Assembly: GCA_016789955.1 (NCBI GenBank)
Contig: JAEUPB010000016.1
Location: 1-64,000, forward strand
DNA length: 64,000 nucleotides
Reading direction: 5' to 3'
Source of the DNA: Rubrivivax sp.
Lineage (GTDB): Bacteria; Pseudomonadota; Gammaproteobacteria; Burkholderiales; Burkholderiaceae_C
Of this stretch, positions 1 to 64,000 are shown piece after piece. Each line of letters begins with the position of its first letter. Positions within the stretch are counted from its first letter, which is position 1. The notes beneath the pieces are model-generated. The model was not told the origin of the DNA. It ran no database searches and worked only from the letters and a program-made list of their open reading frames with translations. A program made the translations under genes and the position numbers.

Positions 1-804
1 CTCGCGCTGCGCGACGTAGGCCCAGGTCTCCTCCAGCGCCACGCGCGCCACCGCCAGGCACTGCAGGCCGATCAGCGCGCGCGAGAAGTCGAAGCCCTGC
101 ATCACCTGCACGAAGCCCTTGTTCTCGGCGCCGAGGCGGTGGTTCACCGGCACGCGCACGTTCTCGAAGAAGATCGAGCCGCGGCCGATGGCGCGCTGGC
201 CGTGGCAGTCGAAGCGCTTGGTCGTGATGCCCGGTGTGGCCATCGGCACCAGCAGCGCGGTGACGCCGTGGGCGCCCTGTTCCACGGTGCCGGTGCGACC
301 GAACACCACCGTGATGTCGGCCTGGTCGGCCGCGGAGATCGAGGTCTTTTCGCCGTTGATGACGTAGTCGTCGCCGCTGCGCTCGACCTTCAGCCGCAGG
401 TTGGCGGCGTCGGAACCGCCGCGCGGCTCGGTCAGCGCGATGGCGCACAGCGCCTCGCCGCGCACGATGCGCTCGAGCCATGGCTGCACCACGCCGGGCT
501 GCCCGTGCTCGGACAGGATCTGGCTGTTCAGCGACGCCAGCAGGTTGATGTAGGAGACGCTCAGGTCGGCGCGTGCGACCTCCTCGTGGATGACGCCGGC
601 CGCCACGCGCGAGAGGCCCTGCCCACCATGCGCCTCGGGCAGCTCGGGCGCGATGTAGCCCATCGCGCCCATCTCGCGCATCAGCGTGCGGTCGAGCACC
701 CGCGTGCGGTCGCGCTCCTGGAAGCCGGGCGCCACGCGCTCGGCGGCATAGCGGCGCGCGCTCTCGGCCAGCGCGAGCAGGTCGTCGTCGAGGTAGGGAT
801 TCAT
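1..804 (-). CDS. aliB: Cyclohexanecarboxyl-CoA dehydrogenase-like acyl-CoA dehydrogenase (3' end outside window)
   Basis: The 268 visible N-terminal residues have acyl-CoA dehydrogenase features: an alpha-helical N-terminal domain, the flavin/substrate motif ALTEPRGGSDAAN, and NGEKTSIS in the middle beta domain. The start is MNPYLDDDLLALAES. The gene lies 20 nt downstream of badI on the same strand, which makes cyclohexanecarboxyl-CoA dehydrogenase (ring desaturation to cyclohex-1-ene-1-carboxyl-CoA, soluble FAD enzyme) the best specific call. The family assignment is seen directly; the substrate is inferred from the badH/badI neighbours. Another acyl-CoA dehydrogenase, such as one acting on pimeloyl-CoA, cannot be excluded. 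The C-terminal helical domain with the catalytic glutamate runs off the left edge. Confidence 0.8.
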   Translation of the reverse strand, partial: MNPYLDDDLLALAESARRYAAERVAPGFQERDRTRVLDRTLMREMGAMGYIAPELPEAHGGQGLSRVAAGVIHEEVARADLSVSYINLLASLNSQILSEHGQPGVVQPWLERIVRGEALCAIALTEPRGGSDAANLRLKVERSGDDYVINGEKTSISAADQADITVVFGRTGTVEQGAHGVTALLVPMATPGITTKRFDCHGQRAIGRGSIFFENVRVPVNHRLGAENKGFVQVMQGFDFSRALIGLQCLAVARVALEETWAYVAQRE

Positions 805-824
805 CGCGCGCAGCCTGCCTGGGG

Positions 825-1607
825 CTACTTGGCGTACTTGCGGAACTCGGGCTTGCGCTTGTCCTTCAGCGCCGCCACGCCCTCGCGCGATTCCTCGGTG
901 TCGTAGTAGAGCTTCAGCGCCAGCATGCCCATGCCGGCGATGCCGGCCTGGTGCGCGGTGTCCATGTTGAAGCTGCGCTTGGCGATGGCGATGGCCGTGG
1001 GGCTGCGCTCGCAGATCTCCTCGGCCCACTGCTGCACGGTGGCATCGAGCTGGTCGTGCGGCACGCACACGTTGGCCAGGCCCATCGCCACGGCCTCGGG
1101 TCCGCTGTAGCGGCGGCACAGGTACCAGATCTCGCGCGCCTTCTTCTCGCCCACCACGCGGGCCAGCAGCGCGGTGCCGAAGCCCGGGTCGACGGATCCC
1201 ATCTTCGGGCCGACCTGGCCGAAGACCGCCTTCTCGGAGCAGATCGTCAGGTCGCAGATCGTGGCCAGCACGTTTCCGCCGCCGATGGCGTAGCCCTGCA
1301 CGCGCGCGATCACGGGCTTGGGCACGTCGCGGATCACCGCGTGCAGTTCCTCCATCGGCAACCCGATGGTGCCGCGGCCGTCGTAGTTGCCGTCGTGCGC
1401 GCTCTGGTCGCCGCCGGTGCAGAAGGCGCGATCACCCGCGCCGGCCAGCACGATGCAGCCCACGCTGCGGTCGTAGCCGGCCTTGCTGAAGGCGCGGATC
1501 AACTCGTCGCAGGTGGTGCCGCGGAAGGCATTCATCTTCTCGGGCCGGTTGATCGTGATCCACGCGACGCCGTTGCGCACCTCGTACAGAAGGTCTTCGA
1601 AGTTCAT
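825..1607 (-). CDS. badI: 2-ketocyclohexanecarboxyl-CoA hydrolase BadI
   Basis: This 260-residue crotonase-fold enzyme hydrolytically opens the ring of 2-ketocyclohexane-1-carboxyl-CoA to give pimeloyl-CoA, the last alicyclic step of cyclohexanecarboxylate and anaerobic benzoate degradation. Diagnostic stretches I recognise from Rhodopseudomonas BadI include KMNAFRGTTCDEL, FCTGGDQSAHDGNYDGRG and GQVGPKMGSVDPGFGT, along with the oxyanion-hole region YAIGGGNVLATICDL. Length is typical. The start ATG is preceded by GGAGCTCC. It sits between badH and aliB in one operon with short gaps (15 and 20 nt). Similarity along the whole length makes the call firm, although crotonases as a superfamily have many functions. 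Confidence 0.93.
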   Translation of the reverse strand: MNFEDLLYEVRNGVAWITINRPEKMNAFRGTTCDELIRAFSKAGYDRSVGCIVLAGAGDRAFCTGGDQSAHDGNYDGRGTIGLPMEELHAVIRDVPKPVIARVQGYAIGGGNVLATICDLTICSEKAVFGQVGPKMGSVDPGFGTALLARVVGEKKAREIWYLCRRYSGPEAVAMGLANVCVPHDQLDATVQQWAEEICERSPTAIAIAKRSFNMDTAHQAGIAGMGMLALKLYYDTEESREGVAALKDKRKPEFRKYAK

Positions 1608-1622
1608 GGTGGAGCTCCTGGT

Positions 1623-2390
1623 TCAACCGTTCATCGTCAGGCCGCCGGAGACGCTGATGACCTGCCCGGTGACGTAGGCGGCGTCGTCGCTGGCGAAGAA
1701 GAGGATGGCGCCTGGCAGGTCGGCCGGCTGGCCGATGCGGCCCAGCGGGATCGAGCGCGTGAACGCCTCGACCAGCTTCTCCGGGTTGCCGGCGCCCTGC
1801 TTGTAGTCCTCGAAGAGGGCGGTCTCGGTGGGCCCCGGGCACACGACGTTGACGGTGATGCCGTGGCGCGCATGCTCGCGGGCGATGGTCTTGGAGAAGG
1901 CCACCAGCCCGCCCTTGCAGGCGGCGTATACGGCTTCGCCGCTGGAGCCCACGCGCGCCGCGTCGGAGGCGATGTTGACGATGCGACCCTTGCGCCGCTG
2001 CGCCATGCCCGGCAGCACCGCGTGGTGCATGTGCAGCGCACCGGTGAGGTTGATGGCGATCAATCGCTCCCAGTCCGACGGGGCGGTCTTCGTGAACGGC
2101 TTGAACACGTCCCAGCCCGCGTTGTTGACGAGCACGTCGACGCTGCCGAACTCCGACGCCACGCCGGCCAGCGCGGCATCGACGCTGGCGCGATCGGTGA
2201 TGTCGCAGCGCCAGGCCTGCGCGCGGCCGCCCTCGGCGCGGATCGCCGCGGCAACCTGTTCGGCAGCCTCGAGCCGCAGGTCGAACACCGCCACGCGGGC
2301 GCCCTCGGCGCCGAAGCGGTGGCACGTGGCCCCGCCGATGCCGCCACCGCCACCGGTGACGATCACCACCTGATCCTGGAATCGCTGCAT
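1623..2390 (-). CDS. badH: 2-hydroxycyclohexanecarboxyl-CoA dehydrogenase BadH (SDR)
   Basis: This 255-residue short-chain dehydrogenase oxidises 2-hydroxycyclohexane-1-carboxyl-CoA to the 2-keto compound used by BadI, with NAD+. The nucleotide-binding TGGGGGIGGATC motif is near residue 12, the NNAGWDVFKPFTK segment near 89, and the catalytic Ser/Tyr/Lys set falls in SSGEAVYAACKGG. The ending VSGGLTMNG is characteristic of BadH. It is the first gene of the operon and is read away from badR across a 99-bp shared promoter region. Function follows from close resemblance to Rhodopseudomonas BadH plus the adjacent badI. Confidence 0.92.
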   Translation of the reverse strand: MQRFQDQVVIVTGGGGGIGGATCHRFGAEGARVAVFDLRLEAAEQVAAAIRAEGGRAQAWRCDITDRASVDAALAGVASEFGSVDVLVNNAGWDVFKPFTKTAPSDWERLIAINLTGALHMHHAVLPGMAQRRKGRIVNIASDAARVGSSGEAVYAACKGGLVAFSKTIAREHARHGITVNVVCPGPTETALFEDYKQGAGNPEKLVEAFTRSIPLGRIGQPADLPGAILFFASDDAAYVTGQVISVSGGLTMNG

Positions 2391-2409
2391 GGTGTGTGCG
2401 CCCTAATAC

Positions 2410-2423
2410 GTCAATATGTTGAC
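2410..2423. promoter_or_regulatory. Candidate BadR operator between badH and badR
   Basis: GTCAATATGTTGAC consists of 5-bp inverted arms (GTCAA/TTGAC) around TATG. It lies in the 99-bp divergent region, 19 bp upstream of the badH start and 66 bp upstream of the badR start. MarR proteins commonly bind short palindromes in such positions. Binding by BadR is inferred, not shown. Confidence 0.45.
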
Positions 2424-2489
2424 AAATCGTACGAGACCCGAAGATCATGCGCAAGCCCGTGCCATCGTGGCACCTTCGTGGTTTTCCCT

Positions 2490-2990
2490 ATGTCATCGAC
2501 CTCGACGACGCGCTTCGATATGGCCAACCGCTTGTTCTTCAGGTTGTATCAATGCGCCAACATGTTGCACAAGACCGGCAGCCGCGCGGTCGAGGCCGAG
2601 GGGCTGACGACGCAGCAGTGGGCGGTGCTGGGCGCACTCTCCCGCAACACGCCGGGCAGCGGCGTGGCCATCGGCGAACTGGCGCGCTACCTGATGGTGA
2701 GCCGGCAGAACCTGTCGGGGCTGATCGGCCGCATGGAGCGCGACGGCCACGTGGCCATCACCCCCGACGATCGTGACCGCCGCTCACGCGTGGTGTCGAT
2801 GACACCGTCGGGCCGGCACGTGTGGGAGACGCTGGCGCAGCCGAAGATCCGCGCGTACTACGAGCAGGCGCTGCACGGCTTCTCGGTCAACGACATGGCG
2901 CACGCCCTGCACTACCTGCTGCGCATCGTCGAGAACATGCAGCGCGTCGACGAAGCCGTGCCCGAGGAGGCCGACGCGCCGGGCGCCTGA
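2490..2990 (+). CDS. badR: MarR-family regulator, probable BadR
   Basis: A 166-residue MarR-type winged-helix protein. The recognition region is VAIGELARYLMVSRQN followed by the wing residues DDRDRRSRVVSMT, with dimerisation helices at both ends. The chosen start is MSSTSTTRFD; MANRLFF at 2520 is an alternative. In Rhodopseudomonas, BadR is a MarR repressor of the badHI/ali genes that responds to 2-ketocyclohexanecarboxyl-CoA. The divergent position next to badH-badI here supports the same role. The stop is 7 nt from the edge of the structured repeat element. MarR identity is certain from the fold motifs; the effector is inferred. Confidence 0.8.
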   Translation: MSSTSTTRFDMANRLFFRLYQCANMLHKTGSRAVEAEGLTTQQWAVLGALSRNTPGSGVAIGELARYLMVSRQNLSGLIGRMERDGHVAITPDDRDRRSRVVSMTPSGRHVWETLAQPKIRAYYEQALHGFSVNDMAHALHYLLRIVENMQRVDEAVPEEADAPGA

Positions 2991-2997
2991 GCGCGAC

Positions 2998-3278
2998 GCT
3001 AGTGTCCTGTCCCGGAACTACATGCCATTGAGATTCGACCAGATCGCGATGATCGCGGGTGCAGCGGGTGGGGGGCGATACCGGGTGGTATCGCCCGCAC
3101 CCGGCAAGCCCGCGAGGGCGCGATCTGGTCGAACCCCTTCGGGGCGGGCCGAAACGGGGCGATCGCGGCGTTGCAGGGCCGGCCAGATACCGCTCGGTAT
3201 CTGACCGGCTCCGCGCCTTGCGCTCATCCCCGTTGCGGCCCGTCGCAATGGCACGTATTTCCGGGACAGGACACTAGC
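2998..3278. repeat. MITE-like element with 35-bp terminal inverted repeats and nested stem-loops
   Basis: This 281-bp stretch begins and ends with 35-bp inverted repeats (2998-3032 and 3244-3278) that differ at 3 positions; the tip reads GTGTCCTGTCCCGGAA. The interior has two further stems. Arm 1 (3034-3048 with 3119-3133, 15 bp, perfect) encloses a hairpin at 3073-3096 (10-bp stem, GGGT loop). Arm 2 (3146-3159 with 3228-3241, one mismatch) encloses a hairpin at 3179-3208 (13-bp stem, one mismatch). A CCCC-TTC-GGGG mini-hairpin (3134-3144) lies between the arms. Both inner hairpins share the core GATACC-N4-GGTATC. The outer flanks are TA on both sides, compatible with a TA target duplication as in IS630/Tc1-type elements, but CTAG is itself palindromic, so this is ambiguous. 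No coding frame is credible. The right repeat carries the glgA stop codon. Confidence 0.8.
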
Positions 3279-4746
3279 GCGGAGCGGCGCCGAGCGCGCG
3301 CTCGTACAGCGCACGGTACTCGCGCGTCGGCACGGCCCACGCGAAGTCCTGCGCCATCGCGCGGTGCATCACGGTGCGCCAGGCGGCCGCGTCGCGCCTG
3401 AGCGCGCGCGCCGCATCCACCGCGGCGGCGAACGCGGCCGGCGTCGCGGCCTCGAACTGGAAGCCGGTGGCGGTGCCGCCAGCCAGCGCCTGCGGCGACG
3501 CGTCGACCACCGTGTCGGCCAAGCCGCCGACCCGCCGCACGATCGGCAGCGTGCCGTAGCGCAGCCCGTACATCTGCGTGAGGCCGCAGGGCTCGAAGCG
3601 CGACGGCACGGCGATCGCGTCGGCGCCGGCGATCAGGCGGTGCGCCCTCGCCTCGTCGTAGCCCACCTCTACGGCCACACGCCCGGGGTGCGCCTGCGCG
3701 GCGATGCGGAAAGCGGTCTCGAGGGCCGCATCACCCGCGCCCTGCACCGCAAACTGCACGCCGCGCGCGACGAGTTCGGGCAGGGCCGCCAGCACCAGGT
3801 CCATGCCCTTCTGCGAGGTGAGCCGGCTGACCACGGTGACCAGCATCGCCTGCGCGTCGTCGGCCAGGTCCATCTCGCGCTGCAGCGCGGCACGGCAGTC
3901 AGCCTTGCCCTGCAGCCGCTCGGCGTCGTAGCGGGTGGCGATGGCGGGATCGGTGGCGGGGTTCCACACCGCGGTGTCGATGCCGTTCAGGATGCCGCTC
4001 ACGTCATCGGCACGGGCGCGGATCACGCCGTCGAGGCCGGCGCCGAACTCGTGCGTGGCGATCTCGCGTGCGTAGCTCGGGCTCACCGTGGTGATGCGGT
4101 CGGCGAACTTCAGGCCCGCCTTCATGAAGCTGAGCTGCCCGTGGTACTCCAGCCCGGCCGGCGACATCAGGTTCGCCGGCAGGCCCAGCAGCCCGGCGTC
4201 CTGCATCGGGAACAGGCCCTGGTACGCGAGGTTGTGCACCGTGTAGACCGAGGCGCGGCCGGTGGAGGCACGGTGGTCGAGGTAGGTGCACGCGAGCGCG
4301 GCGTGCCAGTCGTGCGCGTGCAGCACCTGCGGCGACCACGACGGGTCGGCATCGCCCGCGGCCAGGTGGGCCGCCACCCAGCCGAGCAAGCCGAAGCGTT
4401 GCACGTTGTCGCCCCAGGCCTCGCCGTCGGGCGCCTGGTACGGCCCCCCCGGGCGGCGGTACAGCCACGGCGAATCGATCACGTAGCACGGCAGCGCGCT
4501 GCCGGGGAGCCGCGCCGAGACCAGCCGCACGCGCAGCGCGCCGAAGCAGGCGCCGATCTCCACCACCGTACGCTGGCGCTGCACCGCGTCGAGCACCTGC
4601 GGATACCCGGGCAGCACGATGCGCACGTCGTCGCCGGCGGCCGCCTGCGCCACCGGCAGCGCGGCCACCACGTCGGCCAGGCCGCCGGTCTTCACCAGCG
4701 GGTAGATCTCGGCCGCGACGTGCAGGATCGCGAGCCGCTGGCTCAC
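3274..4746 (-). CDS. glgA: Glycogen synthase (ADP-glucose)
   Basis: A 490-residue GT5 glycosyltransferase that adds glucose from ADP-glucose to the non-reducing end of alpha-1,4-glucan. The N-terminal ADP-glucose motif is [14 protein letters not shown] (residues about 18-31). The C-terminal Rossmann domain carries [20 protein letters not shown] with the conserved nucleotide-sugar residues. The start is GTG, overlapping the glgC stop by 4 nt (GTGA), so translation is probably coupled. Length is normal for the family. The TAG stop (3274-3276) lies inside the right inverted repeat of the adjacent element, so the last residues may differ from relatives that lack the insertion. Confidence 0.96.
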
Positions 4747-6008
4747 TGGGCCTGTCCGAGCATGTCGCGCGTCACCAGCGTGATGCCGCTGGGTGTGCGC
4801 AGGAAGCGGCGCGCGTCCTCCACCGGGTCCTCGCCGATCACCAGGCCGTCGGGGATCTCGCACTCGCGGTCGATCACCGCGCGCGTCACGCGCGCGTGAC
4901 GCCCCACCTGCACGCCCGGCAGCAGCACCGACCAGTGCACGTGCGAGTAGGAGTGCACCCGCACCTGGGAGAACAGCAGCGAGCGGAACACCGAGCCCGA
5001 CACGATGCAGCCGCCCGAGACCATCGACTCGATCGCCATGCCGCGCCGATCGTCCCGGTTGTGCACGAACTTGGCCGGCGGCAGCTGCGGCTGGTAGGTC
5101 CAGATCGGCCAGTCGGTGTCGTAGAGGTTCAGCAGCGGGGCGGTGGCCGTCAGGTCGATGTTGGCGTCCCAGTACGCGTCGATCGTGCCGACGTCGCGCC
5201 AGTACGGCTCCAGCCCGTCCTTCATGCCGACGCAGCTCAGGTGGAACGGGTGCGCCACCGCCACGCCGTCGCGCACGAGCTTGGGGATGATGTCCTTGCC
5301 GAAGTCGTGGCTCGACGTCGTGTCGGCCATGTCGCGCGCCAGTTCGCGATACAGGTGCTTGGCGTTGAAGATGTAGATGCCCATGCTGGCCAGCGATCGG
5401 TCGGGCTTGCCGGGCATCGACGGCGGGTCGGCCGGCTTCTCGACGAAGTCGAGGATGCGCCGGCTCTCGTCGATGTGCATCACGCCGAACGCGGTGGCCT
5501 CCATCCGCGGCACCTCGATGCATCCGACCGTGCACTCGGCCCCGAGCGCGACGTGGTCGGCGAGCATGCGCGCGTAGTCCATCTTGTAGACGTGGTCGCC
5601 GGCCAGCACCACGACGTAGTCGGCGCGGTAGCCGTCGAGGATGTCCTGGTTCTGGTAGACCGCGTCGGCGGTGCCGCGGTACCAGGACTCCTCGTCGACA
5701 CGCTGCTGCGCCGGCAGCAGGTCGACGAACTCGTTGACCTCGGACTTCAGGAACGCCCAGCCGCGCTGCAGGTGCCGCAGCAGGCTGTGGCTCTTGTACT
5801 GCGTGATGACGCCGATGCGCCGGATGTTCGAGTTCAGGCAGTTCGACAACGCGAAGTCGATGATGCGGAACTTGCCGCCAAAGTAGACCGCGGGCTTGGC
5901 GCGGCGGTCGGTGAGGTTCTTCAACCGGCTTCCACGGCCGCCGGCGAGCACCAGCGCGACGGCGCGCCGCGGCAGGTCCAGGCCCTGTTCCAGAGTGATC
6001 GGCTGCAC
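4743..6008 (-). CDS. glgC: Glucose-1-phosphate adenylyltransferase
   Basis: A 421-residue ADP-glucose pyrophosphorylase that makes ADP-glucose from glucose-1-phosphate and ATP, the committed step of glycogen synthesis. The N-terminal nucleotidyltransferase signature [20 protein letters not shown], the [19 protein letters not shown] segment and the catalytic-site motif [14 protein letters not shown] are present. The C-terminal part is a left-handed beta-helix region ([21 protein letters not shown]). It is first in a two-gene operon with glgA and divergent from glgP. The family is usually allosterically controlled by glycolytic intermediates; the exact effectors cannot be read from the sequence. 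Confidence 0.97.
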
Positions 6009-6093
6009 GCGCGACTCCCGGTTCGTTGCAGGAAAATTACACCGCCTGGAGGCCCGACGCCGCCACCGAGCACCTATGAAACCGACGACTGGA

Positions 6094-6108
6094 TGTAGTC
6101 ATACTACA
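6094..6108. promoter_or_regulatory. HexR-like palindrome in the glgC/glgP divergent promoter region
   Basis: TGTAGTCATACTACA has perfect 6-bp arms (TGTAGT/ACTACA) and a 3-bp centre. It lies 58 bp upstream of glgP and 85 bp upstream of glgC. The arms match the half-sites of the published HexR motif (TGTARTWWWATTACA type), apart from a C at the seventh position and a C/T variant in the second arm. HexR is an RpiR-family sugar-phosphate sensor. No hexR gene is in the window, so the binding factor is inferred. Confidence 0.5.
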
Positions 6109-6166
6109 GATTCGTCGACCAAGTCTCGATTGACGCTGTTCGTCACGGTCGGCCACACTGTCCCCG

Positions 6167-8604
<2,438 letters not shown>

Positions 8605-8632
<28 letters not shown>

Positions 8633-10785
8633 GCGGGCTGCCCGCGGCCGAGCTGCGGCGCATCTGCGAGGGCCGCCACGGCGACCCGTTCGCGGTGCTC
8701 GGCCCGCACGACGGCTGGCTGCGCGTGTTTAGGCCGGGCGCCGCGTCGGTGGCCATTGACGGCGGCGCGGCCTTGCAGCGCGTGCACGACGACGGCTACT
8801 TCGAAGGCCCGCTGCCCGAGGCGGCGCGCGGCACCTACCGCCTGCGCGTGCGCTGGGACAGCGGCCTGGAGAGCGTGCTCGACGACCCCTATCGCCACGG
8901 GCCGCTGCTCGGCGAGATCGATGCGTGGCTGCTGGCCGAAGGCACGCACCTGCGGCCGGCCGAAGTGCTGGGTGCCGATCCGCGCACGGTGGATGGCGTG
9001 GCCGGCACGGCGTTCGCGGTGTGGGCGCCGAACGCCTCGCGCGTCAGCGTGGTCGGCGGCTTCAACGCCTGGGACGGCCGCGTGCACCCGATGCGGCTGC
9101 GTCGCGAATGCGGCGTGTGGGAGCTGTTCGTGCCCGGCGTGGGCCCGGGTGAGCGCTACAAGTTCGAGATGCTGGATCGCGACGGCCGGCTGCTGCCACA
9201 GAAGGCCGACCCGGTGGCGCGCCGCGGCGAACTGCGGCCGTCCACGGCCAGCGTCGTGGCACCGTTGCCGCCGCGGCTGCCGGTGTCGCGCGAGCGCGCC
9301 GCGGCGAACGCGCTGGACTCACCGATGTCCATCTACGAGGTGCACCTGGCCTCCTGGCGCCGCAAGCCCGAGGAAGGCGACCGCTGGCTGGACTGGGACG
9401 AGCTCGCCGACACGCTGATCCCCTACGCCACGGGCCTGGGCTTCACGCACCTCGAGCTGTTGCCGGTCAGCGAGCATCCGTTCGACGGCTCGTGGGGGTA
9501 CCAGACGCTGGGGCTGTACGCCCCCACCGCTCGGCACGGGGAGCCCGACGGGCTGCGCCGCTTCATCGAGCGCGCGCATGCGCAGGGCCTGGGCGTGCTG
9601 CTCGACTGGGTGCCGGCGCACTTCCCCACGGATGCCTGGGGCCTGGCGCGCTTCGACGGCACCCACCTGTACGAGTACGCCGACCCGCGCGAGGGCTGGC
9701 ACCACGACTGGAACACGCTGATCTACAACTACGGCCGCACCGAGGTGCGCGGCTTCCTCGCCGGCAGCGCGCTGCACTGGCTCGAGCGCTACGGCGCCGA
9801 CGGCCTGCGCGTCGACGCCGTGGCCTCGATGCTCTACCGCGACTACAGCCGCAAGGCCGGCGAGTGGATCCCCAACGCCCACGGCGGGCGCGAGAACCTC
9901 GAGGCGATCTCGCTGCTGAAGCACGTCAGCGAGGTGATCGGCGGCGAGCGCGCCGGCGCGGTGACGCTGGCCGAGGAGTCGACCGCGTTCCCGGCGGTGT
10001 CGCGCCCCACGTACCTCGGCGGCCTGGGCTTCCACTACAAGTGGAACATGGGCTGGATGCACGACACGCTGAAGTACATCTCGCGCGACCCCATCCACCG
10101 CCCCTACCACCATGGCGAGCTGACCTTCGGCCTCGTCTACGCCTACACCGAGAACTTCGTGCTGCCGCTCTCGCACGACGAGGTGGTGCACGGCAAGGGC
10201 TCGCTGCTGGCCAAGATGCCCGGCGACGACTGGCAGCGGTTCGCCAACTTGCGCGCCTACTACGGCTTCATGTGGGCGCACCCGGGCAAGAAGCTGCTGT
10301 TCATGGGCGGCGAGTTCGCGCAGGGCCGCGAGTGGAACCATGCGCAGTCGCTGGACTGGCACCTGCTCGCGCACGCGCCGCACGCCGGCATCCAGGCGCT
10401 GGTGCGCGACCTGAACCACGTCTACCGCGCGCAGCCGGCGCTGTGGCAGCGCGACTTCACGCCCGACGGCTTCGAGTGGATCGACCATGAGGACGCGCGG
10501 CGCAGCCTGCTGTCGTTCGTGCGAATGGGCCACGGCGACGCTCCGCCGCTGCTGGTGGTGTGCAACTTCGCGCCGGTGGTGCACCACGGGCTGAGGTTGG
10601 GCGTGCCACGCGCCGGCACCTGGCGCGAGGTGCTGAACACCGACTCCGGCCACTACGGCGGCAGCAACGTCGGCACGCCGCTGGCGGCCGCGGCCACCGA
10701 GCCGCATGGCAGCCACGGGCGCCCGCAGTCGATCGTGATCAGCGTGCCGCCGCTGGCCACGGTGTACTACGCGTGGTCGCCGTGA
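8605..10785 (+). CDS. glgB: 1,4-alpha-glucan branching enzyme
   Basis: A 726-residue GH13 enzyme that introduces alpha-1,6 branches. The N-terminal modules match E. coli GlgB from [11 protein letters not shown] onward, with the CBM48 segment [20 protein letters not shown]. The catalytic barrel follows, with the nucleophile in [18 protein letters not shown], the acid in TLAEEST and the third carboxylate in [14 protein letters not shown]. No ATG fits upstream of the conserved region. GTG at 8605, 28 nt inside glgP, gives the normal length and is my choice. The overlap suggests translational coupling to glgP. Confidence 0.95.
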
Positions 10786-10801
10786 CCCTGGGCATGGCCC
10801 G

Positions 10802-12910
10802 ATGACGCTCGGCGCCACGCGGCCCCTGACCGCGCCGCTGCTGCACGACGGCCGCGCGTGGCCGCTGGGCGCGACGGTGCGCGACGGCGGCGTCAACTTC
10901 GCCGTGTTCGCGCAGCACGCCACGGCCGTGGAGCTGTGCCTGTTCGACGACGATGGGCTCGTGGAAGTGGCGCGGGTGCCGCTGCCGGCCCGCAGCGCCG
11001 ACGTGTGGCACGGCTTCCTGCCGGAGGCGCGCGCCGGTCTGATCTACGGCCTGCGCGCGCACGGCCCGTGGCGGCCGGACCACGGCCACCGCTACAACCC
11101 GTACAAGCTTCTGCTGGACCCCTGGGCGCGCGAGATCGTCGGCCGCTACGCATGGCATCCGTCGCAGTTCGCGGCCGACGCCGACCACCCCCAGCACATG
11201 AACCAGGTCGACAACGCGGCGCGCGCGCTCAAGGGCCGCGTGATCGACGACGCCTGGGACTGGCAGGGCGACCGCCGGGTGCTGCGGCCGCTCGACGACA
11301 CGGTGATCTACGAGGTGCACCTGCGCAGCATGACGCGGCTGATGCCGGGCGTGCCGCAGGCGCACCGGGGCACCTACCTCGGCCTGGCGTCGCCCGCGGC
11401 GATCGCCCACCTGCAGCGGCTGGGGGTGACGGCACTCAGCATCCTGCCGGTGCACCAGCACATCGACGAGCAGCGGCTCGTGGAGCACGGCCTCGTCAAC
11501 CACTGGGGCTACAACACGATCGGCTTCTTCTGCCCCGATCCGCGCTACGCCACCGCACACGACGGCCGCACCGCGCGCGACGAGTTCCGCACGATGGTGC
11601 AGACGCTGCACGCCGCCGGCATCGAGGTGCTGCTCGACGTGGTCTACAACCACACCGCAGAGGGCGACGAGCGGGGTCCGACGATCAGCTTCCGCGGCCT
11701 CGACCACCGCGCCTGGTACCGCCTCACCGGCGAGCTGCCCGCGCGCTGCATCAACGACACCGGCTGCGGCAACACGCTGGACCTGCGGCATCCGCGCGTG
11801 CTGCAGCTGGTGCTCGACAGCCTGCGCTACTGGGTGCAGGAGATGCATGTCGACGGCTTCCGCTTCGACCTGGCCCCGGTGCTCGGCCGCGGCGACCACG
11901 GCTTCGACCGCCACCATCCGTTCTTCGTGGCGGTGATGCAGGACCCGGTGCTCGCCGGCGTGAAGCTGATCGCCGAGCCGTGGGACATCGGCCCGGGTGG
12001 CTACCAGCTGGGCGGCTTCCCGCACGGCTGGCTCGAGTGGAACGACCGCTTCCGCGACACGGCCCGCGCATTCTGGCTCGGCGGCGACGCCACGCGCGGC
12101 CAGTTCGCGCAGCGCCTCGCGGCCTCCAGCGACATCTTCCAGCCGCGCGGGCGCACGCCCGCCGAGTCGGTGAACTACGTCGTCTCGCACGACGGCTACA
12201 CGCTGCACGACCTCGTCAGCTACGACCTGCGGCACAACGAGGCCAACCTCGAGGACAACCGTGACGGCCACGCGCACAACCTGTCGTGGAACTGCGGCTG
12301 GGAGGGCGAGACCGGCGACCCGCGCGTGCTCATGCTGCGCGCGCGGCTCAAGCGCGCGCTGCTGGCCACCACGCTGCTGGCCCAGGGCACGCCCATGCTG
12401 GCCGCCGGCGACGAGCTGGGCCACACGCAGCAGGGCAACAACAACCCCTACTGCCAGGACAACGCCATCACCTGGATCGACTGGTCTCGCGCCGACGACG
12501 AGCTGATCGCGTTCACCGCGCACGTGATCGGCCTGCGGCGGCGGCTGCACCCGCTGGGCGCGCGCTGGTACACGGGCCTGGCCAACGCCCATGGCCGCGA
12601 CGACCTGGCGTGGCTGCGCCGCACCGGCGCGCCGTTCAACGCCGAGCAATGGACGGCACGCGGCCTGCGCATCCTCGGCGCGTGGATAGGCTCCCCGGGC
12701 GGCGGTGGCGCGCCGCTGCTGCTGCTGGTCAATGCGCGCGAGTTCGATGCGCCGTTCATGCTGCCGGCGGGCCGCTGGCTGGGGCTGCTGGACACGACGC
12801 AGCCCGACGGGCGCTGGGCCGGCGCGGCGCCCGCGGCCGGTGGCGTATCGGTCGTGCTGCCCAGCCGCAGCCTGTGGTTGATGGAAGACCTGGAAGGACC
12901 GACCCGATGA
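10802..12910 (+). CDS. glgX: Glycogen debranching enzyme GlgX
   Basis: A 702-residue GH13 isoamylase-type enzyme that hydrolyses alpha-1,6 branches of phosphorylase-limit glycogen. An N-terminal CBM48 (GVNFAVFAQHATAVELCLFD) is followed by the barrel with LDVVYNHTAEG, nucleophile VDGFRFDLAPVLGR, acid KLIAEPWDIGPGGYQ and NYVVSHDGYTLHDLVSY. It follows glgB by 16 nt and overlaps malQ by 4 nt (ATGA). A trehalose-pathway TreX would look similar, but the glg context and absence of treY/treZ favour GlgX. Confidence 0.95.
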   Translation: MTLGATRPLTAPLLHDGRAWPLGATVRDGGVNFAVFAQHATAVELCLFDDDGLVEVARVPLPARSADVWHGFLPEARAGLIYGLRAHGPWRPDHGHRYNPYKLLLDPWAREIVGRYAWHPSQFAADADHPQHMNQVDNAARALKGRVIDDAWDWQGDRRVLRPLDDTVIYEVHLRSMTRLMPGVPQAHRGTYLGLASPAAIAHLQRLGVTALSILPVHQHIDEQRLVEHGLVNHWGYNTIGFFCPDPRYATAHDGRTARDEFRTMVQTLHAAGIEVLLDVVYNHTAEGDERGPTISFRGLDHRAWYRLTGELPARCINDTGCGNTLDLRHPRVLQLVLDSLRYWVQEMHVDGFRFDLAPVLGRGDHGFDRHHPFFVAVMQDPVLAGVKLIAEPWDIGPGGYQLGGFPHGWLEWNDRFRDTARAFWLGGDATRGQFAQRLAASSDIFQPRGRTPAESVNYVVSHDGYTLHDLVSYDLRHNEANLEDNRDGHAHNLSWNCGWEGETGDPRVLMLRARLKRALLATTLLAQGTPMLAAGDELGHTQQGNNNPYCQDNAITWIDWSRADDELIAFTAHVIGLRRRLHPLGARWYTGLANAHGRDDLAWLRRTGAPFNAEQWTARGLRILGAWIGSPGGGGAPLLLLVNAREFDAPFMLPAGRWLGLLDTTQPDGRWAGAAPAAGGVSVVLPSRSLWLMEDLEGPTR

Positions 12911-14424
12911 GATTCCCCCGCGCCAGCGGCGTGCTGCTGCATCCCACCTCGCTGCCGGGCCCGCACGGCTCGGGCGACCTCGGCGAGTCGGCGCGCCACT
13001 TCGTCGACTGGCTGGTGTCGGCGCGGCAGAGGCTGTGGCAGGTGCTGCCGCTGGCCGGCATCGGGCCGGGCAACTCGCCGTACATGAGCAGTTCGGCCTT
13101 CGCGGGCAACGTGCTGCTGATCGACCTGGCCGACCTGCACGCGCAGGGCTGGCTGGACGATGCCGATCTCGTGCCGGTGCCCGGGCTCGATCACGCCCGC
13201 GTCGACTTCGCCGCGATGGTGCCGTTTCGCATGGAACGGCTGGCCCGGGCGGCCACGAGCTGCACCGCGAATGCCACCGAGGCCCAGCGGGCGGAGATGG
13301 CCCGCTTCGAGGCGGCGCACGCCTCATGGCTGCCCGACTACGCGCTCTTCATGAGCCTGGCCGAGGCGCACGACTGGCGCGACTGGTGCGAGTGGCCGGC
13401 CGCCCTCGCCCGCCGTGAGCCCGCGGCGCTGGCCGCCGCGCGCGAGCAGCACGCCGCGCGCATCGCCTTCTGGACCTTCTGCCAGTGGCGCTTCTACACG
13501 CAGTGGCTGGCGCTGAAGCGCTACGCCAACGAGCGCGGCATCGAGATCATCGGCGACACGCCGATCTTCATCGCCTACGCCAGCGCCGAGGTCTGGGCCC
13601 ACCAGCGCCTGTTCCAGCTCGGCGACGACGGCCGCCCGACGGTGGTGGCCGGCGTGCCACCCGACTTCTTCAGCGCCACCGGGCAGCGCTGGGGCAACCC
13701 GCTGTACCGCTGGAGCGAACACGCGAAGGACGGCTACGCGTGGTGGGTCGAGCGCGTGCGGCGGACCTTCGAGCTGGTCGACATCGTGCGCATCGACCAC
13801 TTCCGCGGCTTCGCCGCGTGCTGGGAGATCGCGGCCGAAGAGCCCACCGCGGTGCGCGGGCGCTGGGTGCCGGCGCCGGGCGAGGCGCTGTTCAAGGCGA
13901 TCACGAAGGCGCTGGGACCGATGCCCATCATCGCCGAGGACCTGGGCGTGATCACGCCCGATGTCGACGCGCTGCGCCGCAAGTTCGCGTTCCCGGGCAT
14001 GCGCATCCTGCAGTTCGCCTTCGAGGGCGACCCGGCCAACCGCTTCCTGCCGCACCACCACGAGCCCGACTCGGTGGTCTACGCCGGCACGCACGACAAC
14101 AACACCACCGCCGGCTGGTGGGCCGAAGCCGGCGACACCGAGCGCCACTTCGCGCGCGCCTACCTCGCCACCGACGGGCAGGACATGCCGTGGACGCTGA
14201 TCCGCGCCGCCTGCATGAGCGTGGCCGACACGGCGGTGCATCCGATGCAGGACATCCTGGCGCTGCCGGCCGAGTGCCGCATGAACTTCCCCGGGCAAGC
14301 CTCGGGCTGGTGGGGCTGGCGCTTCCAGTGGAGCCAGGTCCACCCCTGGCACGCGCAAAGGCTGGCGGAACTGACGCGGCTCTACAGCCGCGACGGTACG
14401 CCGGCGGCTTCCACCGCGGCCTGA
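12907..14424 (+). CDS. malQ: 4-alpha-glucanotransferase (amylomaltase)
   Basis: A 505-residue GH77 disproportionating enzyme that transfers maltodextrin segments between chains, recycling the short maltooligosaccharides freed by GlgX. It has the compact plant/Thermus-type layout without the long N-terminal extension of E. coli MalQ. Signatures are HPTSLPGPHGSGDLG at the start, VRIDHFRGF (nucleophile Asp), PIIAEDLGVITPDV (acid Glu) and YAGTHDNNTTAGWW. The start ATG overlaps the glgX stop. The last 43 nt overlap the convergent gene at 14382-15008. Confidence 0.95.
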   Translation: MRFPRASGVLLHPTSLPGPHGSGDLGESARHFVDWLVSARQRLWQVLPLAGIGPGNSPYMSSSAFAGNVLLIDLADLHAQGWLDDADLVPVPGLDHARVDFAAMVPFRMERLARAATSCTANATEAQRAEMARFEAAHASWLPDYALFMSLAEAHDWRDWCEWPAALARREPAALAAAREQHAARIAFWTFCQWRFYTQWLALKRYANERGIEIIGDTPIFIAYASAEVWAHQRLFQLGDDGRPTVVAGVPPDFFSATGQRWGNPLYRWSEHAKDGYAWWVERVRRTFELVDIVRIDHFRGFAACWEIAAEEPTAVRGRWVPAPGEALFKAITKALGPMPIIAEDLGVITPDVDALRRKFAFPGMRILQFAFEGDPANRFLPHHHEPDSVVYAGTHDNNTTAGWWAEAGDTERHFARAYLATDGQDMPWTLIRAACMSVADTAVHPMQDILALPAECRMNFPGQASGWWGWRFQWSQVHPWHAQRLAELTRLYSRDGTPAASTAA

Positions 14425-15008
14425 TCCGGGCGCTCGTCGCCGGGGACGGTGCAGCGCGAGTAGTCGAGTTCGCCGCCGACCCGCGCCGCGTCGAGCCCGC
14501 GCAGGAAGTCCTCGACATGCGTCTGCAGCGCCGCATCGTCGCTGCGGTGCGCGCCGTGGTGCACCAGCGGCTCCAGCGCCTGCATGCCCGTGAGCATCGC
14601 GGTCTGCTGCCAAGGCAGCAGGAAGGTCTCGAACGGGTGCCCATGGCGACCACCGGCCGCGTAGGCCTCCGGGCCCGCGCCGGTGGAGGTGACCAGCCAG
14701 AGACCCTTGCCGTGCAGCGCCGTGCCGCCAGGCCCGTACGCCCATCCGTAGGCCAGCACATCGTCGATCCACAGCTTCATCAATGGCGGCATCGAGTACC
14801 AGTAGGTCGGGTGCAGCCAGACGACCAGCCGCGCCGCGGCGAGCGCCGCCTGTTCGGCATCGACGTCGATGTAGTAGTCGGGGTAGCGCGCGTACAGGTC
14901 GTGCAAGGCCACGTCGGGTCGCTGCTTCTTCAGCGCCTTGAGCAGCGCGCGCGTCACGCGCGAGTGCTCGAGCTGCGGATGCGCGGCGACGACCAGGATG
15001 TCCGACAT
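14382..15008 (-). CDS. NAD(P)H quinone oxidoreductase / KefF-like flavodoxin-fold protein
   Basis: A 208-residue flavodoxin-like protein of the NQO1/KefF/YwrO family (FMN- or FAD-dependent two-electron quinone reductase). Visible are the N-terminal strand-loop ILVVAAHPQLEHSRV, the family motif VVWLHPTYWYSMPPLMKLWIDDVLAYGWAYG and GKGLWLVTSTGAG. No KefC potassium channel is adjacent, so a role as KefF is not supported by context. Its 3' end overlaps malQ tail-to-tail by 43 nt. It is divergent from parA over 85 bp. Confidence 0.85.
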   Translation of the reverse strand: MSDILVVAAHPQLEHSRVTRALLKALKKQRPDVALHDLYARYPDYYIDVDAEQAALAAARLVVWLHPTYWYSMPPLMKLWIDDVLAYGWAYGPGGTALHGKGLWLVTSTGAGPEAYAAGGRHGHPFETFLLPWQQTAMLTGMQALEPLVHHGAHRSDDAALQTHVEDFLRGLDAARVGGELDYSRCTVPGDERPDQAAVEAAGVPSRL

Positions 15009-15093
15009 GGCCGGCTACCATACCGCAGCACGAAGACGGCAGCACGGGGGCAGCCGCAGGGGCCGCAGCCACCGGGACGACGAGGAGCAGCGC

Positions 15094-15711
15094 ATGGCGG
15101 TGATCGTGGTGGCCAATCCCAAGGGCGGCGTGGGCAAGAGCACGCTGGCCACCAACATTGCCGGCTGCCTGGCAGCCGCCGGCCACGCCACGATGCTGGG
15201 CGACATCGACCGCCAGCAGTCGTCGCGCCAGTGGCTGGCGCTGCGCGGCCCGATGCTGCCCCGCATCCAGGGCTGGGACACCGGCGACGGCGAGGTGGTG
15301 CGCCCCCCGAAGGGCGTGACACACGTGGTGCTCGACACGCCGGCCGGGCTGCACGGCAAGCGGCTCGAGGCAGCGCTGAAGATCGCCGACAAGGTCGTGA
15401 TCCCGCTGCAGCCGAGCCTGTTCGACATCCAGGCCACGCACGCCTTCGTGCAGGCGCTGCTGGCGCACAAGCGGGCCGGCTCGCTCGCGCTGGGCCTGGT
15501 GGGCATGCGCGTTCGCGAGCACACCGTCTCCAACGAGCAACTGCACCAGTACCTGTCCACGCTGCCGGTGCCGGTGATCGCCTGGCTGCGCGACACGCAG
15601 AACTACGTGCAGCTGGCCGCGCGCGGGCTGACGCTGTGGGATGCGGCGCCCAGCCGCGTCGAACGCGATCTCGAACAATGGGCGCCCTTGCAGGCGTGGC
15701 TGACGACATGA
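15094..15711 (+). CDS. ParA/MinD-family ATPase (orphan)
   Basis: A 205-residue deviant-Walker ATPase. The Walker A motif with signature lysine is KGGVGKST (residues 10-17). DIDRQQSSRQW matches the switch/Walker A-prime region, and HVVLDTPAGLHGK is the Walker B-like segment. Members of this size position chromosomes, plasmids or protein clusters. There is no parB-like gene or obvious parS site beside it, so the cargo is unknown. The RBS GAGGAG precedes ATG 15094; an upstream in-frame extension is not needed. The stop overlaps the next gene by 4 nt (ATGA), implying co-translation with a MaoC-type protein. Confidence 0.85.
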   Translation: MAVIVVANPKGGVGKSTLATNIAGCLAAAGHATMLGDIDRQQSSRQWLALRGPMLPRIQGWDTGDGEVVRPPKGVTHVVLDTPAGLHGKRLEAALKIADKVVIPLQPSLFDIQATHAFVQALLAHKRAGSLALGLVGMRVREHTVSNEQLHQYLSTLPVPVIAWLRDTQNYVQLAARGLTLWDAAPSRVERDLEQWAPLQAWLTT

Positions 15712-16169
15712 CCCGCTACCCGCATCTCGCCGACCTGCAGTCTCTCGTGGGCCAGCACCTGGCCACCAGCGACTGGCTGGCCGTCGACCAGGCCCGCATC
15801 GACCGCTTCGCCGAAGCCACCGGCGATCACCAGTGGATTCACGTCGATCCGGCGCGCGCGGCGGCCGGGCCGTTCGGCGCGACGGTCGCGCACGGGTTCC
15901 TGACGCTCTCGCTGCTGCCGTGGTTCCTCGAGCACGCTTTCGAGGTGGATGACGTGGTGATGGGCATCAACTACGGCTTGAACCGCGTACGCTTCCCGGC
16001 GCCGGTGCGCGTGGGCAGCCGGCTGCGCGGAGTTTCCAGGCTGCTGGCCTACGAAGCGCTGCCCGGCGGGGCGCAACTGGTGGTCGAGACCACGGTGGAG
16101 CTGGAAGGCTCGCCCAAGCCCGCGTGCGTGGCCGAGGGCGTCTCCCGCCGCTACACCGGGGCGCGCTGA
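15708..16169 (+). CDS. MaoC-family (R)-specific enoyl-CoA hydratase-like protein
   Basis: A 153-residue single hot-dog protein of the MaoC/PhaJ family. The hydratase catalytic pair is in FAEATGDHQWIHVDPARA (Asp/His), followed by GPFGATVAHGFLTLSL. Such proteins hydrate trans-2-enoyl-CoA to (R)-3-hydroxyacyl-CoA. It is co-translated with the ParA ATPase. The functional link is unclear; polyhydroxyalkanoate metabolism is one possibility, since ParA-like proteins can position cytoplasmic granules, but no pha genes are in view. Confidence 0.85.
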   Translation: MTRYPHLADLQSLVGQHLATSDWLAVDQARIDRFAEATGDHQWIHVDPARAAAGPFGATVAHGFLTLSLLPWFLEHAFEVDDVVMGINYGLNRVRFPAPVRVGSRLRGVSRLLAYEALPGGAQLVVETTVELEGSPKPACVAEGVSRRYTGAR

Positions 16170-16239
16170 GCGCCGGGCTGCATCACCCCCGAAGGAGGGA
16201 ACGCCACCTCACTCGGCCTCGCCTACCATCCCTGACGCC

Positions 16240-16971
16240 ATGAAAGTCCTGCTCGTCGATGACCACCCGCTGATCCTGTCGGCCCTGCAGGCCGTGATCC
16301 AGGGGCTGGGGGACAACGTCAGCGTGACCGGCGCGTCGAGCGCGCAGGCCGCGCGGGAGGCGATCGCCGCGACGCCGGACTTCGACATGATCCTGCTGGA
16401 CCTGTCGCTGGGCGATGCCGACGGCTTCGACCTGCTGGCCGAACTGCGCGCCGCCCATCCCGAGGTGCCGGTGGTGGTGGTGTCGGCCTCCGAGCGCGCC
16501 AGCGACGTGATCCGCGCCATCGACCTCGGCGCCATGGGCTTCGTGCCCAAGCGCACGTCCAACCAGGCGCTGTTCGAGGCGCTGCGGATGGTGATGCAGG
16601 GCGGGCTGTACGTGCCGCCGACGATGCTGGGCCTCGACTACGCGCGCTTGTCGCGCGAAGGCGGACTGGCCGACGCCGAACCCGTGCTGGGGCACGACCT
16701 CAGGCCCGAGCCGCACCAGCAGGTGTCGACGATCGAGAAGATCGGCCTGACCCCGCGGCAGACCGAGGTGCTCGGGCTGCTGCTCAAGGGCCTGCCGAAC
16801 AAGCTGATCGCGCGCGAGCTCGACCTCTCGGTGGAGACCGTGAAGGACCACGTGGCGGCGGTGCTGCGGGCCCTGGGCGTCAGCACGCGCACGCAGGCGG
16901 TGCTGGCGGTGAGCCAGATGACGCAGGGCCGCGCCGGCATCGTGCCGACGCGGCTGTCGCCGAACGCCTGA
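16240..16971 (+). CDS. NarL/LuxR-type two-component response regulator
   Basis: A 243-residue regulator. The receiver domain (1-120) has the acidic pair in VDDHP, the phosphoacceptor Asp54 in LLDLSLGDADGF, VVVVSAS and the lysine in FVPKRTSN. The C-terminal LuxR HTH (about 170-235) contains LTPRQTEVLGLLLKGLPNKL and ETVKDHVAAVLRALGV. No kinase is adjacent; the hybrid histidine kinase at 32310 is a possible partner. It converges on the livK-type gene, with a hairpin between them. Confidence 0.9.
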   Translation: MKVLLVDDHPLILSALQAVIQGLGDNVSVTGASSAQAAREAIAATPDFDMILLDLSLGDADGFDLLAELRAAHPEVPVVVVSASERASDVIRAIDLGAMGFVPKRTSNQALFEALRMVMQGGLYVPPTMLGLDYARLSREGGLADAEPVLGHDLRPEPHQQVSTIEKIGLTPRQTEVLGLLLKGLPNKLIARELDLSVETVKDHVAAVLRALGVSTRTQAVLAVSQMTQGRAGIVPTRLSPNA

Positions 16972-17014
16972 ATGCCACCCGAGCCGGCGCGCGCACGGCG
17001 TCATCACCCAAGCA

Positions 17015-17038
17015 ACAGGGGCCCCACGGGGCCCCTGT
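17015..17038. terminator. Bidirectional terminator-like hairpin between convergent genes
   Basis: ACAGGGGCCCC and GGGGCCCCTGT form an 11-bp stem with a 2-nt formal loop (in practice the innermost pairs open). It lies between the response regulator (ends 16971) and the livK-type gene (ends 17087). There is no strong T tract on either side, so termination is inferred from the stem and its position. Confidence 0.6.
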
Positions 17039-17086
17039 GTCCTGTCGGCGCCCGCAGGGCAGGCACCGCTTGCGGTCGACCTGGCG

Positions 17087-18226
17087 TCAGCGCACCACGG
17101 CGATCTGCTCGCGCTTGCCACCCTTGTAGGTGTAGAGCGTCAGCGCGCCGTTCTTGATGTCGCCCTTCTCGTCGAAGGCGATGGTGCCCGTCACGCCCTT
17201 GTAGCCTTCGGTCTTGGCCAGCACCGGCAGGTACTTCGCCGGGTCGGCCGAGCCGGCCTTGACCATCGCGGCGACCATCACGTTGACGGCGTCGTACACA
17301 TACGGCGCGTACACCTGCACATCGGCGTTGTACTTCTTCTTGAAGGCCGCGTAGAAGTCGTCCATCGACTTCTTCGCCGCCCCCTCGACGCCACCGGCCT
17401 CGGCGCACACCACCTGCCCGTCACCCATGGTGCCGGCGGCCAGCTTGGGCAGTTCGCCCGAGCAGATGCCGTCGCCGCCCATGAACTTGGCGTTGATGCC
17501 GAGCTGCTTCATCTGGCGCAGCATCGGGCCGGCCACGGCGTCCATGCCGCCGAAGAAGACGATGTCGGGGTTCTTGGCCTTCAGGCTGGTCAGGATGGCG
17601 GTGAAATCCGTCGCCTTGTCGTTCGTGAACTCGCGGCCGATCACCTTGCCGCCGGCGCCCTTGACGCCCTTCTCGAACTCGTCGGCCACGCCCTGGCCGT
17701 AGGCCGTGCGGTCGTCGATCACGGCGATCGACTTGCCCTTCAGGTCCTTGGCAGCGTAGCGGCCGAGCGTGCCGCCCAGGTGCACGTCGTCGGCCACCAC
17801 GCGGAACGTGGTCTTGTAGCCCTGGCGGGTGTACTTCGGGTTGGTGGCCGAGGGGCTGATCTGCGGGATACCGGCGTCGCTGTAGATCTTCGACGCAGGG
17901 ATCGAGGTGCCGCTGTTCAGGTGGCCCACGACGCCGTTGACCTTGCTGTCGACCAGCTTCTGCGCGGCGGCCGTGCCCTGCTTCGGGTCGGCAGCGTCGT
18001 CTTCGGCCAGCAGTTCGAGCTTGACCTTCTTGCCGCCGATGGTCACGCCCTTGGCGTTCAGTTCCTCGATGGCCATGCGCGCGCCATTCTCGTTGTCCTT
18101 GCCCAGGTGCGCGATGGCGCCGCTGGTGGGGGCCACATGGCCGATCTTGACCACGTCCTGGGCCATGGCCGAACCGGTTGCCACCGCAATGGCAGCCGCC
18201 ACGATCACGTTCAGCTTCACTTGCAT
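17087..18226 (-). CDS. livK: Branched-chain amino-acid-type ABC transporter substrate-binding protein
   Basis: A 379-residue periplasmic type I binding protein of the LivK/BraC family. A Sec signal peptide (about 1-22, ending GSAMAQ) precedes VVKIGHVAPTSGAIAHLGKDNENGA. Later segments GHLNSGTSIPASKIYSDAGIPQISPSATNP and AVIDDRTAYGQGVADEFEKG form the ligand cleft typical of Leu/Ile/Val binders. A strong RBS (AGGAGGTTATTCA) precedes the ATG. No permease or ATPase genes are adjacent, so it works as an orphan receptor or with a transporter elsewhere. The ligand could be another amino acid or an amide. Confidence 0.9.
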   Translation of the reverse strand: MQVKLNVIVAAAIAVATGSAMAQDVVKIGHVAPTSGAIAHLGKDNENGARMAIEELNAKGVTIGGKKVKLELLAEDDAADPKQGTAAAQKLVDSKVNGVVGHLNSGTSIPASKIYSDAGIPQISPSATNPKYTRQGYKTTFRVVADDVHLGGTLGRYAAKDLKGKSIAVIDDRTAYGQGVADEFEKGVKGAGGKVIGREFTNDKATDFTAILTSLKAKNPDIVFFGGMDAVAGPMLRQMKQLGINAKFMGGDGICSGELPKLAAGTMGDGQVVCAEAGGVEGAAKKSMDDFYAAFKKKYNADVQVYAPYVYDAVNVMVAAMVKAGSADPAKYLPVLAKTEGYKGVTGTIAFDEKGDIKNGALTLYTYKGGKREQIAVVR

Positions 18227-18334
18227 TGAATAACCTCCTGGGAGTCTGTGTCGGAGAGACTGTTGAAGGAAAAAAGCGCAGCACGATAACCCGAAAGCCG
18301 CCAGACGCCGGGAAGGGTTTCCGGCAGCCGGTTC

Positions 18335-18350
18335 CTAGGGTGATCCCTAG
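18335..18350. promoter_or_regulatory. Inverted repeat upstream of the livK-type gene
   Basis: CTAGGG-TGAT-CCCTAG has perfect 6-bp arms and a 4-bp spacer, and is centred about 115 bp upstream of the livK start. Position and symmetry suit an activator or repressor site. The bound protein is not known. Confidence 0.4.
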
Positions 18351-18390
18351 CGTCCCTGGTCATCAGCGCCGCGGGCTGCAGCGCCGTGCC

Positions 18391-18813
18391 TCAACGCGGT
18401 GGAGTGTCGCCCGGCTGACCGGTGTGACGCGCCAGCGCCGCCGTCACCGACTCCTGCACCACCTCGCGCAAGCCAGCCTCCAGCGCGACGCGCGACTCCG
18501 CCACCAGGGTGTCGGCGGCGCGCGCCAGCGTCGGCGCCAATGCCTCGCGCAGCCGCTGCTCGATCAAGGCGCCGATGCGCTGCTCGACGTCGCGCAGCAC
18601 CGTCTCGACCAGCCAGGCGGGATCGGGCGCCGGTGAGGGAGGCGGGGCGGCCACCGCCCGCGCCAGCACGCCGACGGGCACCGTCGTGGAGCCGAGCGGC
18701 ACGGGTTCGCCCAGCAGTGCCGGCAGGTCGAGGTCGGGCGGCATGTCGGCCAGCGACACGACCTCGGTGAGGGTGGGCACGCGCAGCAGCGAAGGTGGCG
18801 ACAACGGGCTCAT
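18391..18813 (-). CDS. DUF2486-like hypothetical protein next to holC
   Basis: A 140-residue protein beginning with a motif of the PTLTEVV type (residues 13-19), then a Pro/Ala-rich linker and a predicted amphipathic helical C-terminal half (about 70-130) with many Glu/Arg/Leu/Ala residues. No catalytic motif or membrane segment is seen. Its start overlaps the holC stop by 4 nt (ATGA), so it is co-translated with the polymerase chi subunit. Small proteins annotated DUF2486 occupy this place in many Burkholderiales, and the N-terminal motif agrees, but I assign the family by resemblance only. Function is unknown. Confidence 0.7.
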   Translation of the reverse strand: MSPLSPPSLLRVPTLTEVVSLADMPPDLDLPALLGEPVPLGSTTVPVGVLARAVAAPPPSPAPDPAWLVETVLRDVEQRIGALIEQRLREALAPTLARAADTLVAESRVALEAGLREVVQESVTAALARHTGQPGDTPPR

Positions 18814-19241
18814 CCCGCCCCGCCCTTGTGGTGCACCAGCGGGTAGCCGCGCGACTCGTAGGCGCGCCAGCGGCCGCGCGCCGGCACGGCATCGTCGGGA
18901 TGGTCACCCACCACCTCGATGATGCGGTCGAGCCCGGGCCAGGGTTCCGAGCTCTCGGCGCCGATGTTCACCAGCACGGTGGGCGCGCCCTGCTCGGGGC
19001 AGCGCTCGTCGAGCAGCCAGATCGGCGTCCTCGCCAGCACGGCAGGCGCGGCGCGCGACACCCGCACGTGCGGCACGAAGTCGCGCTCCTCGAAGGTCCA
19101 CAGCAGCCGGTCGAAATCGCCCCACTGGTCGGGCGTCACCGTCACCGCGACGCGCGCGCCCTGCCGGTAGGCCTTGCGCAGCAGCCGGCAGGCGAACGCC
19201 AAGGGTTCGGCCACGCCGGTGTGGAACTCGACCTGCGGCAT
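18810..19241 (-). CDS. holC: DNA polymerase III chi subunit
   Basis: A 143-residue HolC protein, the clamp-loader accessory subunit that links polymerase III holoenzyme to single-strand binding protein. Typical features are VEFHTGVAEPLAFACRLLRK at the N terminus, the VTVTPDQWGDFDRLLWTF segment, and the C-terminal WRAYESRGYPLVHHK. It lies 46 nt downstream of pepA on the same strand, the usual pepA-holC order in proteobacteria. Confidence 0.92.
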   Translation of the reverse strand: MPQVEFHTGVAEPLAFACRLLRKAYRQGARVAVTVTPDQWGDFDRLLWTFEERDFVPHVRVSRAAPAVLARTPIWLLDERCPEQGAPTVLVNIGAESSEPWPGLDRIIEVVGDHPDDAVPARGRWRAYESRGYPLVHHKGGAG

Positions 19242-19287
19242 CGGTGCGATCGGCGCGGGCCTCGGCAGTCGCAGCCCTCGCCGCCGC

Positions 19288-20757
19288 TCAGGCCGCGCGC
19301 GCCAGCACGAAGTGGGTCAGCAGCCGCACCGGCCGACCGGTCGCGCCCTTGGCCGAACCCGAACGCCAGGCGGTGCCGGCGATGTCCAGGTGCGCCCACG
19401 GGTATGCCTTCGTGTAGCGGCGCAGGAACATCGCCGCCGTGATCGCGCCGCCGGCGCGCGGGCCGACGTTGCCCATGTCGGCGAACGAACTCTTGAGCGC
19501 CTCGTCGTACTCCTCGTCCAGCGGCATGCGCCAGGCCGGATCGACCGAGCGCTCGCCCGCCGCGAGCAGGTCGGCGGCGAGCGCATCGTCGGCGCAGAAG
19601 AGGCCGCTGCGGTGATGGCCCAGCGCGATGACGCAGGCGCCCGTGAGCGTGGCGATGTCGACCACCGCGGCAGGCTTGAAGCGCTCGGCGTAGGTGAGCG
19701 CGTCGCAGAGGATCAGCCGCCCTTCGGCGTCGGTGTTCAGGATCTCGATGGTCTGGCCGGAGAGGCTGGTCACAACGTCTCCGGGCTTGACCGAGCGGCC
19801 GTCGGGCATGTTCTCGCAGGCAGGGATCAGGCCCACCACGTTGATGCGCGGTTTCAGCTCGGCCAACGCACGCAGCGTGCCCAGCACCGAGGCTGCACCG
19901 CCCATGTCGAACTTCATCTCGTCCATCTCGGCGGCCGGCTTGATCGAGATGCCGCCGGTGTCGAACGTGATGCCCTTGCCCACCAGCACGATGGGCGCGG
20001 CCGACTTCGGCCCGCCCTGGTAGCGCGCGACGATGAACTTCAGCGGCTGCTCGGAACCCTGCGCCACGGCGATGAAGGCGCCCATGCCGAGCTTCTCGAC
20101 ATCCTTGCGGTCGAGCACCTCGACCTTCAGGCCGTGCTCGCGGCCCATGCGCCGGGCTTCCGACGCGAGGTGCGACGGCGTGCAGTGGTTGCCGGGGCGA
20201 TTCGCCCACTCGCGGGCGAGCGCCACGCCGGAGGCGATGCCGCGCCCTTGCACGAGCCCGCGCTGTACATCAGGCGCCTGGGCCTTGCTGCAGGCGAGCG
20301 CCACGCTGGCGAGCTTCGGCGCCGGCGCTGCCGAAGGCTTCGTGTGGCGGTACACGTAGACGGCTTCGTCGACGGCGAGGACCAGGGCCTCGGCCGCTGC
20401 TGCATCCACCCCACCCACGCCGCCCTGGCCCAGAACGGCCACCAGCAACGACCGCGTGCCACCGGCCTTCAGCGTGCCCAGCCCCGTGCCCACGGCCTTG
20501 CCGAACGCCTTCGCGGATGCGTCGGCGGCCACCGCCACGCACACGCGGCGGGCCTTCACGCCGGGCACGCGATGCAGGTACAGGCACTGGCCGGCCTTGA
20601 GCGACAGGTCGCCGGCGTCCACGGCGTCGCGCAGCGCCACGGCGATCGGCGTCTCCAGCCCGTCAGGCAACGCAGTCCCGGTGACCACGAGCAGCAGCGC
20701 GTCGACCGCCTGTGCCGCAAGCCCTGTCGGGCCGATCGCGAGGGTCTTGAAGTCCAT
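19288..20757 (-). CDS. pepA: Leucyl aminopeptidase PepA
   Basis: A 489-residue M17 cytosolic aminopeptidase with two metal ions. The C-terminal catalytic domain shows the metal and lysine site VGKGITFDTGGISIKPAAEM, DMGGAASVLG, and the signature NTDAEGRLILCDALTYAE. The start MDFKTLAIGPTG is chosen over an in-frame ATG 15 nt upstream because it matches family N termini. In enterobacteria PepA also binds DNA; whether this one does is unknown. It is divergent from lptF with a 50-bp gap. Confidence 0.95.
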   Translation of the reverse strand: MDFKTLAIGPTGLAAQAVDALLLVVTGTALPDGLETPIAVALRDAVDAGDLSLKAGQCLYLHRVPGVKARRVCVAVAADASAKAFGKAVGTGLGTLKAGGTRSLLVAVLGQGGVGGVDAAAAEALVLAVDEAVYVYRHTKPSAAPAPKLASVALACSKAQAPDVQRGLVQGRGIASGVALAREWANRPGNHCTPSHLASEARRMGREHGLKVEVLDRKDVEKLGMGAFIAVAQGSEQPLKFIVARYQGGPKSAAPIVLVGKGITFDTGGISIKPAAEMDEMKFDMGGAASVLGTLRALAELKPRINVVGLIPACENMPDGRSVKPGDVVTSLSGQTIEILNTDAEGRLILCDALTYAERFKPAAVVDIATLTGACVIALGHHRSGLFCADDALAADLLAAGERSVDPAWRMPLDEEYDEALKSSFADMGNVGPRAGGAITAAMFLRRYTKAYPWAHLDIAGTAWRSGSAKGATGRPVRLLTHFVLARAA

Positions 20758-20807
20758 AATCGTTGGCCCCATCGGAACCCCGAAGGGAGTCGGGGAAAAA
20801 GCGGCGG

Positions 20808-21899
20808 ATGTTATTCGATTCGACGGTGCGCCGAGAGCTGGCGCGAAGCTTCGGCGCGACCCTGGTGGTCATCCTGACCATCGTGCTGACGATGTTCCTG
20901 ATCCGCACGATCGGCCAGGCCGCCAACGGCCAGGTGGCACCGCAGGACGTGGTGCTGCTGCTGGGCTACGTGTCGCTCGGGCACCTGCCGACGATGCTGG
21001 CGCTGTCGCTGTTCATCGCCATCGTGCTCACGCTGGGCCGCATGTACCGCGACAACGAGATGGTGATCTGGTTCGCCAGCGGCGCCGGGCTCGTGCGCTT
21101 CGTGCGGCCGGTGCTGGCGATGAGCCTGCCGGTGCTGCTGGTCGTCGGCCTGCTGCTGGTGTTCGTGTGGCCCTGGGGCAACCAGCAGAGCCTGGAACTC
21201 CGTGAGCGCTACCAGCGGCGCTCGGACGTGGCGCGCGTGGCGCCCGGCGTGTTCCAGGCCTCCAGCGACGGCAGCCGGGTGTTCTTCGTCGAGCGCGACA
21301 GCGGCGGCGACGGCGGTGCCCGCAACGTCTTCATCCTGTCGCGGCAGAAGCAGGCCGAGTCGGTGACCTCGGCCCGCAGCGGTCATCTCGAGGTCGTCGG
21401 CGACGACCGTTTCCTGGTGCTCGAACGCGGCCAGCGCAGCGAGATCGACATGCAGAGGTACGACAAGACCCTGGCCCGCTTCGAGACCTACCGCGTGCTG
21501 GCGCAGGAGAAGGTGTTCGACTCCGGCGCCGCGCGCGCGCCGCGCGCGACCGGCACGCTGGAGCTGCTGCGCACCCCCACGCGCGAGGCGCAGGGCGAGC
21601 TCGTCTGGCGCTTCGGGCTGCTGCTGGCGGCCTGCAACCTCACGCTGCTGGGCATCGGGCTGTCCGCCTCGAATCCGAGGCGCCCTTCCAACTGGAATCT
21701 GCTGTTCGCGCTGCTGGCATTCGTCGTCTACTACTTCAACCTCGTCAACCTGACGCAAGCCTGGGTCACGGCCGGGCGCATGCAGGCGCTTCCGGCGATG
21801 GTCGTGCTGCACGGCGGCGCGCTGCTGCTCGGGACGGCGTTGCTGTGGTGGCGCGAGCACGCGGCGGTGCTCCACCTGCGGCGGCGGGCGGCCTCGTGA
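20808..21899 (+). CDS. lptF: LPS export permease LptF
   Basis: A 363-residue YjgP/YjgQ-family inner-membrane protein. It has three N-terminal helices, a periplasmic beta-jellyroll region (about 130-270) and three C-terminal helices. With LptG and the ATPase LptB it extracts lipopolysaccharide and passes it to LptC. The start MLFDSTVRRELARSFGATL fits the family; an upstream in-frame ATG at 20763 would add a charged extension. The stop overlaps the lptG GTG start (GTGA). Confidence 0.94.
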   Translation: MLFDSTVRRELARSFGATLVVILTIVLTMFLIRTIGQAANGQVAPQDVVLLLGYVSLGHLPTMLALSLFIAIVLTLGRMYRDNEMVIWFASGAGLVRFVRPVLAMSLPVLLVVGLLLVFVWPWGNQQSLELRERYQRRSDVARVAPGVFQASSDGSRVFFVERDSGGDGGARNVFILSRQKQAESVTSARSGHLEVVGDDRFLVLERGQRSEIDMQRYDKTLARFETYRVLAQEKVFDSGAARAPRATGTLELLRTPTREAQGELVWRFGLLLAACNLTLLGIGLSASNPRRPSNWNLLFALLAFVVYYFNLVNLTQAWVTAGRMQALPAMVVLHGGALLLGTALLWWREHAAVLHLRRRAAS

Positions 21900-23005
21900 A
21901 CACCGTCCGCCGCCTGCTGTATCAGGACATCACCGCCTCGGTGGGGTTCGTCTCGGTCGCGTTCCTTGCGCTCTTCTACTTCTTCGACTTCGTCGACGAC
22001 CTCGGCGATGCCGGCAAGCGCGGCCGCGGGCTCGGCCAGGTCGCGCTCGGTGCGCTGCTGGAGGTGCCCGGGCACTTCTACGACCTGTTCCCGATCGCGG
22101 TGCTGATCGGCACCATCTACGCGCTGGCGAGGCTGGCCCAGTCGTCGGAGTTCACGATCCTGCGCACCAGCGGCCTGGGCCCGGGGCGCGCGCTGGCGAT
22201 GCTGGCGACGCTCGGCGCGGGCTACGCCGCGCTGACGTTCGCCGTCGGCGACCTGGTGGCACCCGCCAGCGAGCGCGTGCGCACCGAACTCGAGGCGCGC
22301 GCCCGTGGCGGCCTGCGTGTCGGCGCCGCCGGCGCCTGGCTGAAGGAACGCCGCACCCTGTCCGAGGGCGAGCGCAGCTACTCGATCAACATCGGCGGCA
22401 CCAGCGGAGCCGGGGAGATCACCGATGTGCTGATCTTCGAGTTCGACGCCGACGGCCGCCCGCTGAAGCGGACTTACGCGAAGCGCGCTAGCGTTGACCG
22501 CGTCGGCCGTTGGACGCTGCAGGACACGATCGTCACGCGCTGGCCGGTGCAGGGCGCCGCCAACCCCGACGTGCAGGAGTCGGCCCAGCCGCAGATCGTC
22601 TGGCAAAGCGGCCTGTCGGCCGACGTGGTGGCCGCGGCCGTGCTGCCGCTGGCCACGATGACCACGCTGGACCTGTGGCGGTACAGCGAACACCTGAGCG
22701 ACCAGGAACAGACCGCTCAACGCCACCAGATCCGCTTCTGGCGCAAGGCGCTGTACCCGCTGGCGTGCCTCGTGATGATGGCGCTCGCGTTGCCGTTCGC
22801 CTACCTGCACGCACGGGCCGGCGGCGTGAGCTGGAAGGTGTTCGGCGGCATCATGCTGGGCATCACCTTCGTGCTGCTGAACAACCTGGCCGGCCACATC
22901 GGGCTGCTGCGCGACTGGACGCCGTGGATCGCCGCGGCCACGCCGAGCGCGCTCTATCTGCTGCTGTCGATGGCAGCCTTCGCCTGGCTGGTGCGCTACC
23001 GATGA
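21896..23005 (+). CDS. lptG: LPS export permease LptG
   Basis: A 369-residue partner of LptF with the same layout: N-terminal helices containing LALFYFFDFVDDL, a periplasmic domain, and C-terminal helices beginning KALYPLACLVMMALALPFAY. The start is GTG, overlapping lptF by 4 nt; its own stop overlaps the next gene by 4 nt (ATGA). The pair is the standard transmembrane half of the LptB2FGC exporter. Confidence 0.94.
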   Translation: MNTVRRLLYQDITASVGFVSVAFLALFYFFDFVDDLGDAGKRGRGLGQVALGALLEVPGHFYDLFPIAVLIGTIYALARLAQSSEFTILRTSGLGPGRALAMLATLGAGYAALTFAVGDLVAPASERVRTELEARARGGLRVGAAGAWLKERRTLSEGERSYSINIGGTSGAGEITDVLIFEFDADGRPLKRTYAKRASVDRVGRWTLQDTIVTRWPVQGAANPDVQESAQPQIVWQSGLSADVVAAAVLPLATMTTLDLWRYSEHLSDQEQTAQRHQIRFWRKALYPLACLVMMALALPFAYLHARAGGVSWKVFGGIMLGITFVLLNNLAGHIGLLRDWTPWIAAATPSALYLLLSMAAFAWLVRYR

Positions 23006-23400
23006 CCTCCGACGCCGACGCCCCGCACGGGCTGATCCTGTTCGCGCACGGTGCGCGCGACCCGCGCTGGGCCGCGCCGTTCGACGAGGTGGCCCGCCGC
23101 GTGCGCGAGGTCCTCCCGGGCCTGCGCGTGGCCCTGGCCTACCTGGAGCTGATGCCGCCGACCCTCGCCGAAGCCGGCGCGCAACTCGCCCGCGACGGCT
23201 GCACGAGGATCACCGTGCTGCCGATGTTCCTCGGCTCCGGCGGCCACGTGCGGCACGATCTGCCGCTCCTGGCGCAGGCCCTGCGTGAGGCCTGGCCCGG
23301 CGTGCGCGTCGACCTGCTGGACCCGATCGGCGAGCAGCCGACCGTGCTCGCCGCGATGGCCGATGCAGCGGCGGCACTGGTCGCCGGAGGCGCCGCATGA
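23002..23400 (+). CDS. cbiX: CbiX/SirB-type sirohydrochlorin chelatase
   Basis: A 132-residue short (half-size) class II chelatase that inserts Fe2+ or Co2+ into sirohydrochlorin. Conserved pieces are LILFAHGARDPRW with the metal-binding histidine, LAYLELMPPTLAEA and VLPMFLGSGGHVRHDLP with the second histidine cluster. Its length fits CbiX-short/SirB, which act as dimers. It overlaps both neighbours by 4 nt. The following gene is a CysB-type regulator, so siroheme supply for sulfite reduction is a reasonable inference. Confidence 0.88.
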   Translation: MTSDADAPHGLILFAHGARDPRWAAPFDEVARRVREVLPGLRVALAYLELMPPTLAEAGAQLARDGCTRITVLPMFLGSGGHVRHDLPLLAQALREAWPGVRVDLLDPIGEQPTVLAAMADAAAALVAGGAA

Positions 23401-24350
23401 ACCTGCACCAGTTCCGCTTCATCCAGGAGGCGGCGCGCCGCAACCTGAACCTCACCGAGACCGCCAAGGCGCTCTACACGTCGCAGCCGGGGATCAGCAA
23501 GGCCATCATCGAGTTCGAGGAGGAACTCGGCATCGAGATCTTCGTGCGCCACGGCAAGCGGCTCAAGCGGGTGACCGAGCCGGGGCTGGAGGTGCTGAAG
23601 TCGATCGAGATCATCATGCGCGAGGTCAACAACCTCAAGCGCATCGGCGAGCAGTTTTCCAAGCAGGATGCCGGCACGCTGTCGATCGCCACCACCCACG
23701 CGCAGGCCCGCTACTTCCTGCCCGAGCCCGTGGCGCAGCTGCGCGGGCGCTTCCCGAAGGTGCAGGTGGTGCTGCACCAGGGCCTGCCGGCGCAGGTGGC
23801 GCAGATGCTGCTCGACGACGTGGCCGACATCGGCCTGGCCACCGAGGCGCTGGCCGGCTACGAGAACCTGGTGACGCTGCCGTGCTACGAGTGGCAGCAC
23901 GTGATGGTGGTGCCGGCAGCGCACCCGCTGGCGGCCGTCGAGCGGCCGACGCTGGAGCAGCTCGCGGCCCACCCGCTGGTGCTGTACCACCCCACGGTCA
24001 CCGGCCGCACCCGCATCGACCAGGCGTTCGCGCGGCTGCACCTGAAGCCTGCCGTGGCCCTGGAGGCCTTCGACTCCGACGTCATCAAGACCTACGTGCG
24101 GCTCGGGCTCGGCGTGGGCGTGGTGGCGGAGCACGCGATGCGCGAGGACAGCCCGGGCGAACTCGTGTGGCGGCCGCTGGGCCACCTGTTCGGCAGCAAC
24201 GTCACCCGCGTCGCCTTCAAGCGAGGCGCCTACCTGCGGCAGTTCGTGCTGGCCTTCGCCGCCAGCCTGTCCGAGCGGCTGACGCCCGCCTCGATCCAGC
24301 ATGCCATGTCCGCCGGCACCGCCGGTCCCGGTTTCGACCACGATCTCTGA
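23397..24350 (+). CDS. CysB-family LysR-type regulator
   Basis: A 317-residue LysR regulator. The N-terminal HTH reads MNLHQFRFIQEAARRNLNLTE (residues 1-21) and SQPGISKAIIEFEEELG, with the CysB-typical spacing, followed by an effector domain containing LSIATTHAQARYFLPEPV, which resembles the CysB thiosulfate/O-acetylserine site. CysB proteins activate sulfate assimilation genes. The start overlaps the cbiX stop by 4 nt. Cys- and Cbl-type paralogues are not separable from sequence alone, so no symbol is given. Confidence 0.9.
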   Translation: MNLHQFRFIQEAARRNLNLTETAKALYTSQPGISKAIIEFEEELGIEIFVRHGKRLKRVTEPGLEVLKSIEIIMREVNNLKRIGEQFSKQDAGTLSIATTHAQARYFLPEPVAQLRGRFPKVQVVLHQGLPAQVAQMLLDDVADIGLATEALAGYENLVTLPCYEWQHVMVVPAAHPLAAVERPTLEQLAAHPLVLYHPTVTGRTRIDQAFARLHLKPAVALEAFDSDVIKTYVRLGLGVGVVAEHAMREDSPGELVWRPLGHLFGSNVTRVAFKRGAYLRQFVLAFAASLSERLTPASIQHAMSAGTAGPGFDHDL

Positions 24351-24352
24351 CC

Positions 24353-25513
24353 ATGACGACCGTCACCACCCCTGCCCTGCCCTCGCGCCTGCCGACCGTG
24401 GGCACGACGATCTTCACCGTGATGTCGGCGCTGGCCGCCGAGCACGGGGCCATCAATCTCGGCCAGGGCTTCCCCGACTTCGACTGCGACCCGGCGCTGA
24501 TCGACGCGGTGCAGGCCGCGATGCACGCGGGACTGAACCAGTACCCGCCGATGACGGGCGTGCCGGCGCTGCGACACGCGGTGGCCGCGAAGATCGGCGC
24601 GCTGTACGGCCATACCTACGACCCGGACCGCGAGATCACCATCACCGCCGGCGCCACGCAGGCCATCCTCACCGCGGTGCTGTGCTGCGTGCACCCCGGC
24701 GACGAGGTGATCGTGCTCGAGCCTTGCTACGACAGCTACGCGCCCAACATCGAACTGGCCGGCGGGCGCATCGTGCGCGTGCCGCTGACGCCGCGCACCT
24801 TCCGGCCCGACTTCACCGCCATCGCCGCCGCGATCACGCCGAAGACGCGCGCCATCATCGTCAACTCGCCGCACAACCCCAGCGCCACGACGTGGACGCG
24901 CGCCGAAATGCAGCGGCTGGCCGACCTGCTCGACGGCACGTCGATCCTGCTGATCAGCGACGAGGTCTACGAGCACATGGTCTACGACGGCGCACCGCAC
25001 GTCAGCGCGGCGGGCATCCCCGCGCTGGCGGCGCGCAGCTTTGTCGTCTCCAGCTTCGGCAAGACCTACCACGTCACCGGCTGGAAGGTGGGCTACGTGG
25101 CCGCGCCCGCGCCGCTGACGGCCGAGTTCCGCAAGGTGCACCAGTTCAACGTGTTCACGGTGAACACGCCGGTGCAGCACGCGCTGGCCGCCTACATGGC
25201 CGACGCACGCCCCTACCTTGAGCTGCCGGCCTTCTACCAGCGCAAGCGCGACCTGTTCCGCGCGGGCCTGGCGCGCACCCGGCTGCAGTTGCTGCCCAGC
25301 GAAGGCAGCTATTTCCAGTGCGTGGACTACAGCGCCGTCAGCGATCTGCCCGAAGGCGAGTTCTGCCAGTGGCTCACGCGCGATGTCGGCGTCGCGGCGA
25401 TCCCGATCTCCGCGTTCTATGAGGGCGGCTTCGAGCAGCGCATCGCGCGGTTGTGCTTCGCGAAGAAGGACGAGACGCTGCTCGCCGCACTGGACCGCCT
25501 GGCCCGGCTCTGA
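24353..25513 (+). CDS. PLP-dependent aminotransferase (methionine aminotransferase-like, YbdL type)
   Basis: A 386-residue class I aminotransferase, fold type I. Seen are INLGQGFPDFDCDPALIDA, YPPMTGVPALRHAVA, the NSPHNPSATTW segment, DEVYEHMVYD and the PLP-lysine region SSFGKTYHVTGWKVGYV. The N-terminal GQGFPDF pattern is typical of the methionine/glutamine-keto acid aminotransferase group. It begins 2 nt after the CysB-type gene, so it may belong to the same sulfur-related transcript. Substrate is inferred. Confidence 0.87.
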   Translation: MTTVTTPALPSRLPTVGTTIFTVMSALAAEHGAINLGQGFPDFDCDPALIDAVQAAMHAGLNQYPPMTGVPALRHAVAAKIGALYGHTYDPDREITITAGATQAILTAVLCCVHPGDEVIVLEPCYDSYAPNIELAGGRIVRVPLTPRTFRPDFTAIAAAITPKTRAIIVNSPHNPSATTWTRAEMQRLADLLDGTSILLISDEVYEHMVYDGAPHVSAAGIPALAARSFVVSSFGKTYHVTGWKVGYVAAPAPLTAEFRKVHQFNVFTVNTPVQHALAAYMADARPYLELPAFYQRKRDLFRAGLARTRLQLLPSEGSYFQCVDYSAVSDLPEGEFCQWLTRDVGVAAIPISAFYEGGFEQRIARLCFAKKDETLLAALDRLARL

Positions 25514-25535
25514 CCACCCGGCCGCGACGCGCGGG

Positions 25536-27488
25536 TCAGCGGCGCGGGTTGGGCTGCGTGCTCGGCTGCAGCAACTCGCCGAAGATGCTGTCGCGCGAGC
25601 GCGGCGGCGGCGTGAGGTCCAGGTCCAGTGGCGCGGTCGGGTGGTCGTCCACCGGCCGGTCGGAGGTGGCGCGGCTCGACCCAACGGCCGTGCCGGGCTG
25701 AGTCTGCCCATCCAGCGGCAGCAGCAGGTCCACGAGCTGCGGGTCGCCCGACTCGTGATCCATGTGATCGCGCGCCATCGAGTACAGGAACAGCACATCG
25801 CGGTACGCCGGCAGCTCGAACAGCTCGCCGCGCGACTTGCGGAACAGCAGCGCCTCCAGCTCGGCCATGGCGTCCAGCGGTCGCGGCCAGGCGGCCACCA
25901 CGCGCGGCAGCACGGCGTCGTAGTCCTCCAGCGTCTTGCCGGCAGCGAGATCGGCACCCCACTCGGGCGCATAGGCGTTGTAGCGCTGATTGAAGCGCTG
26001 CCGCGTGCGCTCGTAGGCCGCCGAGTCGCCCACCCGCTGGTAGATCTCGAGCAGCTTGAGGTAGGTGAGCGGACTGCCGCCGCCGGTGTCGCGCAGGTGC
26101 GCCACGAGCAGGTCGATGGCCGCGTGGTCCTGTCCGAGCGCGATGAAGAACTCGGCCTGCTGGTCGACGTCGATCAGCTCCTCGATCGACACGTCGCGCG
26201 GCTTGTCCTCCCGCGGGAGCACGCCCGGCGCCAGTGGCATCGTGCGCGCCATCGACGTGTCCTGCGTCGTCGCCGGCTCGAGCACGGACGTGCGCAGCCC
26301 GGCGGCGGTAATCTCGTGCGGGGCCGGTGCGGTCTCGCTGCCGGGCACTGGCGTCAGTGGCGCCGGCGCGCTGATGACCGAGTGCACCAGGGGCAGCGGC
26401 GAGGTCTCGCGCATCGGCGTATCGGGCGCCTGCGCCGCGGCAGCGGCCGTGGCACGCGCCCAGGCCACTTCCTGGGTGCGCTGCACGCCACGCAGCCGCC
26501 ACATCAGCCAGGCCGCGGCAAGTGCGAGCAGCAGCACGAGGCCGACCAGCGGCCACAGCCACCAGGCCTGGGCCTGGGGACGGTTCAGCAGCGCCCGCAG
26601 CCGCTCCAGTTCGCCCTGGTTGGCGCGCCGGTCGCCCCGCAACTGCTGCACCTCGGCTTCGAGGGAGGCGATGCGCGCCGACTGAGCCGACGCCGCCTCT
26701 GCGGCTTGCCGGGCAGCACTCGCGGCGAGCGAGACGGCCCGGATGGCCTCTTCGACGATCTGGTCTCCAGGGCCCTCGGCGGCAGCGGTGGCACGCGGGC
26801 CCGGCTCGGGTGCCTCGAGGCGCAGGCGCGGACGGGCTTCCTCGCGCGGCGCATCGGCATTGGCCAATCGCCGAGCCGCCTCGGCGGCGCGCGAGCGCTG
26901 CGGGCGCTCGGCGCGTGCCTGGCGCTGCCGCACCCGGTCGGCCCTCGGTTCGGCGCGGGCGCGGCGGGAGCGGTCGACTTCTCGGGGGGCCGGCGATGCC
27001 GTGGCAGCCCCCGTGGCCGGCACAGCCGTCGGGTCGCCACGCGCAGCGCCTTCGGTGCCCGCGGGAGCGGATGCGTCGGCAGCGGGGGTCGGCACCAGCG
27101 GCAACGCGACCACAGGTGCACTCGGCGCCACGGTGCCGGGATCGGCGAACACCACGTAGCGCCGCTGCACCTTCGAGACGCAGCCGGCGCTCAACTGCAC
27201 CGTGACGATCGGCTCGTCGACAGGCGCGGCGCTGGTGACGCGCAGCGCCGCGGCAGCCCCGCTGCCGCGCACCCGCACCGTCGTCGGCAGCGGCCGCTGG
27301 TCGCCGACCACCACCTCGGCCTGCAGGCACTCGGGCATCGCCTCGTCGCCCTCGAGCCGAAGCGGCACGACGAAGTCCAGCGGCTGGCCCAGTACCACGG
27401 CGGAGGGTCCGTTGCCCAGGCCGAGCGCCTGCGCGGGCGAACACACCCAGACGGCCAGGCTCGCTGCCAGGCCGGCCCACAGCCGCAT
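25536..27488 (-). CDS. FimV-like inner-membrane protein
   Basis: A 650-residue protein: signal peptide (about 1-22, ending SPAQA), an N-terminal FimV/TspA-type domain (GLGNGPSAVVLGQPLDFVVPL), an Ala/Pro/Arg-rich region, a coiled coil (about 265-300), one membrane helix (about 305-330, WLWPLVGLVLLLALAAAWLM) and a cytoplasmic C-terminal part with VSIEELIDVDQQAEFFIALG and TPR-like helices. This layout matches Burkholderiales FimV-like proteins, which in Pseudomonas act at the pole on type IV pili. A LysM domain is not evident. No pilus genes are nearby. The start MRLWAGLAASLAVW is chosen for the signal peptide. Confidence 0.8.
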   Translation of the reverse strand: MRLWAGLAASLAVWVCSPAQALGLGNGPSAVVLGQPLDFVVPLRLEGDEAMPECLQAEVVVGDQRPLPTTVRVRGSGAAAALRVTSAAPVDEPIVTVQLSAGCVSKVQRRYVVFADPGTVAPSAPVVALPLVPTPAADASAPAGTEGAARGDPTAVPATGAATASPAPREVDRSRRARAEPRADRVRQRQARAERPQRSRAAEAARRLANADAPREEARPRLRLEAPEPGPRATAAAEGPGDQIVEEAIRAVSLAASAARQAAEAASAQSARIASLEAEVQQLRGDRRANQGELERLRALLNRPQAQAWWLWPLVGLVLLLALAAAWLMWRLRGVQRTQEVAWARATAAAAAQAPDTPMRETSPLPLVHSVISAPAPLTPVPGSETAPAPHEITAAGLRTSVLEPATTQDTSMARTMPLAPGVLPREDKPRDVSIEELIDVDQQAEFFIALGQDHAAIDLLVAHLRDTGGGSPLTYLKLLEIYQRVGDSAAYERTRQRFNQRYNAYAPEWGADLAAGKTLEDYDAVLPRVVAAWPRPLDAMAELEALLFRKSRGELFELPAYRDVLFLYSMARDHMDHESGDPQLVDLLLPLDGQTQPGTAVGSSRATSDRPVDDHPTAPLDLDLTPPPRSRDSIFGELLQPSTQPNPRR

Positions 27489-27651
27489 GGAATGGTTCGA
27501 TCGGATCAAGTCAGGCACGCGCCGCTGCGCATCGGACGCTCGAGTCGCACGATCCCGGATGATGGCGCATGGCGGACCCCGTTCCGGCAGCCTTCGGTTG
27601 TCGTCGCAAGGCAGCGTGCGGGAATGCACGCCGGCCGGAGGCGATGGCACA

Positions 27652-28389
27652 TCAGGTGTCGTATCCCGGCAGGCGACGGTCCAGCTTCCGCAGCAGACCC
27701 GGCCACGCCAGCGCACCGCCCAAGCCCTTGGTGACCACGGCCGCCTGCTGCTGCGCGGTGGCGATGATGCGAGGATCGATCGGCACGAGTTCACCGCCGC
27801 CGGACATCGCGCGCACCTGGATCGTGCAGGTGTTCTCGAAGGTGTACATCGACAGGAAGGCATCAGCCACCGAAGGCCCGACCGTCAGCAGCCCGTGATT
27901 GCGCAGCATCAGGAAGGTCTTGTCGCCGAGATCGCGCACCAGTCGCGGCTTCTCGTCGTCGCGCAGTGCCACGCCTTCGTACTCGTGGTAGCCCAGGCTC
28001 GCCAGCACGAAGATCGACTGCTGCGACAGCGGCAGCACGCCGACCTTCTGCGCCGAGACCGCCACCCCGTTCAGGCTGTGCGTGTGCAGCACGCAGGCGG
28101 CATCGTGGCGGGCCCCATGCACGGCGCTGTGGATCACGAAGCCGGCCGGGTTGATCGGGTACGACGAGTCCTCGAGCTTGCGGCCTTCGGCGTCGACCTT
28201 GACCAGGCTCGACGCCGTGATCTCGTCGAAGGTCATGCCGTACGGGTTGATCAGGAACTGGCCCTCCACCCCCGGCACGCGTGCGCTGATGTGCGTGAAG
28301 ATCAGGTCGTCCCAGCCGTACAGGGCCACGAGGCGATAGGCGGCGGCGAGGTCGACGCGGACGCGCCATTCATCGGCCGTGACGGACAT
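27652..28389 (-). CDS. Class II aldolase/adducin-family protein
   Basis: A 245-residue zinc-dependent class II aldolase-type protein. The conserved zinc site is VLHTHSLNGVAVS, with MLRNHGLLTVG contributing a later histidine, and an N-terminal YGWDDLIFTHISARVPG segment. Members include L-fuculose-phosphate aldolases, ribulose-phosphate epimerases and decarboxylases, so the substrate is undefined. It is divergent from a Crp/Fnr gene across 81 bp; the two could be regulator and target, but nothing in the sequence proves it. Confidence 0.85.
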   Translation of the reverse strand: MSVTADEWRVRVDLAAAYRLVALYGWDDLIFTHISARVPGVEGQFLINPYGMTFDEITASSLVKVDAEGRKLEDSSYPINPAGFVIHSAVHGARHDAACVLHTHSLNGVAVSAQKVGVLPLSQQSIFVLASLGYHEYEGVALRDDEKPRLVRDLGDKTFLMLRNHGLLTVGPSVADAFLSMYTFENTCTIQVRAMSGGGELVPIDPRIIATAQQQAAVVTKGLGGALAWPGLLRKLDRRLPGYDT

Positions 28390-28470
28390 GCAGCGGGCTC
28401 CCCAGATCGGTGCGCCGACCCCCGGCCGGCTCACCCAAAGCATGGACAATGCGCCCTCGCCTGGCAAGCC

Positions 28471-29184
28471 ATGAATACCCCGCCACTCGCCCCCGAGGAA
28501 CTGCAGGCCGTGACTGGCGGCCCCTGGTTCAGCAAGCTGTCGTCGCCGCTGCAGGGTGCCATCCTCGCCCGCGCGACGTTGCGGCGCATGGCCGACGGCG
28601 AGCAGCTCGCCAGCCGGGGCGCCCCGGCCGAGCACTGGTGCGGCGTGGCACGCGGGGCGATCCGCATCAGTTCCGTCTCGCTGTCGGGCAAGCAGGTCAC
28701 GCTCACCTACGCCGAGCCCGGCACCTGGTTCGGCGACATCGCGCTGTTCGACGGCGGCCCGCGCACGCACGATGCCGACGCCCACGGCGCCACCACGGTG
28801 CTGACCGTGGCGCGCGCCGAGTTCTACGCCCTGCTGCAGCAGCACGTGGAGCTGTACGACGCGCTGCTGCGACTCAACTGCCGCCGCCTGCGGCTGATGT
28901 TCGACCAGATCGAGGACCTCGCCACGCGCCCGCTGCAGGCCCGGCTGGCCCGCCAGATCCTGCTGCTGGCACGCCGCCACGGCATCCCCGAAGGCCCTGA
29001 TGGCACCGAGGTGCGCATCGGGCTGCAGCTGGCGCAGGAAGACCTGGCGCAGCTCATCGGCGCGTCGCGACAGCGCGTCAACCAGGAGCTGAAGGGCTTC
29101 GAGCGCGAAGGTGCGCTGCGTGTCGAGCCGACCCGCCTCGTGGTGACGTCGCGGCAGAAGCTGCTCGCCATCGCGGACCGTTGA
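28471..29184 (+). CDS. Crp/Fnr-family transcriptional regulator
   Basis: A 237-residue regulator. The N-terminal cyclic-nucleotide-binding fold (about 20-140) contains PGTWFGDIALFDGGPRTHDA. The C-terminal HTH (about 180-230) contains LAQEDLAQLIGASRQRVNQE. The FNR-type cysteine cluster is absent from the N terminus, so oxygen sensing by an Fe-S cluster is unlikely. The GDIALFDGGPR segment resembles the cAMP pocket but is not identical to Crp. The ligand is unknown. Confidence 0.88.
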   Translation: MNTPPLAPEELQAVTGGPWFSKLSSPLQGAILARATLRRMADGEQLASRGAPAEHWCGVARGAIRISSVSLSGKQVTLTYAEPGTWFGDIALFDGGPRTHDADAHGATTVLTVARAEFYALLQQHVELYDALLRLNCRRLRLMFDQIEDLATRPLQARLARQILLLARRHGIPEGPDGTEVRIGLQLAQEDLAQLIGASRQRVNQELKGFEREGALRVEPTRLVVTSRQKLLAIADR

Positions 29185-29233
29185 TTCCCTCAGCCGCCCC
29201 TCCCAGCCGACCCTCCCAGAGCCCAGACCCACG

Positions 29234-30319
29234 ATGGAACAGTTCACCGGCACCCGCCCGATGGCCGCCAGCCACGCCTTCGACGTGGCGGCACTCGACG
29301 CCCACTTGGCCCGCGCGCTGCCGGGCTATGGCGGGCCGCTCAGCGTCGAGCAGTTCAAGGGCGGGCAGTCCAACCCGACCTACAAGCTCGTCACGCCGGC
29401 ACGCAGCTGGGTCATGCGCACCAAGCCCGGGCCAGCCGCCAAGCTGCTGCCCTCGGCGCACGCCATCGAGCGCGAGTTCCGCGTGATGCGCGCGCTCGCC
29501 GGCACCGACGTGCCGGTGGCCCGCATGGAGCTGCTGTGCGAGGACGAGTCGGTGATCGGCCGCGCGTTCTACGTGATGGAGTTCGTCGAGGGCCGGGTGT
29601 TCTGGGAGCAGGCGCTGCCCGGCGTGCTGCGCGACGAGCGCGGCCGCCTGTACGACGAGATGAACCGCGTCATCGCCGCGCTGCACAGCGTGGACGTGGC
29701 CGCCGTGGGCCTGGCCGACTATGGCAAGCCGGGCAACTACTTCGAGCGCCAGATCGGCCGCTGGAGCAAGCAGTACGTCGCGTCCATCACCGAGCCCATC
29801 GCCGAGATGGACCGGCTGATCGATTGGTTGCCGCAGCACATGCCTGCGAGCGCGCGCGACGAGTCGCGGCCGTCGATCGTGCACGGCGACTTCCGGCTCG
29901 ACAACCTGATCTTTCGCCGCGACGAGCCGCGCATCGCCGCCGTGCTCGACTGGGAGCTGTCGACCGTGGGCCACCCGCTGGCGGACTTCAGCTACCACTG
30001 CATGTCGTGGCACATCCCGCCGGGCACATTCCGCGGGCTCGGCGGGCTCGACCTCGTCGCGCTGGGCATCCCCGACGAGCGCGAGTACGTGCGCCGCTAC
30101 GGCCAGCGCACCGGCCGCGACCTCGACGCCGTGCTCGGCGACTGGAACTTCTACCTCGCCTACAACCTGTTCCGCCTGGCCTCGATCACGCAGGGCATCG
30201 CCAAGCGCGTGGTGGACGGCATCGCCTCGAGCGCCCAGGCGCGCGCGACCGGCGCGGCCACGCGCACGCTGGCCGAGATGGGGTGGTCGTTCGCGCAGGA
30301 GGCCGGGGCCCGGGGCTGA
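29234..30319 (+). CDS. APH-family phosphotransferase (ACAD10/11-like kinase)
   Basis: A 361-residue aminoglycoside/choline kinase-fold enzyme. It has the nucleotide region FKGGQSNPTYKLVT, a lysine in WVMRTKPG, the catalytic loop IVHGDFRLDNLIF and the metal site AVLDWELSTVGHPLADFSY. The best match is the group related to the kinase domain of human ACAD10/11, which phosphorylates hydroxyacyl groups during 4-hydroxy-acid breakdown, rather than antibiotic kinases. No acyl-CoA dehydrogenase is adjacent. It begins 49 nt after the Crp/Fnr gene on the same strand. Confidence 0.82.
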   Translation: MEQFTGTRPMAASHAFDVAALDAHLARALPGYGGPLSVEQFKGGQSNPTYKLVTPARSWVMRTKPGPAAKLLPSAHAIEREFRVMRALAGTDVPVARMELLCEDESVIGRAFYVMEFVEGRVFWEQALPGVLRDERGRLYDEMNRVIAALHSVDVAAVGLADYGKPGNYFERQIGRWSKQYVASITEPIAEMDRLIDWLPQHMPASARDESRPSIVHGDFRLDNLIFRRDEPRIAAVLDWELSTVGHPLADFSYHCMSWHIPPGTFRGLGGLDLVALGIPDEREYVRRYGQRTGRDLDAVLGDWNFYLAYNLFRLASITQGIAKRVVDGIASSAQARATGAATRTLAEMGWSFAQEAGARG

Positions 30320-30330
30320 GGCGCCCGGTG

Positions 30331-30363
30331 CCGCGGCGCGCGGCCGCGGCCGCGGCGGCGGCG
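30331..30363. repeat. 33-nt pure G/C tract between convergent genes
   Basis: An uninterrupted run of only G and C, built from CCGCGG/GGCCGC units and therefore largely self-complementary. It lies between the convergent ends of the APH gene (30319) and the hypothetical gene (30368). It could form a stable stem and act in termination; no T tract accompanies it. Confidence 0.5.
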
Positions 30364-30367
30364 AAAG

Positions 30368-31111
30368 TCAGTCGCGCGGTTCCTCGCGCGGCAGCGTGCT
30401 CGCCGACCAGAGGCTCGGCTGCGTGCTCGGCGCGGGCTGCGGCAGGCTGGCGTCCTGCTCGGCGACACGCCTCGCTTCGCGCAATGCCGTCTCGAACAGC
30501 CGGCGCAGCGCCTCGATCTGCGCCTCGTCGGTGTCGTTGAGCTGCGTGCGCAGCACCAGCCGACCGCGCCCGATCATCAGCACCAACGGGTGCTGCTCGG
30601 GCAGCGACAGCGCCGCCAGCGACTTCGTCAGCGGCCCTTCGAGCCAGTGCTGCAGCTGCGATTTGCCGTTGCCGCAGGCCGCGTAGGTCTCGCGCAGCAC
30701 GCCGAGCTCGGCTCCGTTGAGCTTGGGGAACATCACGAGCCAGCGCATCTCGGGCGGCGTCTGGTCGTCGATCTGCGTCTGCACGCCCTCGACGTACTGC
30801 TGGAAGACCGCCCGCTCCATCGCTTCCTGCAGCGCGCGGTTCAGCACCAGCAACTGCCAGTCGGAGCCGAAGTCCAGCTCGGCGCGCCAGCGCACCTCGT
30901 GGCCCACCACGTACGCCCGTTGCGCCGGGCCCCACTCGAGCCGCCAGGCCGTGCCGCCGACGCGCCCCTCGACGACCACGCCGCCCCCGTCGCGCACCGG
31001 GCGCAGCGGCAGGTCGCGTCGCTCGGCCCAGGCGCGCAGTTCCTCAAGCGCCGGCGGCGTCTTGCCGCTCTTGTCGGAAGACGGCAGCCAACGCTTGATG
31101 AACTGGAGCAT
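30368..31111 (-). CDS. Conserved hypothetical protein, cytoplasmic
   Basis: I do not recognise a family. The 247-residue product starts MLQFIKRWLPSSDKSG and has no signal peptide or membrane helix. It is mixed alpha/beta, with WRLEWGPAQRAYVVGHEVRWR, a central helical part with MRWLVMFPKLNGAELG, and a Pro/Ser-rich tail. Codon use matches neighbours, supporting a real gene. An in-frame ATG 33 nt upstream (31144) is possible, but it would sit 16 bp from the divergent GST start. The neighbours give no functional hint. Confidence 0.65.
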   Translation of the reverse strand: MLQFIKRWLPSSDKSGKTPPALEELRAWAERRDLPLRPVRDGGGVVVEGRVGGTAWRLEWGPAQRAYVVGHEVRWRAELDFGSDWQLLVLNRALQEAMERAVFQQYVEGVQTQIDDQTPPEMRWLVMFPKLNGAELGVLRETYAACGNGKSQLQHWLEGPLTKSLAALSLPEQHPLVLMIGRGRLVLRTQLNDTDEAQIEALRRLFETALREARRVAEQDASLPQPAPSTQPSLWSASTLPREEPRD

Positions 31112-31160
31112 CGGGTAGAGTGCCTGCGCGGCAGACGCCGGCACCGCTGGAAGGACGACG

Positions 31161-31853
31161 ATGATCGAAGTTTATTCCTGGGCCACGCCGAACGGCCACA
31201 AGGTCCACATCATGCTGGAGGAGTGCGGCCTGCCGTACCGCGTGCATGCGGTGGACATCGGCACCGGCGCGCAGTTCGAGCCGTCATTCCTGGCGATCAG
31301 CCCCAACAACAAGATCCCGGCCATCGTCGACCCCGACGGCCCCGACGGGCAGCCGATCAGCCTGTTCGAGTCGGGCGCGATCCTGATGTACCTGGCGTCG
31401 AAGGCCGGCCGCTTCCTGCCGCAGGACCTGCGCGGGCGCTGGAAGACGCTCGAATGGCTGATGTTCCAGATGGGCGGCGTGGGCCCGATGCTGGGCCAGG
31501 CCCATCACTTCCGCATCTACGCGCCCGAGAAGATCCCCTACGCGATCGAGCGCTACAGCAACGAGGCCAAGCGGCTGTACGGCGTGATGAACCGCCAGCT
31601 GGCCAACAGCCGCTACATCGCCGGCCCCGAGTACACGATCGCCGACATGGCCATCTTCCCCTGGCTGCGCTCGTGGAAGAACCAGGGCATCGACTGGAAC
31701 GACCACCCGCACCTGAAGGGCTGGTTCGACGAGATCGCCGCGCGGCCCGCCGTGCAGCGCGGCGTGGAGGTGCTGGCTGCGCAGCGCAGGCCCGTCACCG
31801 ACGACAAGGCCCGCGAAGTGCTGTTCGGCAAGACGCAGTACGAGCGCCGCTGA
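31161..31853 (+). CDS. Glutathione S-transferase (Nu class, YfcG/YghU type)
   Basis: A 230-residue GST. The thioredoxin-like N-terminal domain starts MIEVYSWATPNGHKVHIMLE, with the Nu-class Thr/Asn pair TPNG, the cis-proline NNKIPAIVDPD and the glutathione-binding SLFESGAILMYLA. The helical C-terminal domain includes YTIADMAIFPWLRSWKNQGID. Nu-class enzymes have disulfide-bond reductase activity. The 5' side is divergent from the hypothetical gene; tRNA-Arg follows by 51 nt. Confidence 0.9.
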   Translation: MIEVYSWATPNGHKVHIMLEECGLPYRVHAVDIGTGAQFEPSFLAISPNNKIPAIVDPDGPDGQPISLFESGAILMYLASKAGRFLPQDLRGRWKTLEWLMFQMGGVGPMLGQAHHFRIYAPEKIPYAIERYSNEAKRLYGVMNRQLANSRYIAGPEYTIADMAIFPWLRSWKNQGIDWNDHPHLKGWFDEIAARPAVQRGVEVLAAQRRPVTDDKAREVLFGKTQYERR

Positions 31854-31904
31854 CGCAGCCCCCGGCAAGCGCCTAACATGCCGGCCGTGCCGGCTTCCCG
31901 TCAT

Positions 31905-31981
31905 CTGCCCGTAGCTCAACCGGATAGAGCAGCTGCCTTCTAAGCAGCAGGTCGGGGGTTCGAGTCCCTCCGGGCAGGCCA
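31905..31981 (+). tRNA. tRNA-Arg (anticodon UCU)
   Basis: A 77-nt cloverleaf. The acceptor stem CTGCCCG pairs fully with CGGGCAG. The D stem is GCTC/GAGC. The anticodon stem GCTGC/GCAGC carries loop CTTCTAA with anticodon TCT. The variable loop is AGGTC, and the T arm GGGGG-TTCGAGT-CCCTC has one G-T pair. The discriminator is G, with CCA encoded. It reads AGA codons, which are rare in this GC-rich genome. Confidence 0.96.
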
Positions 31982-32309
31982 TCCGAACGGCCCGGAGGGC
32001 TCCGTGGCCGTCTTGCGCCATGCCGTTGCAGCGATGGTGCCACGGTCGCTCCGCAGCATGGCTCCCGTCACTCCACGGGAGAGCACCTTGCTGATTCGCC
32101 TGACCCTGACCGGCACACTCGTTGCCTGCACGCTCCGGGGCCCGCCCGCGGACTCAGCACCGTGACGCTCGAGCGCATCCACGTCGACCGCGGCGTGCGG
32201 CTGTCGTTCGCCGCCGGGCGCGCGCGGCGGCCGACCGAGGGCTGCACCGGGTGGCCTGCGCCCGGGGCATGGGTAGCATCGCCGGGTCGGGGGAGCAACA
32301 ACGGACACC
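31982..32309. other. Non-coding gap between tRNA-Arg and the hybrid kinase
   Basis: This 328-bp stretch shows no convincing gene. It contains one clean hairpin, CTCCCGT (32062-32068) with ACGGGAG (32075-32081) around a 6-nt loop, possibly a terminator or attenuator, though without a T run. The remainder has base use like degenerate coding sequence, but no frame has recognisable content. GGGGGAG near 32289 could be part of the kinase RBS region. Confidence 0.5.
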
Positions 32310-34049
32310 ATGCAGGGCAGCAACGTGCGCCAGCGCATCGGGGAGTGGATGGGTGCGGCCGTCCGGCCCCCGGTCGACCGTTCGCGCGTGCTGCGCGAGC
32401 AGACCGACCTGCTGATCCGCCAGATGCGCACCGGCTTCCTGGTGGCCACGATCGCCGGCGCCCTGCTGGGCGTGCCGATGGTGCGCACGAGCGGCCCGGT
32501 CGTCTACCTGGCTTGGCTGGCGCTGCTGGTCGGCGGTTATGCGCTGCGGCAGCGGCTGATGGAACAGGCGCAGGCGAGCGGCTCGCTGGACCGGGTGTTC
32601 GTCATCACGCTGGTCGGCTCGGCGCTGATCGGCTTCATCCTCACGCTGCCCTGCCCGTTGTTCTTCCCGAACGCCGACCCGAACACGCGCGCCTTCCTGA
32701 CCATGGTGCACATGATCTGGATGGCTGCCGCGGTGTCCGTGCTGGGCGTCTTCCCGCCGAGCTACAAGGTCTATCTCGCCTGCTCGCTGGGCAACGTCGT
32801 GCTCGGCTGGTGGCTCTCGGCCACGCCGCTGGAAGCGGGCCTGGTCACCGCGTGGTCGGTGCCGATGGCCTTCCTGCTCACGCGACTGTCGGGTCGGGTC
32901 GGCCGCATGATCGAGGAGTCGGTCAACATCCGCCACGAGCGCGAGCAGCTGGTGGCGCGGCTGCAGGAGTCGCTCGCCGAGACCGAGGCCGCGCAGCGCG
33001 CCCGCTCGCGGTTCCTCGCGTCGGCCAGCCATGATCTGCTGCAGCCGGTGCATGCGCTGCTGCTGCTGGCGAGCCTGTCGCGCGACCTGCCCGAAGGCCC
33101 ACGCCGCGAAGACGTGCTCAAGCAGTTGCACGTCACGGCCGAGTCGATCGACGCGATGTTCCGCGGCCTGCTCGACCTCGCGCGCTTCGATGCCGGCACG
33201 ATGCAGCCGCAGCTCACCGCGATGCCGGTCGCGCACGTGCTGCGCGCCGTCCAGGCCGCCTACCAGGGCCGCTGCGCCGACAAGGGCGTGCTGCTGACCG
33301 TGGAGACGCCGCCGGGCGTGCACGTGCACGCCGACCCGGCGATGTTCGACCGCATCGTGCGCAACCTCGTCGACAACGCCTGCAAGTTCACGCCGCGCGG
33401 CGAGATCGTGGTGCGGTGCCGGCAGGAGGGCGCCAGCGTGGTCGTGGAGGTGCAGGACAGCGGCGTGGGCATCGCGGCCGAGGACCTGGCCCACGTGCAG
33501 GAGGCGTTCTACCGCGGCGGCTCGGCGCGCGAGGTGGAAGCCGATGGCGTCGGGCTGGGACTTGCCAACAGCACGCAGATGGCGCTGCTGCTGCACGGCG
33601 ACGTGGCGATCTCCTCCGAGCACGGCAAGGGCACGACGGTGCGGCTGACGCTGCCGGCGGCCGAGAACCCCGCCGCGGTCACCCACGCCGCGCCGCGTGA
33701 ACTGCGCTACCGCCGCGTGGTGCTGGTCGAGGACGATCGCAACGCGCGCGTGGCCACCGAGCTGTGGCTGCAGCAGCGCGGCGTGGCGGTGGCCGCCGCC
33801 GCCGACCTGACCGGGGCGCTGGCGCAGGTCGACGCGCAGGGCTGGACTCCGGACTTCCTGCTGTGCGACTACCACCTCGGCAAGGAAGCCAACGGCGTGC
33901 AGGTGATCTCGGCCCTGCGCGGCCGCTACGGCGCCCTGCCGGCGGCCATCGTCAGCGGCGAAAACCTCACCGCTGCCGACGTGCCGGCCGACGTGACGCT
34001 GCTGGCCAAGCCGCTGCGCCCGGAGCGCCTCGAGCAGTTGCTCGCGTAG
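32310..34049 (+). CDS. Hybrid sensor histidine kinase/response regulator
   Basis: A 579-residue membrane kinase. Six predicted helices occupy about residues 43-194, with no sizeable periplasmic sensor domain. The dimerisation helix carries phospho-His241 in FLASASHDLLQPVHALLLLA. The ATPase domain shows RNLVDNACKFTPRG (N box), DSGVGIAAEDL and DGVGLGLANS. A C-terminal receiver (about 450-579) has VEDDRNARVA and phosphoacceptor Asp520 in LLCDYHLGKEANGV, and ends with LAKPLRP. The LuxR-type response regulator at 16240 is a possible output partner. The stimulus is not evident. Confidence 0.92.
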   Translation: MQGSNVRQRIGEWMGAAVRPPVDRSRVLREQTDLLIRQMRTGFLVATIAGALLGVPMVRTSGPVVYLAWLALLVGGYALRQRLMEQAQASGSLDRVFVITLVGSALIGFILTLPCPLFFPNADPNTRAFLTMVHMIWMAAAVSVLGVFPPSYKVYLACSLGNVVLGWWLSATPLEAGLVTAWSVPMAFLLTRLSGRVGRMIEESVNIRHEREQLVARLQESLAETEAAQRARSRFLASASHDLLQPVHALLLLASLSRDLPEGPRREDVLKQLHVTAESIDAMFRGLLDLARFDAGTMQPQLTAMPVAHVLRAVQAAYQGRCADKGVLLTVETPPGVHVHADPAMFDRIVRNLVDNACKFTPRGEIVVRCRQEGASVVVEVQDSGVGIAAEDLAHVQEAFYRGGSAREVEADGVGLGLANSTQMALLLHGDVAISSEHGKGTTVRLTLPAAENPAAVTHAAPRELRYRRVVLVEDDRNARVATELWLQQRGVAVAAAADLTGALAQVDAQGWTPDFLLCDYHLGKEANGVQVISALRGRYGALPAAIVSGENLTAADVPADVTLLAKPLRPERLEQLLA

Positions 34050-34064
34050 GCGCCGACCGTCTCG

Positions 34065-37000
34065 ATGCCGACGGCTCCGCACCGCCTGGCCACACCGCTG
34101 GAGGCGTGGCCGGCCGATCGGCAGCACGTCGACACCCTCGTCATCGGCTCAGGCTACGGCGGCGCCGTGGCCGCGCTGCGTCTGGCCCGCGCCGGGCGCG
34201 AGGTGCTGGTCATCGAGCGCGGCAGCGAATTCGCGCCCGGCGACTTCCCCGACGACGTGGCGCAGCTGCCGAAGTTCCTGCGCGCGCCGGCGCTGCACGG
34301 GCGCGGCGTCACCGGCAGCGCGCACGGCCTGTTCGACTGGCATGTCGGCGGCGCGGTGCTGTCGCTCACCGCGAACGGCCTCGGCGGCGGCAGCCTGATC
34401 AACGCCGGCGTGGCGATCGAGCCCGATGCCGACGTGCTGCAGCAGCCATGCTGGCCCGCGCCGCTGCGCAGCGGCACCGATGTCGGCAAGCACTCCATGG
34501 CGCGCGCGTTCCGGCGCGCCCGCCGCACGCTGGGCGCGCGCACCTGGCACGACGAGGAGCCGCTGCCGAAGAGCCGTGCCCTCGAGCGCCTGGCGCCGCA
34601 CCTGCGCCGCGGCGCGCGGGCCCGGGCGGTGCGCGTGACGATCGACGGCCGCGCCTGCACGCGCTGCGGCGACTGCGCCACCGGCTGCAACGTGCCCGGC
34701 GCCAAGCTCACACTGCGCGAGACCTACCTCACCGGTGCGGTGCGCCGCGGTGCGCAGCTGGTCACCGGCGGCAGTGCCTACCTCGTCACCCCGCCGGGCC
34801 CGGGCGCCGCCTTCGGCGACGATCGCTGGCAGGTCTGGGTCGTGCCGACCGGCCGGCTGGCGTCGCTGGACACGCAGGCGAGCGTGCTCGCCTGCGAGCA
34901 CGGCCGCCGCTTCACGGCGCAGCGACTGATCATCGCCGCCGGCACCTTCGGCAGTGCCGAGCTGCTGCAGCGCAGCCGCGAGCACCACGGCGCGGCGTTC
35001 CCGCTGTCACCGGCGCTGGGCAAGCGCTACTCCGGCAACGGTGATTCGCTCAGCTTCGTCGTCGGCAATCCTCAGCCGGTGCACGCCGAAGGCCGGGCCC
35101 ATCACCAGGGACCGCCGGTGGGGCCGACGATCACCCGCATCGTCGACCTGCGCCGCGAGACGCACGGCCGCCGCAAGGGCCGGCCGCTGGCGATGGCCGA
35201 GCGGCTGGTGGTGGAGGACGGCGCCACGCCTCTGGCGCTGCAGCGCTTCACGCGCGAAATGCTGGCCACGTCGTTCACGCTCGCGGAGAGCGAGCAGTTT
35301 GGAATGCGCCGGCTCGTGTCCGCGGCGGGGCTGGACCTGCTGTCGTCGGCGGCGATGGCTCGCCACACCCAGGTGCTGCTGACGATGGGCCACGACGGCT
35401 CGGCCGGCCACCTCGTGCGCCTCGGGGACCGCGACACGACGGTGCCCTACTGGCCCGGCCCGCTCGAGACGCTGCCCACGTATCGCCGCCAGGCGCGGAT
35501 GTTCCAACGTGCCGAACGCGGTGGCGGCGTGCACCTGGACGCGCCCAGCTGGCAGCTGATGCCGCCGGCGGCCGAGCGGCTGATGTCCGGCCCCAAGGCC
35601 ACCCGCAGCCAGCTCACGGTGCATCCGCTGGGCGGGTGCGTGATGGCCGACCGCTACGAGGACGGCGTGGTCGACCACCGCGGCCGCGCCTGGCGCTCGC
35701 CGGGGCAGCCGTGGCGGGGCCTGTACGTGCTCGACGGCTCGATCGTGCCGACATCGCTGGGTGTGAACCCGTTGCTGACGATCACCGCGCTCGCCGAGCG
35801 GGCGATGACGTTCCTGCTCGAAGAAGCCGAAGAGGGCTCCGCCAGCCCCGGGCATGACACAGACGAGGCCGCAACCCCACCGCCCCGCGCGGCGCGCCCA
35901 GCCCCCTCGCCGGCCGAGGCCGTCCGCGCCGCCGAAGCTGCACGGCCCTCCGCGGCCAACGTCGACGGCGAGTTCGATGTCTCGCTGTTCGAGCGCCTCG
36001 TCTGTGCCGCCGACCAGCTGCGCGGCCCGCGCCGGGGCGCCGACGAGCCCGGCACCGCGGCCGAACTGCGGCTGGAGATGGGCTCGGCCCACTGGCTGCA
36101 CGTGTGGGACGACCCGCGCCACCGCGTCGAGCTGCGCCGCGGCCGGCTGCGGCTGCAGGCCCCGTCAGAGAAACGCGACGGCTCGCCCACGACACTCGAC
36201 TACGACGTGCAGGACGGCTGGTTCGAACTGCTGCCGGCGGCCGACCATGTGCCCTTCGAGCGCGGGTCGCGGCGCCGCAGCTGGATCGTCACCGTGCTGC
36301 TGGTGCTGTGGCTGTTCACGTGGCACCTGAACGTGTTCGTCACGTGGTGGGTGCAACGCGGTCGCGACGACCTGTTGCGCAGCCGCCGCGACGACCAGAT
36401 GCCGGCCGGGCTGCGCGGCGCGTTCGACTACGGCCGCTCGCTGGTGGCCGGGCTGATGCAGGCCGCCGAACGCCGCACGATGCGCTACCGGCTGAGGCTC
36501 GTGCGCCGGGGCACGGGAGATGCCCCGCAGAACCTGCTGTTGCTGGGCACCAAGCCCATCGGTTACGGCGCCACCTGGACGCAGCTCGCACGGTGGTGGT
36601 GGCGCCACCGTGCCGATGCGGGGAGCGGGCGCGGCGTGCCGCCACCGCGGCCCACGTTCTGGTCGCAGGTCACCGATCCACGCATCGTGCTGCTGACCGG
36701 CACGTCGGCCGGGCCGCTGCGCACCTGGGTGGCCGAGCGCTGGCCGCGCCTGGCCGGCGCCTGGGCCTGGGGGCGCTTCGAGGTCGACGGCGCCGAACTG
36801 GTGTCGCAGGCCCCGCTGCTGCTGAACCGCGGCGACCTCACCGGCGGCATGGTGGCCCAGGCCGCCTACCCGCTGCACTTCCTGCGCTACGCGCTGAAGA
36901 CACACCTGTTCGAGCTGCGCCTGCCCGACTACAGCGGCAGCGCGCCGCTGGATGCCTGCGATCCGCCCGAGGCGATCCGCGGGCCCGACGGCAAGCCCCT

Positions 37001-40000
37001 CGTGCCGGAGGTGCACGAACTCGTGGTGCCCCGCGGGCGCAGCGAGGGCGAAGACCCGCTGGTCGTGCTGCCCACCCGGCTGACGCTGCGCCTGTGGTGC
37101 TACCGGGGCGCCTCGGAAGACCCGGCGGGCGCCGTCACGCCCGGCCGCTGGCAGCAACACCCGGTCTGGCGCGCGCGCAGCGTGCTGCTGCTGCATGCCT
37201 TCGGGCAATCGGGCGGCATGTACACACTGCCGGAGCTGCAGCCCAACCTCGCCGAGGTGCTGGTGGCCGCAGGCTACGACGTGTGGGTGCTCGAGCACCG
37301 CATCAGCACGCGGCTGCCGTACACGATCTTCCCGAGCACCATCGACCAGATCGCCCGCCGCGACATCCCCGCAGCCGTGCAGCACATCCTGCAGGACCTG
37401 CGCGGCCCGGCTCGCGGTGCAGCGCGCCACGTGCCCGCCGACGCGCCGCTGCAGATCCTCGCCTTCGCGCAGTGCATCGGCGGCGCGGCGCTGGCGATGT
37501 CGCTGCTGGACGGCCGGCTGTCGTACCCGCAGGCCGCCGGCCGCAACGGCGAGCTTCCGGTGCAGCTGCCGATGCTCGCCGGCGCGGTCATCTCCCAGAC
37601 GCATCCGTTCCTGGTGGGCAGCGCGATCACGCGGGCCAAGACCTGGCTGCCCGGGCTGCTGCGCAACCTGCTCGACGGCGGCGCCGTGCCACTGGCCGTG
37701 CGCGGGCCGGTGGAGACGCTGCCCGAGGCCTGGGTGGACCGGCTGCTGGCCAGCCTGCCTGTGCCCGCCAGCGAGCACTGCCCGCACGAGCGTGACCTGC
37801 GCACGCGGCAGGACGCCTGCGCCACCTGCCGCCGCATCCGCTTCATCGAAGCGCCGCTGTTCAAGCACGCGAACCTCAGCAGCCCGGTACACGAGGCCCT
37901 GCCGAGACTCTTCGGTGCCGCGAACCTGCAGCTCTTCGCGCACGCCGCGTTGTGCGTCGAACACGAGCGGCTGGTCGACAACGACGGGCGGCCGGTCTAC
38001 GTGCACGACGAGCGCATGCGGCGCCACTTCGGTCTGCCGCTGGCCTTCCTGCATGGTGCGCAGAACGAGTTGTTCGACGTGGCGAGCGCCCGCCGCAGCG
38101 CTGCCGAGTACGCGCGCCTGTTCCCCGGCCTCGCCCGGCAGGTGGGCGAGGCCCTGGGGCAGCCCGAAGGCGGCGCGGCCTGGATCGTCGACGGGCTCGC
38201 GCATGTCGACGTCGTCATCGGGCGCGACGCGCCGGCGCGGGTCTTCCAGCCGCTGGCGCGGTGGTTCGACCGGTTGCTCGAACACGCCCACCAGGATGCC
38301 GCCGCGCCCGCGCTGCGCACGGTGCTCACCGCACGGCCGCCGCGGGCAGGCCCGTGGATCGGGCACGTGCAGCCTGCGCCGGGCCCAGCCGAACAGAACG
38401 GCGGGGAGCGGCGGTGGCAGGTGCGCATCGCCTTCCTCGTCGACGACCGCTACTCCGAGGGCAAGCAGGGAGCGGACGGCCCACCGGGCACGCGCACCTG
38501 GGCCTGGGTGCGCGTGCGCACGCGCGGCGGCGCCACAGCGCCGGCCCAGGTGCTGCCGCTGGCCATCGTGCCGTACCAGCAGCAACCGGGCGGGCGTCTG
38601 CCGCGCACCGCGGGCTACCGCATCGCTCATGGCACGGTGGACGTGGCCGTGCCTGATGGCACCCTGGCGCACGATCTGCGTGGATACACGGTGCACGAGG
38701 CGCTGGTGGCCGAAGGCGCCAACCGACCGCCCGAGTACCTGCTCGCCGAGCCGGTTGCGGCAGGTGATGCACCGGCCGGGGCCGGCACGGCCGAAGGCAG
38801 CCTGGCGCTGCTGGTGGCCCGGGCCCGCGACGCCTGCCGACAGGCTCGCCGCGCCGAACGGCTGGCGCGCGGACACGCCTCTGCGCAGCGACTCGAAGCC
38901 CGAGAGCGGGTTGCGGCGCGCGCGCGGCTGTCACGGCAGACCCTTGCGGCGTTGGCCCGGGCAGCCGACGGTGCACCCGGTGACGACATCACCTTCGCCG
39001 CTGCGAGCTGCCGCTACCCCGGCATGGCCATCGACGGCCATCGCGTCGATGCGTCGGTGCGCGAACTGCTCGCCTGGTCGCGCGGCGCGGCCTCGGCGCC
39101 CGCGCCGGTGCCGGCCTTCGCGGTGCTGCTGGGCGACCAGATCTACGCCGACGCCACGGCCGGCGTGGTCGATTCCGACAATCCGCTGGACCGTTACGCG
39201 CCGCGCTACGCCACGGCGCTGGCACATGGCCGGCGCCACCCGCTCGGCGGCCGCCGCGTGGCCTTCGGTGACCTGCTCGCCACGCTGCCCGTTTACCTGA
39301 CGCAGGACGATCACGAGTACCGCGACGGCTGGCCCGGCAGCGGCCCCATCGAGGCCGGGCGCGCGCAGGGTCGAACGCGCGAAAGGCGCATCGTTCAGCT
39401 GGCCGACGCCGCGGCCACCGCCTTCCAGCGCCTGCACATGCCGGCGACGTGGCCCGGCGCGACGAGCTATGCGTTCCGCCATGGCCCGCTGCGCTGCTTC
39501 GTGCTGGACACGCGCAGCCACCGACAGGTGTCGCCGCAACGCATCGTGCATCCCGACGACTGGGAGCGCCTGCGCGCCTGGCTGGCCGATCCCGAGGCGG
39601 CGACGCACCTCAATTGCATCGCCACCGGCAGCGTGATGCTGCCGCGCCTGCAGCCCGGCTGCAATCCGGCCGACCCCGGCGAGGACACGATGGCCTGGTG
39701 CGAGCCCGATCGCCGCGAGCTGCTGCGCCTGCTCGGCGCAGCCGCCGGCGCCCCGCAGCCGCGCCGCTTCCTGCTGCTGTCGGGCGACTACCACCTGAGC
39801 GTGGCGCTGCGGGTGCACGTGCAGGGCCAGGCCCGCGGCGCGGCGATCGTGGCGCCCCCCCTCTACGCGCCCCTGGCCTACGCGAACATCCCGCTCGGCG
39901 CGCTGGACCTCGACGAAGACCTGCACACGCTCGGCCTGCGCCTGGAAGCACTCGACCGCCGCGACGGCAGCGGCTTCGACACGCTGCAGGTGAGCCGGCG

Positions 40001-40103
40001 CGAGGGCGGCTTCCGGATCACGCTCGTGCAGTGGCTGCACGACCACGCCGCCGGAGCCGCCGCAGCGCTGCGCACGAGCCCGCTGGAGATCGTTCTCGAC
40101 TGA
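34065..40103 (+). CDS. Giant fusion: GMC oxidoreductase + membrane helix + alpha/beta hydrolase + PhoD-like phosphoesterase
   Basis: One 2012-residue frame. (1) Residues 1-590: GMC flavoenzyme, cholesterol-oxidase-like, with FAD motif GSGYGG (28-33), a cysteine cluster CTRCGDCATGC (198-208), and the active-site pair His520 in HPLGGC and Asn568 in SLGVNPLLT. (2) A Pro/Ala linker (about 595-640), an unassigned segment, then a membrane helix (about 741-763). (3) A region to about 1030 typical of GMC-hydrolase fusions. (4) An alpha/beta hydrolase (about 1035-1470) with LLLHAFGQSGG, nucleophile elbow FAQCIGG (Cys1137 in place of Ser), probable acid near Asn1334/Glu1335, His1380 and a Cys/His cluster (1239-1255). 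(5) A PhoD-like domain (about 1640-2012) with ligands Cys1649, Asp1691, Tyr1694, Asp1749, Asp1908 and His1910. No signal peptide is seen. It follows the hybrid kinase by 15 nt. The reaction is unknown; a sterol- or lipid-like substrate is inference. Confidence 0.88.
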   Translation: MPTAPHRLATPLEAWPADRQHVDTLVIGSGYGGAVAALRLARAGREVLVIERGSEFAPGDFPDDVAQLPKFLRAPALHGRGVTGSAHGLFDWHVGGAVLSLTANGLGGGSLINAGVAIEPDADVLQQPCWPAPLRSGTDVGKHSMARAFRRARRTLGARTWHDEEPLPKSRALERLAPHLRRGARARAVRVTIDGRACTRCGDCATGCNVPGAKLTLRETYLTGAVRRGAQLVTGGSAYLVTPPGPGAAFGDDRWQVWVVPTGRLASLDTQASVLACEHGRRFTAQRLIIAAGTFGSAELLQRSREHHGAAFPLSPALGKRYSGNGDSLSFVVGNPQPVHAEGRAHHQGPPVGPTITRIVDLRRETHGRRKGRPLAMAERLVVEDGATPLALQRFTREMLATSFTLAESEQFGMRRLVSAAGLDLLSSAAMARHTQVLLTMGHDGSAGHLVRLGDRDTTVPYWPGPLETLPTYRRQARMFQRAERGGGVHLDAPSWQLMPPAAERLMSGPKATRSQLTVHPLGGCVMADRYEDGVVDHRGRAWRSPGQPWRGLYVLDGSIVPTSLGVNPLLTITALAERAMTFLLEEAEEGSASPGHDTDEAATPPPRAARPAPSPAEAVRAAEAARPSAANVDGEFDVSLFERLVCAADQLRGPRRGADEPGTAAELRLEMGSAHWLHVWDDPRHRVELRRGRLRLQAPSEKRDGSPTTLDYDVQDGWFELLPAADHVPFERGSRRRSWIVTVLLVLWLFTWHLNVFVTWWVQRGRDDLLRSRRDDQMPAGLRGAFDYGRSLVAGLMQAAERRTMRYRLRLVRRGTGDAPQNLLLLGTKPIGYGATWTQLARWWWRHRADAGSGRGVPPPRPTFWSQVTDPRIVLLTGTSAGPLRTWVAERWPRLAGAWAWGRFEVDGAELVSQAPLLLNRGDLTGGMVAQAAYPLHFLRYALKTHLFELRLPDYSGSAPLDACDPPEAIRGPDGKPLVPEVHELVVPRGRSEGEDPLVVLPTRLTLRLWCYRGASEDPAGAVTPGRWQQHPVWRARSVLLLHAFGQSGGMYTLPELQPNLAEVLVAAGYDVWVLEHRISTRLPYTIFPSTIDQIARRDIPAAVQHILQDLRGPARGAARHVPADAPLQILAFAQCIGGAALAMSLLDGRLSYPQAAGRNGELPVQLPMLAGAVISQTHPFLVGSAITRAKTWLPGLLRNLLDGGAVPLAVRGPVETLPEAWVDRLLASLPVPASEHCPHERDLRTRQDACATCRRIRFIEAPLFKHANLSSPVHEALPRLFGAANLQLFAHAALCVEHERLVDNDGRPVYVHDERMRRHFGLPLAFLHGAQNELFDVASARRSAAEYARLFPGLARQVGEALGQPEGGAAWIVDGLAHVDVVIGRDAPARVFQPLARWFDRLLEHAHQDAAAPALRTVLTARPPRAGPWIGHVQPAPGPAEQNGGERRWQVRIAFLVDDRYSEGKQGADGPPGTRTWAWVRVRTRGGATAPAQVLPLAIVPYQQQPGGRLPRTAGYRIAHGTVDVAVPDGTLAHDLRGYTVHEALVAEGANRPPEYLLAEPVAAGDAPAGAGTAEGSLALLVARARDACRQARRAERLARGHASAQRLEARERVAARARLSRQTLAALARAADGAPGDDITFAAASCRYPGMAIDGHRVDASVRELLAWSRGAASAPAPVPAFAVLLGDQIYADATAGVVDSDNPLDRYAPRYATALAHGRRHPLGGRRVAFGDLLATLPVYLTQDDHEYRDGWPGSGPIEAGRAQGRTRERRIVQLADAAATAFQRLHMPATWPGATSYAFRHGPLRCFVLDTRSHRQVSPQRIVHPDDWERLRAWLADPEAATHLNCIATGSVMLPRLQPGCNPADPGEDTMAWCEPDRRELLRLLGAAAGAPQPRRFLLLSGDYHLSVALRVHVQGQARGAAIVAPPLYAPLAYANIPLGALDLDEDLHTLGLRLEALDRRDGSGFDTLQVSRREGGFRITLVQWLHDHAAGAAAALRTSPLEIVLD

Positions 40104-40155
40104 CCGCGCCGGCTGCATCGCAAGGCGACCCGGCCGGGCTTCCTAGAATCGGGGC

Positions 40156-42225
40156 ATGCCCCGCAAGCTTTTCGTCACCACCGCGCTCCCCTACGCCAAC
40201 GCCCCGTTCCACATCGGCCACATGATGGAGTACATCCAGGCCGACATCTGGGTGCGGCTGCAGCGCATGCTGGGGCACGAGGTGCATTTCGTCTGCGCCG
40301 ACGACGCCCACGGCGCGCCGATCATGATCGCCGCCGAGAAGGCGGGCAAGACGCCGCAGCAGTTCGTGGCCGAGCTGGCCGCCGGCCGCAAGCCCTTCCT
40401 CGACGGCTTCCACATCGCCTTCGACAACTGGCACAGCACCGACGCGCCCGAGAACCGCGAGCTGGTCACGTCCATCTACCTCGCGCTCCAGCGCGCCGGG
40501 CTGATCGAGACGCGCACGATCGAGCAGTTCTACGACCCCGACAAGGGCATGTTCCTGCCCGACCGGTTCATCAAGGGCGAGTGCCCGAAGTGCGGGGCGA
40601 AGGACCAGTACGGCGACAACTGCGAGGTCTGCGGCTCGGTCTACGCTCCCACCGACCTGAAGAACCCGTACTCCGCGCTGTCAGGCGCCACGCCGGTGCT
40701 ACGCACCAGCGACCACTACTTCTTCCGCTTGTCGGACCCGCGTTGCGTCGAGTTCCTGGAGTCATGGACGCAGGACGGCCGGCTGCAGCCCGAGGTGGCC
40801 AACAAGGTGCGCGAGTGGTTCACGCGCGACGAAGCCGGCCGCGTCGGCCTGAGCGACTGGGACATCAGCCGCGACCCGCCGTACTTCGGCTTCGAGATCC
40901 CCGATGCGCCGGGCAAGTACTTCTACGTCTGGCTCGACGCACCGGTGGGCTACCTGGCCTCGCTGAAGAACCGCCTGGGGAAGATCGGCATCGATTTCGA
41001 GCGCTACCTCGCCGATCCGGAGGTCGAGCAGATCCACTTCATCGGCAAGGACATCGTCACTTTCCACACGCTGTTCTGGCCCGCGATCCTGAAGTTCAGT
41101 GGGCGCAAGACGCCGGACCGCGTCTACGTGCACGGCCACCTGACCGTGAACAACGAGAAGATGAGCAAGAGCCGCGGCACCGGCATCAGCCCGCTGCGCT
41201 ACCTCGAGATCGGCATGAACGCCGAGTGGCTGCGCTACTACATCGCGGCCAAGCTCAACGCCCGCGTCGAGGACCTCGACTTCAACCCCGACGACTTCAT
41301 GGCGCGCGTCAACGCCGACCTCGTCGGCAAGTACGTGAACATCGCCAGCCGCGCCGCCGGCTTCATCAGCAAGCGCTTCGAGGGGCGCCTGTCGGGTGAC
41401 GTGGGCGTGGAAGGCCGCGCGCTGCTCGACGGGCTGCGCGCCCATGCGGAGACGGTGCGCGAGCTGTACGACACGCGCGAGTTCGGCAAGGCCCTGCGCG
41501 AGGTGATGCTGCTGGCCGATCGCGTCAACGGGTACGTCGACGCGCACAAGCCGTGGGAGCTGGCGAAGCAGCCCGGCATGGAGGGCGCGCTGCACGACGC
41601 CTGCACGGTGTGCATCGAGGCCTTCCGCATCCTCACGGTCTACCTCAAGCCGGTGCTGCCGGTGCTGGCGGAGCGCGTGGAGCAGTTCCTCGGCATCGAG
41701 CCGCTGCGCTGGGCCGATGCACAGCGCTCCATCCTGCATGGCGCCGGCCACCGCATCCGCGACTACCGCCACCTGATGCAGCGCGTGGAAGGCAAGCACC
41801 TGGAGGCCCTGTTCGAGCCGCCGGCGGCACCCGCCGAAGCTGCCCCTGCCGCGCCCGCGCCGCCCGGCGGCGAGGCGATCGCCCCCACCATCGCGATCGA
41901 CGATTTCGCCAAGATCGACCTGCGCCTCGCGCGCATCGTCGAGGCCCGGGCCGTGGAAGGCAGCACCAAGCTGCTGCAACTCACGCTGGATGCCGGCGAG
42001 GGGCGCTTGCGCAACGTGTTCAGCGGCATCGCCAGCGCCTACCAGCCCGAGCAGCTGGCCGGCAAGCTCACGGTGCTGGTGGCCAACCTGGCGCCGCGCA
42101 AGATGAAGTTCGGTGTCAGCGAGGGCATGGTGCTGGCCGCCAGCCACGCCGACGAGAAGGCACACCCGGGTCTCCACGTGCTGGAGCCGTGGCCGGGCGC
42201 CGTGCCCGGGCTGCGCGTGCGCTGA
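40156..42225 (+). CDS. metG: Methionyl-tRNA synthetase
   Basis: A 689-residue class I aminoacyl-tRNA synthetase charging tRNA-Met. The HIGH motif is at residues 19-22. The zinc-knuckle cysteines are C143, C146, C156 and C159, and the KMSKS loop is in [15 protein letters not shown] (about 335). The C-terminal OB-fold tRNA-binding module (about 580-689) begins [14 protein letters not shown], linked by an Ala/Pro stretch. Length is that of the E. coli-type dimeric enzyme. Confidence 0.97.
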
Positions 42226-42388
42226 CCCGTGCGCTGAACGCCAGCCGGCCCGAACCCTTCGATGCAACACCGCACCTGCACCTGCCCGCGAGCGCTGTCG
42301 CGCCGCCGGCGCTTCATCGCGCTGCGGCATCACTGCGGTCCTCCCGAGCGGCATCCGCCCATGCCGATGCCCGCACCCCGGAGGACCC

Positions 42389-44071
42389 ATGCTACGTTCC
42401 CAGCTCCACCCCTTTCGCCCTCGCCTGCTCGACGCGCTGCGCGGGTATGACCGCGGCCGATTCGTCGCCGATGCCGGCGCCGGGCTCACGGTCGGCATCG
42501 TCGCGCTGCCGCTGGCGATGGCCTTCGCGATCGCCTCGGGGGTCAAACCCGAGCAAGGCATCTTCACCGCGATCATCGCCGGCTTCCTGATCTCGGCCCT
42601 CGGCGGCTCGCAGGTGCAGATCGGCGGGCCGGCCGGTGCCTTCATCGTCATCGTCTACGGCATCGTCGAGCGCTACGGGCTGGCCAACCTGCTGATCTCC
42701 ACGATGCTGGCCGGGGTGCTGCTGGTGCTGATGGGCCTGTTCAAGCTCGGCGCGCTGGTGCGCTACGTGCCGGTGGCCATCGTGATCGGCTTCACCAACG
42801 GCATCGCGGTGCTGATCGGGCTCTCACAGGTGAAGGACTTCCTCGGGCTGACCACCGCCAAGCTGCCAGCCGACTTCTTCTCGCTGATCGGCGTGCTGGT
42901 GCAGGCGCTGCCGTCGATCAACCTGCACGCCGTGGCGATCGCCTCGGCGGTGCTGGCGCTCGTCGTGCTGTGGCCCAAGGGCTACAACGACAGCTCGTCG
43001 CGCGTGGTGCGGGTGATCGCGCGGCTGCCGGGCACCGTGGTCGCGCTGGTCGGCGCGACGCTGGCGGTGGTGCTGCTGCAACTGCCGGTGGAGACGATCG
43101 GCACGCGCTTCGGCGGCATCCCCCAGGCGCTGCCGGGGCTGCAGTGGCCCGAGCCGAGCTGGGCCGCGGCCAAGCAACTCGTGATCCCCACGGTGACCAT
43201 CGCGCTGCTCGGCGCGATCGAGTCGCTGCTGTGCGCGCGCGTGGCCGACAACATGGCCGCCGAGCGGCCCGGCTACGTCCGCCACGACCCGAACCAGGAG
43301 CTGATGGCGCAAGGGGTGGCCAACTTCGTGGCGCCGCTCTTCGGCGGCATCCCGGCCACCGGCACCATCGCGCGCACCGTCACCAACGTGCGGGCCGGTG
43401 GCGCCACGCCGGTGGCCGGCATGCTGCACGCGGCCACGTTGCTGGTGATCGTGCTGGCCGCCGCGCCGCTGGCGATGAACGTGCCGCTGGCGGCCCTGGC
43501 CGGCATCCTGATGTTCGTGGCCTGGAACATGGGCGAGTGGCGCGAGTTCCCGCGCCTGATGAAGTTCAACCTCACCTACCGCACCATCCTGCTGGGCACC
43601 TTCCTGCTGACCGTGATCTTCGACCTGACGGTGGCGGTGGAAGTGGGGCTGCTGCTGTCGTGCTTCTTCTTCATCTGGCGCATGAGCCAGCTGTTCCGCG
43701 CCGAGCCGGCGCACGACCCTGCCACCCCGCAGGGCGTGCAGGTGGTGAAGCTGTTCGGCTCGCTGTTCTTCGGCGCGGTGGGCAAGATCGAAGCGCTCGA
43801 GAACCTGGTGCAGCCGGGCACGCGGGCCCTGGTGCTGGAGATGCACCGCCTCGTGCTGCTGGACACCTCCGGCCTGGACGCGCTGGAGCAGTTGCACCGC
43901 GGGCTGCAGCGCCGCGGCGTCGCCCTGGTGCTGGCCAACGTGAACGAGCAGCCGCTGTCGCTGATGAAGCGCAGCGGCTTCGAGGAGCGCCTGGGCTCCG
44001 AGTACATCGTGCCGACGGTGGCCGACGCCTTCCCCGGCGCCGATCCGGCCCGGCCGTCCGAGGCGGGCTGA
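42389..44071 (+). CDS. SulP-family anion transporter with STAS domain
   Basis: A 560-residue inner-membrane SLC26/SulP protein. The N-terminal transport domain has the signature LTVGIVALPLAMAFAIASGV (about 31-50), GGSQVQIGGPAGAFIVIVYG, and many hydrophobic helices to about 430. A cytoplasmic STAS domain (about 450-550) follows, with VLEMHRLVLLDTSGLDALEQ. Substrates in the family include sulfate, bicarbonate and dicarboxylates; none can be assigned here. The ATG is preceded by GGAGG. The 163-bp gap after metG holds no recognisable feature. Confidence 0.9.
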   Translation: MLRSQLHPFRPRLLDALRGYDRGRFVADAGAGLTVGIVALPLAMAFAIASGVKPEQGIFTAIIAGFLISALGGSQVQIGGPAGAFIVIVYGIVERYGLANLLISTMLAGVLLVLMGLFKLGALVRYVPVAIVIGFTNGIAVLIGLSQVKDFLGLTTAKLPADFFSLIGVLVQALPSINLHAVAIASAVLALVVLWPKGYNDSSSRVVRVIARLPGTVVALVGATLAVVLLQLPVETIGTRFGGIPQALPGLQWPEPSWAAAKQLVIPTVTIALLGAIESLLCARVADNMAAERPGYVRHDPNQELMAQGVANFVAPLFGGIPATGTIARTVTNVRAGGATPVAGMLHAATLLVIVLAAAPLAMNVPLAALAGILMFVAWNMGEWREFPRLMKFNLTYRTILLGTFLLTVIFDLTVAVEVGLLLSCFFFIWRMSQLFRAEPAHDPATPQGVQVVKLFGSLFFGAVGKIEALENLVQPGTRALVLEMHRLVLLDTSGLDALEQLHRGLQRRGVALVLANVNEQPLSLMKRSGFEERLGSEYIVPTVADAFPGADPARPSEAG

Positions 44072-44086
44072 GCCCGGGGCGGCCGC

Positions 44087-44608
44087 TCAGCGGCTGCCGG
44101 ACATGCTGTCGCGCGGGTCGTCCATCGTCGCGGTGGAGACCACGCGGCCCTGGCCGTCGAAGGTGACCCTGAAGACCTTGGCCACCGTGCCGTCCTTGTA
44201 GCGCCAGTCCCAGACCTCCTCGTTCTTCAGCGCGTAGTGCGCCGTCTTCGCGGCCTTGCCGAGCGTGTCCATCACCGCGAGCTTGTCCTGCCCCGGCTGC
44301 ACCTTCGCGAAGCTGGCCGGCGTCAGCAACTGGCGCAGCGAGCTCATCTTGCCGTCAGGGCCGATGACGATCACGTAGTTCGTCCAGCCCTCGGGTTGCC
44401 GCGGGTACTCGAGCACCTTGCTGCCGTCGGGCCGCGTGGACACCGCGGCCGGGTTGCCGAACTGCTTGCGCACGTCGGCCTCGGTGGCCACGCCTTCCTC
44501 GAGCTTCTCGATGCGCTGCGGGTCGCAGGCCGTGAGCAGGGCCGCCGCGGCCAGCGTCGCCACCGCCGCCGCGAACCCGGGGCGCAGGGGTCGTCCTCTT
44601 AGAATCAT
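44087..44608 (-). CDS. SmpA/OmlA (BamE)-like lipoprotein
   Basis: A 173-residue lipoprotein. The signal peptide has a lipobox LLTAC (Cys near residue 28), followed by DPQRIEKLEEGVATEADVRK, which resembles the BamE/OmlA helical start, FGNPAAVSTRPDGSKVLEYP and a C-terminal strand region. It may be outer-membrane attached. The main BamE is usually shorter and next to fur, so this is more likely a paralogue. It converges on sulP and is divergent from the DUF3460 gene by 32 bp. Confidence 0.8.
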   Translation of the reverse strand: MILRGRPLRPGFAAAVATLAAAALLTACDPQRIEKLEEGVATEADVRKQFGNPAAVSTRPDGSKVLEYPRQPEGWTNYVIVIGPDGKMSSLRQLLTPASFAKVQPGQDKLAVMDTLGKAAKTAHYALKNEEVWDWRYKDGTVAKVFRVTFDGQGRVVSTATMDDPRDSMSGSR

Positions 44609-44640
44609 GGACTCGATTGTCGCCTCGCCCGCACCGCGCC

Positions 44641-44841
44641 ATGCCGCTCTTCTGGAAGCCCTACACCTCCGACGTCACCCAGTTCATCGATGAGCTGAAG
44701 CGCAAGAAGCCCACGCTCGAAGCCGAACAACGTGCCGGCCGCGCCTTGCTGTGGGACAAGGCGATCGATCGCGACGCGCAGGCCGACCAGAGCGCTGCGC
44801 GCGTGCGCCAGCAGCCCTACGTCTACCAGACCAAGGCATGA
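44641..44841 (+). CDS. DUF3460 family small protein
   Basis: A 66-residue protein, MPLFWKPYTSDVTQFIDELK onward, with the family pattern KKPTLEAEQRAGRALLWDK. DUF3460 proteins are small and of unknown function, and are found mostly in Burkholderiales beside scpA. The stop overlaps the scpA start by 4 nt, so the two are co-translated. No catalytic residues or membrane segments are evident. Confidence 0.88.
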   Translation: MPLFWKPYTSDVTQFIDELKRKKPTLEAEQRAGRALLWDKAIDRDAQADQSAARVRQQPYVYQTKA

Positions 44842-45677
44842 CCGACCTGCCGCCCTCGCCCGCGCCCGAGACCGCGGCGCTGGAGGGCCCGGTCGACCAG
44901 GTGGCGCTGGCGCGGCTCTACGGCGAGCCGCTGTTCGCTCTGCCGCAGGATCTCTACATCCCGCCCGATGCACTGGAGATCTTCCTCGAGGCCTTCGAAG
45001 GCCCGCTGGACCTGCTGCTGTACCTGATCCGCCGCCAGAACTTCAACATCCTGGACATCCCGATGGCCAGCGTGACGCGGCAGTACCTCGACTACGTCGA
45101 CCAGATCCGCGTGCACAACCTCGAGCTGGCCAGCGAATACCTGCTGATGGCGGCGATGCTGATCGAGATCAAGTCGCGCATGCTGCTGCCGCCGCGCAAG
45201 ACTGCCGACGGCAGCGAGCCCGAGGACCCGCGGGCCGAGCTGGTGCGCCGCCTCGTCGAGTACGAGCAGATCAAGATCGGCGCGATGAAGCTGGACGCGC
45301 TGCCGCTGATCGGCCGCGACTTCCTGCGCGCGCAGGTGCACATCGAGCAGAGCCTCGCGCCGCGATTCCCCGACGTGCACGTGGCCGACCTGCGCGTCGC
45401 TTGGCGCGACATCCTGCAGCGAGCGCGGCTGAACGCGCACCACCTCGTCTCGCGCGAGCAGCTCTCGGTGCGCGAGCACATGAGCCTGGTGCTGCGCCGG
45501 CTGCAGGGCCGCCGCTTCGTCGAGTTCCACGAGCTGTTCGACACCACGCGCGGCATGCCGGTGCTGGTGGTGACCTTCATCGCGATGCTCGAGCTGGCGC
45601 GCGAATCGCTGCTCGAGGTGACGCAGGCCGAGGCCTACGCCCCCATCTACGTGCGGCTGGCCTACCAGCCGAGCTGA
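44838..45677 (+). CDS. scpA: Segregation and condensation protein ScpA
   Basis: A 279-residue kleisin, the bridging subunit of the SMC-ScpAB chromosome-condensing complex. The kleisin signature is [20 protein letters not shown], followed by the helical segment [20 protein letters not shown], and a C-terminal winged helix ends the protein ([20 protein letters not shown]). It is co-translated with DUF3460. No scpB is adjacent. Confidence 0.94.
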
Positions 45678-45702
45678 CCCATCCCCCCAAGAGGCACCCC
45701 CG

Positions 45703-46101
45703 ATGCGCATCCTCCACACCATGCTCCGCGTGGGCAACCTGCAGCGTTCGATCGACTTCTACCGCGACGTGCTGGGCATGAACCTGCTGCGCACCACCGA
45801 GCGCCCCGACCAGAAGTACGACCTTGCGTTCATGGGCTACGGCACCAACCCCGAGCACGCCGAGATCGAGCTGACCTACAACTACGGGGTCGAGACCTAC
45901 GAGCTCGGCACGGCCTTCGGCCACCTCGCCATCGGCGTGCCCGACGTTGCGGCGACCTGCGCCGCGGTGCGCGACAAGGCCGCCGCGCTGGGCGGCGCGA
46001 TCACGCGCGAGCCCGGGCCCGTCAAGGGCGGCACGACGGTGATCGCCTTCATCGCTGACCCCGATGGCTACAAGATCGAGCTGATCGAGCGCCGGACCTG
46101 A
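45703..46101 (+). CDS. gloA: Lactoylglutathione lyase (glyoxalase I)
   Basis: A 132-residue glyoxalase I that converts the methylglyoxal-glutathione hemithioacetal to S-lactoylglutathione. Metal ligands expected for the nickel-type bacterial enzyme are present: His5, Glu56, His74 and a C-terminal Glu in DGYKIELIE. The motifs [18 protein letters not shown] and AFGHLAIGV are typical. It starts 25 nt after scpA on the same strand. Confidence 0.95.
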
Positions 46102-46120
46102 GCGCCCCGCGGAGCCCGGC

Positions 46121-46738
46121 GTGTACCAGCCCACCCACTTCCAGCAGACCGACCCCGAGCAGCTCGCGGCGCTGATGCAGGCGCACCCGTTGGCCACGCT
46201 GGTGAGGGTGCAGGACGGCGTGCTCACCGCCGACCACGTGCCGATGATCTATGAGCCCGACACCGGGGCTGGCACGCTGCGCGGCCACATCGCCCGTGCG
46301 AACCCGCTGTGGCGGCACGGCGGGCCGGTAATGGCCGTGTTCCAGGGCGTGCAGGCCTACGTGTCGCCAAGCTGGTACCCCAGCAAGGCCGCCACGCACA
46401 AGGTGGTCCCGACCTGGAACTACCAGGTGGTGCATGTGCACGGCACGCTGCGCGCGGTGGAAGACCGCGACTGGCTGCACGCGCTGGTCAGCCGCCTGAC
46501 CGGCCGCCACGAAGGCGGGCGCACCGTGCCGTGGGGCGTGGACGATGCGCCGGCCGATTTCGTCGAGCAGTTGCTGCGGGCGATCGTCGGCATCGAGATC
46601 TCGGTGATGCGGCTCGAAGGCAAGTGGAAGCTGAGCCAGAACCGCAGCGCCGAGGACCGTGCCGGCACGGCCGACGGTCTGGCCGCCGAGCCCGACGCGG
46701 ACGCGCGGGCCATGGCCGGGCTGATCCGGCCGGCGTAG
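46121..46738 (+). CDS. PaiB-like FMN-binding protein
   Basis: A 205-residue PaiB/YhiN-like split-barrel protein beginning MYQPTHFQQTDPEQLAALMQ from a GTG start. Segments FQGVQAYVSPSWYPSKAATH and VPTWNYQVVHVHGTLR are characteristic. The C-terminal GKWKLSQNRSAEDRAG is the family's second conserved block. Bacillus PaiB is described as a negative regulator of sporulation and proteases, but proteobacterial members are uncharacterised and lack a clear DNA-binding motif. It is 19 nt downstream of gloA and converges on the MFS gene. Confidence 0.87.
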   Translation: MYQPTHFQQTDPEQLAALMQAHPLATLVRVQDGVLTADHVPMIYEPDTGAGTLRGHIARANPLWRHGGPVMAVFQGVQAYVSPSWYPSKAATHKVVPTWNYQVVHVHGTLRAVEDRDWLHALVSRLTGRHEGGRTVPWGVDDAPADFVEQLLRAIVGIEISVMRLEGKWKLSQNRSAEDRAGTADGLAAEPDADARAMAGLIRPA

Positions 46739-46759
46739 CCCGACCGGGCCGCTCGACGT

Positions 46760-47983
46760 TCAGGCCGGCTTCGCCCGCAGCGGGGCCGGCTCCTCGCGGA
46801 TCGGAAGGTGCACCAGCGCCGCGCCGATGGCCAGCACGATGTCCAGCAGCCACACCGCGTCGTAGCTGCCTCGCGCTTCGTAGACCCGCCCGCCGAGGTA
46901 GGCGCCCAGGAACCCGCCGACCTGGTGCGACACCATCACCAGCCCGAACAGCGTGGCCATGTGCGTGGGCCCGAAGAAGCGCGCCACCAGCGCGGCGGTC
47001 GGCGGCACGGTGGAGAGGAAGGTCGCGCCCATCACCGCGGCGAACACGAGCACCATGCCGGTCGACTTCGGCGCCAGCACGAACAGCAGCACCGCCACGG
47101 CGCGCGTGGCGTAGATCAGCGCCAGCATCGACTTCAACGGCCAGCGGCCCTGCGACCGGCTCATCGCCCAGCCGATGCCCAGGCTGCCGGCGATGTTGAA
47201 GAGCCCCAGCATCGCCAGCGCCCAGGCACCGACCTCAGGCGGCAGCCCGCACGACGCCACGACGGTGGGCAGGTGCGTGGCGAGGAACGCCACGTGGAAG
47301 CCGCAGACGAAGAAGCCCGCGGCCAGCAGCCGGAAGCTCGGATGCGACAAGGCCTGCGAGACCGCCTCGCGCGTGGTCTGCCGCGGCACCGTCGCGGCGC
47401 CGGGCTGGGCCGCGGTGCCTCGCAACGCCCAGGCCGCCGGCAGCGCGAGCAGCGTGATCAGCGCCATCGCGTTCAGGGCCGCGACCCAGCCGGCGGCGCT
47501 GGTGATCGCCTGCAGGATCGGCGCGAACAGGAACTGGCCGAACGACCCACCCGCGTTGACGACGCCGGTCGCCAGGCCGCGGCGCTCAGGGGCGACGAGC
47601 CGCGTCGTCGCGGCCATCAGCACCGACGGCCCGGCCATGCCTGCGCCGCCGGCGGCCAGCACGCCGATCGCCACGATCAGTCCGGCGGTGGTGGTGGCCA
47701 GCGGGATCAGCGCGGTGCCGAGCGCCACCAGCGCCACGCCGACCACGAGCACGCGGCCGGGGCCCCAGCGGTCAGCGACGATGCCGGCCAGCGGTTGCGT
47801 CAGGCCCCACCACAGCTGCCCGAAGGCGAACGCCAGGCTCACGGCGCCCAGGCCCAGCCCGGTGTGCGTGTTGATGCTGCCGACGAAGAGCCCCATCGAC
47901 TGCCGCGCGCCCATGGTCAGCGCAAAGGTGCCGGCCGCGGCCAGCAGCACGAGCATGAGAGGGCGCACGGAAGGGGTGTTCAA
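46760..47983 (-). CDS. MFS transporter
   Basis: A 407-residue major facilitator with about 12 helices. The loop 2-3 region reads LAGIVADRWGPGRVLVVG and the first helix starts PLMLVLLAAAGTFALTMGAR. The pattern MGLFVGSINTHTGLGLGAVS resembles monocarboxylate/oxalate-type MFS members. The start appears to be TTG, overlapping the marR stop by 4 nt; an internal ATG eight codons in is an alternative. Expression is probably controlled by the co-transcribed MarR protein. The substrate is unknown. Confidence 0.85.
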   Translation of the reverse strand: MNTPSVRPLMLVLLAAAGTFALTMGARQSMGLFVGSINTHTGLGLGAVSLAFAFGQLWWGLTQPLAGIVADRWGPGRVLVVGVALVALGTALIPLATTTAGLIVAIGVLAAGGAGMAGPSVLMAATTRLVAPERRGLATGVVNAGGSFGQFLFAPILQAITSAAGWVAALNAMALITLLALPAAWALRGTAAQPGAATVPRQTTREAVSQALSHPSFRLLAAGFFVCGFHVAFLATHLPTVVASCGLPPEVGAWALAMLGLFNIAGSLGIGWAMSRSQGRWPLKSMLALIYATRAVAVLLFVLAPKSTGMVLVFAAVMGATFLSTVPPTAALVARFFGPTHMATLFGLVMVSHQVGGFLGAYLGGRVYEARGSYDAVWLLDIVLAIGAALVHLPIREEPAPLRAKPA

Positions 47984-48429
47984 GCGTCTGCCCCATCGTC
48001 GTCGCTGCCGTCGTCAAGTTCGGCCACACACGCGTCGATCAGGTCGTGCAGAGCGGCCACGCGCTCGACACCGAGGCGCTCGTTGAGCGCCAGCTGCGCG
48101 CGCTTCCAGTCCCGCTGCGCCGAGGCACGCACGGCATGCCCGGCCACCGTGGCCTCGACGATGCGGCTGCGCGCGTCCTCGCCGGGCGCCATCTCGACGA
48201 GCTGCCGGGCCACCAGCGGCTGCAGGTTGCGCGACAACGCCGACGGCGACAGCCTCATCGCCGCGGCGAGGTCGCCAGCGCGGATCGGGGCCAGGCTCAC
48301 GACATGCGAGAGCAGCGAGTACTGCGTGATCCTGAGTCCGGTCTCGGCGAAGTGGCGCTCGTAGTGGCGCGTCACCAGCCGGCTGAGCTGGCGCAGCTTC
48401 AGGTTGGTGCAGCCTCGCGGTGGGGACAT
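47980..48429 (-). CDS. MarR-family transcriptional regulator
   Basis: A 149-residue MarR protein. The helical N terminus has TNLKLRQLSRLVTRHYERHF; the HTH is APIRAGDLAAAMRLSPSALS; the wing includes EDARSRIVEATVAG. It lies directly upstream of the MFS gene with an overlap and is divergent from a thioesterase gene. A perfect 14-bp palindrome 13 bp from its start is the likely operator, so autorepression with control of both flanking transcripts is inferred. Confidence 0.88.
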   Translation of the reverse strand: MSPPRGCTNLKLRQLSRLVTRHYERHFAETGLRITQYSLLSHVVSLAPIRAGDLAAAMRLSPSALSRNLQPLVARQLVEMAPGEDARSRIVEATVAGHAVRASAQRDWKRAQLALNERLGVERVAALHDLIDACVAELDDGSDDDGADA

Positions 48430-48441
48430 GGCTCGACTATA

Positions 48442-48455
48442 CTTGCATATGCAAG
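48442..48455. promoter_or_regulatory. Perfect 14-bp palindrome, candidate MarR operator
   Basis: CTTGCATATGCAAG is a perfect palindrome between marR and the thioesterase gene. It overlaps a TATACT hexamer (48438-48443) that could be the thioesterase -10, so a bound repressor would block that promoter. Control by the neighbouring MarR protein is inferred. Confidence 0.6.
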
Positions 48456-48472
48456 CAAATAGCGCGTCACAA

Positions 48473-49024
48473 ATGACCCAAGTGCCCACGAACCTGGAAG
48501 CCTGGCTGGCCGACGAGGCCGCCGTGCGCGCTCGCATCGATGCAGGCGTCGGCCCCGGCGTGAACGACCCGGCCACGCTGATCGACGTGAGCGGCCTCGA
48601 GCTGATGCAGGCGATGCTGCGCGGCGAACGGCCCACACCGCCGATCGCCCACACACTCGACTTCCTGATCGTCGAGGTCACCCGCGGCCGAGCGATCTTC
48701 CAGGGCACGCCGAGGCACGAGCACCTGAACCCGCTGGGCACGGTGCACGGCGGCTGGTTCGCCACGCTGCTGGACTCCGCGCTGGGCTGCGCCGTGCACA
48801 CCACACTGCCCGCCGGCCGCGCCTACACGACGGCCGAGCTCAGCGTGAAGCTCGTGCGCGCGATCACGCCGAAGGTGCAACGCGTGCGCGCCATCGGCGA
48901 GGTGGTGCACAGCGGGCGCCAGCTCGCCACGGCCGAGGCCCGGTTGGTCGGCCCCGACGGCACTCTGTACGCGCACGGCAGCACCACTTGCCTCGTCTTC
49001 GAGGCCCGGCCCGCCGCGCGCTGA
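48473..49024 (+). CDS. PaaI-type hot-dog thioesterase
   Basis: A 183-residue thioesterase. The active-site segment is HLNPLGTVHGGWFATLLDSA (HGG motif), followed by LSVKLVRAITPKVQRVRAIG and a late VGPDGTLYAHGSTTCLVF. This matches the PaaI/YdiI acyl-CoA thioesterase group. ATG 48473 is chosen; an in-frame ATG at 48449 lies inside the palindromic operator and is less likely. It is divergent from marR and converges on eda. Confidence 0.86.
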   Translation: MTQVPTNLEAWLADEAAVRARIDAGVGPGVNDPATLIDVSGLELMQAMLRGERPTPPIAHTLDFLIVEVTRGRAIFQGTPRHEHLNPLGTVHGGWFATLLDSALGCAVHTTLPAGRAYTTAELSVKLVRAITPKVQRVRAIGEVVHSGRQLATAEARLVGPDGTLYAHGSTTCLVFEARPAAR

Positions 49025-49042
49025 AGACCCCGCGGAGGTCGA

Positions 49043-49666
49043 CTACCGGCGCAGCGCCGACGCCTCGCGCGCGAGTTGCGTGATGCGCGGCCAGTCACCG
49101 GCCGCGATCGCATCGGCAGGCGTCAGCCACGAGCCGCCGACCACCTTGACCTGCGGCAGCGCGAGGAACTGCGGTGCCGTCTCGACCGTGATGCCGCCCG
49201 TGGGGCAGAACGAGACATCGGGAAACGGCCCGGCCAGCGCCTTCAGCATCGGGATGCCGCCGGCCGCCGTGGCGGGAAAGAACTTCACGAAGTCGTGGCC
49301 GTCGCGTTGCGCGGCCATCAGCTCGCTGGCCGTGGCCACGCCGGGCAGCAGCGGCAAGCCGCCCTCGCGGCAGGCGGCGCCGATCTCGTCCAGGTAGCCC
49401 GGGCTGACGCCGAAACGGCAGCCGGCGTCGATGGCGGCGCGCACATCGGCCACCGAGCGCAGCGTGCCCGCGCCGACGATCGCTTCGGGCACCTCGCGCA
49501 CGATGGCGCGCATCGCGGCCAGCGCCGCCGGCGTGCGCAGCGTCACCTCGAGCACCCGCACGCCACCGGCCACCAGCGCGCGGGCCAGCGGCACGGCGTC
49601 GGCCTCGCGCTGCAGCACGATGACGGGGATCACGGGGCCGAGCGCGGCCAGTTCATGGGGGGTCAT
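49043..49666 (-). CDS. eda: KDPG aldolase (2-dehydro-3-deoxy-phosphogluconate aldolase)
   Basis: A 207-residue class I aldolase that splits KDPG to pyruvate and glyceraldehyde-3-phosphate. It has VIVLQREADAVPLARALVAG, the general-acid glutamate in VLEVTLRTPAAL, IVGAGTL, and the Schiff-base lysine in DFVKFFPATAAGG. CPTGGIT is the phosphate site. It is 13 nt downstream of edd, forming the classical Entner-Doudoroff operon. Confidence 0.96.
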   Translation of the reverse strand: MTPHELAALGPVIPVIVLQREADAVPLARALVAGGVRVLEVTLRTPAALAAMRAIVREVPEAIVGAGTLRSVADVRAAIDAGCRFGVSPGYLDEIGAACREGGLPLLPGVATASELMAAQRDGHDFVKFFPATAAGGIPMLKALAGPFPDVSFCPTGGITVETAPQFLALPQVKVVGGSWLTPADAIAAGDWPRITQLAREASALRR

Positions 49667-49679
49667 GGGGAGCCTCCTT

Positions 49680-51455
49680 CTAGAGCCAGGTCACGGCGCC
49701 CTGCTCGGCGCTGATCACGTTGCGGCGCATGCCGGCGAACAGCTCGCGGCCGAGGTCGTGCGCGTTGGCGTCGGCCTGCTCGTCGTCGAGCCCGGCGAGC
49801 GGACGGGCTGCGAACTCGGCAGGGTCGGCCCGCACGTCGAGCGTGCCGGCCGCCGCGTCGAGCCGCACGACGTCGCCGTCGCGCACGCGTGCCAGCGGCC
49901 CGCCGCACAGCGCCTCGGGGCTGACGTGGATCGCCGCAGGCACGGTGCCCGAGGCCCCGCTCATCCGGCCGTCGGTGACCAGCGCGACGCGATGCCCCTG
50001 CTTCTGCAGCACGGCCAGTGGTGGCGTCAGCTTGTGCAATTCGGGCATGCCGTTGGCCTGCGGGCCCTGGAAGCGCACCACCACGACCACGTCGCGCGCC
50101 AGCTCGCCCGCCTTGAACGCGGCCTGCATGGCCTCCTGCGACGCGAACACGCGTGCAGGCGCCTCGACCACATGGCGGTCGTCGGGCACTGCCGAGACCT
50201 TGATCACCGCGCGGCCGAGGTTGCCCTGCAGCAGGCGCAGGCCGCCGGTGGCCGAGAACGGAGCCGACGCGCGTCGCAGCACGGTGTCGTCGACCAGCGC
50301 ATCGGGCAGTCCCTCGAAGTCGCGCAGGGCGCCGCCGGTGACGGTCTCGACATCGCCGTGCATCAGCCTGGCATCCAGCAATTCGCGGATCACGAAACCC
50401 GGCCCGCCGGCCGCCTGGAAAGCGTTCACGTCAGCCTGGCCGTTGGGATACACGCGGGCCAACAGCGGCACCACGCCGGAGAGCTCGGAGAAGTCGCTCC
50501 AGTCGATCAGGTGCCCGGCCGCGCGGGCCACGGCCACCCAGTGGATCAGGTGGTTCGTCGAGCCGCCGGTGGCCAGCAGCGCGACCATCGCGTTGACGAT
50601 GCAGCGCTCGTCGACCAGCCGGCCGATCGGCGTGTAGCGGGCCCGCGCGGTGATCGAGAGCAGCGTCTGCACCGCGCGCCGCGTCAGCACCTCGCGCTGG
50701 GGGTCGTGCGGGTGCACGAAGGCCGCGCCCGGCACGTGCAGGCCCATCGCCTCGAGCAGCATCTGGTTGCTGTTGGCCGTGCCGTAGAACGTGCAGGTGC
50801 CGGCGCCGTGGTAGGCCGCGCTTTCGGACGCGAGCAGTTCGTCGCGGCCCGCCAGCCCCTGCGCGGCCCGCTCGCGCACCTTGGCCTTGTCGCTGTTCGA
50901 CAGGCCGCTGGCCATCGGGCCTGCCGGCACGAAGACGCACGGCAGGTGCCCGAAGTGCAATGCGCCGATCAGCAGGCCCGGCACGATCTTGTCGCAGATC
51001 CCGAGCATCAGGGCGCCGTCGAAGACGTCGTGCGTCAAGGCGATCGCGGTGCCCATCGCGATGGTGTCGCGCGAGAACAGGCTGAGCTCCATGCCCGGCA
51101 GGCCCTGCGTGACGCCGTCGCACATGGCTGGCACGCCGCCGGCGACCTGCACGGTGGCGCCGGCACGGCGGGCTTCCTCGCGTATCAGCGCCGGGTAGCC
51201 CTCGTAAGGCTGATGCGCCGACAGCATGTCGTTGTAGGCGGTGACGACGCCCAGGTGCGGAGCCCGTTCGGCGACGATGCGGAGCTTGTCGGCGCCCGGC
51301 ATCGCGGCGAAGGCGTGTGCGACGTTGGCGCAACCCATGCGGTCGCTGCCGCGCGGCCGCTGCGCCAGCCGCTCCAGGCGCGCCAGATAGGGCTCGCGCA
51401 GCGGGCGGCTGCGCTCGCGGATGCGGCGGGTGACGGCGTCGATCGTGGCGTGCAT
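49680..51455 (-). CDS. edd: 6-phosphogluconate dehydratase
   Basis: A 591-residue IlvD/Edd-family [4Fe-4S] dehydratase that makes KDPG from 6-phosphogluconate. Cluster cysteines are visible in MCDGVTQG and GICDKIVPG, with [10 protein letters not shown] and [15 protein letters not shown] typical of Edd. ATG 51455 ([16 protein letters not shown]) fits family N termini; an in-frame TTG at 51494 lies inside the inverted-repeat region and is not preferred. It is transcribed with eda and divergent from chaC. Confidence 0.95.
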
Positions 51456-51467
51456 GCGGGCCCTGGG

Positions 51468-51511
51468 CGATGTAACTTGCTGGACAATTTTCAAGTAACC
51501 AAGTTACATCG
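51468..51511. promoter_or_regulatory. Long inverted repeat upstream of edd, candidate sugar-acid operator
   Basis: CGATGTAACTTG (51468-51479) and CAAGTTACATCG (51500-51511) are perfect 12-bp inverted arms, 20 bp apart. A third half-site, CAAGTAAC (51492-51499), sits directly before the right arm. The position, 13-56 bp upstream of the edd ATG, suits a repressor of edd-eda. HexR or a GntR/LacI-type gluconate regulator are candidates; none is encoded here. Confidence 0.6.
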
Positions 51512-51548
51512 TCAAGCCGGAACTGCAACGGCGCTAAGCTGGCGCGCC

Positions 51549-52172
51549 ATGATCGGCACTCCCATCGACCCCGCGCTCGTGGTGCGCGACCCTCACGAGA
51601 TGCTGGCCCGGCTCAGACGACAGTGGCGGGCCCACGATGGTGCGCGGGACCTGTGGGTCTTCGGCTATGCCTCCTTGATCTGGCGCCCGGAGTTCGACGC
51701 CGCCGAACATCGCCCGGCCCTGGTGCACGGATGGCATCGCGCGTTCCGGATGCGGTCGCGCGTGAACCGGGGCGATGCCGCGCAGCCGGGCCTGGTGTTC
51801 GCCCTGATGCCCGGCGGAGCCTGTCGAGGCGTCGTGTACCGGATGCACCGCGATCGCGCCGATGCGGAACTGGAGCGCTTGTGGGCCCGCGAGATGCCCA
51901 CGGGCGTGTACGACCCGCGCCTGCTGGCCGCACGCACCCCGCACGGCGTGGTGCCGGCGCTGGCGTTCACGCTCAGCCGCAGCAGCAAGAACTTCGCCGG
52001 ACACATCGCCGACGCGGAGATGCTGCACATCCTGCGGCACGCGCGTGGCCGCTACGGCACCACGCTGGCCTACCTGGCGGACACGGCTCGTGCCTTGCGC
52101 GAGCACGGGCTGCGCGATCGCGAAGTGGAGCGGCTGATGCGGCTCGCCCGCGACCACGGACTCTGCGGCTGA
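51549..52172 (+). CDS. chaC: ChaC-like gamma-glutamylcyclotransferase
   Basis: A 207-residue ChaC-family enzyme that degrades glutathione to 5-oxoproline and Cys-Gly. The signature VFGYASLIWRPEFD is near residues 36-49, with later family segments ALMPGGACRGVVYRM and SKNFAGHIADAEMLHILRHA. It is divergent from edd across about 90 bp that hold the inverted repeats. Family members act in the cytosol. Confidence 0.92.
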   Translation: MIGTPIDPALVVRDPHEMLARLRRQWRAHDGARDLWVFGYASLIWRPEFDAAEHRPALVHGWHRAFRMRSRVNRGDAAQPGLVFALMPGGACRGVVYRMHRDRADAELERLWAREMPTGVYDPRLLAARTPHGVVPALAFTLSRSSKNFAGHIADAEMLHILRHARGRYGTTLAYLADTARALREHGLRDREVERLMRLARDHGLCG

Positions 52173-52181
52173 CGCGGCCTG

Positions 52182-52805
52182 TCAGCGGCCCGGATCCCGC
52201 ACGTCGGCGCCCTCGTGGGGCACCGCCTGCTGCAGGGTCTCGAGGTCTTCGCGGGTGTCGATGTCCAGCAGCACGCCGGGGTCGTCGACTTCCTCGCCGC
52301 GCACCGGGTAGCGCGCCACGATGCGGCGCGCGCCCTCGTCGCCGTCGAGCAGCACGAGTTCCGAGTACAGCTCCGCTGCGAAGCCCACCGGATGCCCGCG
52401 GCGGCCGCGGTGCTGCGCGTAGACCACCGGATGCGTGTCCAGCGCCGAGGCCACGGCCCGCAACGTGGACGGGCGCACCAGCGGCATGTCGCCGGGCAGC
52501 ACCAGCCAGCCCGACGCGGAGGCCCGTTCGGCCACGCCCGCGGCGATCGAATGGCCCATGCCGCGCGCGGCCTCGGCAGCCGACAGCACGACGATGTCGC
52601 GCATCGCCAGCTCCCGGCTGGCGGCCGCCACGAACGGCGAGGTCGTGACCAGCAGCACCGGCAGCCGCGACTCCACCGCGTGACGCAGCGTGCTGCCCAG
52701 CACCGTGCTGCCGCCCATGGGCTGCGACAGCTTGTGCTCCGTTCCCTTGAAGCGGCTGCCCTGCCCTGCGGCGACGACGATGATGGTGGGCGACGTGGCG
52801 GTCAC
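52182..52805 (-). CDS. MobA-like nucleotidyltransferase
   Basis: A 207-residue NTP-transferase of the MobA/MocA type. The N-terminal nucleotide motif [17 protein letters not shown] (with a mid-loop lysine) and the metal site [14 protein letters not shown] are clear. [17 protein letters not shown] is the typical second motif of molybdopterin-cytidylyl/guanylyltransferases. The GTG at 52805 is chosen because upstream codons look non-homologous. No molybdoenzyme is adjacent, so the target cofactor is inferred. It is divergent from pdxH. Confidence 0.82.
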
Positions 52806-52933
52806 GGCATGCAGGATGCGACCACTGTGGCGCCGCCGACAGGGGAGGTTCACTTACGGTCTTCCACGTAAGGGATGCACCGGGATGCGACGCGTGCGGA
52901 AGTGCCTTGCTTCGCGGTTCCTATACTGCCGCG

Positions 52934-53575
52934 ATGAGCACCACTGACATCGCAGCACTGCGCAAGAGTTATGAGCGGGACGCACTCGACGAGTCGGCTT
53001 CTGCGGCCGATCCGCTGCAACAGTTCGACACCTGGCTGAAGCAGGCGCTGGCGGGTCGGATCCCCGAACCCACGGCGATGACGCTGGCCACCGTGGCGGC
53101 GGACGGGCGGCCCTCGACCCGCGTGGTGCTCTGCAAGGGGTACGACGCGCGCGGCATCGTCTGGTACACCAACCGCGACAGCCGCAAGGGGCGCGAGATG
53201 GCCGGCAATGCCGCTGCGGCGCTGCAGTTCCACTGGGTCGAACTCGAACGCGTGGTGCGCATCGAAGGCCGGGTCGAGCACACCACTGACGAGGAGTCCG
53301 ACACGTACTACGCGAGCCGGCCCCTGGACTCGCGCATCGGCGCCTGGGCGTCACCGCAGAGCCAGGTGATCGGATCGCGCGCGGTGCTGGTGGCCAATGC
53401 CGCCCGCTATGCCGCCCAGTACGCGCTGAACCCGCCGCGCCCGCCCCATTGGGGCGGCTACCGCCTGGTGCCGGATCGCTGGGAGTTCTGGCAGGGCCGC
53501 AAGAGCCGGCTGCACGATCGGCTGTGCTACCGCCTGGACGGCGCCGCCTGGGTGCGCGAGCGACTCGCGCCGTAG
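52934..53575 (+). CDS. pdxH: Pyridoxamine/pyridoxine 5'-phosphate oxidase
   Basis: A 213-residue FMN enzyme producing pyridoxal 5'-phosphate, the final step of vitamin B6 synthesis. Features are [56 protein letters not shown] and the C-terminal [17 protein letters not shown]. Start [16 protein letters not shown] matches the family. A TATACT hexamer (52922-52927) ends only 6 nt before the ATG. Confidence 0.96.
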
Positions 53576-53590
53576 CCCGCAACCGCGGCC

Positions 53591-54772
53591 TCAGACCACG
53601 TTCACCTCGCGCAGCGGCTCGCCTCGCAGCACGCGGCTCCAGCCCAGCGGCCTGAAGTCCAGCGTGCGCCAGCCGCCGTGCTCCACCCACTCGGCGAGCG
53701 CACGCCCCACCGCCGGCGCCTGCTGCACGCCGTGGCCGCTGTAGCCGTTGGCGAACAGCAGGTTGTCGACATCCGGGTGCAGGCCGACGATGGCGTTGTG
53801 GTCGAGCACGTTCACGTCGTAGTGCCCTGCCCACGAGCTGCCGACCCGCGCCGCCTCGAATCCCGGCACCCGCTGCGCCAGCACCGGCCACAGGCGCTCT
53901 TCCCACAGCGCATGGTCGACCTCGAAGTCGTCGGGCGCAACGTCGGGATCCTCGTGCTCGCCCGGCGCGACGCCGCACAGGTAGCCATCGCCCTCGGGCC
54001 GCACGTAGACGCCGCTGGGGTCGATCACCAGCGGGCAGCCGGGCGCACGCTCGGGCGAGCGGAAGCGGAAGACGCACCGGCGCCGCGCGCGCACCGGCAA
54101 GTCGATGCCGGCCGTGGCGGCCAGCGCGGCGGCGCGCGTGCCCGCAGCCAGAATCACGAGGCCCGGCGAGAGCCGCGTGCCGTCGGCGAGCCGCACGGCC
54201 ACGACGCGGGAGCCCTCGCGTTCGAGCGACACGGCCTCGGCGTGCTGCCAGCGCGCGCCCCGCCACGCCGCGCGACGCCGCAGCCCGTGCATCAGCGCGT
54301 GCGCGTCGATCCACCCCTCGCCGCGCAGGCCCAGGCTGCCGGCGGCCAGGTCGTCGACGTGCAGCCAGGGGAAGCGCTGCCGCAGGGCTTCCGGGTCGAG
54401 CAGCGCCACGTCGGCTCCACAGGCCCGCTGGACGGCGTGGTTGGCCTCCAGCTGCTCGCGGCCCGCGGCGCTCGCGAGGAACAGGTACCCGGCTTCACGG
54501 AAGACCAGGTCCACCGCCGGCGTACCCGGCACCTCGAGCCGCTGCGCCGCTTCCCGGATGAAGGCCGTGCCGAACATCGAGATCGCCACGTTCAACGGCG
54601 TGGAGAACTGGTGCCGGATCGACGCCAGCGAGCGCGTGGTGGCGCAGCCGGTGTAGGTCGGGTCGCGCTCCAGCACCAGCACCTGCGGGGGGCGTGCCAT
54701 CTCGCACAGGAAGTGCGCCGCGGCGCTGCCGATCACAGCGCCGCCGATCACCAGCACGTCGGGCCGAGACAT
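53591..54772 (-). CDS. FAD-dependent oxidoreductase (DAO family)
   Basis: A 393-residue D-amino-acid-oxidase/sarcosine-oxidase-type flavoprotein. The FAD motif is VLVIGGAVIGSAAAHFL (residues 6-22). It has the C-terminal segment FANGYSGHGVQQAPAVGRAL that closes the FAD site, with GVYVRPEGDGYLCG before it. ATG 54772 is preferred over GTG 54778. Substrates in the family are secondary or tertiary amino acids; none can be named. It is divergent from the exonuclease-like gene by 44 bp. Confidence 0.85.
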   Translation of the reverse strand: MSRPDVLVIGGAVIGSAAAHFLCEMARPPQVLVLERDPTYTGCATTRSLASIRHQFSTPLNVAISMFGTAFIREAAQRLEVPGTPAVDLVFREAGYLFLASAAGREQLEANHAVQRACGADVALLDPEALRQRFPWLHVDDLAAGSLGLRGEGWIDAHALMHGLRRRAAWRGARWQHAEAVSLEREGSRVVAVRLADGTRLSPGLVILAAGTRAAALAATAGIDLPVRARRRCVFRFRSPERAPGCPLVIDPSGVYVRPEGDGYLCGVAPGEHEDPDVAPDDFEVDHALWEERLWPVLAQRVPGFEAARVGSSWAGHYDVNVLDHNAIVGLHPDVDNLLFANGYSGHGVQQAPAVGRALAEWVEHGGWRTLDFRPLGWSRVLRGEPLREVNVV

Positions 54773-54816
54773 GTTCACGACGGCACCCTCCCGGCTGCAC
54801 TATCGTCGCTCGCGCC

Positions 54817-55332
54817 ATGGCAGCGCACGACAAGGTCAGCACGCTGGACATCGAGGCCTCGGGCCTCGGGCGCCACAGCTACCCGATCGAGGTCGGCTAC
54901 GTGCGCGCCGACGGCTCGGCCTACTGCACGCTGATCCGGCCGGCGACGGACTGGGAACACTGGGACCCGTCCGCCGAACAACTGCACGGCATCACGCGCG
55001 ACACGCTGGTGCGGCACGGCCGGGCAGCCGGCGTCGTCGCGCGGCAGCTCAACGATGCGCTGGCGGGCAGCACCGTCTACTGCGATGCCTGGGCGCACGA
55101 CTTCCCGTGGCTGGCGCGGCTGTACGACGAAGCCGGCCTGTCGCCGACCTTCCGCCTCGAATCGGCGGCCCGGCTGCTCGACGACGCGGGCCTGCAGGCC
55201 CTGCCCCACCTGCAGCGCCAGGCGCTGACGGCGATGGGTCTGGCGCGCCACCGCGCGAGCAACGACGCGCGGGCGCTCCAGCAGGCGCTGTGGAGCCTGG
55301 CGCGAGGACTTCCGCTGCACGCCGGCGGCTGA
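54817..55332 (+). CDS. DnaQ-like 3'-5' exonuclease fold protein
   Basis: A 171-residue DEDD-superfamily protein. Exo I is TLDIEASG (Asp/Glu pair, about residues 9-16), Exo II includes CDAWAHDFPWLARLYDE, and Exo III is near HRASNDARALQQALWSLA (His and Asp). No polymerase III context is present, so the substrate could be DNA, RNA or nucleotides. It converges on the acyl-CoA ligase gene with an 11-nt gap. Confidence 0.83.
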   Translation: MAAHDKVSTLDIEASGLGRHSYPIEVGYVRADGSAYCTLIRPATDWEHWDPSAEQLHGITRDTLVRHGRAAGVVARQLNDALAGSTVYCDAWAHDFPWLARLYDEAGLSPTFRLESAARLLDDAGLQALPHLQRQALTAMGLARHRASNDARALQQALWSLARGLPLHAGG

Positions 55333-55343
55333 CGGAGCCGGCT

Positions 55344-57038
55344 TCAGCGGGTCTCCTGCTCCTGCAGCATCCGCCACATCACCTTGCCCGAAGCGCTGCG
55401 GGGGAGCTGCTCGACGAACTGCACGAGGCGCGGCACCTTGTAGGCCGCCATGTGCTCGCGGGCCCAGTCGATGATGTCCTGCTCGCGGGCGCTGCTGCGG
55501 GCCTCGGCGCGCAGCACCACGACGGCCTTGACGGTCTCGCCGCGGTAGGCGTCGCGCGCGGCGATGACGCAGGCTTCCTGCACCAGCGGGCACTTGAACA
55601 GCAGCAGCTCGACCTCGCTCGGCCAGACCTTGTAGCCGCTCGCGTTGATCATCCGCTTGAGCCGGTCGACCATGAAGAAGTAGCCTTCCTCGTCCATGCG
55701 GCCGAGGTCGCCGGTGCGGAAGAACGGCTTGCCGTCGATCTCGACGAAGGCCGCGGCGGTCGCTTCCGGATGGCCCCAGTACCCCTTGAAGACCATCGGG
55801 CCGTGCGTGACGATCTCGCCGGTCTCGCCGACCGCCACCTCCTGCAACGTGTCGGGGTCGACCACCCGGGAGTCGACTCCATAGATCGGAATGCCCAGGC
55901 ACTGCAGCTTGGCGCGTTCGGGCGGGTTGGCATGGCTGGGCGCGGCGGTCTCGGTGAGGCCGTAGCCCTCGGCGAAGGTGATGCCGAACTCGCGCTGCAG
56001 GCGCTCGGCCACGGCCTGCGGCATCGCCGCGCCACCGCCCGACAGCGAGCGCAGGCTGGTGAGGTCGAAGCTGCGGTAGTTCGGGCTGCCGAAGAGGTCG
56101 ATGACCATCGTCGGGATGCAGGTCCAGTGCGTGATGCGGTGGCGGGAGATCAGCCGGCCGGCGAGTTCTCGATCCCAGCGCGGCAGGATCACGACGGTCG
56201 TGCCGAGGTACACCGAGCCGAGCACGCCGTACATCAGACCGGTGATGTGGAACATCGGCACCACGCCCAGCGACACGGATTCCGCCGACACGTGGCCCCA
56301 CAGGCCCCCGCCGACGACGTTGGCCATCAGCGTCCGGTGGCTGTGCATGCACCCCTTGGGCGCGCCGGTGGTGCCCGACGTGTACGGCAGCAGCACGAGA
56401 TCGTCGGGCTGCGCCAGGTGCGGGCCTGGTGCATGCCGGGCGGCCAGGGCGTCGGCCCAGCGGGCGGCACCGGCCGGCAGCGCCGGATCGGCGCGCAGCC
56501 ACTCCAGCACCGCCGGGGCCGGCACTTCCTCGGACTCAAGTCCGCCCGGGGGCAGTTCGTCGCCGAGTCGCGTGACCAGCAGGTGCCGCAGCCGCTGCGC
56601 CGCGGGCAGCCGCGCGTCGGCCTCGGCCACGATGCCGGCCAGGTCGGCGCTCGTGATCGCCGCCACTGCACCGGCATCGGCGATGTAGTGCTCGAACTCG
56701 TCGGCCCGGTTCATCGGGTTGACCGGGACCACCACGGCGTCGGCGCGCAGGATGCCGTAGAACGCCACCAGGAACTGCGGGCAGTTCTGCAGGAACAGCA
56801 GCACGCGATCGCCGCGCCGCACGCCGCGTTCGCGCAGCCAGCCGGCCAGCGCCTCGGCCCGCGAGAGCAGCTCGCCATAGGTGGTGCGCCGGCCGAAGAA
56901 CACCGCGGCGGCTTTCCCCGGGTAGCGACGCGCACTCACCTCGAGGTTGAACCACAGCGTCGTCTCGGGCACTTCCAGGCGGCGCGGCAGCCGAGCCGGC
57001 CAGATCGAGTGGTGGGGTCGGATCGTGGTCTCGCTCAT
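55344..57038 (-). CDS. AMP-binding long-chain fatty-acid-CoA ligase
   Basis: A 564-residue ANL-superfamily ligase. The AMP-binding P-loop is LLPYTSGTTGAPKGCMHSHR, followed by GYGLTETAAPSHANP, the ATP ribose motif FFRTGDLGRMDEEGYFFMVD and the hinge RLKRMINASGYKVWPSEVE. The C-terminal lysine region is RSASGKVMWRML. Start MSETTIRPHHSIWP is chosen over an upstream extension. Chain-length range is unknown. It is last in the VOC-hrpA-kinase-ligase run on this strand. Confidence 0.9.
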   Translation of the reverse strand: MSETTIRPHHSIWPARLPRRLEVPETTLWFNLEVSARRYPGKAAAVFFGRRTTYGELLSRAEALAGWLRERGVRRGDRVLLFLQNCPQFLVAFYGILRADAVVVPVNPMNRADEFEHYIADAGAVAAITSADLAGIVAEADARLPAAQRLRHLLVTRLGDELPPGGLESEEVPAPAVLEWLRADPALPAGAARWADALAARHAPGPHLAQPDDLVLLPYTSGTTGAPKGCMHSHRTLMANVVGGGLWGHVSAESVSLGVVPMFHITGLMYGVLGSVYLGTTVVILPRWDRELAGRLISRHRITHWTCIPTMVIDLFGSPNYRSFDLTSLRSLSGGGAAMPQAVAERLQREFGITFAEGYGLTETAAPSHANPPERAKLQCLGIPIYGVDSRVVDPDTLQEVAVGETGEIVTHGPMVFKGYWGHPEATAAAFVEIDGKPFFRTGDLGRMDEEGYFFMVDRLKRMINASGYKVWPSEVELLLFKCPLVQEACVIAARDAYRGETVKAVVVLRAEARSSAREQDIIDWAREHMAAYKVPRLVQFVEQLPRSASGKVMWRMLQEQETR

Positions 57039-57150
57039 TGGGCAACCTTCGCGCCGTCGGCGCTGCGGTGTGAGCGCCTTGGAACGGCCATGCGCGCCCA
57101 CGGGTACGTGCTGGCACGGGCCCGCGCTGCGGTGCGAGGACCGGGGTCGA

Positions 57151-59019
57151 TCACTGCGATTCGGCGTTGCGCTGACGGGCGCGCATCTCGAGCCACTTGA
57201 CGCACTCCGGGTGCGACGCCACTTCCGGCTTGGCGCACTCGCGGGACATGCAGTTCCACAGTGCCATCAGCACGCGGCTGCCGCAGGTCTCGCGCGGGTT
57301 GGGAATGACGGTGGGGGCTGGCGCAGCCTGCCGCGGCGCCGGGGTCGGCGCCGGTGTGCGCGCCACCGGGGGCGGTGCTGCCTCGATGGGGGTCGGGACC
57401 GGCACCGGTGCCGGCGCAGGTGCTGGCGAGGAATAGGTCGGCACGGCTGGTGCGGGCGCCTTGGGCGGCGGCTTGCGCGCGGCAACGGGCGCCGGGGATC
57501 CCCCGAGCGGCACAGCAGGCGGGGAACCGGCAGGCGCCGTCGTCGCGGATGTCATGGGAGCCGGTGCCGGGGCCGTCGGTTCAGGCGCCGGTGCGGGCGT
57601 CGGCGCGGTCGGCGTCGAGGTGGCCACCTCGGTGGCCGTAGGCACCGTCGCCCCCGGGGACACGACCCGGGCGTCGGACCCCGCGAGGTCCCCCGCCGGG
57701 GCCGAGGCGGCCACAGCGGCAGCACCGGGAGCGCCCTGCGAGGCGGCCTGGCCGGATCGGCCTGCCACGGCCCACCACAGTGCCCCGGCACCGACGGCGC
57801 CTCCGGCGATCAGGGCTGCCACCAGCCAACTCGGTCGCCGGGGCTTGAACGGCGCGGGCGCGGCCGACGGCGGCGGCCCAGCTGCGCGGCGCACCTCCAT
57901 GACGGTCTGGGTCGCCGCCACCTTGCCCTTCGGAGCCGCCGGGCGCGGCATGACCATCGTCGCTTCCATCGGCGACGGGGCCGGAGACCTGGGCGCTGGC
58001 GCGTTGGTGCCGCGCGGCACCACCAGCGTGTCGTCGAGGTCGCTGCGCGGAGGGAGCACCACGGTGGCGTCGGAATCGCCCCGCGGCGGAGCCGCCGCCG
58101 CCGGGGAAGACGGCGCTGCGCTGCGCCCTGCGAGGGCATCGCGGATCGCCAGGGCGCTCTTCGGGCGGTCGGCAGGCCGCGGGCTGAGCATCCAGTCGAT
58201 CACACGCAGGAACGGCACCGAACACCCCGGCGCGGGCTGCGAGGCCAGCGGCACCATGGTGTCCTCGATGGCGCGCGCCGTCGCCGGGGGCGGCGCCTTG
58301 CCGCGCAGCAGGTAGTGCAGCGTCGCCCCGAGCGCGTAGAAGTCGGTCCACGGCCCCTGCTTGACGCCGCCGGCCTCGGCGTACTGCTCGATCGGCGCAT
58401 ACGACGGCTTCAGGATCGCGGTCAGGTGCTGGCTGCGGTCGCCGATCACGTGGCGCGCAGCGCCGAAGTCCAGCAGCACCGGATGGCCATCGGGCGGCTC
58501 GATGACGATGTTGTCCGGCGAGATGTCGCGGTGATACACACCGTCGTCGTGCAGCCGCTCCAGCGCTCCCAGCAGCGGCATCAGCACCTTGCGCAGAGAC
58601 GCCTCGTCCTTCGGCCCGCGCCCCTCTGCGGCCATGTCCTTCAGCGTCCGGCCCCGGTACAGCGGCATCACCATGTAGGCCGTGCCGTTGGCTTCCCAGA
58701 AGCGATAGACCTTCACCAGCGACGGATGGTCGAAGCGCGCCAGCAGCCGCGCCTCGTTGATGAAGCTCTTCAGGCCGAGCTTGAAGGTCTCCTCGCTGGA
58801 CGACGAACGCAGCGACACGTGCATCGTGGCGGTACGGTCGGCCAGCGCCGAAGGCATGTACTCCTTCAGTGCCACGTCGCGCTCGAGCGTGTGGTCGAAC
58901 GCCCGGTAGACGATGCCGAATCCGCCCACGCCGACCACGTCCCGTACCTCGAAGTCGACGAGTCGGGTGCCGGGCGGCAGCGGCGTGGCCGACGCAGTGG
59001 GAGACGAGGCGGAACTCAT
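57151..59019 (-). CDS. Membrane Ser/Thr protein kinase with Pro-rich, Cys-containing C terminus
   Basis: A 622-residue Hanks-type kinase. The glycine loop VGVGGFGIVYRA (29-40), Lys52 in VALKEYMPSALADR, Glu89, the catalytic HRD at 163-165 with Asn170, and DFG at 184-186 are intact. A linker with acidic Thr/Val repeats leads to one membrane helix (about 398-420). The outside part is a long Pro/Ala/Thr stretch ending in a Cys-rich module (CGSRVLMALWNCMSRECAK to HPECVKW). No phosphatase or FHA gene is adjacent. Target proteins are unknown. Confidence 0.9.
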   Translation of the reverse strand: MSSASSPTASATPLPPGTRLVDFEVRDVVGVGGFGIVYRAFDHTLERDVALKEYMPSALADRTATMHVSLRSSSSEETFKLGLKSFINEARLLARFDHPSLVKVYRFWEANGTAYMVMPLYRGRTLKDMAAEGRGPKDEASLRKVLMPLLGALERLHDDGVYHRDISPDNIVIEPPDGHPVLLDFGAARHVIGDRSQHLTAILKPSYAPIEQYAEAGGVKQGPWTDFYALGATLHYLLRGKAPPPATARAIEDTMVPLASQPAPGCSVPFLRVIDWMLSPRPADRPKSALAIRDALAGRSAAPSSPAAAAPPRGDSDATVVLPPRSDLDDTLVVPRGTNAPAPRSPAPSPMEATMVMPRPAAPKGKVAATQTVMEVRRAAGPPPSAAPAPFKPRRPSWLVAALIAGGAVGAGALWWAVAGRSGQAASQGAPGAAAVAASAPAGDLAGSDARVVSPGATVPTATEVATSTPTAPTPAPAPEPTAPAPAPMTSATTAPAGSPPAVPLGGSPAPVAARKPPPKAPAPAVPTYSSPAPAPAPVPVPTPIEAAPPPVARTPAPTPAPRQAAPAPTVIPNPRETCGSRVLMALWNCMSRECAKPEVASHPECVKWLEMRARQRNAESQ

Positions 59020-59065
59020 CGCACCATGGACTGTAGCGGCTCCGCCGGCGGCGGCACATCCCACG

Positions 59066-62000
59066 TCATGCGGACAACTGCACCCAAACCTTGTCCAGCC
59101 GCTTCACGCTGACCGGTTCGCGGGTGCGCAGCTCCTGGGCGAACAGGCCCACGCGCAGCTCCTCGAGCAACCAGCGGTACTCGTCGAGCCGCTCGTGCGG
59201 TGCGCCCTTCAGTTCGGCGACGCGCCGCTGCCAGCGCTGCTCAAGAGGCCGCAGCTCGGCCATGCGCGCGGCGTCGCGTGTCGGGTCTGCGCGCCACTTG
59301 TCCAGCCGCATGACGATGCCCTTCAGGTACCGCGGCAGGTGCGCGAGCTGTGACCACGGCGTGATCGCGAGAAAGCGCTTGGGCATCAGGCGCTGCAGTT
59401 GCGCCTGGATGTCCTCCGCCACCTCCCGCGGCGGCCGGGCGTCCTTGAGCTTGCGCAGGACGATCGCGTGCTCGGCGAGCACGGCGCCGGCCTGCCGGGC
59501 GACTTCCTGCGCGATCAGGTTGAGCCGCGTGCGACCCTCCTCGACGCGACGGTGGAAGTTTGCCGCGTCGGCGGGCAGCGGATCGGCCAGGAATGCACGG
59601 TCGAGTGTCACGTCGACGATCTGCTGGCGCAGCTCGTCCACGGTGCCCAGCGTCATGTAGGCCGCGCCCAGCCTCGGCAGATCGGGGACCTGTCGTTCCA
59701 GGTACTTCAGCGGCTCGCGAATCTGCAGCGCCACCAGCCGACGCAGGCCGGCCCGGTGTTGCGCGGCAGCCGCCGCGGGTTCGTCGAAGACTTCGATCTG
59801 CACATGATCGCCGCGGTCGACCAGGGCCGGGAATCCCACCAGGGTCTGCCCCGAACGCCGGATCTCCATCAGCTCGGGCAGCTCGCCGAAGGTCCACGCG
59901 GTGAGGCGCTCGGCCGCTGCCGGCACGGGCGCAGGCGCGGCCGCGGGGGCCACCGAGGCGCGCACGCCGCGGGATGGGGCGGCGGCCTCGGCGGGTGCCG
60001 CCGCACGGACGGGCTCGGGCGGCGGATCCTTCGCCGGCCCGCCCTGTCGAGTGGTGGACGCCAGCTTCAGCGCCGCCAGCGCCTGGAACGCGCTGCGCGC
60101 CGCGCCGCCGAGTTCGGCCTTCAGCCCGGCGAGGTCGCGGCCCGTGGCCAATTGCCGGCCGTGCTCGTCGACGATGCGGAAGTTCATGAAGTGGTGCGGC
60201 CCGAGCTGGTCCAGCTTGAAGTCGGTGCGCTGCACGGGGAGCTGCGTCTTCCCGCGGACGGCCTCCAGCAGAACGTCGAGCAGGCCGCCCTCGCCGAACG
60301 GCACATCGCCGCAGAACTCGCCGGCGTACTCGGGCAGCGGCACGAGCCGCGATCGCGGCCGCTGGTGCAGGCTCTTCAGCAGTGCCAGCACCTTGTCGCG
60401 CAGCATGCCGGGCACCAGCCACTCGCAGCGTTCGTCGCTGACCTGGTTCAGCGCGTAGATCGGCACCGTGACCGTGATGCCGTCCTTCGGATCGCCGGGC
60501 TCGTGCAGGTACTGGGCCGAGCAATCGATGCCGGCCAGCCGCACCACGCGCGGGTAGGCGTCGGTGGTGATGCCCGCGGCCTCGTGGCGCATCAGCTCGT
60601 CGCGCGAGAGCTGCAGCAGCTTCGGACGGCGCCGCACCTCGCCACGATACCAGCGCTCCAGCGTGGCGCCGGAGCACACGTCGGGCGGCAACTGCTCGTC
60701 GTAGTAGGCGTGGATCAGCTCCTCGTCGACCAGCACGTCCTGCCGGCGGGACTTGTGCTCGAGGTCCTCGATCTGCCGCACGAGCTTGCGGTTGTGCGCG
60801 AGGAACGGCAGCGGCGACTCCCACTCGCCACCGACCAGCGCCTCGCGGATGAAGATCTCGCGGGCTGCGACGGGATCGATCCGGCCGAAGTTCACGCGGC
60901 GATTGCTGTAGACCACGATGCCGTACAGCGTGGCCCGTTCGAGCGCGATGACCTCGGCGGCCTTCTTCTCCCAGTGCGGCTCGAGCAGCTGCGTCTTCAG
61001 CAGGTGCCCGGCGATGCCCGGGATCCATGTCGGCTCGATGGCCGCCAGCCCGCGGCCGTAGAGCCGCGTCGTCTCGACCAACTCCGCCGCCACCAACCAG
61101 CGGCCGGGCTTGCGGCTGAGATGGGCGCCCGGATGCCGCCAGAACCGGATGCCGCGCGCACCCAGGTACCACTCGTCATCGTCGCTCTTGCAGCCGATGT
61201 TGCCCAGCAACCCGGACAGCATCGCCAGATGCACCTGCTCGTACGTGGCCGGCGCCGTGTTGAGGCGCCAGCCGTGCTCGGCCACCACCTGGTGCAGCTG
61301 CGCGTGGATGTCGCGCCACTCGCGCACGCGGCGGGGGCTGACGAAGTGCTCGCGCAGGCGCTGGTCCTGCTGCCGGTTCGACAGCTTGTGCCGGGCGTCC
61401 TCCACGGCGCCGTGCACACCGCGTCCGGCCTCGATCCACCTCCACAGCTTCAGGTAGCCGCTGAACTCGGAGCGCTCGTCGTCGAAGAGCTTGTGCTTCT
61501 CGTCGGCCGCCTGCTGCTGCTCCAGAGGGCGGTCGCGCACGTCCTGTCCAGACAGGGCCGAGGCGATGATGAGCACCTCGGTGAGCGACTGCCGGTTGCG
61601 CGCCTCGAGGATCATGCGGCCGACGCGCGGATCCAGCGGCAGCCGGGCCAGTTCGCGGCCGACCTCGGTCAGTTCGTTGTCGTCGTCCACCGCGTTCAGT
61701 TCGCCGAGCAGCGCGTAGCCGTCGGCGATCGCCTTGCGCGGCGGCGGCTCGAGAAAGCCGAAGTCCTCGACGCGCCCGAGGTGCAGCGACTTCATGCGCA
61801 GGATCACGCCGGCCAGCGACGACCGCAGGATCTCCGGATCGGTGAAGCGCGGGCGGGCGGCGAAGCCCGCCTCGTCGTACAGCCGGATGCACACGCCGCC
61901 GGTCAGCCGGCCGCAACGGCCTGCGCGCTGGTTGGCCGCGGCCTGGCTGATCGGCTCGACCTGCAACTGCTCGACCTTGTTGCGGTAGCTGTAGCGCTTG

Positions 62001-63019
62001 ACGCGCGCCAGGCCCGAGTCGATGACATAGCGGATGCCGGGCACCGTCAGCGAGGTCTCGGCGACGTTGGTGGCCAGCACGATCCGGCGGCCGTGGCCGG
62101 CGCTGAAGACGCGATCCTGCTCGGGCTGCGACAGCCGCGCATAGAGCGGCAGGATCTCCGGCCTCGGCCCGCCGCGGTGGGCCTGCGCGAGGTGCCTGTT
62201 CAGGTGGTCAGCAGCCTCGCGGATCTCGCGTTCGCCCGGCAGGAAGACGAGGACGTCGCCCGGGCCCTGCATGGCGACGCCGGCCGCCGCCGAGCCGCGC
62301 CACAGCTCGTCGACGGCGTCGGCGATGGCGTCGTTCACGTCGTGCTCGCGGCTCTCCTCGAACGGCCGCCAGCGCATCTCCACCGGGTACAGCCGCCCCG
62401 ACACCATCACCACCGGCGCCGGGCCGCGCGTGGACGCGAAGTGCTGGGCGAACCGCTCCGCGTCGATGGTGGCCGAAGTGACGATCACCTTCAGATCGGG
62501 CCGGCGCGGCAGGATCTCGCGCAGGTAGCCGAGCAGGAAGTCGATGTTGAGGCTGCGCTCGTGGGCCTCGTCGATGATCAGCGTGTCGTAGGCCTGCAGC
62601 AGCGGGTCGGTCTGTGTCTCGGCCAGCAGGATGCCGTCGGTCATCAGCTTGACCGAAGCGCCGGCGTGCAGTCGGTCCTGGAAGCGGACTTTGTAGCCCA
62701 CCACGTCGCCGAGCGGCGTGTTCAGCTCCTCGGCGATGCGCTTCGCGACGCTCGACGCCGCGATGCGCCGCGGCTGCGTGTGCCCGATGAGCCCCCGCCC
62801 GCCGGCACCCAGGCCGCGGCCGAGCGTGAGAGCGATCTTGGGCAACTGCGTCGTCTTGCCGGAGCCCGTCTCGCCGCAAACGATGACCACCGGATGCTCG
62901 CGGATCGCGCGCGCGATCTCGTCGCGCCGCGCGGAGACGGGCAGCGACTCCGGGAAGGCGATCGGCGGCACCGGATGAGCCGGGGCCGCCCGGCTGCGGG
63001 CGCGGGGCGGAGCGTTCAA
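59066..63019 (-). CDS. hrpA: ATP-dependent RNA helicase HrpA
   Basis: A 1317-residue DEAH-box helicase. Walker A GETGSGKTT (49-57), DEAH (150-153), VTSATIDAERF, and the QRAGRCGR motif VI region precede the HA2 and OB-fold domains and the long DUF3418-type C terminus, as in E. coli HrpA (about 1300 residues), which acts in mRNA processing and ribosome rescue. The start appears to be TTG at 63019, since no ATG or GTG gives a full N terminus. It is followed by the kinase gene after 46 nt. Confidence 0.94.
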   Translation of the reverse strand: MNAPPRARSRAAPAHPVPPIAFPESLPVSARRDEIARAIREHPVVIVCGETGSGKTTQLPKIALTLGRGLGAGGRGLIGHTQPRRIAASSVAKRIAEELNTPLGDVVGYKVRFQDRLHAGASVKLMTDGILLAETQTDPLLQAYDTLIIDEAHERSLNIDFLLGYLREILPRRPDLKVIVTSATIDAERFAQHFASTRGPAPVVMVSGRLYPVEMRWRPFEESREHDVNDAIADAVDELWRGSAAAGVAMQGPGDVLVFLPGEREIREAADHLNRHLAQAHRGGPRPEILPLYARLSQPEQDRVFSAGHGRRIVLATNVAETSLTVPGIRYVIDSGLARVKRYSYRNKVEQLQVEPISQAAANQRAGRCGRLTGGVCIRLYDEAGFAARPRFTDPEILRSSLAGVILRMKSLHLGRVEDFGFLEPPPRKAIADGYALLGELNAVDDDNELTEVGRELARLPLDPRVGRMILEARNRQSLTEVLIIASALSGQDVRDRPLEQQQAADEKHKLFDDERSEFSGYLKLWRWIEAGRGVHGAVEDARHKLSNRQQDQRLREHFVSPRRVREWRDIHAQLHQVVAEHGWRLNTAPATYEQVHLAMLSGLLGNIGCKSDDDEWYLGARGIRFWRHPGAHLSRKPGRWLVAAELVETTRLYGRGLAAIEPTWIPGIAGHLLKTQLLEPHWEKKAAEVIALERATLYGIVVYSNRRVNFGRIDPVAAREIFIREALVGGEWESPLPFLAHNRKLVRQIEDLEHKSRRQDVLVDEELIHAYYDEQLPPDVCSGATLERWYRGEVRRRPKLLQLSRDELMRHEAAGITTDAYPRVVRLAGIDCSAQYLHEPGDPKDGITVTVPIYALNQVSDERCEWLVPGMLRDKVLALLKSLHQRPRSRLVPLPEYAGEFCGDVPFGEGGLLDVLLEAVRGKTQLPVQRTDFKLDQLGPHHFMNFRIVDEHGRQLATGRDLAGLKAELGGAARSAFQALAALKLASTTRQGGPAKDPPPEPVRAAAPAEAAAPSRGVRASVAPAAAPAPVPAAAERLTAWTFGELPELMEIRRSGQTLVGFPALVDRGDHVQIEVFDEPAAAAAQHRAGLRRLVALQIREPLKYLERQVPDLPRLGAAYMTLGTVDELRQQIVDVTLDRAFLADPLPADAANFHRRVEEGRTRLNLIAQEVARQAGAVLAEHAIVLRKLKDARPPREVAEDIQAQLQRLMPKRFLAITPWSQLAHLPRYLKGIVMRLDKWRADPTRDAARMAELRPLEQRWQRRVAELKGAPHERLDEYRWLLEELRVGLFAQELRTREPVSVKRLDKVWVQLSA

Positions 63020-63064
63020 GGGGCGCGGATTATCGGCGGGCGCGCCGACGCCGCGCCGCGGGGC

Positions 63065-63463
63065 TCAGCCGCCGGGAGAGTACGCCATGACGCTGATCAC
63101 CGCGCCTTGCGGGTCCTGCAGCACCGCGAAGCGGCCGACCGTCGGGATGTCCATCGGCCCGACCAGCAGCTTGCCGCCCAGCGACTGGCACTTGGCCACC
63201 GTCTCGTCGGCATCGGCGACGGTGACGTAGGCCCCCCACATCGGCGGCATCGGCCCCGCATCGGGCGGCATGGTCATGATGCCGCCCACCGAGGTGCCGC
63301 CGGCCTTGACGACATGGTAGGGGCCCTGCCCCATGTTCATGGTCTCCACCGTCCAGCCGAAGAGGGCGGTGTAGAACTCGGCGGCCTTGCCGGCATCGCT
63401 GGTCATCAACTCGCACCAGCTGAACGCGCCGGGGGTCTGGTACACGTCGGCGTACTTCTCCAT
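63065..63463 (-). CDS. VOC-family (glyoxalase-like) protein
   Basis: A 132-residue vicinal-oxygen-chelate protein beginning MEKYADVYQTPGAFSWCELM. Repeated beta-alpha-beta-beta-beta units are visible, with AAEFYTALFGWTVETMNMG and the ending FAVLQDPQGAVISVMAY. It looks like the CFP32/hydroxylase-type VOC group with no obvious catalytic assignment. Further in-frame ATGs at 63475 and 63493 are alternative starts; 63463 has a GGAG RBS. It is divergent from argA. Confidence 0.83.
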   Translation of the reverse strand: MEKYADVYQTPGAFSWCELMTSDAGKAAEFYTALFGWTVETMNMGQGPYHVVKAGGTSVGGIMTMPPDAGPMPPMWGAYVTVADADETVAKCQSLGGKLLVGPMDIPTVGRFAVLQDPQGAVISVMAYSPGG

Positions 63464-63527
63464 CGCAGGCTCCATCGGTCGAGGAAAGGTCATGCTACGG
63501 CACAATGCCGCGCTCTCCGAGCCTGAC

Positions 63528-64000
63528 ATGAGCCTCGTCTTCCCGCATACCTTCGTGCCGTGGTTTCGCGCCGTCGCACCGTACATCCACGCGTATCGCG
63601 GCAAGACGTTCGTCGTCGGGCTGGCTGGCGAAGCGATCGCCGCCGGCAAGCTCAACGCCTTCGCGCAGGACCTCTCGATCCTGCACGCGATGGGCATCAA
63701 GCTGGTGCTGGTGCATGGCTTCCGCCCGCAGGTCAACGAGCAGCTCGCGGCCAAGGGCCACGCGTCGCGCTACGCCCGGGGGATCCGCATCACCGACACG
63801 GTCGCGCTGGACGCCGCGCAGGAGGCGGCCGGGCAGCTGCGCTTCGAGATCGAGGCCGCCTTCTCGCAGGGCCTGCCGAACACGCCGATGGCGAACTCGA
63901 CGCTGCGCGTGATCTCCGGCAACTTCCTGACGGCGCGGCCGGTGGGCATCGTCGAAGGCGTCGACTTCATGCACAGCGGACAGGTTCGCCGCGTCGACGC
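63528..64000 (+). CDS. argA: N-acetylglutamate synthase ArgA (5' part, runs off window)
   Basis: The 157 visible residues belong to the amino-acid-kinase-like domain of ArgA, which acetylates glutamate in the first step of arginine synthesis and binds arginine as feedback inhibitor. Seen are VPWFRAVAPYIHAYRGKTFV, LVLVHGFRPQVNEQL and RGIRITDTVALDAAQEAAGQ. Start MSLVFPHTFVPWF is chosen; an in-frame ATG 36 nt upstream also exists. The C-terminal acetyltransferase domain lies beyond the window. Confidence 0.92.
   Translation, partial: MSLVFPHTFVPWFRAVAPYIHAYRGKTFVVGLAGEAIAAGKLNAFAQDLSILHAMGIKLVLVHGFRPQVNEQLAAKGHASRYARGIRITDTVALDAAQEAAGQLRFEIEAAFSQGLPNTPMANSTLRVISGNFLTARPVGIVEGVDFMHSGQVRRVD

What the first reader, a model, noticed from the sequence alone, without database searches (positions are those of the whole stretch)
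34065..40103. Three-enzyme fusion: GMC oxidase, alpha/beta hydrolase and PhoD-like phosphoesterase in one 2012-residue membrane protein
All three modules keep their key residues: FAD motif 28-33 with His520/Asn568; hydrolase elbow with Cys1137 and His1380; phosphoesterase ligands C1649, D1691, Y1694, D1749, D1908, H1910. GMC-hydrolase fusions resembling the N-terminal two thirds are known to me as a family pattern, but I do not know of a described one with a C-terminal PhoD domain. Together the modules suggest stepwise processing of one lipid-like molecule (oxidise, hydrolyse ester, remove phosphate). The membrane helix near 741-763 splits the polypeptide, so topology decides whether all parts share a compartment.
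Basis: partly seen in the sequence, partly recalled or inferred. Interest (0 to 1): 0.82.

Follow-up and report, generated by a model that had tools for sequence, protein, structure and literature searches.

The report
Three-enzyme fusion protein, recurrent but undescribed
One very long bacterial gene makes a protein that joins an alcohol-oxidising enzyme, a fat-splitting-type enzyme and a phosphate-ester-cutting enzyme; the same trio recurs in other bacteria, sometimes as two neighbouring genes, and usually sits beside signalling genes, so it looks like a real but uncharacterised, signal-linked lipid-processing machine.

Summary
It is neither an artefact nor unique: I found 25 single-ORF proteins with all three modules (window included) and 6 loci where they are two adjacent genes, all found in Pseudomonadota. 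It is rare: 7 of 399 genomes in an order sample have it in one frame.

Additions: (1) four invariant cysteines in the GMC module (31 of 31) contain the 3Fe-4S ligand spacing of FAD glucose dehydrogenase, suggesting an Fe-S dehydrogenase rather than an H2O2-making oxidase; (2) the hydrolase resembles acid lipases but has an invariant Cys nucleophile; (3) PhoD ligands are kept in 29 of 31; (4) the membrane helix is not a family feature; (5) a kinase gene of one type lies near the gene at 13 of 13 betaproteobacterial-type loci, with a LuxR-type regulator at 11; a cyclase-AAA gene at 12 of 14 Rhizobiales genome loci.

My literature searches listed no paper on the architecture. Most likely a multi-step lipid-processing enzyme; substrate unknown. 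No structure could be predicted.

The parts
34065..40103 (+). three-module ORF, 2012 aa
34065..35834 (+). GMC (cholesterol-oxidase-like) module, about residues 1-590
   Evidence: Pfam GMC_oxred_N and GMC_oxred_C; family profile against cholesterol oxidase structures, E 1.9e-43
34656..34688 (+). four-Cys motif C198-x2-C201-x2-C204-x3-C208, predicted Fe-S ligands
   Evidence: 31 of 31 rows keep all four; spacing of C198, C204 and C208 equals that of the 3Fe-4S ligands Cys212, Cys218 and Cys222 given in PMC6719666. Against: Pfam 4Fe-4S models match only below cut-off
36285..36353 (+). hydrophobic stretch, residues 741-763; not conserved in relatives
35835..37004 (+). middle region of unknown fold, about residues 591-980
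   Evidence: no Pfam hit in the window; aligned
37005..38354 (+). alpha/beta hydrolase module, about residues 981-1430; Cys1137, Asn1334, His1380
38355..38981 (+). linker between hydrolase and PhoD core, about residues 1431-1639
38982..39989 (+). PhoD-like phosphoesterase core; ligands C1649, D1691, Y1694, D1749, D1908, H1910
   Evidence: Pfam PhoD; profile against 2yeq, E 1.4e-21
32310..34049 (+). hybrid histidine kinase with receiver domain, ends 15 bp before the ORF; probable co-transcribed partner
   Evidence: Pfam; 69% identical neighbour in the Rubrivivax relative; similar kinases by tblastn at 13 of 13 betaproteobacterial-type loci, window included

Best explanation
The gene encodes a single-chain, probably cytoplasmic or peripheral multi-enzyme for a lipid or lipid-like alcohol ester. 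The PhoD module (Fe3+/Ca2+ site) would cut a phosphoester or phosphodiester (head group). The acid-lipase-like Cys-His hydrolase would remove or transfer an acyl group. The GMC module would oxidise the freed alcohol with FAD and pass the electrons through an Fe-S cluster to an acceptor rather than to O2. Expression or activity is tied to a neighbouring sensor (hybrid kinase, usually with a LuxR-type regulator, or an adenylate cyclase-AAA protein). Shown: the ORF, the modules, the residue conservation, the recurrence as fused or adjacent genes, and the linked regulators. Inferred: the cofactors, the substrate class, the order of steps, the compartment and the regulation.
For: All three modules recur together: 25 single ORFs and 6 adjacent-gene pairs. 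Active-site residues: the four Cys, H520, N568, C1137 and H1380 in 31 of 31; all six PhoD ligands in 29 of 31. GMC: cholesterol oxidase structures E 1.9e-43, with Cys loop spacing as in the 3Fe-4S glucose dehydrogenase. Hydrolase: gastric lipase E 4e-15, lysosomal acid lipase/cholesteryl ester hydrolase 4.6e-10. PhoD: B. subtilis PhoD 2yeq E 1.4e-21. The PhoD family includes phosphodiesterases and a phospholipase D (PMC4223295, passages). Regulators. The two members with a damaged PhoD site (L031, L033) are also the two Rhizobiales genome loci without the cyclase neighbour.
Against: No substrate, structure or expression data. Pfam 4Fe-4S models match the Cys loop only below cut-off (14.0 against 25.5 and 11.2 against 24.5 bits). 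The Cys nucleophile and Asn at the usual acid position (29 of 31) are unusual for an ester hydrolase. PhoD homologues are typically exported, whereas I see no export signal here, the FAD motif starting at residue 28 (by eye; no predictor was available). Two relatives have lost PhoD ligands while keeping the rest. The window and L012 lack an adjacent LuxR-type regulator. Gene company shows association, not a shared substrate.
Confidence: 0.45

Rival explanations
1. A cholesterol/steroid-ester oxidase: the ester is hydrolysed by the acid-lipase-like module and the 3-hydroxyl is oxidised with O2; PhoD is an accessory part.
For: GMC module nearest to cholesterol oxidase structures with the His/Asn pair conserved; hydrolase nearest to acid lipases including cholesteryl ester hydrolase.
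Against: NCBIfam cholesterol oxidase model scores 147.4 against a cut-off of 850; four-Cys loop absent from the aligned cholesterol oxidase structure; no steroid genes were recognised among the neighbours given to Pfam, which were few.
Confidence: 0.2
2. The hydrolase module is a Cys acyltransferase or polyester enzyme (PHA-synthase/depolymerase-like), so the protein builds or remodels a storage or signal lipid rather than degrading one.
For: Invariant Cys nucleophile (31 of 31); 3 of 26 rows match the class III PHA synthase model at E down to 5.7e-06 and 2 of 26 the class I model; PHA synthase and PHB depolymerase structures among weak hits; a two-module relative lies about 6 kb from a phaE gene.
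Against: Best structural matches are lipases; the PHA model hits are few and weak, and the window itself hits none.
Confidence: 0.2
3. The modules only share regulation or physical scaffolding and act on different substrates.
For: PhoD ligands lost in two relatives that keep the rest; two-module GMC-hydrolase proteins exist without a PhoD module.
Against: Fusion or tight adjacency in distant lineages; PhoD ligands kept in 29 of 31.
Confidence: 0.15
4. Frameshift or assembly artefact joining separate genes.
For: Some relatives are two genes.
Against: Uniform coding signal; 24 other single-ORF examples, including on complete plasmids.
Confidence: 0.01

Closest known systems
GMC oxidoreductases, cholesterol oxidase (class I) branch
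   Same: FAD motif, HPLGG and NP motifs, His/Asn pair; E 1.9e-43 by profile
   Different: four-Cys loop absent from the aligned cholesterol oxidase structure; fused to two more modules; score far below the NCBIfam cholesterol oxidase cut-off
FAD glucose dehydrogenase alpha subunit (B. cepacia; 3Fe-4S)
   Same: GMC fold with a Cys loop of the same C-x5-C-x3-C spacing (paper passages)
   Different: weaker overall similarity (E 1.8e-17 by profile); an extra Cys between the ligands; no hitchhiker subunit was looked for
Acid lipases (gastric lipase, lysosomal acid lipase/cholesteryl ester hydrolase)
   Same: profile match around the nucleophile
   Different: Cys instead of Ser nucleophile (Ser recalled), Asn at the usual acid position
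PhoD alkaline phosphatase/phosphodiesterase; S. chromofuscus phospholipase D
   Same: Cys, Tyr, Asp and His ligand residues
   Different: C-terminal part of a large chain, no export signal seen; Asp aligned with an Asn of 2yeq, which I take to be the Ca2+ ligand that the paper says is sometimes Asp
Two-module GMC-alpha/beta hydrolase proteins (stop-to-stop 1141-1284 aa here)
   Same: first two thirds, four Cys and active-site residues
   Different: no PhoD module; the Azospirillum example has an annotated metallophosphoesterase gene just upstream, which matches Pfam Metallophos slightly below cut-off

Membership tests
GMC oxidoreductase superfamily | Pfam GMC_oxred_N and GMC_oxred_C above cut-off | tested here: met
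   45.3 and 50.2 bits against 23 and 24.6
GMC oxidoreductase superfamily | GxGxGG FAD motif and His/Asn catalytic pair | tested here: met
   GSGYGG 28-33, H520, N568
Cholesterol oxidase (NF058674 equivalog) | score above curated cut-off | tested here: not met
   147.4 against 850
Cholesterol oxidase (NF058674 equivalog) | oxidation of 3-beta-hydroxysterols with O2 | not testable with these tools
   needs an assay
Fe-S GMC dehydrogenase (FAD-GDH type) | Cys loop with 3Fe-4S ligand spacing | tested here: met
   C198/C204/C208 against Cys212/Cys218/Cys222
Fe-S GMC dehydrogenase (FAD-GDH type) | bound cluster; gamma (hitchhiker) and cytochrome subunits | not tested
   cluster needs EPR; subunits were not searched for
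alpha/beta hydrolase superfamily | nucleophile elbow and His | tested here: met
   C1137 and H1380 in 31 of 31
alpha/beta hydrolase superfamily | Pfam model hit in the window protein | tested here: not met
   no hit in the window; Abhydrolase_1 at E<=0.001 in 23 of the 26 rows of A2
alpha/beta hydrolase superfamily | acidic third triad residue | tested here: inconclusive
   usual position is Asn1334 in 29 of 31; no structure available to locate another acid
PhoD (PF09423) | Pfam score above cut-off | tested here: met
   42.9 against 27 bits
PhoD (PF09423) | Fe3+/Ca2+ ligand residues | tested here: met
   all six listed residues in the window; 29 of 31 rows
PhoD (PF09423) | export by Tat signal peptide (typical) | tested here: inconclusive
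   the N-terminus carries the GMC module; no signal seen by eye, no predictor available

The most novel reading that the evidence does not exclude
A signal-controlled, single-chain enzyme line in which a lipid is beheaded by a PhoD phosphodiesterase, deacylated by a Cys lipase and oxidised by an Fe-S flavo-dehydrogenase: a new lipid-processing or lipid-signalling system of Burkholderiales and Rhizobiales.
Probability: 0.25. Interest if true: 0.72.

Novelty: new variant of a known kind. Interest (0 to 1): 0.5.

Why it matters
It would give an uncharacterised, conserved 2000-residue enzyme, annotated in one relative merely as 'alpha/beta fold hydrolase', a testable role, with three activities that can be assayed separately, natural split versions as tools, and a linked sensor that could reveal the inducing signal. 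It also points to a GMC branch with a probable Fe-S cluster beside cholesterol oxidase.

Tried and rejected
Frameshift artefact: rejected by recurrence and coding signal. Unique architecture: rejected (same calls). Transmembrane helix as a family feature: rejected. Of 25 single-ORF proteins, 12 have no 19-residue stretch at or above 1.6 in the middle region. Of the 12 others besides the window, 10 have theirs nearer the hydrolase, in a different-looking segment (judged by eye), and L022 and L097 have one elsewhere in the region. A Cys group of the hydrolase from C1239 onwards as a zinc site: none of these cysteines is among the columns kept in at least 90% of 26 rows. PhoB-box control: no match with up to 3 mismatches in the window, where chance gives about 2 (E. 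coli consensus recalled, typed as a pattern). Promoters and terminators: nothing above chance in 31900-40300.

One origin of the fusion: a GMC tree with 26 rows put all its three-module and split rows in one clade (96/92). A larger one with 33 rows did not resolve it, and the one-clade tree was not rejected (p-AU 0.32). A PhoD tree with 37 rows gave the same answer (p-AU 0.22). I claim neither one nor several origins. Before I dropped six near copies (L008, L015, L016, L025, L031, L034); one search also used only part of the fetched PhoD rows. Searches were earlier trees, the first without an outgroup.

A first genome-contig scan with the whole protein matched 67 stretches, none a relative; the second, with the PhoD alignment, gave 23 loci. 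PMC13066512 (passages) held only gene-table rows. (listings) gave nothing on the architecture.

So no fold search was made.
Full report
1. Observation. The ORF 34065-40103 (+) is open over 2012 codons, with third-position GC of 0.85-0.94 throughout. Pfam places GMC_oxred_N/C and PhoD above their cut-offs. The gene occurs once in the held assembly, which is 79.6% complete. The assembly has 4 further GMC_oxred_N places, one of them just at the cut-off, and an ordinary, much stronger PhoD match on another contig (316 bits).

2. Is it more than one organism's oddity? tblastn in plasmid records gave 40 records. Module-by-module comparison of the loci fetched from it showed single ORFs with all three modules in Ensifer plasmids, one annotated as 'alpha/beta fold hydrolase'. 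A scan of genome contigs with a PhoD-region alignment gave 23 loci: 12 with all three modules in one ORF of 1906-2095 aa stop to stop, 5 with a GMC-hydrolase ORF directly followed by a PhoD ORF, 5 with PhoD and no GMC or hydrolase match in the stretch, and 1 cut by the contig end. The nearest is a 2027-aa protein in a Rubrivivax MAG, 48-63% identical by module; a contig of the same length with the same match values lies in a genome of the window's own genus. Among 37 genomes of that genus (own included), 5 have a PhoD match in a frame of more than 1,800 aa, and the 4 others than the window were confirmed to hold GMC, hydrolase and PhoD matches. In a sample of 399 genomes of the order, 7 (own included) have it in one frame and 1 as two overlapping frames, and 1 more is cut by a contig end. 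So it is rare but recurrent. The scans were seeded with PhoD sequences of this type, so other types would be missed.

3. Active sites. Over 25 single-ORF proteins and 6 split pairs: the four Cys, H520, N568, C1137, H1380 and D1382 are in 31 of 31; Asn1334 in 29 of 31; all six PhoD ligands in 29 of 31, the exceptions being L031 and L033 from Ensifer/Sinorhizobium. The FAD glycines G28, G30 and G32 are in 30 of 31; L026 lacks that part because its contig starts inside the ORF. L005 and L011 are near copies, so the rows are not all independent.

4. The GMC module. A family profile matches cholesterol oxidase structures at E 1.9e-43; where the family has CtrCGdCatGCN the aligned crystal sequence has no cysteines. 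The glucose dehydrogenase paper (PMC6719666, passages) gives its 3Fe-4S ligands as Cys212, Cys218 and Cys222, spacing C-x5-C-x3-C; C198, C204 and C208 have that spacing, and C201 is an extra candidate. Two of three stand-alone GMC outgroup proteins also keep four cysteines. Pfam's 4Fe-4S models match only below cut-off. I infer an Fe-S flavo-dehydrogenase.

5. The hydrolase. The window's own module has no Pfam hit, but 23 of the 26 rows of A2 hit Abhydrolase_1, and the profile's best structures are gastric lipase and lysosomal acid lipase. The class III PHA synthase model matches 3 of 26 rows weakly. The invariant Cys nucleophile leaves acyl transfer open.

6. The PhoD module. The profile matches B. 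subtilis PhoD, E 1.4e-21. The crystal paper (PMC4223295, passages) describes an Fe3+ and two Ca2+ ions, a Cys-ligand subfamily to which this module would belong, and occasional Asp for an Asn Ca2+ ligand; an Asp aligns with an Asn there. The same paper names PhoD as a phosphodiesterase and S. chromofuscus phospholipase D as a family member.

7. Membrane. The 741-763 stretch has no counterpart in the Rubrivivax protein, and 12 of 25 single-ORF proteins have no strongly hydrophobic stretch in the middle region at all. I treat the protein as probably cytoplasmic or peripheral; single members may still touch the membrane.

8. Neighbours. In the window a hybrid histidine kinase-receiver gene ends 15 bp before the ORF, and metG starts 52 bp after it. 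A kinase of this type lies within the fetched stretch at 13 of 13 betaproteobacterial-type loci (window, L012, L027, L038-L040, L095-L101), by tblastn at E<=1e-10. Pfam confirmed kinase plus receiver in the 6 that I scanned: window, L012's contig (as L037), L095, L096, L097 and L101. At L027 and L100 it is on the other strand. A LuxR-type response regulator lies there at 11 of 13; it is missing beside the window gene (nearest match about 17 kb away) and at L012 (where a contig end is near). In Rhizobiales genome loci a cyclase-AAA protein is beside the gene in 12 of 14, and in 4 of 4 plasmid loci; the two without it are L031 and L033, the ones with damaged PhoD ligands. L026 could not be judged. 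Controls: of 55 other fetched loci, 2 had the kinase, 0 the LuxR-type regulator and 1 the cyclase; only 19 of these controls are 10 kb or longer, and all three hits lie among those 19.

9. Origin. Trees do not settle one or several fusions. The split Mesorhizobium pairs are nested beside a fused Bradyrhizobium protein (L022), so fission or re-fusion has occurred within that branch.

10. Literature. Searches with GMC oxidoreductase, PhoD and hydrolase (2 papers), GMC oxidoreductase, alpha beta hydrolase and fused, a six-term set (46 papers of which 10 were listed) and cholesterol oxidase with PhoD (5 papers) showed no description of the architecture in the titles and starts of abstracts listed; these papers were not read. 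The library is open-access only, so this is not proof of absence.

Verdict: a genuine, conserved, apparently undescribed domain architecture made of known families; function inferred only.

Noticed in passing
32310-34049 (+): Hybrid histidine kinase-response regulator directly upstream, 69% identical to the neighbour of the Rubrivivax relative; probably one transcript with the fusion.
   Followed up: yes
L031 and L033, PhoD part: Ensifer/Sinorhizobium members whose PhoD module lost D1691 and H1750 equivalents and which also lack the neighbouring cyclase gene.
   Followed up: partly
L042 (G020:C195), 2-1399: Contig-edge PhoD of the fused type with several ligand residues changed.
   Followed up: no
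L009 8734-9930 and 9716-14722: Ensifer canadensis plasmid copy lies in two overlapping frames within the GMC module.
   Followed up: no
L002 4125-5939: Azospirillum plasmid: a separate annotated metallophosphoesterase gene directly upstream of a two-module GMC-hydrolase gene.
   Followed up: partly
L035 637-3692: Pseudonocardia plasmid: related GMC and hydrolase as two divergent neighbouring genes.
   Followed up: no
L007 1-9464: Rhizobium two-module gene about 6 kb from a PHA synthase subunit PhaE gene and close to a CoA-transferase gene.
   Followed up: no
40156-42225 (+): Methionyl-tRNA synthetase gene starts 52 bp after the fusion gene.
   Followed up: no
31161-31853 (+) and 31905-31981 (+): Glutathione S-transferase gene and a tRNA-Arg (tct) upstream of the kinase.
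   Followed up: no
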